Source of the DNA: Quinella sp. 1Q7
GTDB taxonomy: Bacteria > Bacillota > Negativicutes > Selenomonadales > Selenomonadaceae
DNA: 35,956 bases
Direction of reading: 5' to 3'
Assembly (NCBI GenBank): GCA_015206805.1
Contig: JADEZP010000016.1
Span: forward strand, 1-35,956
In this document: piece after piece, positions 1 through 35,956 of the stretch
Layout of the letters: every line of letters begins with the position of its first letter
How positions within the stretch are numbered: the first letter of the stretch is position 1
The notes under the pieces: generated by a model
Database searches by the model: none
What the model was told of the DNA's origin: nothing
What the model saw: only the letters and a program-made list of their open reading frames with translations
Program-made: the position numbers and the translations under genes

Positions 1-248
1 TTGACGGGGTGTTCGAGGATTTTGTCCCACAAGCCGTTAAGGCGAGCACGACGATAAAAGCTGTACACGGTAAAGACCGGTGGAAAATCATGGGGCAAAT
101 TACGCCACTGGCAACCCGTTTTCACCAGATACAAGACCGCATTGACCAATTCTCTCTTTTCCCATTTGTACTTACGCATATTGGAGAACAAGGGCGCGAT
201 AACTTCCCATTGCTCATTGGTTAAATCTGTTTCGTATTTCTGTCTCAT
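1..248 (-). CDS. IS5-family transposase, N-terminal part (runs off window)
   Basis: Reading the minus strand from the ATG at 246-248 gives an uninterrupted 82-residue frame to the window edge. It begins [20 protein letters not shown] and continues with [25 protein letters not shown] and [14 protein letters not shown]. These are the hallmarks of the N-terminal helical domain of IS5-group (IS402/IS1031-like, DUF4096) DDE transposases. The catalytic DDE residues would lie outside the window. The element's end must fall between the start codon and about 285, because a broken nuclease gene begins there on the other strand. I could not fix the terminal inverted repeat or target duplication from one end. 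Family call is confident; subgroup is not. Confidence 0.85.
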
Positions 249-276
249 AATGTACCTACTATATCACTTTTTTGAT

Positions 277-942
277 GTGAACACACGTTCTAAAGTTCCG
301 AACGGTTACAACCTTGCCGACGGCGGTGAAGGGGCATCGGGCTGGACACATACGTCCGAAGCACGGAGCAAAATGTCGGCGGCGCAACTCGGAAATAAAA
401 AATGCTTAGGTCACCATCACTCAGCCGAAACGCGAAAAAAAATTGCTGCGTCACATGAAGGACAATGCAGACCGAACGAACTTTGTGCGAAACTTTCTGT
501 GGCAAGGCGTGGCGACACACCCTATGGAAATTTATCAGACGCAATAACAGCTCGCAAACTTTCGTACACTACGCTCGCAAGGCTTATGGGATTAGCTGTT
601 ATGACCGTTTCCAACAAAATGCGAGGGGCATGCCGTTTCACGGCGAAAGACGTTGCCAAGCTCGTTGCAATTTTCGACTTGCCCGCAGAATATCTGATGG
701 AACGCGACGACGGTTTACCGATTATGCTGTCGAAACGCGGCGAAACTTCCTACAAAAATTTATCGGACGAAATGGAAAAACGGCAACTTTCGTACAAAGA
801 GCTGGCGAAGCTCATAGATTTGTCGAGTGGATCCGTTTCTTTCAAAATGTGCGGCAAGATTAATTTCACGGCGAGAGACATAGCCAAACTCGTCGAAATC
901 TTTGACTTGCCCGCAGAATATCTGATGATGCGCGACAATTAA
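277..942 (+). pseudogene. 5'-truncated GIY-YIG/NUMOD3 nuclease with two tandem HTH domains
   Basis: The open frame starts inside the IS element, but recognisable homology starts near 277. VPNGYNLADGGEG matches the end of a GIY-YIG catalytic domain, as in APNGYNCTTGGG of the intact gene at 33726-34604. Two NUMOD3-like motifs follow (SEARSKMSAAQLG, SAETRKKIAASHEG). Then come two 76-residue-period units at 511-738 and 739-939, each an XRE/Cro-like helix-turn-helix (LSYTTLARLMGL and LSYKELAKLIDL, each ending FDLPAEYLM). The catalytic GIY, YIG and Arg motifs are missing, so the product cannot be an active nuclease. The likely cause is insertion of the adjacent IS5-type element. An in-frame internal ATG near 373 could still allow a DNA-binding fragment. 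The gene ends 5 bp before the convergent symporter stop. Confidence 0.75.
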
Positions 943-947
943 TCGAA

Positions 948-2396
948 TCATTTCTTGTCGTCGACGCCCCATGCGTGAATTCCGTCTTTTTTAGGAATTA
1001 TGTTCGGGTCAAAGACGGGCTCGTCAATGCCGCGTTTCTTTTGAGCAACGTAATCGTCAAGCGCAATCACCGAATACTTGTACAGGCGGGCAATGCCGTA
1101 GAGGTTCGTTATGCACAGGAAGCCCATGAACAAATCGGCGCAATCCCAAACAAGACCGAGTTCCGCGAAACTTCCGACAAGCACCATGCCGATAACGCCG
1201 ACGCGGAAAATATTCATGGCGTTGCGGGCAATGACGCTGGGCAAGACGCCCGACTCGTCGCCCAGCAAAAAAGGTATGTTAATCTCCGAATAGAACACGT
1301 TGCCGACAATCGAACTGAACGCGAACAGGAAAACAATCACCGCAAGGACGTGCGGCGCGTAGTAGCCGAAGACGCTGGCCAAAGACGTTTGCACGAGCGC
1401 GACGCCCGTAAGTTCGCCGCCGACGGAATATTGCCCCGTGAGCAGGACGCAAAACGCCGTCGCCGAGCAAACAATAAGGGTATCAAAGACAACTCCGAGT
1501 GCCTGCACGAGACCTTGACGGACGGGGTGTTTGCCGCCCGCAGTCGCCGCAGCATTCGGGACGGAACCTTCGCCCGCCTCATTGGAGAACAATCCGCGAC
1601 GCACGCCCGTCATGAAAACCGTCGCAAAGCCGCCGCCGACTGCCGCTTGCGGACTGAAGGCGTCGTGGATTATCAGCGCGAACATTGCGGGAACTTGATC
1701 GATATGCATGATGACGATTATCAGCGCACTCAAAAGGTACAGCCCCGCCATTGACGGCACGAGCATTTCCGTGAACTTTGCTATGCGCGTGATGCCGCCG
1801 AAGATAACCATAGCTGTCAATATCGACACGACAAGTGCCGTTATCGCGTGATCGATGCCGAAGGCAGTTTCGACCGCGCCGACAATAGTGTTTGACTGTA
1901 CCGAACAGTAGATCCAAGCAAACGTTACAGAAATCAAAATCGCGAACCATTTAGCCAAGCCCGGCATGTGCAGGGCGTTTTTCAAAAAATATGCGGGTCC
2001 GCCGTGAAAAGCTCCGTCGCCTTTGGGCAGCTTGTAAATTTGCGCAAGGGTGCTCTCGACAAAACCCGTCGCGCAGCCGATGAAGGCGATAACCCACATC
2101 CAAAAGACCGCGCCGGGTCCGCCGGTGACAATGGCAATGGCGACGCCCGCAATGTTGCCGACGCCCACGCGCGACGCCGTCGAAACGCAAAACGCTTGAA
2201 ACGCGCTGATCTCCTTGCCGACGGTTTTCGCGCCCGCACTGCCGATAATCAGCCGAAACATTTCGCCGAGCATTCGCAGCTGAACAAACTTCGTCCGCAA
2301 CGTGTAAACAACGCCCGAACCGATAAGCGCGACGATGATGACATACGTCCACAAGACCGAGTTGATGTCGTTAATCACGCCGTGCAATGCTTCCAT
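948..2396 (-). CDS. Sodium:alanine/glycine symporter (AGCS family)
   Basis: A 482-residue polytopic membrane protein of the AGCS (AlsT/DagA) family, which imports small neutral amino acids with Na+ (or H+). Family motifs include STASRVGVGNIAGVAIAI near residue 90, GGPGAVFWMWVIAFIG, GGPAYFLKNAL, GLFSNEAGEGSVPNAAATA, and a hydrophobic pattern of about ten helices ending in a short charged tail (GVDDKK). The start at 2396 (MEALHG) is chosen over an upstream in-frame GTG because GGGAGGTAA lies just before it. Length is normal for the family. The gene is monocistronic: it has its own promoter, and its stop converges on the nuclease pseudogene. Substrate choice between alanine, glycine and related amino acids cannot be told from sequence. 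Confidence 0.93.
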   Translation of the reverse strand: MEALHGVINDINSVLWTYVIIVALIGSGVVYTLRTKFVQLRMLGEMFRLIIGSAGAKTVGKEISAFQAFCVSTASRVGVGNIAGVAIAIVTGGPGAVFWMWVIAFIGCATGFVESTLAQIYKLPKGDGAFHGGPAYFLKNALHMPGLAKWFAILISVTFAWIYCSVQSNTIVGAVETAFGIDHAITALVVSILTAMVIFGGITRIAKFTEMLVPSMAGLYLLSALIIVIMHIDQVPAMFALIIHDAFSPQAAVGGGFATVFMTGVRRGLFSNEAGEGSVPNAAATAGGKHPVRQGLVQALGVVFDTLIVCSATAFCVLLTGQYSVGGELTGVALVQTSLASVFGYYAPHVLAVIVFLFAFSSIVGNVFYSEINIPFLLGDESGVLPSVIARNAMNIFRVGVIGMVLVGSFAELGLVWDCADLFMGFLCITNLYGIARLYKYSVIALDDYVAQKKRGIDEPVFDPNIIPKKDGIHAWGVDDKK

Positions 2397-2427
2397 AAAA
2401 TTACCTCCCAAAAAAATTAATACGCGA

Positions 2428-2455
2428 ATTATAACACAGCATTCATTGCGCACAA
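2428..2455 (-). promoter_or_regulatory. Sigma70-type promoter of the AGCS symporter
   Basis: On the minus strand, TTGTGC (2450-2455) is followed after 16 bp by a perfect TATAAT (2428-2433), about 30 bp ahead of the symporter start codon. Confidence 0.6.
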
Positions 2456-2503
2456 AGCCGAAATTTTTTCCTGCGCGGGCAAAAATTCTTCAAGCTTCTT
2501 TCA

Positions 2504-2532
2504 TTGACGCGACAAGCCAACTGGTTTAATAT
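2504..2532 (+). promoter_or_regulatory. Sigma70-type promoter of yggS
   Basis: TTGACG (2504-2509), a 17-bp spacer and TAATAT (2527-2532). The predicted start of transcription falls at about 2539, a few bases before the heptamer repeat array. Confidence 0.65.
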
Positions 2533-2544
2533 ATGCGCAGAATT

Positions 2545-2600
2545 CAGGTGTCAGGTGTCAGGGGTCAGGGGTCAGGGGTCAGGTATCAGCTTTCAGAGGT
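2545..2600 (+). repeat. Heptamer tandem repeat array in the yggS leader
   Basis: Eight consecutive 7-bp units fill this stretch exactly: CAGGTGT twice, CAGGGGT three times, then the diverged CAGGTAT, CAGCTTT and CAGAGGT. The last unit carries the AGAGG that serves as the ribosome-binding site for yggS. A related array lies at 29012-29097 ahead of mutA, and a two-unit fragment at 4070-4083 ahead of ylmH. Confidence 0.85.
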
Positions 2601-2609
2601 AACGAGATT

Positions 2610-3287
2610 TTGAGCGTGGCAGAAAATTTTCGGGCGGTGCTCGCGCAGATTGAATCGGCACGTCAAAAGCGCACGGTCGCCCGCGACGAATCGATAAAGT
2701 TAATCGCGGTAACGAAGACTCACGGCGTCGAACTCATGCGCCGGGCGATTGACGCGGGTGCAACCGACATCGGCGAAAATCGCGTGCAGGAGGCGGCTGA
2801 AAAATTTCCCGTCCTTGAGCGCACCGTCACCCGCCACTTAATCGGTCACCTGCAGACCAACAAAGTCAAACCCGCCGTAAAACTTTTCGACGTGATTCAA
2901 TCTGTCGACAGCGTTCATTTGGCGACGGCACTCGATAAAGCCGCGACGTCCGCCGACAAAATTCAGGACGTGTTGATTCAAGTCAACCTTGCCCGCGAAG
3001 TCCAAAAGTCCGGTGTCGCGCTTGAGGATTTGTCGGAGCTTGTGAACTTCGTCGACGCGGCGGGAAGTCTTCGACTGCGCGGGCTGATGATGATTGCGCC
3101 ACTCGTCGCTGACGCGGAGGAATGTCGTCCGCTGTTCCGCCGTATGCGCGAAATTTTCGACGAGCTGAAAACTGCGCGTGCGGACTTCAACCTGCTAAGC
3201 ATGGGCATGACGCACGATTTTGCCGTCGCCGTCGAAGAGGGCGCAAACGTCGTTCGCGTCGGCACGGCAATTTTCGGACAACGCTAA
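2610..3287 (+). CDS. yggS: YggS/PROSC family PLP-binding protein
   Basis: A 225-residue single-domain pyridoxal-phosphate protein (YggS/YlmE/PROSC family), a cytosolic PLP-homeostasis factor with the alanine-racemase N-terminal barrel fold. Motifs visible are LIAVTKTHG with the PLP lysine at K36, GENRVQEA, HLIGHLQTNKVK, RGLMMIAP, the SMGM stretch and the phosphate-binding end VRVGTAIFGQR. The start is a TTG at 2610, preceded by AGAGGTAACGAGAT; no ATG gives the conserved N-terminus. In Firmicutes this gene (ylmE) commonly precedes sepF, as here, although a 246-bp gap with a hairpin repeat element separates them. Length and motifs are typical. No enzymatic reaction is known for the family. Confidence 0.95.
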   Translation: MSVAENFRAVLAQIESARQKRTVARDESIKLIAVTKTHGVELMRRAIDAGATDIGENRVQEAAEKFPVLERTVTRHLIGHLQTNKVKPAVKLFDVIQSVDSVHLATALDKAATSADKIQDVLIQVNLAREVQKSGVALEDLSELVNFVDAAGSLRLRGLMMIAPLVADAEECRPLFRRMREIFDELKTARADFNLLSMGMTHDFAVAVEEGANVVRVGTAIFGQR

Positions 3288-3293
3288 CCCGCC

Positions 3294-3485
3294 GCGAAAT
3301 ATGGACCGCGCATGGACGCGCGGTCCCGCCCGCAACATAAACAGGATGTTTATATTGCGGGCACGATTAGTTGCGGGTAGCTGTAACGTTGCGGTCATGA
3401 GTAGTATCCGCCCCGCGCGTAGCGGCGGTTTTCTTTGCTACTTTCTTTCGCCGCCGAAAGAAAGTAGATCCTAAGGCGAAAGACT
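3294..3485 (+). repeat. Dispersed hairpin-rich repeat element, copy 1 (upstream of sepF)
   Basis: The yggS-sepF gap holds three strong inverted repeats: 3304-3325 (8-bp stem GACCGCGC), 3328-3362 (15-position arms, one mismatch) and 3438-3467 (perfect 13-bp stem, CTACTTTCTTTCG, loop CCGC). The parts CCCCGCGCGTAGCGGCG, TTCTTTGCT and AAAGAAAGTAGATCCTAA recur, diverged, in the opposite orientation at 12701-12806 upstream of prfC. None of the hairpins is followed by a U-run, so they do not look like terminators. No convincing sepF promoter was found; TTGACA at about 3498 lacks a -10 partner. Confidence 0.7.
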
Positions 3486-3533
3486 CTACCCACGAGTTTG
3501 ACATAAATTTTTTCGCGAGAGGAGTTTTGATTA

Positions 3534-4064
3534 ATGGAAATCATTGACAGGTTCAGCCGAACGCTCGGACTGTCGGAACAAGGCGAGGGCAAATCCGTCG
3601 ACGCGGCGGACAAACAAGTTGAGCCGCAAGCCGCACCGTCACAGCCCGAACCGGAGGTGCCGCCAATTCAACCACCGCCCGCAAGTATGGCGGAACACAA
3701 AGTTATAGATTTCAATACGGCGGCGAGGGATAGTTTAATGAACAGCAATAACAATACTGCCAAACCATTGGCGAAATCAAAAATAACGACGGTCAGACCG
3801 AAAAATTTCGACGACGACGCAAAAGTTATCGCCGACTGCCTGCGCGACGATGTTCCGGTCATAATCAACCTTGAGGACACCAGTCCCGAACACGCACGCA
3901 GAATTATCGACTTCGCGTTGGGCACGACTTACGCCATTGACGGCGAAGTTCAGCAGGTCAGCGAATATGTTTTCGTCTGCACGCCCAAAACCGTCACCGT
4001 CACATTCAACCGCGAGGAACAGAAGCCCGAACGCGATTTTTCGTGGCTCACGCGCAAGATATAA
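3534..4064 (+). CDS. sepF: Cell division protein SepF
   Basis: A 176-residue SepF homologue, the cytoplasmic protein that links FtsZ to the membrane and polymerises into rings in Gram-positive bacteria and their diderm relatives. The N-terminus (MEIIDRFSRTLGL) can form the membrane-targeting amphipathic helix. A proline-rich linker (about residues 25-50) precedes the conserved core at about residues 85-165, with TTVRPKNFDDDAKVIADCL, VIINLEDT, RRIIDFALGTTYAIDGEV and YVFVCTPKTV. The SD is AGAGGAG, 10 bp ahead of the ATG. Position between yggS and ylmH matches the Firmicute division cluster. Nothing is unusual in the protein. Confidence 0.95.
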   Translation: MEIIDRFSRTLGLSEQGEGKSVDAADKQVEPQAAPSQPEPEVPPIQPPPASMAEHKVIDFNTAARDSLMNSNNNTAKPLAKSKITTVRPKNFDDDAKVIADCLRDDVPVIINLEDTSPEHARRIIDFALGTTYAIDGEVQQVSEYVFVCTPKTVTVTFNREEQKPERDFSWLTRKI

Positions 4065-4089
4065 GCTGTCAACTTTCAGGGGTCACAAT

Positions 4090-4878
4090 ATGCAGGAAGC
4101 AAGAGACAAAATTATTCGTTACTACAAAGGCACCGAAGGCGAATCCGCCGCCGTCAAGCTCGTCGACTTCGCCGCGCAGGCAATCAAAAATCGCAAGTGC
4201 AAACTCACGGACTTTTTGTCGCCGTTTGAACAGGAAATGGCGGGCGTCATTGCAAACAGCCTCGGCGAACTCAACGTCGACTTTTACGGCGGCTATCGCG
4301 GGGCTGAACGTCAACGCGCCGCTTTTTGCCACACGGAATTTCAGGGCACGCCGAATTTTGAAATTGCCGTCATCAAGGCGGAATGGAACGGCGAATTCGC
4401 CCGACTCGGTCACCGCGACGTGCTTGGCTCAATTCTAAGTCTCGGCGTCGACCGCGAACATATCGGCGACATAATCGCCACGAAAGACTTTGCGCGCCTG
4501 CTCGTCGATAAAAGAATGTGCGACTACTTCACGGCGAACTTGACGCAAATCGGCGGCACCACCGTCAAAACGTCCGTCGACGAACTCGAAAACATCACGC
4601 CGAAAGATGAGCGCACCAAGGAAATTCGGGCGACTGTCGCGTCGTTGCGCATCGATTCGATAGCGGCGGCAGGCTTCGGTATGTCGCGTTCAAAAGCCGT
4701 TCAAGAAATCGGCGCGGAAAAAATCAAACTCAATTGGCAGACGGTTAAGAACGCGTCGCAGGCGATTAAAGCCGGTGACGTTTTGAGCATGCGCGGGCGC
4801 GGACGTTTGGAGGTCGCCGAAATTCGCGGGCTGACTAAAAAAGGTCGCGTCGGCGTACTGCTCAAAAGATTTTTCTAG
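4090..4878 (+). CDS. ylmH: YlmH-type S4-domain RNA-binding protein
   Basis: A 262-residue YlmH family protein. The ATG at 4090 is chosen because it follows AGGGGT and begins the conserved N-terminal region (MQEARDKIIRYYKG); the upstream in-frame extension overlaps sepF and is not conserved-looking. The central part has GGYRGAERQRAAF, IKAEWNGEFARLGHRDVLGSI and HIGDI, which are typical of YlmH. The C-terminal S4 domain starts near residue 195 (SIAAAGFGMSRSKAVQEI) and includes VKNASQAIKAGDVLSMRGRGR. S4 proteins of this family bind rRNA and have been linked to ribosome rescue and to division in Firmicutes. It lies 25 bp after sepF, probably cotranscribed. Confidence 0.93.
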   Translation: MQEARDKIIRYYKGTEGESAAVKLVDFAAQAIKNRKCKLTDFLSPFEQEMAGVIANSLGELNVDFYGGYRGAERQRAAFCHTEFQGTPNFEIAVIKAEWNGEFARLGHRDVLGSILSLGVDREHIGDIIATKDFARLLVDKRMCDYFTANLTQIGGTTVKTSVDELENITPKDERTKEIRATVASLRIDSIAAAGFGMSRSKAVQEIGAEKIKLNWQTVKNASQAIKAGDVLSMRGRGRLEVAEIRGLTKKGRVGVLLKRFF

Positions 4879-4895
4879 ACGGGAGGTCGACGACT

Positions 4896-5438
4896 TTGGC
4901 AATGACTGACGAAGAACTTAGCACTTGCCGCAAAATCATTCACGGGCACGCAGTCGCGGCGGCGACAGGAAATTTGGTGCCTGTACCGGGCGTCGGACTT
5001 GCGACGGACACCGTCACAATGACGACAATGGCAATGGCGTTGGCGTCGGCACTCGGCGGCTCGATAACCGAATCCGTCGCGAAGACAATGGCAATCAACG
5101 CGGTTATCGCGGCGATTAAACGTCAACCTGTCCGAATCATCGCCAAGGAAGTTTCAAAAATTGTTCCCGTCGTCGGACAACTGGTCGCGCCGTCAATCAG
5201 CGTGGCAATGTTGGAGTCGGCGGGCTGGCTCCTTGCCAATGAACTTGTTGCCGAACGCGATAAAGCCCTCTCGGCGGACGCGAATTCAGAACACGTCTTC
5301 ATACACGACAGACCGTTTATCACGCACGAGGAGGCGTTGGCGGCGGCGAAAAATCCCAAGCCCGATTCGGACGCTCAACCTTCCGACGGCGGGCACAACT
5401 TCAAATACGACCGCCCGTTTGTCACGCATGACGATTGA
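4896..5438 (+). CDS. DUF697-like membrane-associated protein in the division cluster
   Basis: A 180-residue protein without a confident family assignment. The TTG at 4896 sits 9 bp after GGGAGG and is preferred to the ATG at 4902. Residues about 20-110 are rich in Ala, Gly and Val, with a GNLVPVPGVGLATD turn followed by long hydrophobic helices and a second VPVVGQLVAPS turn. That P-P-G-x-x-x-D helical-hairpin pattern resembles DUF697 modules, often found with GTPases, but no GTPase domain is present. The C-terminal tail repeats one motif twice: HDRPFITHEE at about residue 140 and YDRPFVTHDD at the end, separated by a polar linker. The gene is inserted between ylmH and divIVA, which are normally adjacent, with short gaps, so it is probably coexpressed with division genes. 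Function unknown. Confidence 0.75.
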   Translation: MAMTDEELSTCRKIIHGHAVAAATGNLVPVPGVGLATDTVTMTTMAMALASALGGSITESVAKTMAINAVIAAIKRQPVRIIAKEVSKIVPVVGQLVAPSISVAMLESAGWLLANELVAERDKALSADANSEHVFIHDRPFITHEEALAAAKNPKPDSDAQPSDGGHNFKYDRPFVTHDD

Positions 5439-5456
5439 TTTTTGGAGGTGATGTAT

Positions 5457-6173
5457 TTGCTTACACCTATGGAAATTCACGACCACCAGTTCAAGAAAAG
5501 TTTTCGCGGCTACAACGAAAACGAGGTTGACGACTTCCTTGACAAGATCGTTGAGGATTTTGAGAAGCTCCTTCGCGAAAATGAGCGACTGCAAAGTCAG
5601 CTCAATTCCGGCGAACGGGAACTCGACCACTACCGCAAAATTGAAAAGACGCTCAACGATACGCTTATGGTTGCACAGCGCACGGCGGACGAAGTTATCA
5701 CTGCCGCAAAGAAAAATGCCGACGAACTCAAAGAAAACGCCGCCCGTGAGTGTCAGACCATACGCGAACAGGCACGCTTTGAGGCGCGACAACAGATTGA
5801 CAACGCGACGACTAAGCGCGACGCAATCTTGGCGGAATACGATAAATTCGTTCGCGAAAAGCAAGCCTTCCTCATGAAGTTGCGCACGATTCTCGAATCC
5901 GAATTGACGATAACCGTTCAAATGCTCGACGACGTTCCGAAGGTCGACGAAGCCGTCAAAAACATTTTGCCCGCCGAAGAGCCGACTCCGCCGACTCCGC
6001 CCGCGCAGGAAACTCCGCCCGAACCCGTCGAAGAGCCGCCCGTAACCGTTGCACCCGTTGAGCCCGCGCCCGCCGTTGACGACAGCAATATCGTCGACAT
6101 GGTATCAAAGCCCGTCACCGACGCGACAAAAACTTATAAGCCCGTCAAAATCGACAAGGAGTCTTCAACGTGA
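5457..6173 (+). CDS. divIVA: Cell division/polarity protein DivIVA
   Basis: A 238-residue DivIVA homologue, a coiled-coil protein that binds curved membrane at septa and poles. The start is the TTG at 5457: GGAGGTG ends 6 bp upstream, and the resulting N-terminus MLTPMEIHDHQFKKSFRGYN matches the family's lipid-binding domain (F and R of KKSFRG, then ENEVDDFLDKIVEDF). Starting further upstream would place codons inside the SD. A long coiled coil (about residues 25-160) follows, then a proline/glutamate-rich tail (EEPTPPTPPAQETPPEP) of about 50 residues that is longer than in B. subtilis and could be a protein-interaction arm. It overlaps lspA by 4 bp (GTGA), so the two are translationally coupled. 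Confidence 0.93.
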   Translation: MLTPMEIHDHQFKKSFRGYNENEVDDFLDKIVEDFEKLLRENERLQSQLNSGERELDHYRKIEKTLNDTLMVAQRTADEVITAAKKNADELKENAARECQTIREQARFEARQQIDNATTKRDAILAEYDKFVREKQAFLMKLRTILESELTITVQMLDDVPKVDEAVKNILPAEEPTPPTPPAQETPPEPVEEPPVTVAPVEPAPAVDDSNIVDMVSKPVTDATKTYKPVKIDKESST

Positions 6174-6703
6174 AATTTCTCGCGGACTGCCTCAAAAAAA
6201 TTCTGCTGGCAATCGAACTCGCATTCGTAATAGCAATCATTCACCGGGACAAAGTTTTTTTCGTCGGCATCGTCGCGCTCGACCAATTCACAAAAGCGTT
6301 GGTCATGAAATCGATGGTGCCGGGTCAGACAATCCCGATTTTGCAGGACGTTTTCCATTTGACATACGTGCTCAATCCGGGCGCGGCATTCGGAATTTTG
6401 TCGAACCAGAGAATTTTTTTGTTGGTGACGGGCGCGGCACTAATCGCGGCGACGGCGTACTTTTACCCGCTGCTGAAAAAGTCGGACATCTTTTTACAGG
6501 TCGGCGCAACGGCAATTTTGAGCGGCGCGGTCGCAAACCTAATCGACAGGGTGCAAACGGGTTGCGTCGTGGACTTCTTCGACTTTCGGATTTGGCCCGT
6601 GTTCAACGTGGCGGACATTGCAATCGTCGTCGGCATGGGCTTCATGATTTACGCGATACTGTTCCGATTGGACGCGCCGAAACTTGACGAGGCTAAACGA
6701 TGA
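6170..6703 (+). CDS. lspA: Lipoprotein signal peptidase (signal peptidase II)
   Basis: A 177-residue aspartyl protease of the inner membrane that removes signal peptides from prolipoproteins. Conserved blocks are ALDQFTKALV, YVLNPGAAFGIL, GAVANLIDRVQTG, then CVVDFF and FNVADIAIVVG, which give the catalytic aspartates D135 and D149. Four transmembrane helices fit the family. The GTG start overlaps the divIVA stop (GTGA), with AAGGAG upstream. The N-terminus is about 20 residues longer than usual: an extra hydrophobic stretch (ILLAIELAFVIAII) precedes the first normal helix, which starts near FFVGIVALDQ. No better internal start with an SD was seen. The stop overlaps rluD by 4 bp (ATGA). Confidence 0.93.
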   Translation: MKFLADCLKKILLAIELAFVIAIIHRDKVFFVGIVALDQFTKALVMKSMVPGQTIPILQDVFHLTYVLNPGAAFGILSNQRIFLLVTGAALIAATAYFYPLLKKSDIFLQVGATAILSGAVANLIDRVQTGCVVDFFDFRIWPVFNVADIAIVVGMGFMIYAILFRLDAPKLDEAKR

Positions 6704-7626
6704 ATTTCATTGCTGACAATGACGCGGCGGGCAAACGGCTTGACAGTTGGCTTGCGGAAAAAATTCCCGACGGCTCTCGCTCCCACATACAAAAGCTAAT
6801 CGCTGACGGGCTTGTTACTGTCGACGGCGCACGCGTCAAGTCAAGTCGCAAGCTCGCGGTCGGAGAGGTCGTCGACGTTGCGGAAGTCACTGCCGTTGCG
6901 GAGGTCGAGTATCTGCCTGAAGATTTGCCGCTGGATATTCTTTATGAGGACGCGGATATTATCGTCGTCAACAAGGCGCGCGGTATGACCGTTCACCCCG
7001 CCGAAACCGTCAAGCGCGGCACGCTGGTAAACGCCCTGCTCCACCATTGCAAAGACTTGTCGGGCATTAACGGCGTCAAACGTCCCGGTATCGTCCACCG
7101 CCTTGACAAGGACACATCGGGCGTTATGGTCGTCGCGAAGACTGACTCGGCTCATCTCAACTTGGCGGCGCAAATTCACGATAAGACAGCGACGCGGACT
7201 TACTTGGCGATTGTTCACGGAGTGCTTGCCGACGACGCGGGCATTATCACGGGGGCAATCGGGCGCGACAAATTCGACCGCAAAAAAATGGCAGTCACGC
7301 CCGACGGTAAACCTGCCGTCACGGAATTCAAGGTGCTTGCGCGATTCGACGGCTTCACTTACGTTGAGTGCAAACTCCAAACGGGCAGGACGCATCAAAT
7401 TCGCGTGCACATGACGGCAATCGGACATCCGCTCCTCGGAGACACGAAATATACGGCGCGGAAAAATCCGTTCGACATTCGCGGGCAAGCGTTGCACTCA
7501 CACCGATTGACGCTGATTCACCCGACGACGGGCTTGCAAATGACGTTCACGGCACCGTTGCCTGACGACATGAAAATTATTTTGGAGGCGTTAAATTTCG
7601 ATACTATTACCTACAGAAAGGATTGA
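6700..7626 (+). CDS. rluD: RluD-family 23S rRNA pseudouridine synthase
   Basis: A 308-residue RluA/RluD family pseudouridine synthase that isomerises uridines in 23S rRNA. An S4 RNA-binding domain occupies residues about 12-65 (GKRLDSWLAE, SRSHIQKLIADGLVTVDG). The catalytic domain has DIIVVNKARGMTVHP, then PGIVHRLDKDTSGVMVVAK with the catalytic aspartate D136, and the C-terminal ETGRTHQIR-like LQTGRTHQIRVHM and GHPLLGDTKY. Start ATG overlaps the lspA stop. The lspA-rluD pair in this order is standard for Firmicutes (ylyB). Which uridines are modified cannot be read from the sequence. The lactate permease start follows after 6 bp, with its SD overlapping the rluD stop. Confidence 0.95.
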   Translation: MNFIADNDAAGKRLDSWLAEKIPDGSRSHIQKLIADGLVTVDGARVKSSRKLAVGEVVDVAEVTAVAEVEYLPEDLPLDILYEDADIIVVNKARGMTVHPAETVKRGTLVNALLHHCKDLSGINGVKRPGIVHRLDKDTSGVMVVAKTDSAHLNLAAQIHDKTATRTYLAIVHGVLADDAGIITGAIGRDKFDRKKMAVTPDGKPAVTEFKVLARFDGFTYVECKLQTGRTHQIRVHMTAIGHPLLGDTKYTARKNPFDIRGQALHSHRLTLIHPTTGLQMTFTAPLPDDMKIILEALNFDTITYRKD

Positions 7627-7632
7627 GCAGAG

Positions 7633-9150
7633 TTGTTTATTGAAGGATTATCACCAATCCTGTGGCTGATTGTCGCGCTGAGCGTGCTGAAGTTGCCGGC
7701 GTGGAAGGCGTGCCCCGTCGCATTGGTCATAGCGTTTTTGGTGGCGTGGCAGTGTTTCGATATGGCATTGCCCGACGCCATTACGGGCACGGTCGAAGGC
7801 GCGCTTATGGCTGTCTGGCCAATCTTGGGCGTCATTGTGTCGGCGATATTCGCGTACAACTTGACGGTGCACACGGGCGGCATGGACAAAATCAAAGATA
7901 TGTTGAGCTCCGTCAGCACCGATAAGCGCATGTTGATTCTGATTATCGCGTGGGGCTTCGGCAGCTTCTTGGAGTGTATGTCGGGCTTCGGCACGGCGGT
8001 CGCAATCGGCGCAAGCATGTTGGTTACCGTCGGTGTCCAACCCGTCAGTGCCGTCGTCGTCTGCTTGCTGTCGAACGCCGCAATGAGCTCCTACGGCTCG
8101 GTCGGTCTGCCGCTGACGACGCTTGCCAACCTTACGAACTTCGATTCACTGCACATCGCGACATACACGACGTTGCAACTCGGCGCAATGATAGTTCTCA
8201 TGCCGTTTATCATGTTGCTTGCTTTCGGCGGAACAAAGGCACTCAAAGATATGATACCCGCGTGCGTTATCGGCGGCTTCGGATTTTTCGTGCCGTCAGT
8301 CATTGCCGCATCAGTCCTCGGCGCGTCATTGGCGGGCATTGCGGGTGCCGTCGGTGCAATGGGCTCAATGGTCGTCTACGCGAAAAAATTCCCCGTCAAA
8401 GATCCCGAATACGAAATTGACGACTACAACGAAAACTTTTCGATAACGCCGTCCGAAGCCGTTCGCGCGTGGCTGGTGTTCCTGCTGATATTCGTCTTCT
8501 TAATCGTCTGCTCAATCCCGCCCATTGCTACCGCGCTGAAGACCGTTTCGACAAAAATTATGATTTACTCCGGTCCGAACGCCGCGCCGACAAATTTCCA
8601 GTGGGTGACGACGCCGACAATAATTTTCGTCTCCGCAGTGCTTAGCGGACTGATTAACAACGCCACGCTCGGCGACATGATTAGAGTCCTGTCGCGCACC
8701 GTCAAAACGTTGATTCCGACGTTCATAACGATTATAACGATTATTGCCACGGCGCGAATCATGGGCTACAGCGGAATGACGATGGCTGTCGCGACAGCAA
8801 CGGTTGCGGCGACGGGCACGTTCTACCCGTTCATATCGCCGGTTATCGGCTCAATCGGCGCGTTTATCACGGGTTCGGCAACATCAAGTTGCGTCCTGCT
8901 CGGCAAGTTGCAAGTTGATTCGGCAGTTGCAATCGGCGCGTCGGAAACCGTTCAAACGTGGATAGCGGCGGCGAACGCGGCTGGCTCGTGTGTCGGCAAA
9001 ATCATTTCCCCGCAGTCGATAGCGATTGGCGCGGCGGCAGTCGGTGCTTTCGGCGTGGAAGGTCAAATAATGAAGCTCGCCGTCAAAGTTTATCTGCCGT
9101 TCATACTGATTACAGGCGCGGTCGTTTATTTCGGTCAAGCTCTGCTGTAA
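7633..9150 (+). CDS. L-lactate permease family transporter (LctP)
   Basis: A 505-residue polytopic protein of the LctP family (lactate/glycolate proton symporters). Family blocks are WLIVALSVLKLPAWKAC, the glycine-rich WGFGSFLECMSGFGTAVAIG at about residue 110, SNAAMSSYGSVGLPLTTLA, SAVLSGLINNATLGD, then TGSATSSCVLLGKLQ and AANAAGSCVGKIISPQSIAIG near the C-terminus. About 12-14 hydrophobic helices are present. The start is a TTG, 8-10 bp after AAAGGA at the rluD stop. It closes the division-cluster transcript at a terminator, an unusual partner for division genes. Lactate uptake would fit a lactate-to-propionate fermenter together with mutAB, but export or another 2-hydroxyacid is possible. 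Confidence 0.9.
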   Translation: MFIEGLSPILWLIVALSVLKLPAWKACPVALVIAFLVAWQCFDMALPDAITGTVEGALMAVWPILGVIVSAIFAYNLTVHTGGMDKIKDMLSSVSTDKRMLILIIAWGFGSFLECMSGFGTAVAIGASMLVTVGVQPVSAVVVCLLSNAAMSSYGSVGLPLTTLANLTNFDSLHIATYTTLQLGAMIVLMPFIMLLAFGGTKALKDMIPACVIGGFGFFVPSVIAASVLGASLAGIAGAVGAMGSMVVYAKKFPVKDPEYEIDDYNENFSITPSEAVRAWLVFLLIFVFLIVCSIPPIATALKTVSTKIMIYSGPNAAPTNFQWVTTPTIIFVSAVLSGLINNATLGDMIRVLSRTVKTLIPTFITIITIIATARIMGYSGMTMAVATATVAATGTFYPFISPVIGSIGAFITGSATSSCVLLGKLQVDSAVAIGASETVQTWIAAANAAGSCVGKIISPQSIAIGAAAVGAFGVEGQIMKLAVKVYLPFILITGAVVYFGQALL

Positions 9151-9171
9151 AAAAACTTCGGCACGAAAAAA

Positions 9172-9203
9172 ATTCCCCGTCAAACTTCGGCGGGGATTTT
9201 TTT
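9172..9203. terminator. Bidirectional intrinsic terminator between lctP and the small minus-strand gene
   Basis: TCCCCG and CGGGGA form a stem around an 11-base interval, with a run of A on the left and seven T on the right. It can serve lctP on the plus strand and the convergent minus-strand gene ending at 9217. Confidence 0.75.
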
Positions 9204-9216
9204 ATGCATGAGCAGT

Positions 9217-9477
9217 TTAATAAATGTGATACTCTTTCCACGGAATTTGGTCGAGCCGAATCGACTGCAGGAAGCGCACAATGTCTTTGCGCCCGTAATA
9301 ATGCGGCGTGCCGTTCGAATCCAGCGACATTAAAATTATCGGCATGTTGCGGAAAAATTGCGACAGCTGATTGCGGACGCGAATCGCCCGCGTTGTGTAG
9401 TTGGTCACAGTCCGATTGACGGCGACGATTGCGAACGTCACGCCCTGTTCAATGATGACTGCACCTTGAATTTTCAT
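9217..9477 (-). CDS. Conserved-looking small hypothetical protein
   Basis: An 86-residue soluble protein not assigned to a named family. The ATG at 9477 follows GCAGGTGAT on the minus strand; an in-frame GTG at 9486 lies inside that SD. The sequence alternates beta-like stretches (AVIIEQGVTFAIVAVNRTV, MPIILMSLDSNGTPHYYGR) with a terminal helix (KDIVRFLQSI) and an aromatic end (PWKEYHIY), the pattern of a compact alpha/beta protein. Its SD overlaps the stop of the upstream DUF4422 reading frame, so it is probably the last gene of the minus-strand run. The frame is open and the codon use resembles neighbours, so I regard it as a real gene of unknown function. Confidence 0.65.
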   Translation of the reverse strand: MKIQGAVIIEQGVTFAIVAVNRTVTNYTTRAIRVRNQLSQFFRNMPIILMSLDSNGTPHYYGRKDIVRFLQSIRLDQIPWKEYHIY

Positions 9478-9482
9478 GTTAA

Positions 9483-11030
9483 TCACCTGCCAAAAATTTC
9501 ACACGCCCGCGCGAAACATGACGGGCAATTTTTTATGCGCACGGGATTTTTCCGAAGCCACACCGTCAACAGCCGCTCGGCGAAAAATGACACGACGCGA
9601 TACTTGCGCGGATTGTCGATTTGTCGCAAGTTCGTCCGCGCCAAAACTTCCTCCGTCACGTCAAGCAGGAACGAAAATATCCACGTGCAGTAGTCGTCGA
9701 AAATTTTGCGCCACGTGATGAAAATTTCGTATTGAAAACCCGTGAATGCGTTCGACACGTGGTCGAAGGCGTCCAGATAATCGGGCTGCTTCAACGCGAT
9801 ATGTCGGCGGAAAATTTCATCAACGAATCGCTCAAGCTCCCAGCCGCTTATCATCATTTGCCAACACGACGCCGACATCCGCGAAGGAATGTTTTCGGCA
9901 ACGATGATGTCTCAATCACGAAGGAGTTCTGTTGCCTCCGACTGCGACAAAATTTTTTCCACGGCGAAATTTGTATCGCGCGACGTTGTGAAAAATCTGC
10001 GGTAGTGATTGAGCCCGACAATCGCCTGCGACGTGTTGCGCCACATCCAATACAGCGCGGTCATTTCGTTCAGATACAGGTTGAGCCGGCTGATATTGTC
10101 GCCCGTGTTGTCAGTGACGTCGCCGAAAGTTTGCGTCGATTGAGCATGTCCCGCGTGAATGATTTTGTAGCCGTCTGGCAGTGCGTCAAGTTTGGCGTCC
10201 TTGTGCGTGACGACGTAGACGCAGAAATTTTTCGGCGTGCGCTTGCGAATGACGTACCAATTGCCGTTGACGGCGGGCGTCGCGGAAATTTCGGCGAAGG
10301 CGACGGCGTGCACGGACAAAAATTTTTCAAGCGCGGTATTCTTGCGGGCGAATGTGACAATCACGTCGGACAAGTCGTCGGTCGCCGTGAGCGCGTCGAT
10401 AAAATTTTCGGGCGTGCGTTCAATGAGCAACAGCGCGTCGAAGAATTTGTAGCGACACTCGGCAAGCGTGGCGTAAATTCGTCCGTAAAAATTTTCGTGA
10501 ATCGGTTCGTGACTTTCGGCGACGGCATCGACGGTCGGGAAGTATGCGGCGTGCATGAAAAAATCCGTGTCGACAAGTGCGGCGTCAACGTCAAGCAGTC
10601 GCGAAATTTTGTTGCCGCGCAGAACGTCGGCAAGCGTCACAAAATTAGCGAACGAGTAAAATTGTCGCCGCGCCTGTCTGAAAAGAGTTTCGCGCGTGAT
10701 GAGCTGGTCGACAATTCCCGACGCGTGCAGGTCGTTGCTTCGTCCGATAAATTCTCCGCTGTGGTCGAAGACGATATAATCCGCCGTGCCGTCCAAAATT
10801 TTTTTCAGCGCGTCAACGGAAATTTCCGCGCCGTCCAGAAAAATTCGCAGGTCTTTGGGCACGAAGGCGTACACGTCGGCGGGGTTCGCGAAGATGTAAT
10901 TTTCGCCGCGTTCGGGTGAGCCGGTGAACGAAATTTTCCCGACAATGTCAACTTGCATGTCAGCCGCCGCCGCTTGAAACGACGACGCCTCGCCGCACAG
11001 CAAAATTCGCGGCACGTAACCTTGAGCCAT
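9483..11030 (-). pseudogene. DUF4422 domain protein interrupted by an in-frame TGA
   Basis: One reading frame of 515 codons (excluding the final stop), broken only by a TGA at 9912-9914. Before it are 372 residues from the ATG at 11030 (10 bp after GGAGG): an unassigned domain of about 265 residues starting GYVPRILLCGEASSF, then the start of a DUF4422 domain (FGDVTDNTGDNIS, LNEMTALYWMWRN, VGLNHYRRFF). After it, the frame continues with the rest of the same domain (DIIVAENIPSRM, AFTGFQYEIFITWRKIFDDY, VVSFFAERLLTVWL). DUF4422 occurs in glycosyltransferase-like proteins of capsule and exopolysaccharide clusters. The domain is cut in half, so the 372-residue product is probably inactive. The change may be a nonsense mutation or a base-calling error; recoding of TGA is unlikely. 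It follows prfC by 5 bp. Confidence 0.8.
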
Positions 11031-11035
11031 TCGCG

Positions 11036-12646
11036 TCAAGCCTCCGCACGTTCAAAGGGTGTCGCGCTCATTTCAAGTCGCGGATTGTTGTCGCGTATCC
11101 AGCCCAGTGCCCATTCGTTTTCGACGAGCAACACGGGATTTTCCGCGCGGTCAAGGACGAACATTCCGCGATCCGCACCGCGAAGACTTGCGGGCGTGAC
11201 TTTCGCTCCGTCGGTGAATTTCAGCCAACGCGCCACTTCAAACGGCAACATCGTCAGCAAAACGTCGACGCCGTATTCCGACTTCAGCCGATACTGCAGC
11301 ACCTCGAATTGCAGCGTGCCGACAGTGCCGACGACGTAAGATTCCGTGCCCGCTCCGACTTGATTGAACAGCTGAATTGCGCCTTCCTGCGTGAGTTGGT
11401 CGATACCCTTTGCGAATTGTTTGCGCTTCATTGTGTCGCGCGCCTGAACACGTGCGAATTTTTCGGGCGGGAACGTCGGGAAGTCCTCGAACTTGAATTT
11501 ATGCGCGGCGTCGGTGAGCGTGTCGCCGATTCCGAAAATTCCCGGGTCGAACAGTCCGACGATGTCGCCGGGAAATGCCTCGTCGATAATTTGTCTGTCC
11601 TGCGCAAGGAATTGTTGCGGTTGCGCCAACTTGATGAGCTTGTCGCTTGCCGCGTGCCAAACGGTCATGTTGCGCAAAAACTTGCCCGAACAAATTCGTA
11701 TGAACGCCAATCGGTCGCGGTGAGCGGGATTCATGTTTGCTTGAATTTTGAACACGAACGCCGAAAAATTTTCGTCTTCGGGCTCAATGACTCCGTCACT
11801 CGACAGACGCGGTGCGGGCGGCGGCGCAAGTCGCAAGTACTCCTCCAGAAAATTTTGCACGCCGAAATTTGTCATTGCCGAGCCGAAAAACGTCGGTGTG
11901 AGTTCGCCCGCGTCAATCTTGGCTTTGTCGAAGGATTCGCCCGCCTCGTCGAGCAGGAGTAAATCTTCTTGGAGCGCGTCGAAATTTTCTTGACCGATTC
12001 GCCGCACGACTTCCGCATCGTCCGCCGCGAAAACTTCCGACGCCCGCGCAGTCTGTCCGTGAGTGGTGTCCTCCGCGAAAAGTTCGACGACGTTCCGTTG
12101 CCTGTCGAAGATGCCGAGATATTTGCCGTCCGTGCCGACGGGCCAATTCATGGGGTAGGCGCGAATTCCCAAAACGTTTTCGAGTTCGTCCATCAAATCC
12201 AGCGGAACTTTGCCGTAGCGGTCGAGCTTGTTCACGAACGTAAATATCGGAATGCGGCGTTCGCGGCAAACTTTGAACAGCTTTTTAGTCTGCGCCTCAA
12301 CACCCTTTGCGGCGTCGAGAATCATAACCGCGCTGTCGACCGCCATCAACGTGCGGTAGGTGTCTTCGGAAAAATCTTGGTGACCGGGCGTGTCGAGAAT
12401 GTTTATTCGGCAGCCGCCGTAGTCGAATTGCAGGACGGAGCTCGTGACGGAAATGCCGCGTTGCTTTTCGATTTCCATCCAATCGCTTACGGCGTGGCGT
12501 TGAGTTTTGCGCGACTTGATTGAGCCGGCAAGGTGAATTGCGCCGCCGTAAAGCAGTAATTTTTCGGTGAGCGTCGTTTTGCCCGCGTCGGGGTGCGATA
12601 TGATTGCGAACGTGCGCCGCTTGTTAATTTCGTCAGTCAGTGTCAA
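11036..12646 (-). CDS. prfC: Peptide chain release factor 3
   Basis: A 536-residue translational GTPase, RF3, which recycles RF1/RF2 from the ribosome after termination. G-domain motifs are SHPDAGKTTLTEKL (P-loop, residues 17-30), RGISVTSSV (switch I), DTPGHQDFSEDTYR (switch II) and NKLDR. RF3-specific features are SIKSRKTQRHAVSDWMEIE and the C-terminal region EGAIQLFNQVGAGTESYVVGTVG with LQFEVLQYRLKSEYGV. The TTG at 12646 is selected because AAAGGAG lies 7 bp upstream and the N-terminus MTLTDEINKRRTFAII matches the family; the longer frame starting at a GTG includes the SD. It lies downstream of eamA, with a repeat element in the 159-bp gap. Confidence 0.96.
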   Translation of the reverse strand: MTLTDEINKRRTFAIISHPDAGKTTLTEKLLLYGGAIHLAGSIKSRKTQRHAVSDWMEIEKQRGISVTSSVLQFDYGGCRINILDTPGHQDFSEDTYRTLMAVDSAVMILDAAKGVEAQTKKLFKVCRERRIPIFTFVNKLDRYGKVPLDLMDELENVLGIRAYPMNWPVGTDGKYLGIFDRQRNVVELFAEDTTHGQTARASEVFAADDAEVVRRIGQENFDALQEDLLLLDEAGESFDKAKIDAGELTPTFFGSAMTNFGVQNFLEEYLRLAPPPAPRLSSDGVIEPEDENFSAFVFKIQANMNPAHRDRLAFIRICSGKFLRNMTVWHAASDKLIKLAQPQQFLAQDRQIIDEAFPGDIVGLFDPGIFGIGDTLTDAAHKFKFEDFPTFPPEKFARVQARDTMKRKQFAKGIDQLTQEGAIQLFNQVGAGTESYVVGTVGTLQFEVLQYRLKSEYGVDVLLTMLPFEVARWLKFTDGAKVTPASLRGADRGMFVLDRAENPVLLVENEWALGWIRDNNPRLEMSATPFERAEA

Positions 12647-12700
12647 ATTTATGCTCCTTTCATGCACGGGCGGATTTGCCGTCCGAACGTTTGAACTTAC

Positions 12701-12806
12701 TTTTGTCGTTAGAATCTACTTTCTTTGACCGAGCAAAGAATTTCGCCGCAACGCGCGGGGCAGATATCGTTGCCGCACGTCCATGTGCGCCCCTTAAATT
12801 TCGCGT
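12701..12806 (-). repeat. Dispersed hairpin-rich repeat element, copy 2 (upstream of prfC)
   Basis: Read on the minus strand, this stretch matches copy 1 upstream of sepF in the same order: GCGAAAT, a CATGGACG block flanked by GCGC/GTGCGG, CCCCGCGCGTTGCGGCGA, ATTCTTTGCT, then CAAAGAAAGTAGATTCTAA. The left arm of the 13-bp hairpin is lost, so this copy is degenerate. In both cases the element points toward the start of the gene that follows it. The rest of 12647-12700 holds only the prfC SD and a short GGCGGA..TCCGCC inverted repeat. Confidence 0.6.
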
Positions 12807-13645
12807 CAGCCTCGCGCCTTCACGACGATTAAAATTCCAGCGAATATCAGCACAATTCCCAACACGATGTAAGCGGTGAACGGCTCGCCCAAAATCGCGA
12901 CGCCGCCCAATACTCCGACGACCGGCGCGACCAATGTTGCGATTGAGGCCGTCGATGCCTCGATGTGCGACAAAACGTAATTCCACAGGAAAAACGCCAA
13001 TGCCGACGCCAACGCTCCGTTGTAAAGCACGCACAATACGGCGGGCAAGCACCAGTTGATGTCGCCTTGCGGGAACAGCGTCACGTAAATTATCAGTGCC
13101 GCCGCGCCGAAAACCATTTGCCACGTCGTCAGCTGAACCATGTCGCATTTCGTCAGCCGCAACTTGACGATGATGTTTGAACACGCCATGCACACCGCGC
13201 CCGAAATGATTATGAATGCCGACGTTAAATCCTCCACGCCCTGCAAACCCATCAAAACATACAGCCCGACAATCGCCAACAATACGCCGAAAAGTTTTAT
13301 GCGCGTCAATCGTTCGTTCAGGGCGAAGTGCGCCAAAATCGCCGTCCAAAGCGGAGCGGTGTAATTCAAGACTGCCGCCATACCCGCGCTGATTGACTGC
13401 ATACCGACCTGCGCGGTCACGTTGTTGAGCGTCAGTTGAAACAGTCCCGTCAAAATTATCCACGGCAAAAATTTTGCGTCGGGCAACGGAATTTTCCGCC
13501 AATACGCGACCGCCAACAATATCAGCGCGCCCGAACCGAATCGCCACGCCACGAACAATATCGGCGGGAAATATGTGTTCGCCGACTTCATCACGACCCA
13601 ATTCAAGCCCCAAATCAACCAAATCGCCGCCAGTGCCCGCAACAT
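12806..13645 (-). CDS. EamA/DMT-family transporter
   Basis: A 279-residue inner-membrane protein with two EamA repeats of about five helices each (drug/metabolite transporter superfamily). Typical features are WLIWGLNWVVMKSA at the N-terminus, VAWRFGSGALILLAVAYW, then AAVLNYTAPLWTAILAHFAL and ERLTRIKLFGVLLAIVGLYV closing repeat one, and SALAFFLWNYVLSHIEAS, TLVAPVVGVLGGVAILGEPF in repeat two. The ATG at 13645 follows GGGAGGTCTTAACGA. The substrate is unknown; relatives export amino acids or metabolites. Its SD and first codons lie at the edge of a 254-bp tandem duplication derived from ccmC (see 13647-13900), and the coding sequence itself is intact. Probably cotranscribed with the ccm genes upstream. 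Confidence 0.92.
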   Translation of the reverse strand: MLRALAAIWLIWGLNWVVMKSANTYFPPILFVAWRFGSGALILLAVAYWRKIPLPDAKFLPWIILTGLFQLTLNNVTAQVGMQSISAGMAAVLNYTAPLWTAILAHFALNERLTRIKLFGVLLAIVGLYVLMGLQGVEDLTSAFIIISGAVCMACSNIIVKLRLTKCDMVQLTTWQMVFGAAALIIYVTLFPQGDINWCLPAVLCVLYNGALASALAFFLWNYVLSHIEASTASIATLVAPVVGVLGGVAILGEPFTAYIVLGIVLIFAGILIVVKARG

Positions 13646-13646
13646 T

Positions 13647-13900
13647 CGTTAAGACCTCCCAAACTTCATCAACTGCAAAAAAATTAGCGTCGCATCAATT
13701 CGGCGGCAATCAGCACGATTAAAACGACCGCGTCCATTTCCACGCGACCCGCCGAATTCAGTACGGGCGACGGGTGCAACGAAAAATACATTCTCGGCAA
13801 AATGAACACCGGAAACGGCACCGTAAGCACGCTCAACAATGAATACACTGCCGAAACTTTTGCGCGGACTTTTTCGTCAGCGACAGCCGCCCGCAACGTC
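13647..13900 (-). pseudogene. Tandem-duplicated 3' fragment of ccmC
   Basis: This stretch repeats 13901-14155 with six substitutions and one 1-bp deletion (between 13700 and 13701), about 97% identity, and the two copies abut exactly. It contains the last 83 or so codons of ccmC plus the spacer with the eamA SD. The deletion shifts the frame so that the relic ends early (LIAAELMRR instead of LIAAVIDATLIFLQLMKFGRS). The duplication also places a copy of the eamA SD (GGGAGG) 12 bp before a TTG, so a 70-residue membrane peptide (13684-13896) could still be made. The sequence GCCCGCAAC occurs both inside ccmC and at the eamA start, a likely microhomology for the event. Confidence 0.88.
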
Positions 13901-13902
13901 CG

Positions 13903-14511
13903 TTAAGACCTCCCAAACTTCATCAACTGCAAAAAAATTAGCGTCGCATCAATTACGGCGGCAATCAGCACGATTAAAACGACCGCGTCCATTTCCACGC
14001 GACCCGCCGAATTCAGCACGGGCGACGGGTGCAACGAAAAATACATCCTCGGCAAAATGAACACCAGGAACGGCACCGTAAGCACGCTCAACAACGAATA
14101 CACCGCCGAAACTTTTGCGCGGACTTTTTCGTCAGCGACAGCCGCCCGCAACGTCAGATACGCGCCGTAAATCAGAATCAGCACGAAAATTGTTGTCTGT
14201 CGCGGATCCCAATTCCAATACGCGCCCCACGTCAGCTTGCTGAAAATTGCGCCGCTCACCGTCGACAAAAGCACGAATACGAATCCGAGCCTTGCCGCCC
14301 GTGCGCTCAATTTGTCGACCGTGAAATCGTTCGTGCGCAAAAATTTCGCGGCATACCATGCACTTGCGAAGAAGGCGACGACTGATACCCACGCCGTCGG
14401 CACGTGGAAGAAAATTATTTTCGCGACTTCGCCCAAACCTTTAATCGGCGGCACAAAAAAAATTACCGCCGCGACAATCGCGACCGTCACCGGGATTAAA
14501 ATTTTGTTCAT
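13903..14511 (-). CDS. ccmC: Heme export/cytochrome c maturation protein CcmC
   Basis: A 202-residue CcmC-type integral membrane protein, which in system I cytochrome c biogenesis loads heme onto CcmE. The tryptophan-rich heme-binding motif WGAYWNWDPRQT is near residue 95, flanked by candidate heme-ligand histidines in FFHVPTAWVS and YFSLHPSPVL. Six hydrophobic helices are visible. It is shorter than the proteobacterial protein (about 240 residues) but complete across the core. The ATG at 14511 follows TGAGGAA. It is 6 bp after ccmB, in the canonical ccmABC order. No ccmD, E, F, G or H is in the window, so a full maturation pathway is not shown here. Its 3' end has been duplicated downstream. 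Confidence 0.92.
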   Translation of the reverse strand: MNKILIPVTVAIVAAVIFFVPPIKGLGEVAKIIFFHVPTAWVSVVAFFASAWYAAKFLRTNDFTVDKLSARAARLGFVFVLLSTVSGAIFSKLTWGAYWNWDPRQTTIFVLILIYGAYLTLRAAVADEKVRAKVSAVYSLLSVLTVPFLVFILPRMYFSLHPSPVLNSAGRVEMDAVVLIVLIAAVIDATLIFLQLMKFGRS

Positions 14512-14517
14512 AATTCC

Positions 14518-15183
14518 TCACAGGTAGTCGTAGAGTATTGAAGCCGCCGTTATCAGTATCGCGTCGAACAGAATCATCACGCCGAGCAAGCCGCCTTCGA
14601 CTGCCGCGCCCGTGAATGCGAGCTCCGTCAAACTTATCGCGGGCAGGAATATCGGCAACGTGACGGGGAACAGCAATATCGGGAAGAGCCCGCCCTTGAC
14701 CGTCGCCGAAGTCGTCAAAGCCGCCGTCAACGTGCCCGCCGCCGATAAGCCCGTCACGCCCGCAAGCAACGTTCCCGCGAGCAAAAGTCCGTCCGCGACC
14801 GCAACATCGAACAGCACCAAAAATATCGGCGCGATAAAAATTGTCAGCGCGATCAACGATACGAACACTCCGCACATTTTGCCGAATAAGATTGCTTGCG
14901 CGTCGGCGTAAAGTTTGAGTGTCGGCAACGTTCCCGCCTGCGCCTCGTCGTCGAAAGTTCCTGCCAATCCCGCGCCCGCCGCGAAGAATATCACGACCCA
15001 AAGCATTGCCGCCAAAATTTTCGGCTCAATCGGCGCGCCGCCCGTCGACAAGCTCAAAGCCGCAACCGCCGTCAGCGCGAACATCATCATTGCTGCGAAG
15101 GATGCCCGTCGTCGCAAGCCCGATAAAAAATCTTTGCGCAGTATCGCGGCGATTTGCTCACAGCGGCAGGTGAATGGCTTCAT
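14518..15183 (-). CDS. ccmB: Heme exporter membrane subunit CcmB
   Basis: A 221-residue CcmB-type ABC membrane subunit that pairs with CcmA to drive release of holo-CcmE. The N-terminus from the ATG at 15183 (GGAGG 12 bp upstream) reads MKPFTCRCEQIAAILRKDFL, with the RKDFLSGLRRR coupling region before helix 1. Then come FFAAGAGLAGTFDDEAQAGTL, a typical CcmB block, and about six hydrophobic segments ending IPFLP-like LPIFLPAISL and ITAASILYDYL. A longer in-frame ORF upstream overlaps ccmA and is not CcmB-like. The start overlaps the ccmA 3' end by 26 bp. Since ccmA is frameshifted, CcmB may lack its ATPase partner. Confidence 0.88.
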   Translation of the reverse strand: MKPFTCRCEQIAAILRKDFLSGLRRRASFAAMMMFALTAVAALSLSTGGAPIEPKILAAMLWVVIFFAAGAGLAGTFDDEAQAGTLPTLKLYADAQAILFGKMCGVFVSLIALTIFIAPIFLVLFDVAVADGLLLAGTLLAGVTGLSAAGTLTAALTTSATVKGGLFPILLFPVTLPIFLPAISLTELAFTGAAVEGGLLGVMILFDAILITAASILYDYL

Positions 15184-15750
15184 CGCAAAGTTCAACCTCC
15201 GTAGCGTCGTTCGTCGCGAGCAGAATAATTTTGTCGGACTTGGCGGCGTCAATGGCGGCGGAAAATTTTTTGCGACCGTCGTCGTCGAGATTGGCGGTCG
15301 GCTCATCGAGCAACCAAATTTCGGCGTCGACGGCAAGCACAATCGCGAACTTGAGGCGTTGGCGCATACCCGTCGAAAAATTTTCCGTGCGCACGTTCAA
15401 AGCCGCAACATCAAGTCCGACGCGCGAGGCGAGCTCCGAAATTTTTTCGGCGGACAAATTTTTGCCGCGCAGTCGTGCGAAGAATCTCAAGTTCTCCGTC
15501 GCGGTCAAGGCGTCGTAAATTTTCATGTCGGGCGATACGGCGGCGACTGAAAAATTTTCGGGCAAGGTGACACTGCCGCTGTCGGGACGAATAATTTTTC
15601 CCGCAAGCTTGAGCAACGTCGACTTGCCCGCGCCGTTATGCCCGTCACGCCGATTATCCGTCCGCCGCGCAGATTCAACGTCACGTGACTAAAAATTTCG
15701 CGTCGCCCGAAACTCAAGCTCACGTCGTCGAAAAAAATTTCGTCCGTCAC
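15158..15750 (-). pseudogene. ccmA: Heme exporter ATPase CcmA with a 1-bp P-loop frameshift
   Basis: The GTG at 15750 overlaps the crp/fnr stop (GTGA), with AAGGA upstream, and starts MTDEIFFDDVSLSFGRREIF. At 15641-15643 one base is missing: the frame reads VTGITARASRRC, whereas shifting by one gives HNGAGKSTLLKLAG, the Walker A motif, and runs to the end of the gene. Downstream parts are intact: FSTGMRQRLKFAIVLAVDAE (signature), IWLLDEPTANLDD (Walker B) and LLATNDATEVELCDEAIHL. With the base restored, the protein would have 197 residues, the normal CcmA length. As written, the ATPase cannot be made except by frameshifting. A real mutation and a sequencing error in the GGG/CCC run are both possible. 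Confidence 0.88.
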
Positions 15751-16412
15751 GAAAGTTTGTCCTTGTTGAGGCGCATCCAATGATCGCCGACTTCGACAAG
15801 CCCGTCCGCCTGCATGAGCGAAATTTCCCGCGTGAGCGACGAACGGTTACACTCAAGCTCCTTGGCAAGCTGAACACGCCCCGGAACTTTGACGAGCTCC
15901 GATTGCTGACGGCGTTCGCGTTGCAAAAGGTACAGGATGATTCGTTCGCGCAGATTTTTTTGCGACAGCAGCTCGACCTTCTGCATCATGAGGAGGTTTT
16001 TGCGGCTGAAGGTCTCCAGAAAATTTTTCATAACGATGCCGTGCATTCTGCCGAGTTTGGGACCGGCAATTAGCAGTGAGCGATACGGCACCCACATTAT
16101 CACGGCGTCGGTCGTGAGCTGGACGCTGACTGCGATTAAATCTTCGCCGAGGATTGCCGAGGTCGTCCCGAACATTGCGCCGCTTTCCAAGCTGTGCCCG
16201 ACGGTTTCGTTGCCGAGTCTGTCGAGCGACAGAATTTGCGCTTCTCCGCTGACAATCACGCCGATTTTTGCGTTGGGCATGAACGCTTCAAGCACGCGTT
16301 CGCCGCGCGGATATTCCCTGACGGTCGTGCCCGTGAATTTCATGAACAATTCGATTTCGTTCGGCAACAGGTCTTTAAAGAGCGGGACGCCCTGCAAATC
16401 TTCGCCGGACAT
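15747..16412 (-). CDS. Crp/Fnr-family transcriptional regulator
   Basis: A 221-residue regulator with an N-terminal cyclic-nucleotide-binding-type beta roll and a C-terminal winged helix. The ATG at 16412 follows GGGAGGTG by 9 bp (MSGEDLQGVPLFKDLLPNEI). The effector domain has REYPRGERVLEAF, IGVIVSGEAQIL and SLESGAMFGTTSAI. The DNA-binding domain has NLRERIILYLLQRERRQ, then GRVQLAKELECNRSSLTREI as helix-turn-helix. Of the FNR-type cysteines there is no N-terminal cluster, so an Fe-S oxygen sensor is unlikely; a small-molecule or heme-linked signal is possible. It heads the ccm genes, overlapping ccmA by 4 bp, and probably regulates them. Confidence 0.9.
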   Translation of the reverse strand: MSGEDLQGVPLFKDLLPNEIELFMKFTGTTVREYPRGERVLEAFMPNAKIGVIVSGEAQILSLDRLGNETVGHSLESGAMFGTTSAILGEDLIAVSVQLTTDAVIMWVPYRSLLIAGPKLGRMHGIVMKNFLETFSRKNLLMMQKVELLSQKNLRERIILYLLQRERRQQSELVKVPGRVQLAKELECNRSSLTREISLMQADGLVEVGDHWMRLNKDKLS

Positions 16413-16450
16413 TGCCGCGCACCTCCCGATAAAATTTTGTGGCACGTCGG

Positions 16451-16479
16451 ATTGTATCACACCGCAAAATTTGTAACAA
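16451..16479 (-). promoter_or_regulatory. Promoter of the crp/fnr-ccm operon
   Basis: On the minus strand, TTGTTA (16474-16479), a 17-bp spacer and TACAAT (16451-16456), about 38 bp ahead of the regulator's start. The -35 overlaps the palindrome TTGT-A-ACAA, a candidate operator. Confidence 0.55.
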
Positions 16480-16554
16480 CGCCCGCAGGAAATTTCATTC
16501 GCCGCCCGAATCATGAAAAACTTATCTGCAATAAAAATTTTTGGAGGTAGCGCA

Positions 16555-17121
16555 ATGATAATTTTGGCATCGGGCTCGCCGCGCAGACATGAGCTGTTGC
16601 GGAAGTTGTGCACGAATTTTTTGGTGGAAGTCAGCGACGCGGCGGAAGTTCAATCTGCCGAAAATCCTGCGGCTTTGGCGGTTGAGAACGCCGTTCGTAA
16701 AGCTCAAGCCGTCGCCGACAAACATCCCGACGCGGTAGTAATCGGCGCGGATACAATCGTCGTGCTTGACGGGAAAATTTTCGGCAAACCCGACGGAGCG
16801 TGCGGCGCAGTCGACATGTTGAGTAAGCTTGCGGGCAGGCGACACGAAGTCATCACGGGCTTGGCGTTGATTGTCGGCGGCAAAGTTTTCACGGCGTCGG
16901 AGGTCACGGAAGTTTTCTTCGGCGCAATGACGATTGAGGACATCTGCGAATACGTTGCCACGGGTGAACCGCTCGACAAGTCGGGCTCGTATGCACTGCA
17001 GGGCGGCGCGACTAAATTTATCGAAAAAATTCACGGCGACTGGTCAAACGTCGTCGGACTGCCCGTCTACCGCTTGAGACTTTTGGCGCAGTCGGCGGGC
17101 GTCGACTTCAACGCAACCTAA
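16555..17121 (+). CDS. maf: Maf-family nucleotide pyrophosphatase
   Basis: A 188-residue Maf/YhdE family protein, a cytosolic house-cleaning pyrophosphatase acting on non-canonical or selected nucleoside triphosphates. The ATG at 16555 follows GGAGGTAGCGCA. Signature motifs are ILASGSPRRHELL at the N-terminus, VIGADTIVVLDGKIFGKP in the middle, LAGRRHEVITGLAL, and YVATGEPLDKSGSYALQGG with IEKIHGDWSNVVGLPVYRL near the end. These are complete and typical of the dTTP/UTP branch. The gene is divergent from the crp/fnr regulator. Its stop overlaps the stop of the convergent TIGR04076-like gene by 4 bp. Confidence 0.95.
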   Translation: MIILASGSPRRHELLRKLCTNFLVEVSDAAEVQSAENPAALAVENAVRKAQAVADKHPDAVVIGADTIVVLDGKIFGKPDGACGAVDMLSKLAGRRHEVITGLALIVGGKVFTASEVTEVFFGAMTIEDICEYVATGEPLDKSGSYALQGGATKFIEKIHGDWSNVVGLPVYRLRLLAQSAGVDFNAT

Positions 17122-17432
17122 TCGGCGTCGTCGTCGAGTGTCTCGATCAAAAAGCTCACGGGGCGGAAACCGTCGTTGCAACTCAACAGCGCGGACTTCG
17201 GATTTTTCATCCAGCCGCCGTAAAAATTTTCCGCTCCGTGCGACAAAGCCATAACGAACGGCGAAATCGTTTCCCACGCGCTAAGGCAGAATCCGTCGGG
17301 GCGCGACCAACCGTTTGCAATGAAAACCGCACCCTCGACCATGTCGCAGGCGTTGTCAATCGGATTTTCGTAGCGGGCAATCAAATCGTCGTAACGCGCC
17401 TTGCGAATCACGGTGATTTTAATTTTTTTCAC
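17118..17432 (-). CDS. TIGR04076-family small protein
   Basis: A 104-residue protein with the TIGR04076 pattern: KKIKITVIRKARYDDLIARY at the N-terminus, a cysteine (DNACDMVEGAVF), WSRPDGFCLSAWETISPFVMA, NFYGGWMK and a final SCNDGFRPVSFLIETL. The start is a GTG at 17432, with GGAGGAG 12 bp upstream. Three cysteines at conserved-looking places (about residues 29, 49 and 84) suggest a metal or redox role, but no function is established for the family that I know of. Monocistronic, with its own promoter, divergent from the 91-residue gene at 17580. Confidence 0.8.
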   Translation of the reverse strand: MKKIKITVIRKARYDDLIARYENPIDNACDMVEGAVFIANGWSRPDGFCLSAWETISPFVMALSHGAENFYGGWMKNPKSALLSCNDGFRPVSFLIETLDDDAD

Positions 17433-17465
17433 GCAAGTTCAACTCCTCCGAATGTTTTCGCGCCG

Positions 17466-17494
17466 AATATAACCGTTGCGGCTGTCGGCGTCAA
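17466..17494 (-). promoter_or_regulatory. Promoter of the TIGR04076-like gene
   Basis: Minus strand TTGACG (17489-17494), 17-bp spacer, TATATT (17466-17471), 34 bp before the GTG start. It is back to back with the promoter at 17514-17542. Confidence 0.65.
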
Positions 17495-17513
17495 CGAAAA
17501 TTTCTCGCGTCAC

Positions 17514-17542
17514 TTGTCGCTTGCGGGCGAAGTTGCTATAAT
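17514..17542 (+). promoter_or_regulatory. Promoter of the 91-residue gene and NYN/LOTUS gene
   Basis: TTGTCG (17514-17519), a 17-bp spacer and a perfect TATAAT (17537-17542), 38 bp before the ATG at 17580. Confidence 0.65.
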
Positions 17543-17579
17543 CGCCGCGTGCCCCGAATTTTTGAAAGGAGTTTATATC

Positions 17580-17855
17580 ATGGCAAAACCCGGTAAAGTG
17601 TTTATTTTTTTTAACTGTGACGCCGACAAGAGCGAAGGCTCAATGAACGTTTTTTACAATCGCACGGTCTACAAAGACACGAAAACTTCGCGCAAGAATC
17701 TGTGGAAGAAAGTCAAAGAGGAATACGGCGCGGAACGCATTCAAATTGCGTCCGACAAGCTCGCCGACGTCGAACTTGCCATAACCGAAGGCGATCCCGT
17801 TTCCGCAAGTGACTTTATGCAGTTCGGAGCAATTCGTGCCTTTGAGTGTTATTGA
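17580..17855 (+). CDS. Small protein of unknown function upstream of the NYN/LOTUS gene
   Basis: A 91-residue protein I do not recognise. The ATG at 17580 has a strong SD (GAAAGGAG, 8 bp away). The sequence starts with a beta strand (KVFIFFNCDADKSEGSMNVF), then a basic helix (KTSRKNLWKKVKEEYG), IQIASDKLADVELAITEGDP and an aromatic C-terminal strand (FGAIRAFECY). It has no signal peptide or membrane helix. A dedicated promoter precedes it, and the NYN/LOTUS gene follows 21 bp later with no terminator between, so the two form an operon. A role as a partner or regulator of the NYN protein is inference from position only. Confidence 0.75.
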   Translation: MAKPGKVFIFFNCDADKSEGSMNVFYNRTVYKDTKTSRKNLWKKVKEEYGAERIQIASDKLADVELAITEGDPVSASDFMQFGAIRAFECY

Positions 17856-17876
17856 CCGCCTTTGAGGTTTTCCGCA

Positions 17877-20084
17877 ATGGCTGCAAAAAAAATCGCGCTC
17901 TTCATTGATGCAGACAACATCTCCCCAAAATACGGCAAGCAAATCGTCGCGGCAGTGGAAAGTCGCGGCGAAGTTTTTATCCGCCGAATCTACGGCAACT
18001 GGGAAAAAAATTCTCTGCACGGTTGGAACGACTGCATTCTGAATTTCTCACTGCGCGCCGTCCAACAGCCTGACTTCGTGACCGGCAAGAACGCGACCGA
18101 TATGTCGTTGACGATTGACGCAATGGACGTTCTCCACGAGGGCAAGGCGGAAATTTTCGCGCTGGTGTCAAATGACAGCGACTTTACGCCGCTGGTTATC
18201 CGTCTGCGCGAAGGCGGCATGACGATTATCGGCTTGGGCAACGCCAACGCCTCCAACGCCTTCCGCGCCGCCTGCAGTGAATTCATCGACTTGGACGCGC
18301 CCGAAGTTCAAAACCCCGTCCATAAGCCCAAAACTCCCGCGACACGTTCCGCCGCGCAGGATAATTCGTCGCCCGTGCAAATGTCGCTGTTCGCCGAAAA
18401 TCCCGCGCCCGAAGTCAAACCTGCACACGTCGAGCCCGAACGTCCCGCAAGCTCAAAGGTCGTTTCAATCACGCGGGCGACTGCCGCTCAAAACGACGAC
18501 AGGTTCCGCGCGATTCACGAAATCTTGCACGAGACCGCACGCATTCACGCCGACAGGAAAGGTTTCGTCGCAATGTGTTGGGCGGGGCAAAGCCTTCACA
18601 ATCAACTTGGTATCAGCGTGAAGGATTTCGGCTACGGCTCGCTGTACAAATTCGTCGCCGACTTCCCCAACCTGTACGAAATGATTCACCGTGACAACGG
18701 CAATAATTTTTGTTACCGTTGCCGCACGAAGTTGCGACCCGCGCCCGTCAAAAATCCGCCCGTCATCAGTGTTCCCGTCGAAGATCGACTGCCGAAATTT
18801 CATGACGCCCTGCGCGAGGCGACGACCACTTGCGCCGACGAAGAGGGCTTCGCGAATCTGTGCACCGTCGGCGCGTTTCTCAATCCGAAGGAAATCGGCT
18901 TCGGCGTCAAAAGTCTGGGCTACGGCACGTTGCAAAAATTTATCGTCGCCTTCCCCGACCGCTACGAAATTCGCCGCGTCGACGACAAAATTTTTATTCG
19001 TTGCCTCACGGACGATGAACGCGCTCAAAAACTTCACGACATCCTGCGCGAAACTGCGGCGGCTCATTCGGACGATACGGGCTTCACGGACTTAACCTGC
19101 GCGGGAAATTTCAGCGGCCGGCAACTGCTTGAGCTCATGAATAAATTTCCCGACCGCTACGAAATTCGCCGCGTCGACAATAAAATTTTTTACCGTTGCA
19201 TTTCCGACGCCGAACGCGTCCAAAATCTCCACGACCTTTTGCGCGAAACTGCGGCGGCTAATGCCGATAACGCGGGCTTCACGGATTTGAGTTGCGTGGA
19301 AATTTTCGGCGTCGAACAACTGCTTGAGTTCGTCAGCAAATTTCCCGACCGCTACGAAATTCGCCGCGTCGACGACAAAATTTTTTATCGTTGCATTTCC
19401 GACGCCGAACACGCTCAAAAGCTCCACGACACCTTGCGCGAGACTGCGGCGACTAATGCCGACGCCGAATGCGTTCAAAAGTTCAACGACACCTTGCGTG
19501 AAACTGCGGCGACTAATGCCGACGATGAACGCGTCCAAAAGCTCAACGACACCTTGCGCGAAACTGCGGCGACTAATGCCGACGATAAACGCTTCCAAAA
19601 GCTCCACGACATCTTGCGCGAAACTGCGGCGGCGCGTGCCGACAATTCGGGCTTCACGGATTTAAGTTACGTCGGCAATTCGCTCGGCAAGCAGAAAATC
19701 GGATTCGGCATTCGCAGTCTGGGCTACGGCACGCTACAAAAATTCGTCGCCGACTTCCCCGACCGTTACGAACTGCGCAAGACCGACAAAAAAGTTTTTT
19801 ACCGTTGCCGCGCCAATGAATCGACTGCGCCCGTCGACAATCGACTTAATCAACTGCACGACATCTTGCGCGAGGCGGCGACCGCTCAACACGACGACGA
19901 CGGCTTTTCACTGCTCAATCACGCCGGTCAACAAATCAAACGTAAACATCTGAACTTCAGCATTCGGGATTTCGGCTACGGTCAGCTTCATGAATTCGTA
20001 AGTGCCTTCCCCGACCGCTACGAAGTTGCTCACGATACAAACGGCGGCAAATTCCGCTACCGTTGCAAGCCGTCGCAAAAATAG
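17877..20084 (+). CDS. NYN-domain (LabA-like) protein with an expanded LOTUS/OST-HTH array
   Basis: A 735-residue protein; the ATG at 17877 follows TGAGG by 9 bp. Residues 1-140 are a NYN/LabA-like (PIN-fold) domain: IALFIDADNIS (D11, D13), ATDMSLTIDAMD (D75, D81) and VSNDSDFTPL (D100, D102) supply the acidic metal-binding set, so ribonuclease activity is plausible. After a polar linker come LOTUS/OST-HTH-like modules starting near residues 210, 307, 385, 450, 575 and 659, each with LHDILRETAA, a GF(T)DL turn, FGYGTLQKF and FPDRYEIRR...FYRC. Modules three and four lack the middle GIGFGVKSLGYG part. Between 515 and 574 only the first helix is repeated three times. LOTUS domains bind RNA or G-quadruplexes and usually occur singly beside NYN. 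The protein probably targets RNA; the biological target is unknown. Confidence 0.85.
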   Translation: MAAKKIALFIDADNISPKYGKQIVAAVESRGEVFIRRIYGNWEKNSLHGWNDCILNFSLRAVQQPDFVTGKNATDMSLTIDAMDVLHEGKAEIFALVSNDSDFTPLVIRLREGGMTIIGLGNANASNAFRAACSEFIDLDAPEVQNPVHKPKTPATRSAAQDNSSPVQMSLFAENPAPEVKPAHVEPERPASSKVVSITRATAAQNDDRFRAIHEILHETARIHADRKGFVAMCWAGQSLHNQLGISVKDFGYGSLYKFVADFPNLYEMIHRDNGNNFCYRCRTKLRPAPVKNPPVISVPVEDRLPKFHDALREATTTCADEEGFANLCTVGAFLNPKEIGFGVKSLGYGTLQKFIVAFPDRYEIRRVDDKIFIRCLTDDERAQKLHDILRETAAAHSDDTGFTDLTCAGNFSGRQLLELMNKFPDRYEIRRVDNKIFYRCISDAERVQNLHDLLRETAAANADNAGFTDLSCVEIFGVEQLLEFVSKFPDRYEIRRVDDKIFYRCISDAEHAQKLHDTLRETAATNADAECVQKFNDTLRETAATNADDERVQKLNDTLRETAATNADDKRFQKLHDILRETAAARADNSGFTDLSYVGNSLGKQKIGFGIRSLGYGTLQKFVADFPDRYELRKTDKKVFYRCRANESTAPVDNRLNQLHDILREAATAQHDDDGFSLLNHAGQQIKRKHLNFSIRDFGYGQLHEFVSAFPDRYEVAHDTNGGKFRYRCKPSQK
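19419..19658 (+). repeat. 60-bp in-frame tandem repeat inside the NYN/LOTUS gene
   Basis: Four adjoining 60-bp units begin at 19419, 19479, 19539 and 19599. Each encodes 20 residues of the form KLNDTLRETAATNADDERVQ. The fourth runs into a complete LOTUS module. Units are near-identical in DNA, so the expansion looks recent and length may vary between strains. Confidence 0.9.
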
Positions 20085-20097
20085 TTTCGTCGCTTTA

Positions 20098-20126
20098 TGG
20101 ACAAACGGCGCGGCGTTGTTTATAAT
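20098..20126 (+). promoter_or_regulatory. Promoter of the PTS permease leader
   Basis: TGGACA (20098-20103), a 17-bp spacer starting AACGGCGCGGCG and a perfect TATAAT (20121-20126). The spacer motif GGCGCGGC also occurs in the purF and nitroreductase promoters. Confidence 0.65.
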
Positions 20127-20138
20127 CTTGAAAATACT

Positions 20139-20286
20139 TTGCAAAGGAGGAGGCTTGAAACGAGTCATCCTCCTTTTGCAAGCACGGGGCGGTTTAATCC
20201 CGACTCCAACTAAAAAAATACATTGGAAGGAGCAGTTCACTCGGAGAAAATTTTTTGTATCAGTAAGGAGGTTTTACAATGAGTGA
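20139..20286 (+). promoter_or_regulatory. PTS permease leader: SD-sequestering hairpin with a candidate leader ORF
   Basis: TTGCAAAGGAGGA (20139-20151) pairs with TCCTCCTTTTGCAA (20168-20181), one bulged base. The left arm contains an ideal SD for a TTG at 20155, which opens a 43-codon frame (MKRVILLLQARGG...) that ends at a TGA at 20284-20286, overlapping the first codons of the PTS gene. This layout allows translational control by the hairpin. No U-run follows, so it is not a terminator. The PTS gene has its own strong SD (AAGGAGG), so the leader ORF may be incidental. Confidence 0.45.
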
Positions 20287-22480
20287 CGGAGGCGGCTCGG
20301 CATTTGCCGTAGCGCAACAAATCGGTAAGTCATTGTTCCTGCCGATTGCCGTATTGCCGTTCGCGGGCGTCTTGTTGGGTATCGGCGCATCGTTCTCGAA
20401 TCCGACGACAATCGCGGCTTACGGCTTGGAAAGTGTACTTCACCCCGGTAGCGCAATTTTCAGTTTCATGCTTATACTCTCGAACGTCGGCGGAGCAATC
20501 TTCGGCAACCTGCCGTTGATATTCGCGCTGGCAGTTGCCCTCGGTATGGCGAAGAAGGAAAAAGGTATCGCCGTCCTTGGTTCAGCAATTTTTTATCTGG
20601 TTATGCTGACGACGATCCACGTATTCCTCGGACTCGACGGCTCAATTCACGCGGACGGCTCCATTGACGGCAGCGTCAAGGAAGGCGCAATTGCAACCGT
20701 GCTCGGTATCACGACGTTGCAAATGGGCGTGTTCGCAGGTATCGTTACGGGTCTTGTCGCGGCGGAACTTTGCAACCGCTTCTACAAGACGCAACTGCCG
20801 CCCGCGTTTTCATTCTTCGGCGGCACACGTTTCGTCCCGATTGCCTGTATGATTTTCGGCATCGTGACGGGCGTCATTATGTATTTCGTATGGCCTTTCG
20901 TGCAGAACGGTATCTTCGCGCTCGGCGGCATCGTTCAATCGGCGGGCTACTTCGGAACGTTCTTCTTCGGGTGCTGTGAACGTGCGCTTATCCCGTTCGG
21001 TCTGCACCACATCTTCTATCTGCCGTTCTGGCAAACAGGTTTGGGCGGCACGGCGGTCATCGACGGACAAACCGTCATGGGCGCGCAAAACATCTTCTTC
21101 GCGGAATTGGCGTCTCCGAACACCGAACATTTCTCGGTTGACGCGTGCCGTTTCCTCATGGGCAAATTCCCGTTCATGATGGCGGGTCTTCCTGCGGCGG
21201 CGTTCGCAATGTACACCTGCGCTCGTCCCGAAAAGAAAAAGGCGGCGGGCTCACTGCTGTTTTCCGTCGGCTTGACGTCGTTCCTCACGGGTATCACCGA
21301 GCCTATCGAATTCACGTTCCTGTTCCTTGCGAAAGAACTGTTCGCAATTCACGTGTTCTACGCAGGGCTGTGCTTCGCGGCGTGCCATATCCTCGGCATT
21401 GCAATGGGTACAACATTCTCCGACGGCTTAATCGACTTCATTCTGTACGGCGTGTTGCCCGGTCAAGCAAAATCCAACTGGATGATGATGTTGCCGCTGT
21501 TCGCAGTGGTCGGCGTTGTTTACTTCATCACGTTTAAATTCTTCATTATGAAATGGGATCTCAAGACGCCCGGTCGTGAAGCTGACGACGAGGAAGTCAA
21601 GATGATGTCCAAAGACGAATACCGCAAAGCTACGGGCGTCGGCGTCGCGGGCGGCGGTGCAGGCGGTGCGGCTCTTGCCAACCTTACGCCCGACCAGCAG
21701 AAGTCTGCGGTAATTTTGGGCGGCGTTGGCGGTGTCGACAACGTTACCGAAATTGACTGCTGTGCAACGCGTCTGCGCTTGACGTTGGTTGACGGCTCCA
21801 AAGTCAACGAAGCTGTCCTCAAGTCCACGGGCGCGGGCGGCGTCGTCATCAAGGGTAACGCAATTCAAGTCATCTACGGACCGAGCGTCACAATCGTTAA
21901 GGCGAACTTCGAGGAGTTTGTCGAAGATATTCGCGCGGGCAAGATTGACCGTTCGATTCTTGAAGGCGCAAGCGGTGGCGGCGGCGCGGCTGCTGCGGCT
22001 GAACCCGAAAAACCCAAGATGAAAGATTGCATCCTCGGCGCGCACTTGACGGGTCGTATGATGCTCATGAACGAAGTCCCCGACGACGGCTTTGCCTCGC
22101 GTGCAATGGGTGACGGCGTCGCTGTTGAGCCGACTGAAGGCAAGCTCCTTGCTCCTGCGGACGGCACGATTAGTCTCGTCTTCCCGACAAAACACGCTGT
22201 CGGCATGGTCACGCCCGACGGTGCCGAATTGCTCATGCATATCGGTATCGATACCGTCAAACTCAACGGCGAACACTTCGAAGTTCACGTTTCTGAAGGT
22301 CAGGAAGTCAAACGCGGCGACTTGCTCGTTACCTTCGACATCAAGGCGATCAAGAAGGCGGGCTACCCCGTAACCACGCCGCTCATCGTTACCAACTCGT
22401 CCGCTTACGGCACCGTCCGTCCGCTCAAAACCGGCGACGTCAAGGCAGGCGAAAACGATTTGGTCGAGCTCCTCGGCTGA
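20279..22480 (+). CDS. PTS transporter subunit IICBA, glucose/GlcNAc family
   Basis: A 733-residue fused phosphotransferase permease that imports and phosphorylates a hexose. The EIIC membrane domain (about 1-430) has IGKSLFLPIAVLPFAGVLLG, ERALIPFGLHHIFYLPFW and FLTGITEPIEFTFLF. The EIIB domain has the phosphocysteine motif EIDCCATRLRL (C495, preceded by C494). A Gly/Ala-rich linker leads to EIIA with ADGTISLVF, then LLMHIGIDTVKLNG, whose H654 receives phosphate from HPr. Domain order C-B-A matches Firmicute PtsG. Glucose versus N-acetylglucosamine cannot be settled by eye. The ATG follows AAGGAGGTTTTACA. It has its own promoter, a structured leader and a terminator. Confidence 0.93.
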   Translation: MSDGGGSAFAVAQQIGKSLFLPIAVLPFAGVLLGIGASFSNPTTIAAYGLESVLHPGSAIFSFMLILSNVGGAIFGNLPLIFALAVALGMAKKEKGIAVLGSAIFYLVMLTTIHVFLGLDGSIHADGSIDGSVKEGAIATVLGITTLQMGVFAGIVTGLVAAELCNRFYKTQLPPAFSFFGGTRFVPIACMIFGIVTGVIMYFVWPFVQNGIFALGGIVQSAGYFGTFFFGCCERALIPFGLHHIFYLPFWQTGLGGTAVIDGQTVMGAQNIFFAELASPNTEHFSVDACRFLMGKFPFMMAGLPAAAFAMYTCARPEKKKAAGSLLFSVGLTSFLTGITEPIEFTFLFLAKELFAIHVFYAGLCFAACHILGIAMGTTFSDGLIDFILYGVLPGQAKSNWMMMLPLFAVVGVVYFITFKFFIMKWDLKTPGREADDEEVKMMSKDEYRKATGVGVAGGGAGGAALANLTPDQQKSAVILGGVGGVDNVTEIDCCATRLRLTLVDGSKVNEAVLKSTGAGGVVIKGNAIQVIYGPSVTIVKANFEEFVEDIRAGKIDRSILEGASGGGGAAAAAEPEKPKMKDCILGAHLTGRMMLMNEVPDDGFASRAMGDGVAVEPTEGKLLAPADGTISLVFPTKHAVGMVTPDGAELLMHIGIDTVKLNGEHFEVHVSEGQEVKRGDLLVTFDIKAIKKAGYPVTTPLIVTNSSAYGTVRPLKTGDVKAGENDLVELLG

Positions 22481-22526
22481 ATCATCGGCAACCCAAGTTT
22501 CGAGTGAATATCCTTCCGTAAGCAGT

Positions 22527-22557
22527 GCCCGTCGACAATCGGCGGGCTGATTTTTTT
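22527..22557 (+). terminator. Intrinsic terminator after the PTS gene
   Basis: GCCCGTCGA pairs with TCGGCGGGC around a CAA loop (9 bp, one G-T pair), followed by TGATTTTTTT. Confidence 0.85.
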
Positions 22558-22569
22558 GCCGAATTCCGT

Positions 22570-22598
22570 TTGACGCCGCGCAGAGTTACAGCTAAAAT
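22570..22598 (+). promoter_or_regulatory. Promoter of the PfkB sugar kinase
   Basis: TTGACG (22570-22575), 17-bp spacer, TAAAAT (22593-22598), 21 bp before the ATG. Confidence 0.6.
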
Positions 22599-22619
22599 TT
22601 TTTCGGGGGTGAAGGTTTT

Positions 22620-23564
22620 ATGAGCAACGAAATTTCTGTGATTGGCGCGGGCGTGATTGACGTGCTTGCCGGACCGACTGACGAACACATTGCAACGCGC
22701 GGCTCGTCGCCGATGGATTACGTCAAGCTTGCTTACGGCGGCGACGCGCTCAACGAGGCTGTAGCACTGTCGCGGCTGGGCAAGTCTGTGCAGTGGATAA
22801 GCAAAGTCGCCGACGACGCCGCGGGCGAAAAAATTTTGAGCTACGCAAAATCTAACGGGCTCGACGTCGACTGCATGACGATTCAGCGCGGCGCACAATC
22901 GGGCGTTACAGTCGTGCTGGTCGACGCTCAAGGCGAACGGCGTTTCCTGACGAATACCAACAGCACCCTGCGCACGCTGGAGGAGTCGGACATTTTGCCG
23001 CACGTCGACAAGATGGCGTCAATCGTCAGCTTCGCGAGCATGTTCATTTCGTATCGGCTGGACGTGCCCGCAATGACGCGGCTGTTCAAACGAATCAAGT
23101 CGAGCGGGCGGACGTTGGTCGTCGACACGAAACAAACTAAGCGCGGCGAAACGCTTGACGACGTGGCGGAGCTGTTGCCGTGCATGGATTTTTTCCTGCC
23201 GAACGAATCGGAATTGGCAATGCTCACGGGCGGCGACGACGTTCACGAAAACATTGCGGCACTGTTGAATCGCGGCTTACCCTGCGCGGTGGTGAAGGTC
23301 GGCGGCAAAGGTTGCTTGATTGCGCGGCGCGACGAGCTGATTGAAATTCCCGCGTGCCCCGTCGAAAAAGTCATCGACACGACGGGCGCGGGCGATTGTT
23401 TCGCGGCGGGATTTTTATGGGCACTGTCGGAGGGTTGGCAGCTTGACAAGTGCGGACGATTCGCCTGTGCAGTAGCGTCGTTATCGGTGGAGCAAGTCGG
23501 CGCGGTCACGGGCGTCACGAATTTGGCGGCGGTCATGGAACGTTACAAAGCTTATCGTCAGTGA
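22620..23564 (+). CDS. PfkB-family carbohydrate kinase
   Basis: A 314-residue ribokinase-fold sugar kinase. The ATG follows GGGGGTGAAGGTTTT. Motifs are VIGAGVIDVLAGP at the N-terminus, KLAYGGDALNEAVALSRLG (sugar-binding GGxxxN), NSTLRTL, FFLPNESELAMLTG, VVKVGGKGCLI and the catalytic/anion-hole signature VIDTTGAGDCFAAGF. It lies between the PTS permease and purF, with its own promoter and a terminator before it, so it is a separate unit. Fructokinase, ribokinase and 2-keto-3-deoxygluconate kinase relatives share these motifs, and the substrate cannot be assigned from this sequence. Confidence 0.92.
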   Translation: MSNEISVIGAGVIDVLAGPTDEHIATRGSSPMDYVKLAYGGDALNEAVALSRLGKSVQWISKVADDAAGEKILSYAKSNGLDVDCMTIQRGAQSGVTVVLVDAQGERRFLTNTNSTLRTLEESDILPHVDKMASIVSFASMFISYRLDVPAMTRLFKRIKSSGRTLVVDTKQTKRGETLDDVAELLPCMDFFLPNESELAMLTGGDDVHENIAALLNRGLPCAVVKVGGKGCLIARRDELIEIPACPVEKVIDTTGAGDCFAAGFLWALSEGWQLDKCGRFACAVASLSVEQVGAVTGVTNLAAVMERYKAYRQ

Positions 23565-23582
23565 TTCGCGGCGGAACGTTTT

Positions 23583-23612
23583 TTGACAACGGCGCGGCGC
23601 GTGCAATATAAT
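23583..23612 (+). promoter_or_regulatory. Promoter of purF
   Basis: Consensus TTGACA (23583-23588), 18-bp spacer ACGGCGCGGCGCGTGCAA, consensus TATAAT (23607-23612). No purine-repressor box or guanine riboswitch was recognised in the short leader. Confidence 0.75.
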
Positions 23613-23653
23613 TTCGGCACAAGACTCAACACATTTGCAAAGGGGTGGCGGCA

Positions 23654-25081
23654 ATGGATTTCGGTATGACTTCAGCGGGCGAGGCGTGCGGCGTGTTCGG
23701 CATGTACGACCTTAGCGGCGGCGACGTGGCGCAGGCAATTTATTACGGGCTTTACGCTTTGCAACATCGCGGGCAGGAAAGTGCGGGTATCGCCGTGACT
23801 GACACCTCGACGCGCACGGACAAGGTCATCTGTCACAAAGACCTCGGTCGCGTCAACGAAGTTTTTCACGCGCAAGACATCGCCGCGCTCAAAGGCAACC
23901 TCGGTGTCGGACATGTGCGCTACTCAACGGCGGGTGCTTCCACGCGCGAAAATTCTCAACCGCTCGTGCTTGCCTACATCAAAGGAACGCTCATGCTTGC
24001 TCACAACGGCAACTTGGTCAACGCCCCGCAACTTCGTCGGCAGCTTGCAATGGGCGGCGCAATTTTCCAGACGACGACGGATTCGGAGACAATCGCCTAT
24101 CACATCGCCCGCGAACGCGTCAAATCCCGTTCGGTGCAGGAGGCGACCGTTCGTGCCCTGCGCAAAGTTCAAGGCTCGTATTCGCTCGTCGTCGCCAGTC
24201 CGCGCAAGCTTATCGGTGCCCGCGACCCGTGGGGATTTCGTCCGCTGGTTATCGGCAAACTCGACAACGCCTATATCATCACGTCGGAGACCTGCGCGCT
24301 TGAGACAATCGACGCCGAATTTATCCGCGACGTTTTGCCCGGCGAAGTCGTCACAATCTTCCACAACGGCAGAATCGAATCGAACATGGAACTTGCCTTG
24401 CCCGCCGATAAAACTGCGCGGTGTATCTTCGAGTACATTTACTTTTGCCGACCCGATACGACTTTCGACGGAATGAGCGTCACGAAGTCGCGGATTATCG
24501 CGGGCAAGCTTTTGGCGCAGGTTAATCCCGTCGAGGCTGATTTGGTCGTCGGCGTCCCCGAATCGGGCAACATGGCGGCTGTCGGCTACTCAATGGCGTC
24601 GGGCATTCCTTACGGTATCGCCTTCACGAAAAACACTTACGTCGGCAGAACTTTTATCAGACCGCAACAATCCAGCCGTATGCAAAGCGTCAAAGTCAAG
24701 CTCAACGTCCTGCGCGAAGTCGTGCGCGGCAAACGGCTAATCATGATTGACGATTCGATTGTTCGCGGCACGACGGGCAACAGGATTGTCAACATGCTCA
24801 AGGAGGCGGGCGCGGCTGAAGTTCACGTTCGCGTGTCGAGTCCGCCGTTCAAGCACCCGTGTTATTTCGGCGTCGACATTCCCGACGAAGATCAGCTTAT
24901 CGCTCACAATCGCAGCGTCGAGGAAATTTGCAAACTTTTGGGCGCGGATTCGTTGGGTTATCTGCCGATTGCGTGCCTGCATGAAATGGCGGGCTCACGA
25001 CCGATTTGCACGGCGTGTTTCAGCGGCGACTACCCGATACCGCCGCCGATTGAAGATATTCGCGGCGACTACCTGCGCTGA
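23654..25081 (+). CDS. purF: Amidophosphoribosyltransferase
   Basis: A 475-residue PurF, which makes phosphoribosylamine from PRPP and glutamine, the first step of purine synthesis. The ATG at 23654 follows AAAGGGG. The glutaminase nucleophile is C12 in GEACGVFGMYD, so a propeptide of 11 residues would be removed, as in the B. subtilis class. Ntn-domain motifs are YYGLYALQHRGQESAGI and GVGHVRYSTAG. The PRPP loop is RLIMIDDSIVRGTTG. Cysteines at ARCIFEYIYF, KHPCYFG and ICTACFSGD match the four ligands of the [4Fe-4S] cluster of Bacillus-type PurF, consistent with an oxygen-sensitive enzyme in an anaerobe. No other pur gene is adjacent. Confidence 0.96.
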   Translation: MDFGMTSAGEACGVFGMYDLSGGDVAQAIYYGLYALQHRGQESAGIAVTDTSTRTDKVICHKDLGRVNEVFHAQDIAALKGNLGVGHVRYSTAGASTRENSQPLVLAYIKGTLMLAHNGNLVNAPQLRRQLAMGGAIFQTTTDSETIAYHIARERVKSRSVQEATVRALRKVQGSYSLVVASPRKLIGARDPWGFRPLVIGKLDNAYIITSETCALETIDAEFIRDVLPGEVVTIFHNGRIESNMELALPADKTARCIFEYIYFCRPDTTFDGMSVTKSRIIAGKLLAQVNPVEADLVVGVPESGNMAAVGYSMASGIPYGIAFTKNTYVGRTFIRPQQSSRMQSVKVKLNVLREVVRGKRLIMIDDSIVRGTTGNRIVNMLKEAGAAEVHVRVSSPPFKHPCYFGVDIPDEDQLIAHNRSVEEICKLLGADSLGYLPIACLHEMAGSRPICTACFSGDYPIPPPIEDIRGDYLR

Positions 25082-25088
25082 ATTTTTA

Positions 25089-25117
25089 TTGACGATTGGC
25101 GCGGCAAATGATAATGT
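25089..25117 (+). promoter_or_regulatory. Promoter of the nitroreductase-yraN-comM unit
   Basis: TTGACG (25089-25094), 17-bp spacer ATTGGCGCGGCAAATGA, TAATGT (25112-25117), 44 bp before the ATG. Confidence 0.55.
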
Positions 25118-25161
25118 TGCACCGTCAAACAATCTTCACGCAATCGAAAGGAGTATTCATC

Positions 25162-25674
25162 ATGAGTTTCTACGAATTGGCAAAGGCGCGCTATTCGTGC
25201 CGCAAACTGACCGACGCGGCGATTGAGCCCGAAAAAATCGAACGCATTCTTCGGGCGGCGATAGCGGCTCCGACGGCTAAGAACGCCCAAAGCTACACAA
25301 TCTGGGCAATCAAATCGCCCGACGCCTTCGACAAACTCAAGCAGGCGACGCCTTACACGTTCGGTTCGGCATTGGCATTCGTCGTCGGCGCACAGAAAGA
25401 CGGCGCGTTCGACAGACCGTTCGACAACAAAAATTTCGCGGAGATCGACGCGGCAATCGTCGCAACACATTTGATGTTGGCGGTGCAGGACGAAGGTCTC
25501 GGCACGACGTGGGTCGGTTACTTCGACGCTCCGAAACTGCAGGAACTTTTCCCCGAAATGCAGGGCTACGAACTCGTCGCCGTATTCCCCGTCGGATACC
25601 CTGCCGCCGACGCAAAGCCGCATGTTCGCCACGAGGATCGTCGCGCACTTGAAGAGGTCGTCGTCACACTGTGA
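25162..25674 (+). CDS. Nitroreductase-family flavoprotein
   Basis: A 170-residue FMN-dependent nitroreductase-family protein. The ATG follows GAAAGGAG. It has the N-terminal FMN phosphate-binding pattern AKARYSCRKLTDAAIEPEKI (usually R-R-S-x-R), AAPTAKNAQSYTIWAI, a central DAAIVATHLMLAVQDEGLGT and a glycine-containing end (VAVFPVGYPA). The size matches the short, one-domain class that reduces nitro compounds, quinones or acts in small-molecule redox metabolism. The substrate is unknown. It shares a 4-bp GTGA overlap with yraN, so the two are translationally coupled. Confidence 0.9.
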   Translation: MSFYELAKARYSCRKLTDAAIEPEKIERILRAAIAAPTAKNAQSYTIWAIKSPDAFDKLKQATPYTFGSALAFVVGAQKDGAFDRPFDNKNFAEIDAAIVATHLMLAVQDEGLGTTWVGYFDAPKLQELFPEMQGYELVAVFPVGYPAADAKPHVRHEDRRALEEVVVTL

Positions 25675-26045
25675 GCCGTCAAAAATCTTTGGGGCATATC
25701 GGCGAGGACTGCGCGGCGAAATTTTTGGAGGCGCACGGCTACGAAATTGTCGCGCGGAATTTTCGGATTCGTTCGGCGGAAATTGACATCATCGCGCGTT
25801 CGGACGACGTGATAATTTTCGTGGAGGTCAAGGCTCGGTCGAACGCTCGGCACGGTTTGCCGGCGGAGGCTGTCACCGTTCGCAAGCAGCGGAAAATCAT
25901 CGAGGCGGCGGGCGTTTTTCTGCAGGACGAAAATTTTGCTGACTGCGCCTGTCGTTTCGACGTTGTGGAAGTTTTCATGCGCGGCGAACTTGTCGAGGCG
26001 ATTAACCACATCGAAAACGCCTTCGAGGTCACGCAAGAATTTTAA
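25671..26045 (+). CDS. yraN: YraN family (UPF0102) nuclease-fold protein
   Basis: A 124-residue UPF0102/YraN protein with a restriction-endonuclease-like fold. GTG start overlapping the upstream stop. Motifs are LGHIGEDCAAKFLEAHGYEI, ARNFRIRSAEIDIIAR and FVEVKARSN, giving the E-D-ExK residues of the PD-(D/E)xK core, then AVTVRKQRKIIEAA and FDVVEV. The family is widespread and poorly characterised. In many bacteria it sits beside comM (yifB), as it does here, 57 bp upstream, which suggests a shared role in DNA uptake or processing. That link is inference. Confidence 0.93.
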   Translation: MSRQKSLGHIGEDCAAKFLEAHGYEIVARNFRIRSAEIDIIARSDDVIIFVEVKARSNARHGLPAEAVTVRKQRKIIEAAGVFLQDENFADCACRFDVVEVFMRGELVEAINHIENAFEVTQEF

Positions 26046-26102
26046 TCGCGTCCGACGCCCGCCGCGAGTTATTGAATTGAATATTTCGGGAGGTTTTGAA
26101 CT

Positions 26103-27635
26103 TTGTACGCCAGAACATTCGGCGCGGCGACGCAGGGCGTTGACGGCATGATAATTTCCGTCGAAGTCGACAGCGCGAACGGTATGCCCGCCTTTGACAT
26201 CGTCGGTTTGCCGTCGACCGCCGTGCGCGAATCAAAAGAACGCGTCCGCACCGCCATAAAAAATTCGGGCTTGCGCAGTCGCGTCGAAAAAATCACAATC
26301 AACCTTGCACCCGCCAACGTCCGCAAAGAAAGCGCGGGACTCGACCTGCCGATTGCGATTGGCTTGCTTGCCGCGCAGGGCAGATTGCGTCCGTCGGTGT
26401 GCGAGGAATTTTTATTTGTCGCGGAGTTGTCGCTGGAAGGAAATTTGCGACCCGTGGCGGGCGTCTTGCCGATTGCCGTCACTGCGCGGGCGGAGGGCTT
26501 CAAAAAAATCATCGTCGCGCGCGAAAACATCAACGAGGCATTGCTTGTGGACGGACTGACGGTTTACGCGCCGAAAAGTTTGATTGAGCTGGTGGACTTT
26601 ATCGACGGACAGATTGAGCTTGCGCCCGCGACACCGCAACCCGTCGACGAGCCCGAAGGCTTTGTTGAACTGGTCGACGACTTCGCGGACGTGCAAGGTC
26701 AATTCATGGCGAAACGTGCGCTTGAGATTGCGGCGGCAGGTGGTCACAACGTCTTGATGGTCGGCGTGCCCGGTTCAGGCAAAACAATGCTTGCAAAGCG
26801 CATGAGCTCAATCCTGCCCGAAATGACGCGCGAGGAGGCTCTTGAAGTCACCAAAATTTACAGCATTGCGGGCAAACTTCCGCAAGGCGGCGGACTTATG
26901 ACGAAACGCCCGTTCCAAAATCCGAATCACGACGCGTCGACGGCGGCGATAATCGGCGGCGGCACCACTCCAACGCCGGGACAAGTCACCCTTGCGCATA
27001 ATGGCGTACTGTTTCTGGACGAACTGCCCGAATTTAAAAAATCCACGCTGGAGGCATTGCGCGAGCCGCTTGAGGAACGTCGAATCACAATCAGCCGCGT
27101 AAACGGCACGCTGACTTTCCCGTCGAGCATGATTTTAATTTGCGCAATGAATCCGTGTCCGTGCGGCTGGAACGGCGACAACGACCATTTCTGCCGCTGT
27201 TCGGAAGCCGACATCAAACGCTACACGCGGCGACTTTCGGGACCATTGCTTGACCGAATCGACATTCACATTCGCGTGCCCCGCGTCAAATACGACGACT
27301 TAAGCTCAAAGCGCAGGAACGAGCCCTCAAGCGCAATTCGTGAGCGTGTGTCGGCGGCGAGGAAAATTCAGACCGAGCGGCTTGCGAAATTCGGCATCTA
27401 CTGCAACGCGCAAATGACGCACGCGCTTGTTCAGCAACTGTGCACGCTTGAGCCCGTCGCCGAAGATTTGCTCAAGGAAGTTTTCGAGACGAAGAAACTT
27501 TCCGCCCGCAGCTACGACAGAATTGTCAAAGTCGGGCGCACGATTGCGGACTTGGCGGGCGGCGGCGACATCATCTCCGCCAAACATATCAGCGAGGCGA
27601 TTAAATTGCGCAGTGACTTCGACATCGACGGCTGA
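26103..27635 (+). CDS. comM: ComM/YifB family AAA+ ATPase
   Basis: A 510-residue Mg-chelatase-like AAA+ protein. In naturally competent bacteria ComM is a hexameric helicase that drives branch migration during integration of transforming DNA. The TTG at 26103 lies 9 bp after GGGAGG and gives YARTFGAATQGVDGMIISVE. The N-terminal Lon-protease-like domain has GLPSTAVRESKERVRTAI and INLAPANVRKESAGLDLPIA. The ATPase has Walker A GVPGSGKTMLAKRM, Walker B VLFLDELPEF, then LRERPLEERRITISR-like EPLEERRITISRVNG and CAMNPCPCGW. The C-terminus ends AIKLRSDFDIDG, and these last codons are duplicated just downstream. Confidence 0.95.
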   Translation: MYARTFGAATQGVDGMIISVEVDSANGMPAFDIVGLPSTAVRESKERVRTAIKNSGLRSRVEKITINLAPANVRKESAGLDLPIAIGLLAAQGRLRPSVCEEFLFVAELSLEGNLRPVAGVLPIAVTARAEGFKKIIVARENINEALLVDGLTVYAPKSLIELVDFIDGQIELAPATPQPVDEPEGFVELVDDFADVQGQFMAKRALEIAAAGGHNVLMVGVPGSGKTMLAKRMSSILPEMTREEALEVTKIYSIAGKLPQGGGLMTKRPFQNPNHDASTAAIIGGGTTPTPGQVTLAHNGVLFLDELPEFKKSTLEALREPLEERRITISRVNGTLTFPSSMILICAMNPCPCGWNGDNDHFCRCSEADIKRYTRRLSGPLLDRIDIHIRVPRVKYDDLSSKRRNEPSSAIRERVSAARKIQTERLAKFGIYCNAQMTHALVQQLCTLEPVAEDLLKEVFETKKLSARSYDRIVKVGRTIADLAGGGDIISAKHISEAIKLRSDFDIDG

Positions 27636-27681
27636 AAATTTTTTTGCGTCGGCGATTGACTGCGGCTGTCGAGTTGGACGC

Positions 27682-27727
27682 GGCGATTAAACTGCGCAGT
27701 GACTTCGACATTGACGGCTGAAATTTT
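27682..27727 (+). repeat. Duplicated 3' end of comM
   Basis: The last 12 sense codons plus stop of comM (from 27597) recur here as GGCGATTAAACTGCGCAGTG and onward, ending in the same TGA. Two differences (TTG/CTG and ATC/ATT) are silent. The 168-bp gap 27636-27803 otherwise holds the vWA gene's SD and no clear promoter. Confidence 0.8.
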
Positions 27728-27803
27728 AACGAAAATTTTAATCGCGCTTGCCCCGCCGCTAATGATTGGTTGTTACCGTTCATTTGAAAGGAGATGACCC
27801 GTT

Positions 27804-28583
27804 ATGTTCCGAGTTCTGTTAATCGTCGCGGCAATGATGTTTTTCGTCGGGCAAGCATTTTCTGCAACGGCGCGTCCGCAAACAATCGAGCCGCCGCGTG
27901 AAGTACCAACACCTGCGCCCGTCAAACAAATCCTGCCGAAGCACGAACACTCCGCAAAATGCGAAGCGACTTCCGCCGAGCCCGTGCAGATAATTTGCAT
28001 ACTTGACCGTTCCGGCTCAATGAAGGCTTTGGCGGCTGACACAATCGGCGGCTACAATTCCTTTATCGAGCGGCAAAAAAAGGAGTCGGGCGCGGCTGAA
28101 GTCACGACGGTTTTGTTCGACGACCAATACGAAAAAATTTCAGACGCCGTCGACCTGCAAGCCGTCTCCGAGCTCACGAGTGCCGAATATTACGCGCGCG
28201 GCACGACCGCCCTTTTGGACGCCGTCGGCAGGACGATCATGGATACCGCAGGCAAAATGGAGCGCGACGAAATTTGCCCCGCACGTCGCCGCGTGTTGGT
28301 TATGATTATGACCGACGGTTACGAGAACGCCAGCCGCGAATACACTAAAGCCGACCTCAAGTCTTTGATTGAGGCGACGACCAACGCTTACAAGTGGAAT
28401 TACATTTTCATGGGCGCGAATATCGATTCGGTCGCCGAGGCGGGCTCAATCGGCATAAAAGCTCATCACGCGGCGAATTATTCGGCTGACAGCAAGGGCG
28501 TCGACAGAACGTTTTCGCAGATGAATGATGCCGCCCGTGAAGTTCGTGAGCGCGGCACCGTAAGCGACGACTGGAACAAATAA
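27804..28583 (+). CDS. Secreted von Willebrand factor A domain protein
   Basis: A 259-residue protein with an N-terminal signal peptide (MFRVLLIVAAMMFFVGQAFSATA, shown here by its hydrophobic core LLIVAAMMFFVG and likely cleavage after AFSA). A proline-rich stretch follows, then a vWA domain from about residue 60. The MIDAS motif is complete: CILDRSGSMKAL, the threonine in ARGTTALLDAVG, and MIMTDGYENAS. The ATG follows AAAGGAGATGA. There is no C-terminal anchor, so it is probably periplasmic, and no MoxR or other vWA partner is nearby. A terminator follows. Function unknown beyond likely metal-dependent protein binding. Confidence 0.85.
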   Translation: MFRVLLIVAAMMFFVGQAFSATARPQTIEPPREVPTPAPVKQILPKHEHSAKCEATSAEPVQIICILDRSGSMKALAADTIGGYNSFIERQKKESGAAEVTTVLFDDQYEKISDAVDLQAVSELTSAEYYARGTTALLDAVGRTIMDTAGKMERDEICPARRRVLVMIMTDGYENASREYTKADLKSLIEATTNAYKWNYIFMGANIDSVAEAGSIGIKAHHAANYSADSKGVDRTFSQMNDAAREVRERGTVSDDWNK

Positions 28584-28607
28584 TTTATCACTGCTGACAC
28601 AAAAAAA

Positions 28608-28645
28608 CTCCTCAACCGCGTTGAACGGTCGAGGAATTTTTTATT
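28608..28645. terminator. Bidirectional terminator between the vWA gene and rpmB
   Basis: TCCTCAACCG pairs with CGGTCGAGGA (one A-C mismatch), flanked by seven A on the left and TTTTTTATT on the right. It can serve both convergent genes. Confidence 0.8.
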
Positions 28646-28654
28646 GCCGCAAAT

Positions 28655-28846
28655 TTAGATGGCGCGTTGAATTTTGCCTGAACGCAGGCAACGGGTGCAG
28701 ACGTTGACGCGTTTGACTTCGCCGTCGACGAGCGCACGCACGCGCTGAATATTCGGCTTCCATTTGCGTTTGGTCTTCAAGTGCGAGTGGCTGACGTTCA
28801 TGCCGGACATCGCGCCCTTCTGACAAATTTCGCAGTAAGCAGACAT
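28655..28846 (-). CDS. rpmB: 50S ribosomal protein L28
   Basis: A 63-residue L28 of the large ribosomal subunit. The ATG at 28846 follows AGAGGTGATTTGT. The sequence has the zinc-ribbon cysteine pairs CEIC (C5, C8) and CTRC (C51, C54), that is, the C+ form, plus the basic SHSHLKTKRKWKPNIQRVRA core. A longer in-frame ORF upstream is not part of the protein. Monocistronic, with its own promoter on the minus strand. Confidence 0.97.
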   Translation of the reverse strand: MSAYCEICQKGAMSGMNVSHSHLKTKRKWKPNIQRVRALVDGEVKRVNVCTRCLRSGKIQRAI

Positions 28847-28880
28847 ACAAATCACCTCTTCTCCGTAAAAAGACAGGCGC

Positions 28881-28909
28881 ATTGTAGCACAGAAAATTTT
28901 TCGGCGCAA
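28881..28909 (-). promoter_or_regulatory. Promoter of rpmB
   Basis: Minus strand TTGCGC (28904-28909), 17-bp spacer, TACAAT (28881-28886), 34 bp before the ATG. Confidence 0.65.
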
Positions 28910-28967
28910 GGGCAAATCGCGCATTAACAAGCATTTTGCGGCGGCATATAAATTTTCGGCGGCGTCA

Positions 28968-28996
28968 TTGACAGTCGGCATAACGTGCGCTAATAT
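28968..28996 (+). promoter_or_regulatory. Promoter of mutA-mutB
   Basis: TTGACA (28968-28973), 17-bp spacer, TAATAT (28991-28996). The leader to the mutA start is about 155 bases and contains the heptamer array. No cobalamin riboswitch box was recognised in it. Confidence 0.7.
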
Positions 28997-29011
28997 TTCC
29001 GATAGTTGATA

Positions 29012-29097
29012 CAGGGGTCAGGTGTCAGGGGTCAGGTGTCAGGGGTAAGGGGTAAGGGGTCAGCAACTGATACCTGATACCTTTTCCCTGATACCTG
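29012..29097 (+). repeat. Heptamer repeat array with inverted units in the mutA leader
   Basis: Units of 7 bp: CAGGGGT and CAGGTGT alternating (five units), AAGGGGT twice, then CAGCAAC. From 29068 the opposite-strand unit follows: TGATACC, TGATACC, TTTTCCC, TGATACC. Direct and inverted units can pair into an imperfect hairpin. The remaining leader to 29157 holds only the SD AGGAGGTC. Related to the array at 2545-2600. Confidence 0.85.
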
Positions 29098-29157
29098 TTG
29101 AGGAGGTCGAGACAAAACTTTTCGCAACGCATCACAAAAAATTTAGGAGGTCATTGT

Positions 29158-31326
29158 ATGAGCACTGCCACAGACAACAATGCGTCTGCCGAGCTGGATT
29201 TGCAAGCACTTATCCGCCGCGCAGAGGCGCAAACCGATTTTCCCGAAGTCCCGCTGGACGAATTCACGCCGCCTACTTACGACGCGTGGAAGGAAGCTTG
29301 TATCGCCCTGCTCAAAGGCGCACCGTTCGAGAAAAAACTTTTCACGAAAACTTACGAAGGCATCACCTTCAGCCCGATGTATTTCCACGGAGACACCGAG
29401 CCGATTCAGCCGAAAACTTATCCCGGCATGGGCGATTACGTTCGCGGCATAACTCCAAACGGTTATGTCAATGCGCCGTGGGGAATTGCTCAAGCTTGCG
29501 ACGACACCTTGCCCGAAGAGAACAACGAATTGCTCAAGCACGAGATTGACAAGGGCTCCACGATTTACAACGTCAAAGTCGACTGCGCGACCCGCAAAGC
29601 TCGCGACGCCCGCGAATGCGAACACATCGGCAAACACGGCTGCTCCGTTACGACGCTCGGCGACGCTGAAACGCTCCTTAAAGGTCTCAAGCTCGACCAA
29701 TATCCGCTGTACGTTTACGCGGGCGAATCCGCATTGCCGTTACTTGCGCTGATTGTCGCGGCTGTCAAAAATCAGGGCGGCGACGTTGCCAAACTCAAAG
29801 GCATTATCGGCGCGAATCCCATTGCCGAATACGTCGCAAACGGCACGCTCAATCAGTCGCTGGACAAACTCTACGACGAGGCGGCGGCTGTCGCGAAGTG
29901 GGCTGTCGACAACGCTCCGAACGTCCGCACGATTTTTGTCAAAAGCAATGTCTTCAGCAACGGCGGCGCGAACGACGTTCAGGAAGTCGCTTACACCGTC
30001 GCAACGGGCGTCGCTTATCTGCGGGCACTGCTTGAGCGCGGCTTGACGATTGAACAGGCGGCAAGTCAGATTATGTTCGGCTTTTCAATGGGCGCGAATT
30101 TCTTCATGCAGATTGCAAAGCTCCGCGCAGTCCGTCCGATTTGGGCGCAGATTGTCAAGGCGTTCGGCGGCTCGGAAGACGCGCAGAAAATGCACATTCA
30201 CGGTCGCCCCGCGAAGTTCTTCAAGACCGTTTACGACCCGTATGTCAACATGCTTCGCGACACGACGGAACTTTTCAGCGGCGTGGTCGGCGGCGTCGAC
30301 AGCTTCGAGAACTCCACGTTCGATGAGCCCGTCCGCAAGGGCGACGAATTCAGCCGCCGCATTGCCCGCAACATGCAAATTATCCTGCAAGAAGAATTCG
30401 GGCTTCTGCAACCGATTGACCCCGCCGGCGGCAGTTGGGCTGTCGAAACGCTCACCAAGCAAATTCGCGAAAAAATTTGGGCTGAATTCCAAGCCGTCGA
30501 ATCCAAGGGCGGTATCGTCGCCGCGCTCAAGGAAGGTTATCCGCAGGAACAAATCGCCGCAGTTCTTGCCGCACGTTTCAAGGCTGCCGAGACGCGCAAA
30601 GATCGCATTGTCGGCAACAACATGTACCCGAACATGACCGAGGAACGCATTGACGCCCGCCCCGAATCTCAAGCCGAAAACATGAAGGCGCGCAAATCCG
30701 CGATTGAGGCTTATCTTGCCAACGTCGACGCGAAAGCCGCACTTGCCGCCATTAAAGCCGACGACGTTGAGTCCGTCATTGCGGCGGCTCAATCGGGCGC
30801 GACGATTGCCGAACTTCGCAAGGCATTGGGCACGGCTGAAGTCGACGAAATTAAATCGATTGAGGCTCACCGCTGGAGCGAACGTTTCGAGGCTCTGCGC
30901 GAGACTACGGAAAAATTCAAGGCTTCCACGGGCGACAACGTCAAAATCTTCCTTGCGAACATGGGACCGATTCCGCAACATAAAGCCCGCGCAGATTTCA
31001 CCACGGGATTTTTGCAGGTCGGCGCGTTCCAAGTGCTGGGCAACAACGGCTTCCCGACGGTCGACGAGGCGGCTGCTGCTGCTAAAGAGTCGGGCGCGGA
31101 TGCCGTCGTAATTTGCTCAACCGACGCGACGTATCCCGAAATTGTCCCCGCACTTGCGCCGAAACTTCACGAGGCATTGCCGAACGCGACGGTTTACCTT
31201 GCGGGCACGGCTCCCGCCGAACTCGTCGAAACTTACAAGCAGGCGGGCATTGACGACTACATCAACGTTCGCGCGAATTGCTACAAAGTTATTCAAGCTC
31301 TTCAACAGAAAAAGGGGATGGCATAA
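29158..31326 (+). CDS. mutA: Methylmalonyl-CoA mutase small (beta) subunit
   Basis: A 722-residue small subunit of heterodimeric adenosylcobalamin-dependent methylmalonyl-CoA mutase, which interconverts succinyl-CoA and R-methylmalonyl-CoA. The ATG at 29158 follows AGGAGGTCATTGT. It has the mutase barrel ([65 protein letters not shown]). The C-terminal flavodoxin-like domain lacks the DxHxxG cobalamin-ligand motif, as expected for the non-catalytic subunit. Its stop overlaps the mutB start. Together with lactate transport this supports propionate formation through the succinate route. Confidence 0.95.
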
Positions 31327-33527
31327 TGGCACAGTACACTAACCCGGACTTCACGCAGATTGGTCTGAGCGACGCCCCGGCTTCTGACGCGGCGGAGTGG
31401 AAGGCTAAATTTGAGCAGGCGGCTAAAGCGGATTACGACAAGCTCATCTACAAGACGATGGAACATGTCCCCGTTAAGCCGCTGTACACTCACGACGAAT
31501 ACGCGCACATGAATCATTTGGACTTCGTAAGCGGAATTCCGCCGTTCCTGCGCGGACCGTATGCGACAATGTACGTTTTCCGCCCGTGGACTGTCCGTCA
31601 ATATGCGGGCTTTTCGACGGCTGAAGAGTCGAACGCGTTCTATCGCCGCAACCTCGCCGCAGGGCAAAAAGGTCTGTCAATCGCCTTCGACCTGCCGACA
31701 CATCGCGGCTACGACGCCGACAATCCGCGCGTCTTCGGCGACGTTGGTAAAGCCGGCGTCAGCGTCTGTTCAATGCTCGACATGAATATTTTGTTCAGCG
31801 GCATTCCGCTTGACCAAATGTCAGTTTCAATGACGATGAACGGCGCGGTGCTCCCGATTCTGGCGTTCTTCATTCAGAGCGGCATTGAACAGGGCGTCGA
31901 TAAATCGATTCTCAACGGCACGATTCAAAACGACATCCTCAAAGAATTCATGGTGCGCAACACCTACATTTACCCGCCCGAAATGTCAATGCGCATAATC
32001 GGCGACATCTTTGAGTATACGACGAAATACATGCCGAAGTTCAATTCGATTTCAATCAGCGGCTATCACATGCAGGAGGCAGGCGCGCCTGCCGATATTG
32101 AGCTCGGTTACACGCTCGCGGACGGTCTCGAATATATCCGCACGGGCATTAACGCCGGCTTGAAGGTCGACGCCTTTGCAAAGCGGTTGAGCTTCTTCTG
32201 GGCTATCGGCAAGAATTATTTTATGGAAGTCGCCAAAATGCGTGCGGCTCGCGTCCTGTGGGCGAAAATCGTCAAGCAAATGGGCGGCACCGACGCAAAG
32301 TCAATGGCACTGCGCACGCACTGCCAAACGTCGGGCTGGTCACTCACCGCGCAAGATCCGTTCAACAACATTTCGCGCACGGTTATGGAGGCAATGGGCG
32401 CGGCACTCGGTCATACGCAGTCGCTCCATACAAACGCGCTCGACGAGGCAATCGCCCTGCCGACCGACTTCAGCGCACGTATCGCACGCAACACGCAACT
32501 TTACATCCAAGACGAAACGTCCGTTTGCAAAATCATCGACCCGTGGGGCGGCTCCTACTACGTCGAGGCTCTCACGAACGAAATTATCCGCCGCGCATGG
32601 GCGCACATTCAGGAGATTGAACAGCTCGGCGGCATGGCTAAGGCTATCGCGACGGGCTTGCCGAAAATGCGCATTGAAGAGGCTGCGGCACGTCGTCAGG
32701 CGCGTATCGACTCCAACAACGAAACGATTGTCGGCTTGAACAAATTCCGTCTCGACAAGGAAGACCCGCTCGAAATTCTTGCCGTCGACAACACCGCCGT
32801 CCGCAACGCGCAAGTCGAACGTCTCAACAAACTCCGCGCCGAACGTAACGAAGACGACGTCCGCGCCGCCCTTGAAGCCATCACGAAAGCTGCCGAATCC
32901 CGCGACAACGGCAACCTGCTTGAATGCGCGGTTGAGGCGGCTCGCGTCCGTTGCTCACTCGGCGAAATTTCCGACGCCGTCGAAAAAGTTTGCGGCAGAT
33001 ACGTCGCGACGATTCATCCGATTTCAGGCGTTTACTCAAAAGAATTCGGCGATGAAAGTAAACTTGACGAAGCTCGTGCAATGGCTGACGAATTTGAGAA
33101 GCTCAAGGGGCGCAGACCGAGAATTGCTATCGTTAAGCTCGGGCAGGATGGTCATTCGCGTGGTCAGTCGGTTCTTGCAACTTCGTTTGCTGATCTCGGA
33201 TGGGATGTTGATATTGGACCGTTATTCCAAACTCCGCAAGAAGCTGCGCGTGACGCTGTCGATAACGACGTGCACATTGTCGGATTCAGCTCGCTTGCCG
33301 CAGGTCACAACACGCTGTTGCCCGAACTCGTCGACGAACTCAAGAAAATTGGCGGCGAATCTGTGTTAGTAGCCGTGGGGGGTGTAATTCCCGTTCAAGA
33401 CTACGACTTCCTTTACAAGCACGGTGCAGTTGCGATTTTCGCGCCCGGCACAGTTATCCCCGAAGCGGCAAAGAAATTGCTTAACATTTTGATTGAACGC
33501 GCCAAGGAAGAGGAAGACGCCGGCTGA
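31326..33527 (+). CDS. mutB: Methylmalonyl-CoA mutase large (alpha) subunit
   Basis: A 733-residue catalytic subunit. The ATG shares one base with the mutA stop (TAATG), with AAAGGGG upstream. The N-terminal substrate barrel has [56 protein letters not shown] and [20 protein letters not shown]. The C-terminal B12-binding domain carries [11 protein letters not shown], where D608 and H610 form the DxHxxG motif that supplies the lower cobalt ligand, then [17 protein letters not shown] and [14 protein letters not shown]. Length is normal. Codons switch to more T-ending forms between about 33110 and 33240, over the start of the B12 domain. No meaB chaperone or epimerase gene follows; a strong terminator does. 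Confidence 0.97.
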
Positions 33528-33558
33528 TTAAAAATTTTCGACACGCCATAAAAAATTC

Positions 33559-33595
33559 AACCGTCGGGGCTCAACGCCTCGGCGGTTTTGTTTTG
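33559..33595 (+). terminator. Intrinsic terminator after mutB
   Basis: AACCGTCGGGGC pairs with the GCCTCGGCGGTT arm (12 bp with two G-T pairs) around TCAAC, followed by TTGTTTTG. Confidence 0.85.
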
Positions 33596-33602
33596 CGATT
33601 TA

Positions 33603-33632
33603 TTGACAGGAAAAGCCCTGCGGTGCTAAACT
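33603..33632 (+). promoter_or_regulatory. Promoter of the GIY-YIG nuclease gene
   Basis: TTGACA (33603-33608), 18-bp spacer, TAAACT (33627-33632). The palindrome TTGTAACAA follows at 33637, also found at the crp/fnr promoter. The 90-bp leader holds nothing else I recognise. Confidence 0.55.
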
Positions 33633-33725
33633 TACGTTGTAACAACAATCCAGCATGGCAGAGCTTTGTCCCGCGTTGATTTTACACCGCTCGCGCCGTG
33701 CTGTCAAACGAAAGGCGGAGGTATT

Positions 33726-34604
33726 ATGGCATACGGTATGGTTTATCTGATCACCAACGAGGTCAACGGCAAGCACTACGTCGGGCAGACGACGCGCACG
33801 GTCGAACAGCGTTTCAAGGAGCACATGACGGCTCCCACTTACATCGGCAAGGCGATTCGCAAATACGGCGCGGAAAACTTCACGATTAAAATTTTGGCGG
33901 TGTGCGAAACTCAAGAGGAACTTGACGCTTACGAAGTCCGTTTCATTGCCGAATACGACTGCATGGCTCCGAACGGTTACAACTGCACGACGGGCGGCGG
34001 CAACGGCTCACCTTCCGAAGAAACCAAAGCAAAAATTTCGGCGGCAGTCCTCGCTTACAACGAAGAACATCCCGAAATCCACGCAATAATTTCGGCGGCA
34101 AACATCGAACGTTTCAGCGACCCCGAAGAACGCGCCAAACAGGCAGAGCGCACGCGAAAATCTTTTGAAGACCCCGAACGTGTTGCCAAACATTCCGAAG
34201 GGCAGAAACGCCGCTTTGAACGGCAAGAGGAACGCGACAAAATTGCCGCCGCCGTGACCGAACGTTTCAGCGACCCTGCCGAGCGTGCGGCTCAATCCGA
34301 ACGAATCACGAAAGCTTTTGAAAATCCCGAAATTACGGCTGAAATTTCTAGGCGACAGAAAAAGCGTTTTGAAGACCCCGCCGAGCGACAGAAAGTTGCC
34401 GACGGCGTGAACAGGTATTACGCGGAACACGGCGGACGTAAACAATCAGCGGAGACGCGTGCGAAAATTTCTGCCAAACGAACAGCTTACCTTGCACGTC
34501 TTCGCGCCGAGCGGTTGCCGTCGAAGGTCGCGGAACAAAATCAACGTGCGGCGAAATTGCCTGTAATGCCCAAGCTCAATAAAATCCTCGTGCAAATCAA
34601 ATAG
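33726..34604 (+). CDS. GIY-YIG nuclease with six 17-residue repeats
   Basis: A 292-residue protein; the ATG follows GGCGGAGGTATT. Residues 1-90 are a GIY-YIG catalytic domain: MVYLIT (GIY position), HYVGQT (YIG position), R29 in TVEQRFKEH and E70 in AYEVRFIAEYD, ending APNGYNCTTGGG. A NUMOD3-like motif (SEETKAKISAA) follows. From residue 129 six units of exactly 17 residues occur, each starting with an aromatic F (F130, 147, 164, 181, 198, 215), as in RFSDPEERAKQAERTRK. A second NUMOD3-like motif (SAETRAKISAKR) lies near residue 240, and the C-terminus is basic. Free-standing homing endonucleases have this NUMOD layout. It is related to the truncated gene at 277-942. Flanked by terminators, a stand-alone insertion. 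Confidence 0.88.
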   Translation: MAYGMVYLITNEVNGKHYVGQTTRTVEQRFKEHMTAPTYIGKAIRKYGAENFTIKILAVCETQEELDAYEVRFIAEYDCMAPNGYNCTTGGGNGSPSEETKAKISAAVLAYNEEHPEIHAIISAANIERFSDPEERAKQAERTRKSFEDPERVAKHSEGQKRRFERQEERDKIAAAVTERFSDPAERAAQSERITKAFENPEITAEISRRQKKRFEDPAERQKVADGVNRYYAEHGGRKQSAETRAKISAKRTAYLARLRAERLPSKVAEQNQRAAKLPVMPKLNKILVQIK

Positions 34605-34630
34605 TTCACGGCGCAACTAACCGCCAATCG

Positions 34631-34666
34631 AAAAGCCCCCGCCGAATTGGAAGGGGCTTTAATTTT
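34631..34666. terminator. Bidirectional terminator between the GIY-YIG gene and bamA
   Basis: AAAGCCCC pairs with GGGGCTTT, 13-base loop, followed by AATTTT; the left flank is A-rich, so it can serve both convergent genes. Confidence 0.75.
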
Positions 34667-34676
34667 GTCGTGTCGT

Positions 34677-35956
34677 TTAAAATGACGTGCCAACGGAGAA
34701 GTGGAATCTGCCGCCCTGTGAGCCGCGTCCGTAATCCAAGCGTAACGGTCCCATCGGCGTGTTGAGTGCGACGCCCAAGCCGATACTTGCCTTGAAGTCG
34801 CGCGGGCGGAAGCCGCCGTTCCATGCGGAGCCGAAGTCCGTAAACAGCGCACCTTGAACTCTTTTGTACAGCGGGAAGCGATATTCGATTGAGCCGAGCA
34901 TCATTCTGTTGCCGCGGAATTGGTCGTCGCGATAGCCGCGCAGTGAGCCTTGTCCGCCGACGCGGAATTGATTGAATTCCGTCATATCGCCGCGCCCGTA
35001 ACCAATCATGCCGCGAATTGCCCAAACTTGATCGTGGTCGCCCGCCTTGCGGTAGTTTTGGTGGTCGAGCGAAAGTTTCTGGTAGTCGAAGTCGCCGCCG
35101 AATGCACCGACTTCCAACGCGATGTTGACCTTGTTGCCGTCAGTTGGCGAATAAACATTGTCGCGGGTATCGGTGATGTGTTCGAGGATAATCGCGCGCG
35201 TCAAGCCGAAATTATTTTTGCGCCACTCTGCGTAATCGGAGCCGCTGCGGTCGCCTGCGTTGCCGCTGGAGACGTGTCGGACGTATTTATCTTTGCGGTT
35301 GCGCAAGGTGATGTAATTGGTCGAATATTCGCTTACGGGGCGGCTAAAGGTAATTTCGCCGCCGGTGTATCTGCGCATGTATTCTTCCTTGAAGTCGCCG
35401 TGAGTGTCGTAGTCGTTGTAGGAGTAAGTGCGGTTATACAGCTGAATACGGAAGGCGGTTTCGCGGCTGTCCATCCACGGGTGACGGTAAGTGAAGTTGT
35501 AGCCGTGAGCGTCATTCTCGTCGCCGCTTTTTTCGTAGACGATGCTGATCAAGTCGCCGCGCCCGCGAAAGTTCGTATCACTCAAGCTGACCATACCGAT
35601 AATGCCGTCGGAGGTTGAGTAGCCCGCGCCGACGCCGAATGTACCCGTGCGCCGCTCCTTAACGACGACTTCCATAATGACGGCGTTAGGTTCGACGCCC
35701 GACTTCATGTTGATATTGACGTCCTCAAAGAAGCCGAGATTGTAGACGCGTTGCATACTGCGGCGGGCAAGTTTGGCGTTGAAGGGCGTGCCGACTTCCT
35801 GCCGCATTTCGCGGAGAATGACTACGTCCTTAGTCTTCTTGTTGCCTTTGACGGCGTAACCTTCGAGCGTGCCTTCGTTGATTTTGAGCGTAAGGACGCC
35901 TTCGGGCGACATGTTCATATCGGTGACTTTCATAAGGACGAAGCCTTCGTTGCGGT
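34677..35956 (-). CDS. bamA: Outer membrane protein assembly factor BamA, C-terminal part (runs off window)
   Basis: About 426 residues of an Omp85/BamA protein; the frame is open to the window edge and continues upstream (NEGFVLMKV precedes the first internal Met). The visible part starts in a POTRA domain, then the last POTRA (GYAVKGNKKTKDVVILREM, RSMQRVYNLGFFEDVNI), followed by the 16-stranded barrel. The conserved VRGY-type motif in the L6 loop is present as GSLRGYRDDQFRGNRM, and the C-terminal beta-signal ends FHFSVGTSF with the terminal phenylalanine. BamA inserts beta-barrel proteins into the outer membrane, so the organism is diderm. The protein is intact as far as seen. Confidence 0.95.
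   Translation of the reverse strand, partial: RNEGFVLMKVTDMNMSPEGVLTLKINEGTLEGYAVKGNKKTKDVVILREMRQEVGTPFNAKLARRSMQRVYNLGFFEDVNINMKSGVEPNAVIMEVVVKERRTGTFGVGAGYSTSDGIIGMVSLSDTNFRGRGDLISIVYEKSGDENDAHGYNFTYRHPWMDSRETAFRIQLYNRTYSYNDYDTHGDFKEEYMRRYTGGEITFSRPVSEYSTNYITLRNRKDKYVRHVSSGNAGDRSGSDYAEWRKNNFGLTRAIILEHITDTRDNVYSPTDGNKVNIALEVGAFGGDFDYQKLSLDHQNYRKAGDHDQVWAIRGMIGYGRGDMTEFNQFRVGGQGSLRGYRDDQFRGNRMMLGSIEYRFPLYKRVQGALFTDFGSAWNGGFRPRDFKASIGLGVALNTPMGPLRLDYGRGSQGGRFHFSVGTSF

What the first reader, a model, noticed from the sequence alone, without database searches (positions are those of the whole stretch)
17514..20084. Two-gene operon: unknown 91-residue protein plus NYN nuclease-like protein with six LOTUS-like modules
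NYN/LabA-like proteins usually carry one C-terminal OST-HTH/LOTUS domain or none. Here a NYN domain with all its acidic residues is followed by six LOTUS-like modules and a helix-only expansion, and it is coupled to an unrecognised small protein under one promoter. A multivalent RNA-binding array fused to a likely ribonuclease could be an RNA-decay, RNA-silencing or defence device. This is the best candidate for an undescribed system in the window.
Basis: partly seen in the sequence, partly recalled or inferred. Interest (0 to 1): 0.7.

Follow-up and report, generated by a model that had tools for sequence, protein, structure and literature searches.

The report
Rumen bacterium's MARF1-like nuclease gene pair
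A rumen bacterium carries a probable RNA-cutting enzyme with a long, fast-changing string of RNA-binding modules, made next to the same small unknown protein; a similar layout is known from the animal protein MARF1, so this could be a simple bacterial model of targeted RNA decay.

Summary
Window 17580-17855 encodes a 91-aa protein and 17877-20084 a 735-aa protein: a NYN nuclease domain with its acidic residues, a disordered linker, four full OST-HTH/LOTUS modules, two shortened ones, and three extra copies of a 20-aa helix.

The organism is Quinella or a close relative. In its genus, 43 of 66 genomes carry this NYN gene; all 43 have it directly behind the small gene, although flanking genes differ. 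Module number varies from one to six among relatives, while NYN and small protein change slowly. In samples outside the genus, OST-HTH frames carry one module, rarely two, and the NYN gene was not linked to the small gene in 13 loci. The small protein, confidently seen only in Selenomonadaceae, has no Pfam or PDB assignment.

Most likely this is an RNA-decay nuclease targeted by a multivalent LOTUS array, with the small protein as partner. It works like MARF1 but is not one: no RRMs. No good evidence for defence or toxin-antitoxin. A new variant of the known NYN+OST-HTH family; activity, RNA binding and partnership are inferred.

The parts
17514..17542 (+). sigma-70-like promoter of the pair (TTGTCG-17-TATAAT, TG before -10)
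   Evidence: consensus match only
17580..17855 (+). small 91-aa protein; family confidently seen only in Selenomonadaceae in the samples searched; alpha/beta prediction, no Pfam assignment or PDB fold match
17877..20084 (+). NYN-LOTUS protein, 735 aa
17877..18302 (+). NYN (DUF88/LK-nuclease type) domain, residues 1-142; D11, D75, D100, D102
   Evidence: Foldseek to 2qip and MARF1 NYN 5yaa/6fdl
18303..18497 (+). linker, residues 143-207, predicted disordered (block means 33-37 over 151-200)
18498..18731 (+). LOTUS module 1 (full)
18774..19010 (+). LOTUS module 2 (full)
19011..19205 (+). LOTUS module 3 (65 aa, shortened)
19206..19400 (+). LOTUS module 4 (65 aa, shortened; 71% identical to module 3)
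19401..19580 (+). three 20-aa copies of LOTUS helix 1 (part of a 60-bp tandem array)
   Evidence: predicted as helices
19581..19817 (+). LOTUS module 5 (full)
19833..20072 (+). LOTUS module 6 (full)
20098..20126 (+). promoter-like site before the following PTS gene, so the pair may be its own two-gene operon
   Evidence: consensus match only

Best explanation
The pair is a small RNA-decay module. The 735-aa protein is a metal-dependent NYN (PIN-like) endoribonuclease. Its C-terminal LOTUS array docks on structured or G-rich RNA with many weak contacts and brings the RNA to the NYN domain through a flexible linker. The small protein, made first from the same mRNA, is a dedicated partner (adaptor or co-activator) of the NYN domain or of the RNA-protein complex. 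The array is lengthened, shortened and swapped by recombination between tandem copies, so affinity or target choice drifts quickly between species while enzyme and partner stay fixed. SHOWN here: domain identity, conserved acidic residues, NYN fold match by prediction, fixed pairing in the genus, rapid change in module number, slow evolution of NYN and small protein. INFERRED: RNase activity, RNA binding, shared mRNA, physical partnership, change of targets.
For: NYN and OST-HTH by Pfam, in 36 and 34 of 36 homologues. The predicted model's only PDB matches below E 0.001 are six chains: 2qip (bacterial DUF88, E 3.2e-6) and the MARF1 NYN domains 5yaa and 6fdl (E 2.2e-5 to 3.8e-4); bacterial OST-HTH 2kpm appears at rank 22 (E 0.058, probability 0.99), among unrelated matches of similar E. 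D11, D100, D102 in 36 of 36. Pair: NYN gene in 43 of 66 genus genomes, all 43 directly behind the small gene, same contig and strand, with -1 to 28 nt between the two matches; no strong NYN match without it. It keeps together while flanks change: of 42 named loci with the pair, 24 have the PTS gene downstream, 15 have no PTS match, 3 contigs end inside the NYN gene. dN/dS against relative L102: 0.08 (small), 0.09 (NYN), 0.19 and 0.23 (modules 5 and 6 against their nearest L102 modules). Array turnover: complete genes have 1 (17), 2 (9), 3 (5), 4 (3), 5 (5), 6 (1) modules of 40; supported branches of the NYN tree force at least 6 changes of the label 'multiple modules'; modules of one protein are often sisters. 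By analogy: human MARF1 NYN is an endoribonuclease (PMC6294520, passages) and MARF1 binds target mRNAs through tandem LOTUS domains (PMC7279887, passages).
Against: No activity or binding was measured. 15 of 66 genus genomes keep the small gene without any NYN match at E <= 1e-28, so the small protein also works alone or in another role. 17 of 40 complete genes have only one module, so a long array is not essential. The small protein has no recognisable nucleic-acid-binding fold. The model of modules 3 and 4 is poor in parts and the LOTUS fold matches are weak. Human MARF1 deletions show that several of its LOTUS domains are dispensable in the reporter tested (PMC7279887, passages). Some recent module copies show little constraint (L096 modules 3-4, dN/dS 0.98). 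One five-module protein (L100) lacks D75.
Confidence: 0.5

Rival explanations
1. The enzyme is an ordinary NYN+OST-HTH RNase that needs only one LOTUS module; the array is a tolerated by-product of tandem-repeat slippage and recombination, with no gain in binding.
For: 17 of 40 complete genes have one module. Very recent copies exist: two modules of L108 are identical even at silent sites, and L096 modules 3-4 have dN/dS 0.98. Other repeats also grow in this region (helix copies in the window; octapeptide repeats in L213; a repetitive linker in L124).
Against: Older modules look constrained (dN/dS 0.19 and 0.23 for m5 and m6 against L102, 0.29 for m3-m4; all window-L102 module pairs 0.14-0.44, one undefined); frames stay open; multiple modules recur on many branches; no genome outside the genus in the class sample (300) or the phylum sample (398) shows more than two Pfam-level modules in one frame.
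Confidence: 0.25
2. The gene order is an accident of operon building: the NYN gene landed behind the small gene and borrows its promoter; the two proteins do not work together.
For: The small gene looks like the older resident: it occurs across the family without NYN beside it, and 15 of 66 genus genomes have it without the NYN gene.
Against: The pair stays together in at least two different gene neighbourhoods and at 63-69% NYN identity between lineages, and no genus genome searched has a strong NYN match elsewhere.
Confidence: 0.2
3. Toxin-antitoxin or anti-phage device with the small protein as antitoxin of the nuclease.
For: Small gene first, nuclease second, short spacing; no strong NYN match without the small gene in the genus. 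Homologous NYN genes lie on some plasmids (362 of 72,556 records) and a few phage records (6 of 50,697), and the NYN part matches a phage protein family of unknown function (phrog_37744, E 1.3e-45).
Against: PADLOC hits are weak: E 0.031 (Cas2e, small protein) and 7.3e-4 (type IV Cas5, over residues 428-481 of the LOTUS repeats); window neighbours with a Pfam match are metabolic or housekeeping; one copy per genome with one origin in the genus; the small gene is spread through the family and often kept without this nuclease; related NYN proteins occur without it.
Confidence: 0.05

Closest known systems
Bacterial LK-nuclease (DUF88/NYN) + OST-HTH proteins (Anantharaman, Zhang, Aravind 2010, PMC2848206; passages seen)
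   Same: N-terminal NYN-type nuclease domain, C-terminal OST-HTH, predicted RNase and RNA binder
   Different: [quoted passage not shown] here up to six modules, and a fixed partner gene (itself not a known RNA-processing gene)
Mammalian MARF1 / Limkain-b1 (PMC6294520 and PMC7279887; passages seen)
   Same: NYN nuclease plus a tandem LOTUS array (eight in human); NYN folds match in prediction
   Different: no RRM domains found here; the array follows a disordered linker; the decapping partners are eukaryotic; array length varies between close species; unrelated small partner
Drosophila MARF1 (PMC6168497, title and abstract start in a search listing; also described in PMC7279887)
   Same: six tandem LOTUS domains that act on mRNA
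   Different: lacks a NYN domain; recruits CCR4-NOT

Membership tests
bacterial NYN (DUF88/LK-nuclease) + OST-HTH family | N-terminal NYN domain over the family cut-off | tested here: met
   Pfam NYN 121.1 bits, cut-off 24.2; fold match to 2qip
bacterial NYN (DUF88/LK-nuclease) + OST-HTH family | conserved acidic active-site residues | tested here: met
   D11, D100, D102 36 of 36; D75 35 of 36. That these are the catalytic ones is recalled from the superfamily, not tested
bacterial NYN (DUF88/LK-nuclease) + OST-HTH family | C-terminal OST-HTH | tested here: met
   OST-HTH 111.5 bits, cut-off 23.8, four stretches; weak fold match to 2kpm
bacterial NYN (DUF88/LK-nuclease) + OST-HTH family | one or two OST-HTH per protein (stated as the usual state, not as a criterion) | tested here: not met
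   four full plus two short modules; hence a variant
bacterial NYN (DUF88/LK-nuclease) + OST-HTH family | RNase activity | not testable with these tools
   -
MARF1 | NYN domain of the MARF1 fold | tested here: met
   Foldseek 5yaa_C E 2.2e-5, TM-score by target length 0.76
MARF1 | tandem LOTUS array | tested here: met
MARF1 | RRM domains beside the NYN domain | tested here: not met
   no RRM listed in Pfam scans
MARF1 | C-terminal decapping-factor motif | not tested
   eukaryotic partners; not applicable in bacteria
type II toxin-antitoxin | antitoxin gene tied to its toxin gene | tested here: not met
   small gene without the NYN gene in 15 of 66 genus genomes; in the 34 other-genus loci fetched no NYN-profile match was printed
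known anti-phage defence | match to a known defence protein or a defence-gene neighbourhood | tested here: not met
   only weak PADLOC hits; 20 window ORFs scanned with Pfam show none; flanks of relatives were not scanned for defence genes

The most novel reading that the evidence does not exclude
A bacterial counterpart of MARF1: a nuclease whose LOTUS array is an evolvable RNA-addressing code, rebuilt species by species, with the small protein acting in trans where MARF1 uses its RRMs. In related genera the small protein often carries a lysine/alanine-rich, histone-H1-like tail (14 of 34 copies fetched) that was not seen in this genus (0 of 26), so the array may have taken over a nucleic-acid contact that the small protein once made itself.
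Probability: 0.15. Interest if true: 0.8.

Novelty: new variant of a known kind. Interest (0 to 1): 0.5.

Why it matters
LOTUS domains are best known from animal germ-line RNA granules, and why MARF1 carries eight of them is not settled. Here is a bacterial nuclease family in which nature has varied the module number from one to six on a slowly changing enzyme, with a fixed small partner. That allows direct tests of what LOTUS valency does for RNA affinity and choice, and gives a lead on the function of bacterial NYN+OST-HTH proteins.

Tried and rejected
Considered and dropped: (1) Known domain in the small protein: Pfam, NCBIfam, PADLOC, PHROGs and PDB sequence searches gave only weak hits, best E 0.013; a Pfam scan of 51 homologues gave three families with one member each, best Ku_N at 4.4e-4; Foldseek had nothing below E 0.8; profile comparison with the NYN-LOTUS alignment found no relation. 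(2) Viral origin of the small gene: no relative in viral contigs by close-relative patterns. (3) Pfam GNAT, DUF434 and YPEB_N hits and the type IV Cas5 hit on the LOTUS region: taken as repeat-driven; GNAT is in 2 of 36 homologues, DUF434 in 1. (4) Small-protein relatives beyond the family: 1 of 398 phylum genomes outside the family has a weak partial match (G707, E 6.3e-5, inside a 2148-aa frame), taken as chance and not followed. Literature: six library searches on NYN, LOTUS or OST-HTH and two on NYN in defence or rumen listed no bacterial NYN protein with three or more LOTUS modules in the titles and abstract starts shown; full texts were not read for this. The Quinella genome paper (PMC9585023) has no 'NYN' in its main text. 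Limits: dN/dS values are single-pair counts near saturation; the module tree has few columns; most genomes are draft MAGs, so absences can be assembly gaps; the named loci are the best 80 of 106 found.

Full report
WHAT IS THERE. The two genes are real and at the stated place. A 91-aa gene (17580-17855) with a good-looking ribosome-binding site is followed after 21 nt by a 735-aa gene (17877-20084). A promoter-like site lies at 17514-17542, and the next gene, a PTS sugar transporter, has its own promoter-like site, so the pair may be a separate two-gene operon; these are consensus matches only. The large protein has a NYN domain (Pfam 7.1e-35) and OST-HTH/LOTUS modules (1.7e-32, four stretches). 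Two further modules are shortened to 65 residues, and three 20-residue copies of the first LOTUS helix stand before module 5.

STRUCTURE. AlphaFold2 with 36 homologues gives a confident NYN domain (block means 86-97, one block 68), a disordered linker (143-207) and fairly well predicted modules 1, 2, 5 and 6 (mostly 71-96, dips to 58-65); modules 3 and 4 are mixed (39-95), perhaps partly an effect of aligning repeats (mean pLDDT 77.7, pTM 0.35). The six PDB matches below E 0.001 are 2qip, the bacterial DUF88 structure named in the 2010 OST-HTH paper, and chains of the NYN domains of mouse and human MARF1 (5yaa, 6fdl). 2kpm, the bacterial OST-HTH structure of the same paper, is at rank 22, E 0.058, among unrelated matches of similar E. 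The acidic residues D11, D100 and D102 are present in 36 of 36 homologues and D75 in 35 of 36. The small protein is predicted as strand, three helices, strand, with a poorly modelled conserved loop (mean pLDDT 83.4) and has no PDB match below E 0.8.

WHERE IT OCCURS. The best 80 of 106 named relatives of the small gene are titled as Selenomonadaceae or higher groups that hold them; among those with the pair are Quinella sp. 1Q5 and 2Q5, and many isolate names point to sheep, goat, deer or buffalo guts. So the window is from Quinella or a close relative. The small protein was found in 84 of 151 sampled genomes of its family, 65 of 300 of its class, all 65 in its family, and 7 of 398 of its phylum, of which 6 are in the family and one is a weak partial match. 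In the genus, 58 of 66 genomes have the small gene and 43 of 66 have the NYN gene at E 1e-28 or better; all 43 NYN genes lie directly behind the small gene on the same contig and strand, 15 genomes have the small gene alone, 8 have neither. Weaker NYN hits (E about 2e-8 and above) elsewhere were taken as other NYN proteins and not counted. Of 80 named loci plus the window, 43 carry the pair. Outside the genus, 13 of 13 fetched Selenomonadaceae NYN loci have one LOTUS module and no small gene in the 1.5 kb or less held on each side; 13 of 17 strong matches were fetched, and one not fetched (G033) has two modules. Three of these genomes also have a small gene, on another contig (G001, G002) or about 11 kb away (G026).

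THE PAIR HOLDS WHILE THE NEIGHBOURS CHANGE. Of 42 named loci with the pair, 24 have the PTS gene next (91-94% identical), 15 have no PTS match (in six of these the next called ORF is a shared SIMPL-like protein, named from recall), and 3 contigs end inside the NYN gene (neighbours were called greedily by ORF length). One genome of the window's own group, L109, has small gene and PTS gene but no NYN gene between them, which looks like a loss. These facts speak for a functional unit, but shared descent alone explains part of the linkage.

THE ARRAY CHANGES FAST. In 40 complete genes the module counts are 1 (17), 2 (9), 3 (5), 4 (3), 5 (5) and 6 (1); three genes cut by contig ends were left out. 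The genus forms one side of a supported branch in the NYN tree; supported branches force at least six changes of the label 'multiple modules'. Sister species differ: L097 has one module and L093 two. In the module tree, copies from one protein are often each other's nearest kin (L096 modules 2-5, L108 modules 2-3, L116 modules 1-2, window modules 3-4), which means repeated recent duplication (few columns, many unresolved forks). L108 modules 2 and 3 are identical even at silent sites, which may be a very recent copy or an assembly effect. Compared with L102, dN/dS is 0.08 for the small protein, 0.09 for NYN, 0.19 and 0.23 for modules 5 and 6; other module pairs are less constrained, up to 0.98 for the youngest L096 copies. 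Outside the genus, OST-HTH occurs in 35 of about 275 class genomes (50 of 300 less the 15 of the genus) and in 34 of 397 other phylum genomes, with at most two in one frame; divergent modules could have been missed by Pfam, as two were in the window itself.

HOW IT PROBABLY WORKS. Human MARF1 is a NYN endoribonuclease (PMC6294520, passages) that binds target mRNAs through its tandem LOTUS domains, of which only some are essential, while an RRM helps the nuclease (PMC7279887, passages). The simplest reading of the bacterial protein is the same division of labour: the array finds RNA, the NYN domain cuts it. [quoted passage not shown] 2020, seen only in a reference list). The small protein would be the fixed partner. 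In other genera its copies often have a basic tail (14 of 34 fetched, several from one genome, against 0 of 26 in this genus), which hints at nucleic-acid contact. None of these functional steps is shown.

VERDICT. A real, unusual variant of a known bacterial family, with a genus-specific partner gene and a quickly evolving LOTUS array. Not a MARF1 (no RRMs), not a toxin-antitoxin pair by the test made, no good sign of defence. The library searches listed in Tried and rejected showed no earlier description of bacterial NYN proteins with three or more LOTUS modules, but only listings and passages were seen.

Noticed in passing
L056, L065, L067, L070, L071, L076, L078, L080, L082-L087: Copies of the small protein in other Selenomonadaceae genera carry lysine/alanine/threonine-rich, histone-H1-like N-terminal tails (14 of 34 fetched against 0 of 26 in the window's genus); one genome has six copies of the gene (G053).
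   Followed up: partly
L121-L126, NYN-LOTUS gene: A second lineage keeps one LOTUS module but has a linker of roughly 230-340 residues, in L124 built of near-identical repeats.
   Followed up: no
L213:1-1235, minus strand: The nearest relative by NYN sequence (89%) has an octapeptide repeat array right after LOTUS module 2, up to the contig end.
   Followed up: no
L100 / L215 (G763): The NYN domain of a five-module protein lacks about 22 residues including D75; either a real loss of the active site or an assembly error.
   Followed up: no
window 15158-15780, minus strand: An ABC-transporter ATPase-like sequence (named by eye) next to a CcmB gene appears spread over two overlapping frames.
   Followed up: no
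window 17118-17432, minus strand: A 104-aa ORF upstream of the pair has no Pfam match.
   Followed up: no
window 29098-33527: Two overlapping ORFs with methylmalonyl-CoA mutase domains, probably its two subunits.
   Followed up: no
G000:C77:18462-18674: A second, weak NYN match in the same genome (E 3.1e-5), probably another NYN family.
   Followed up: no
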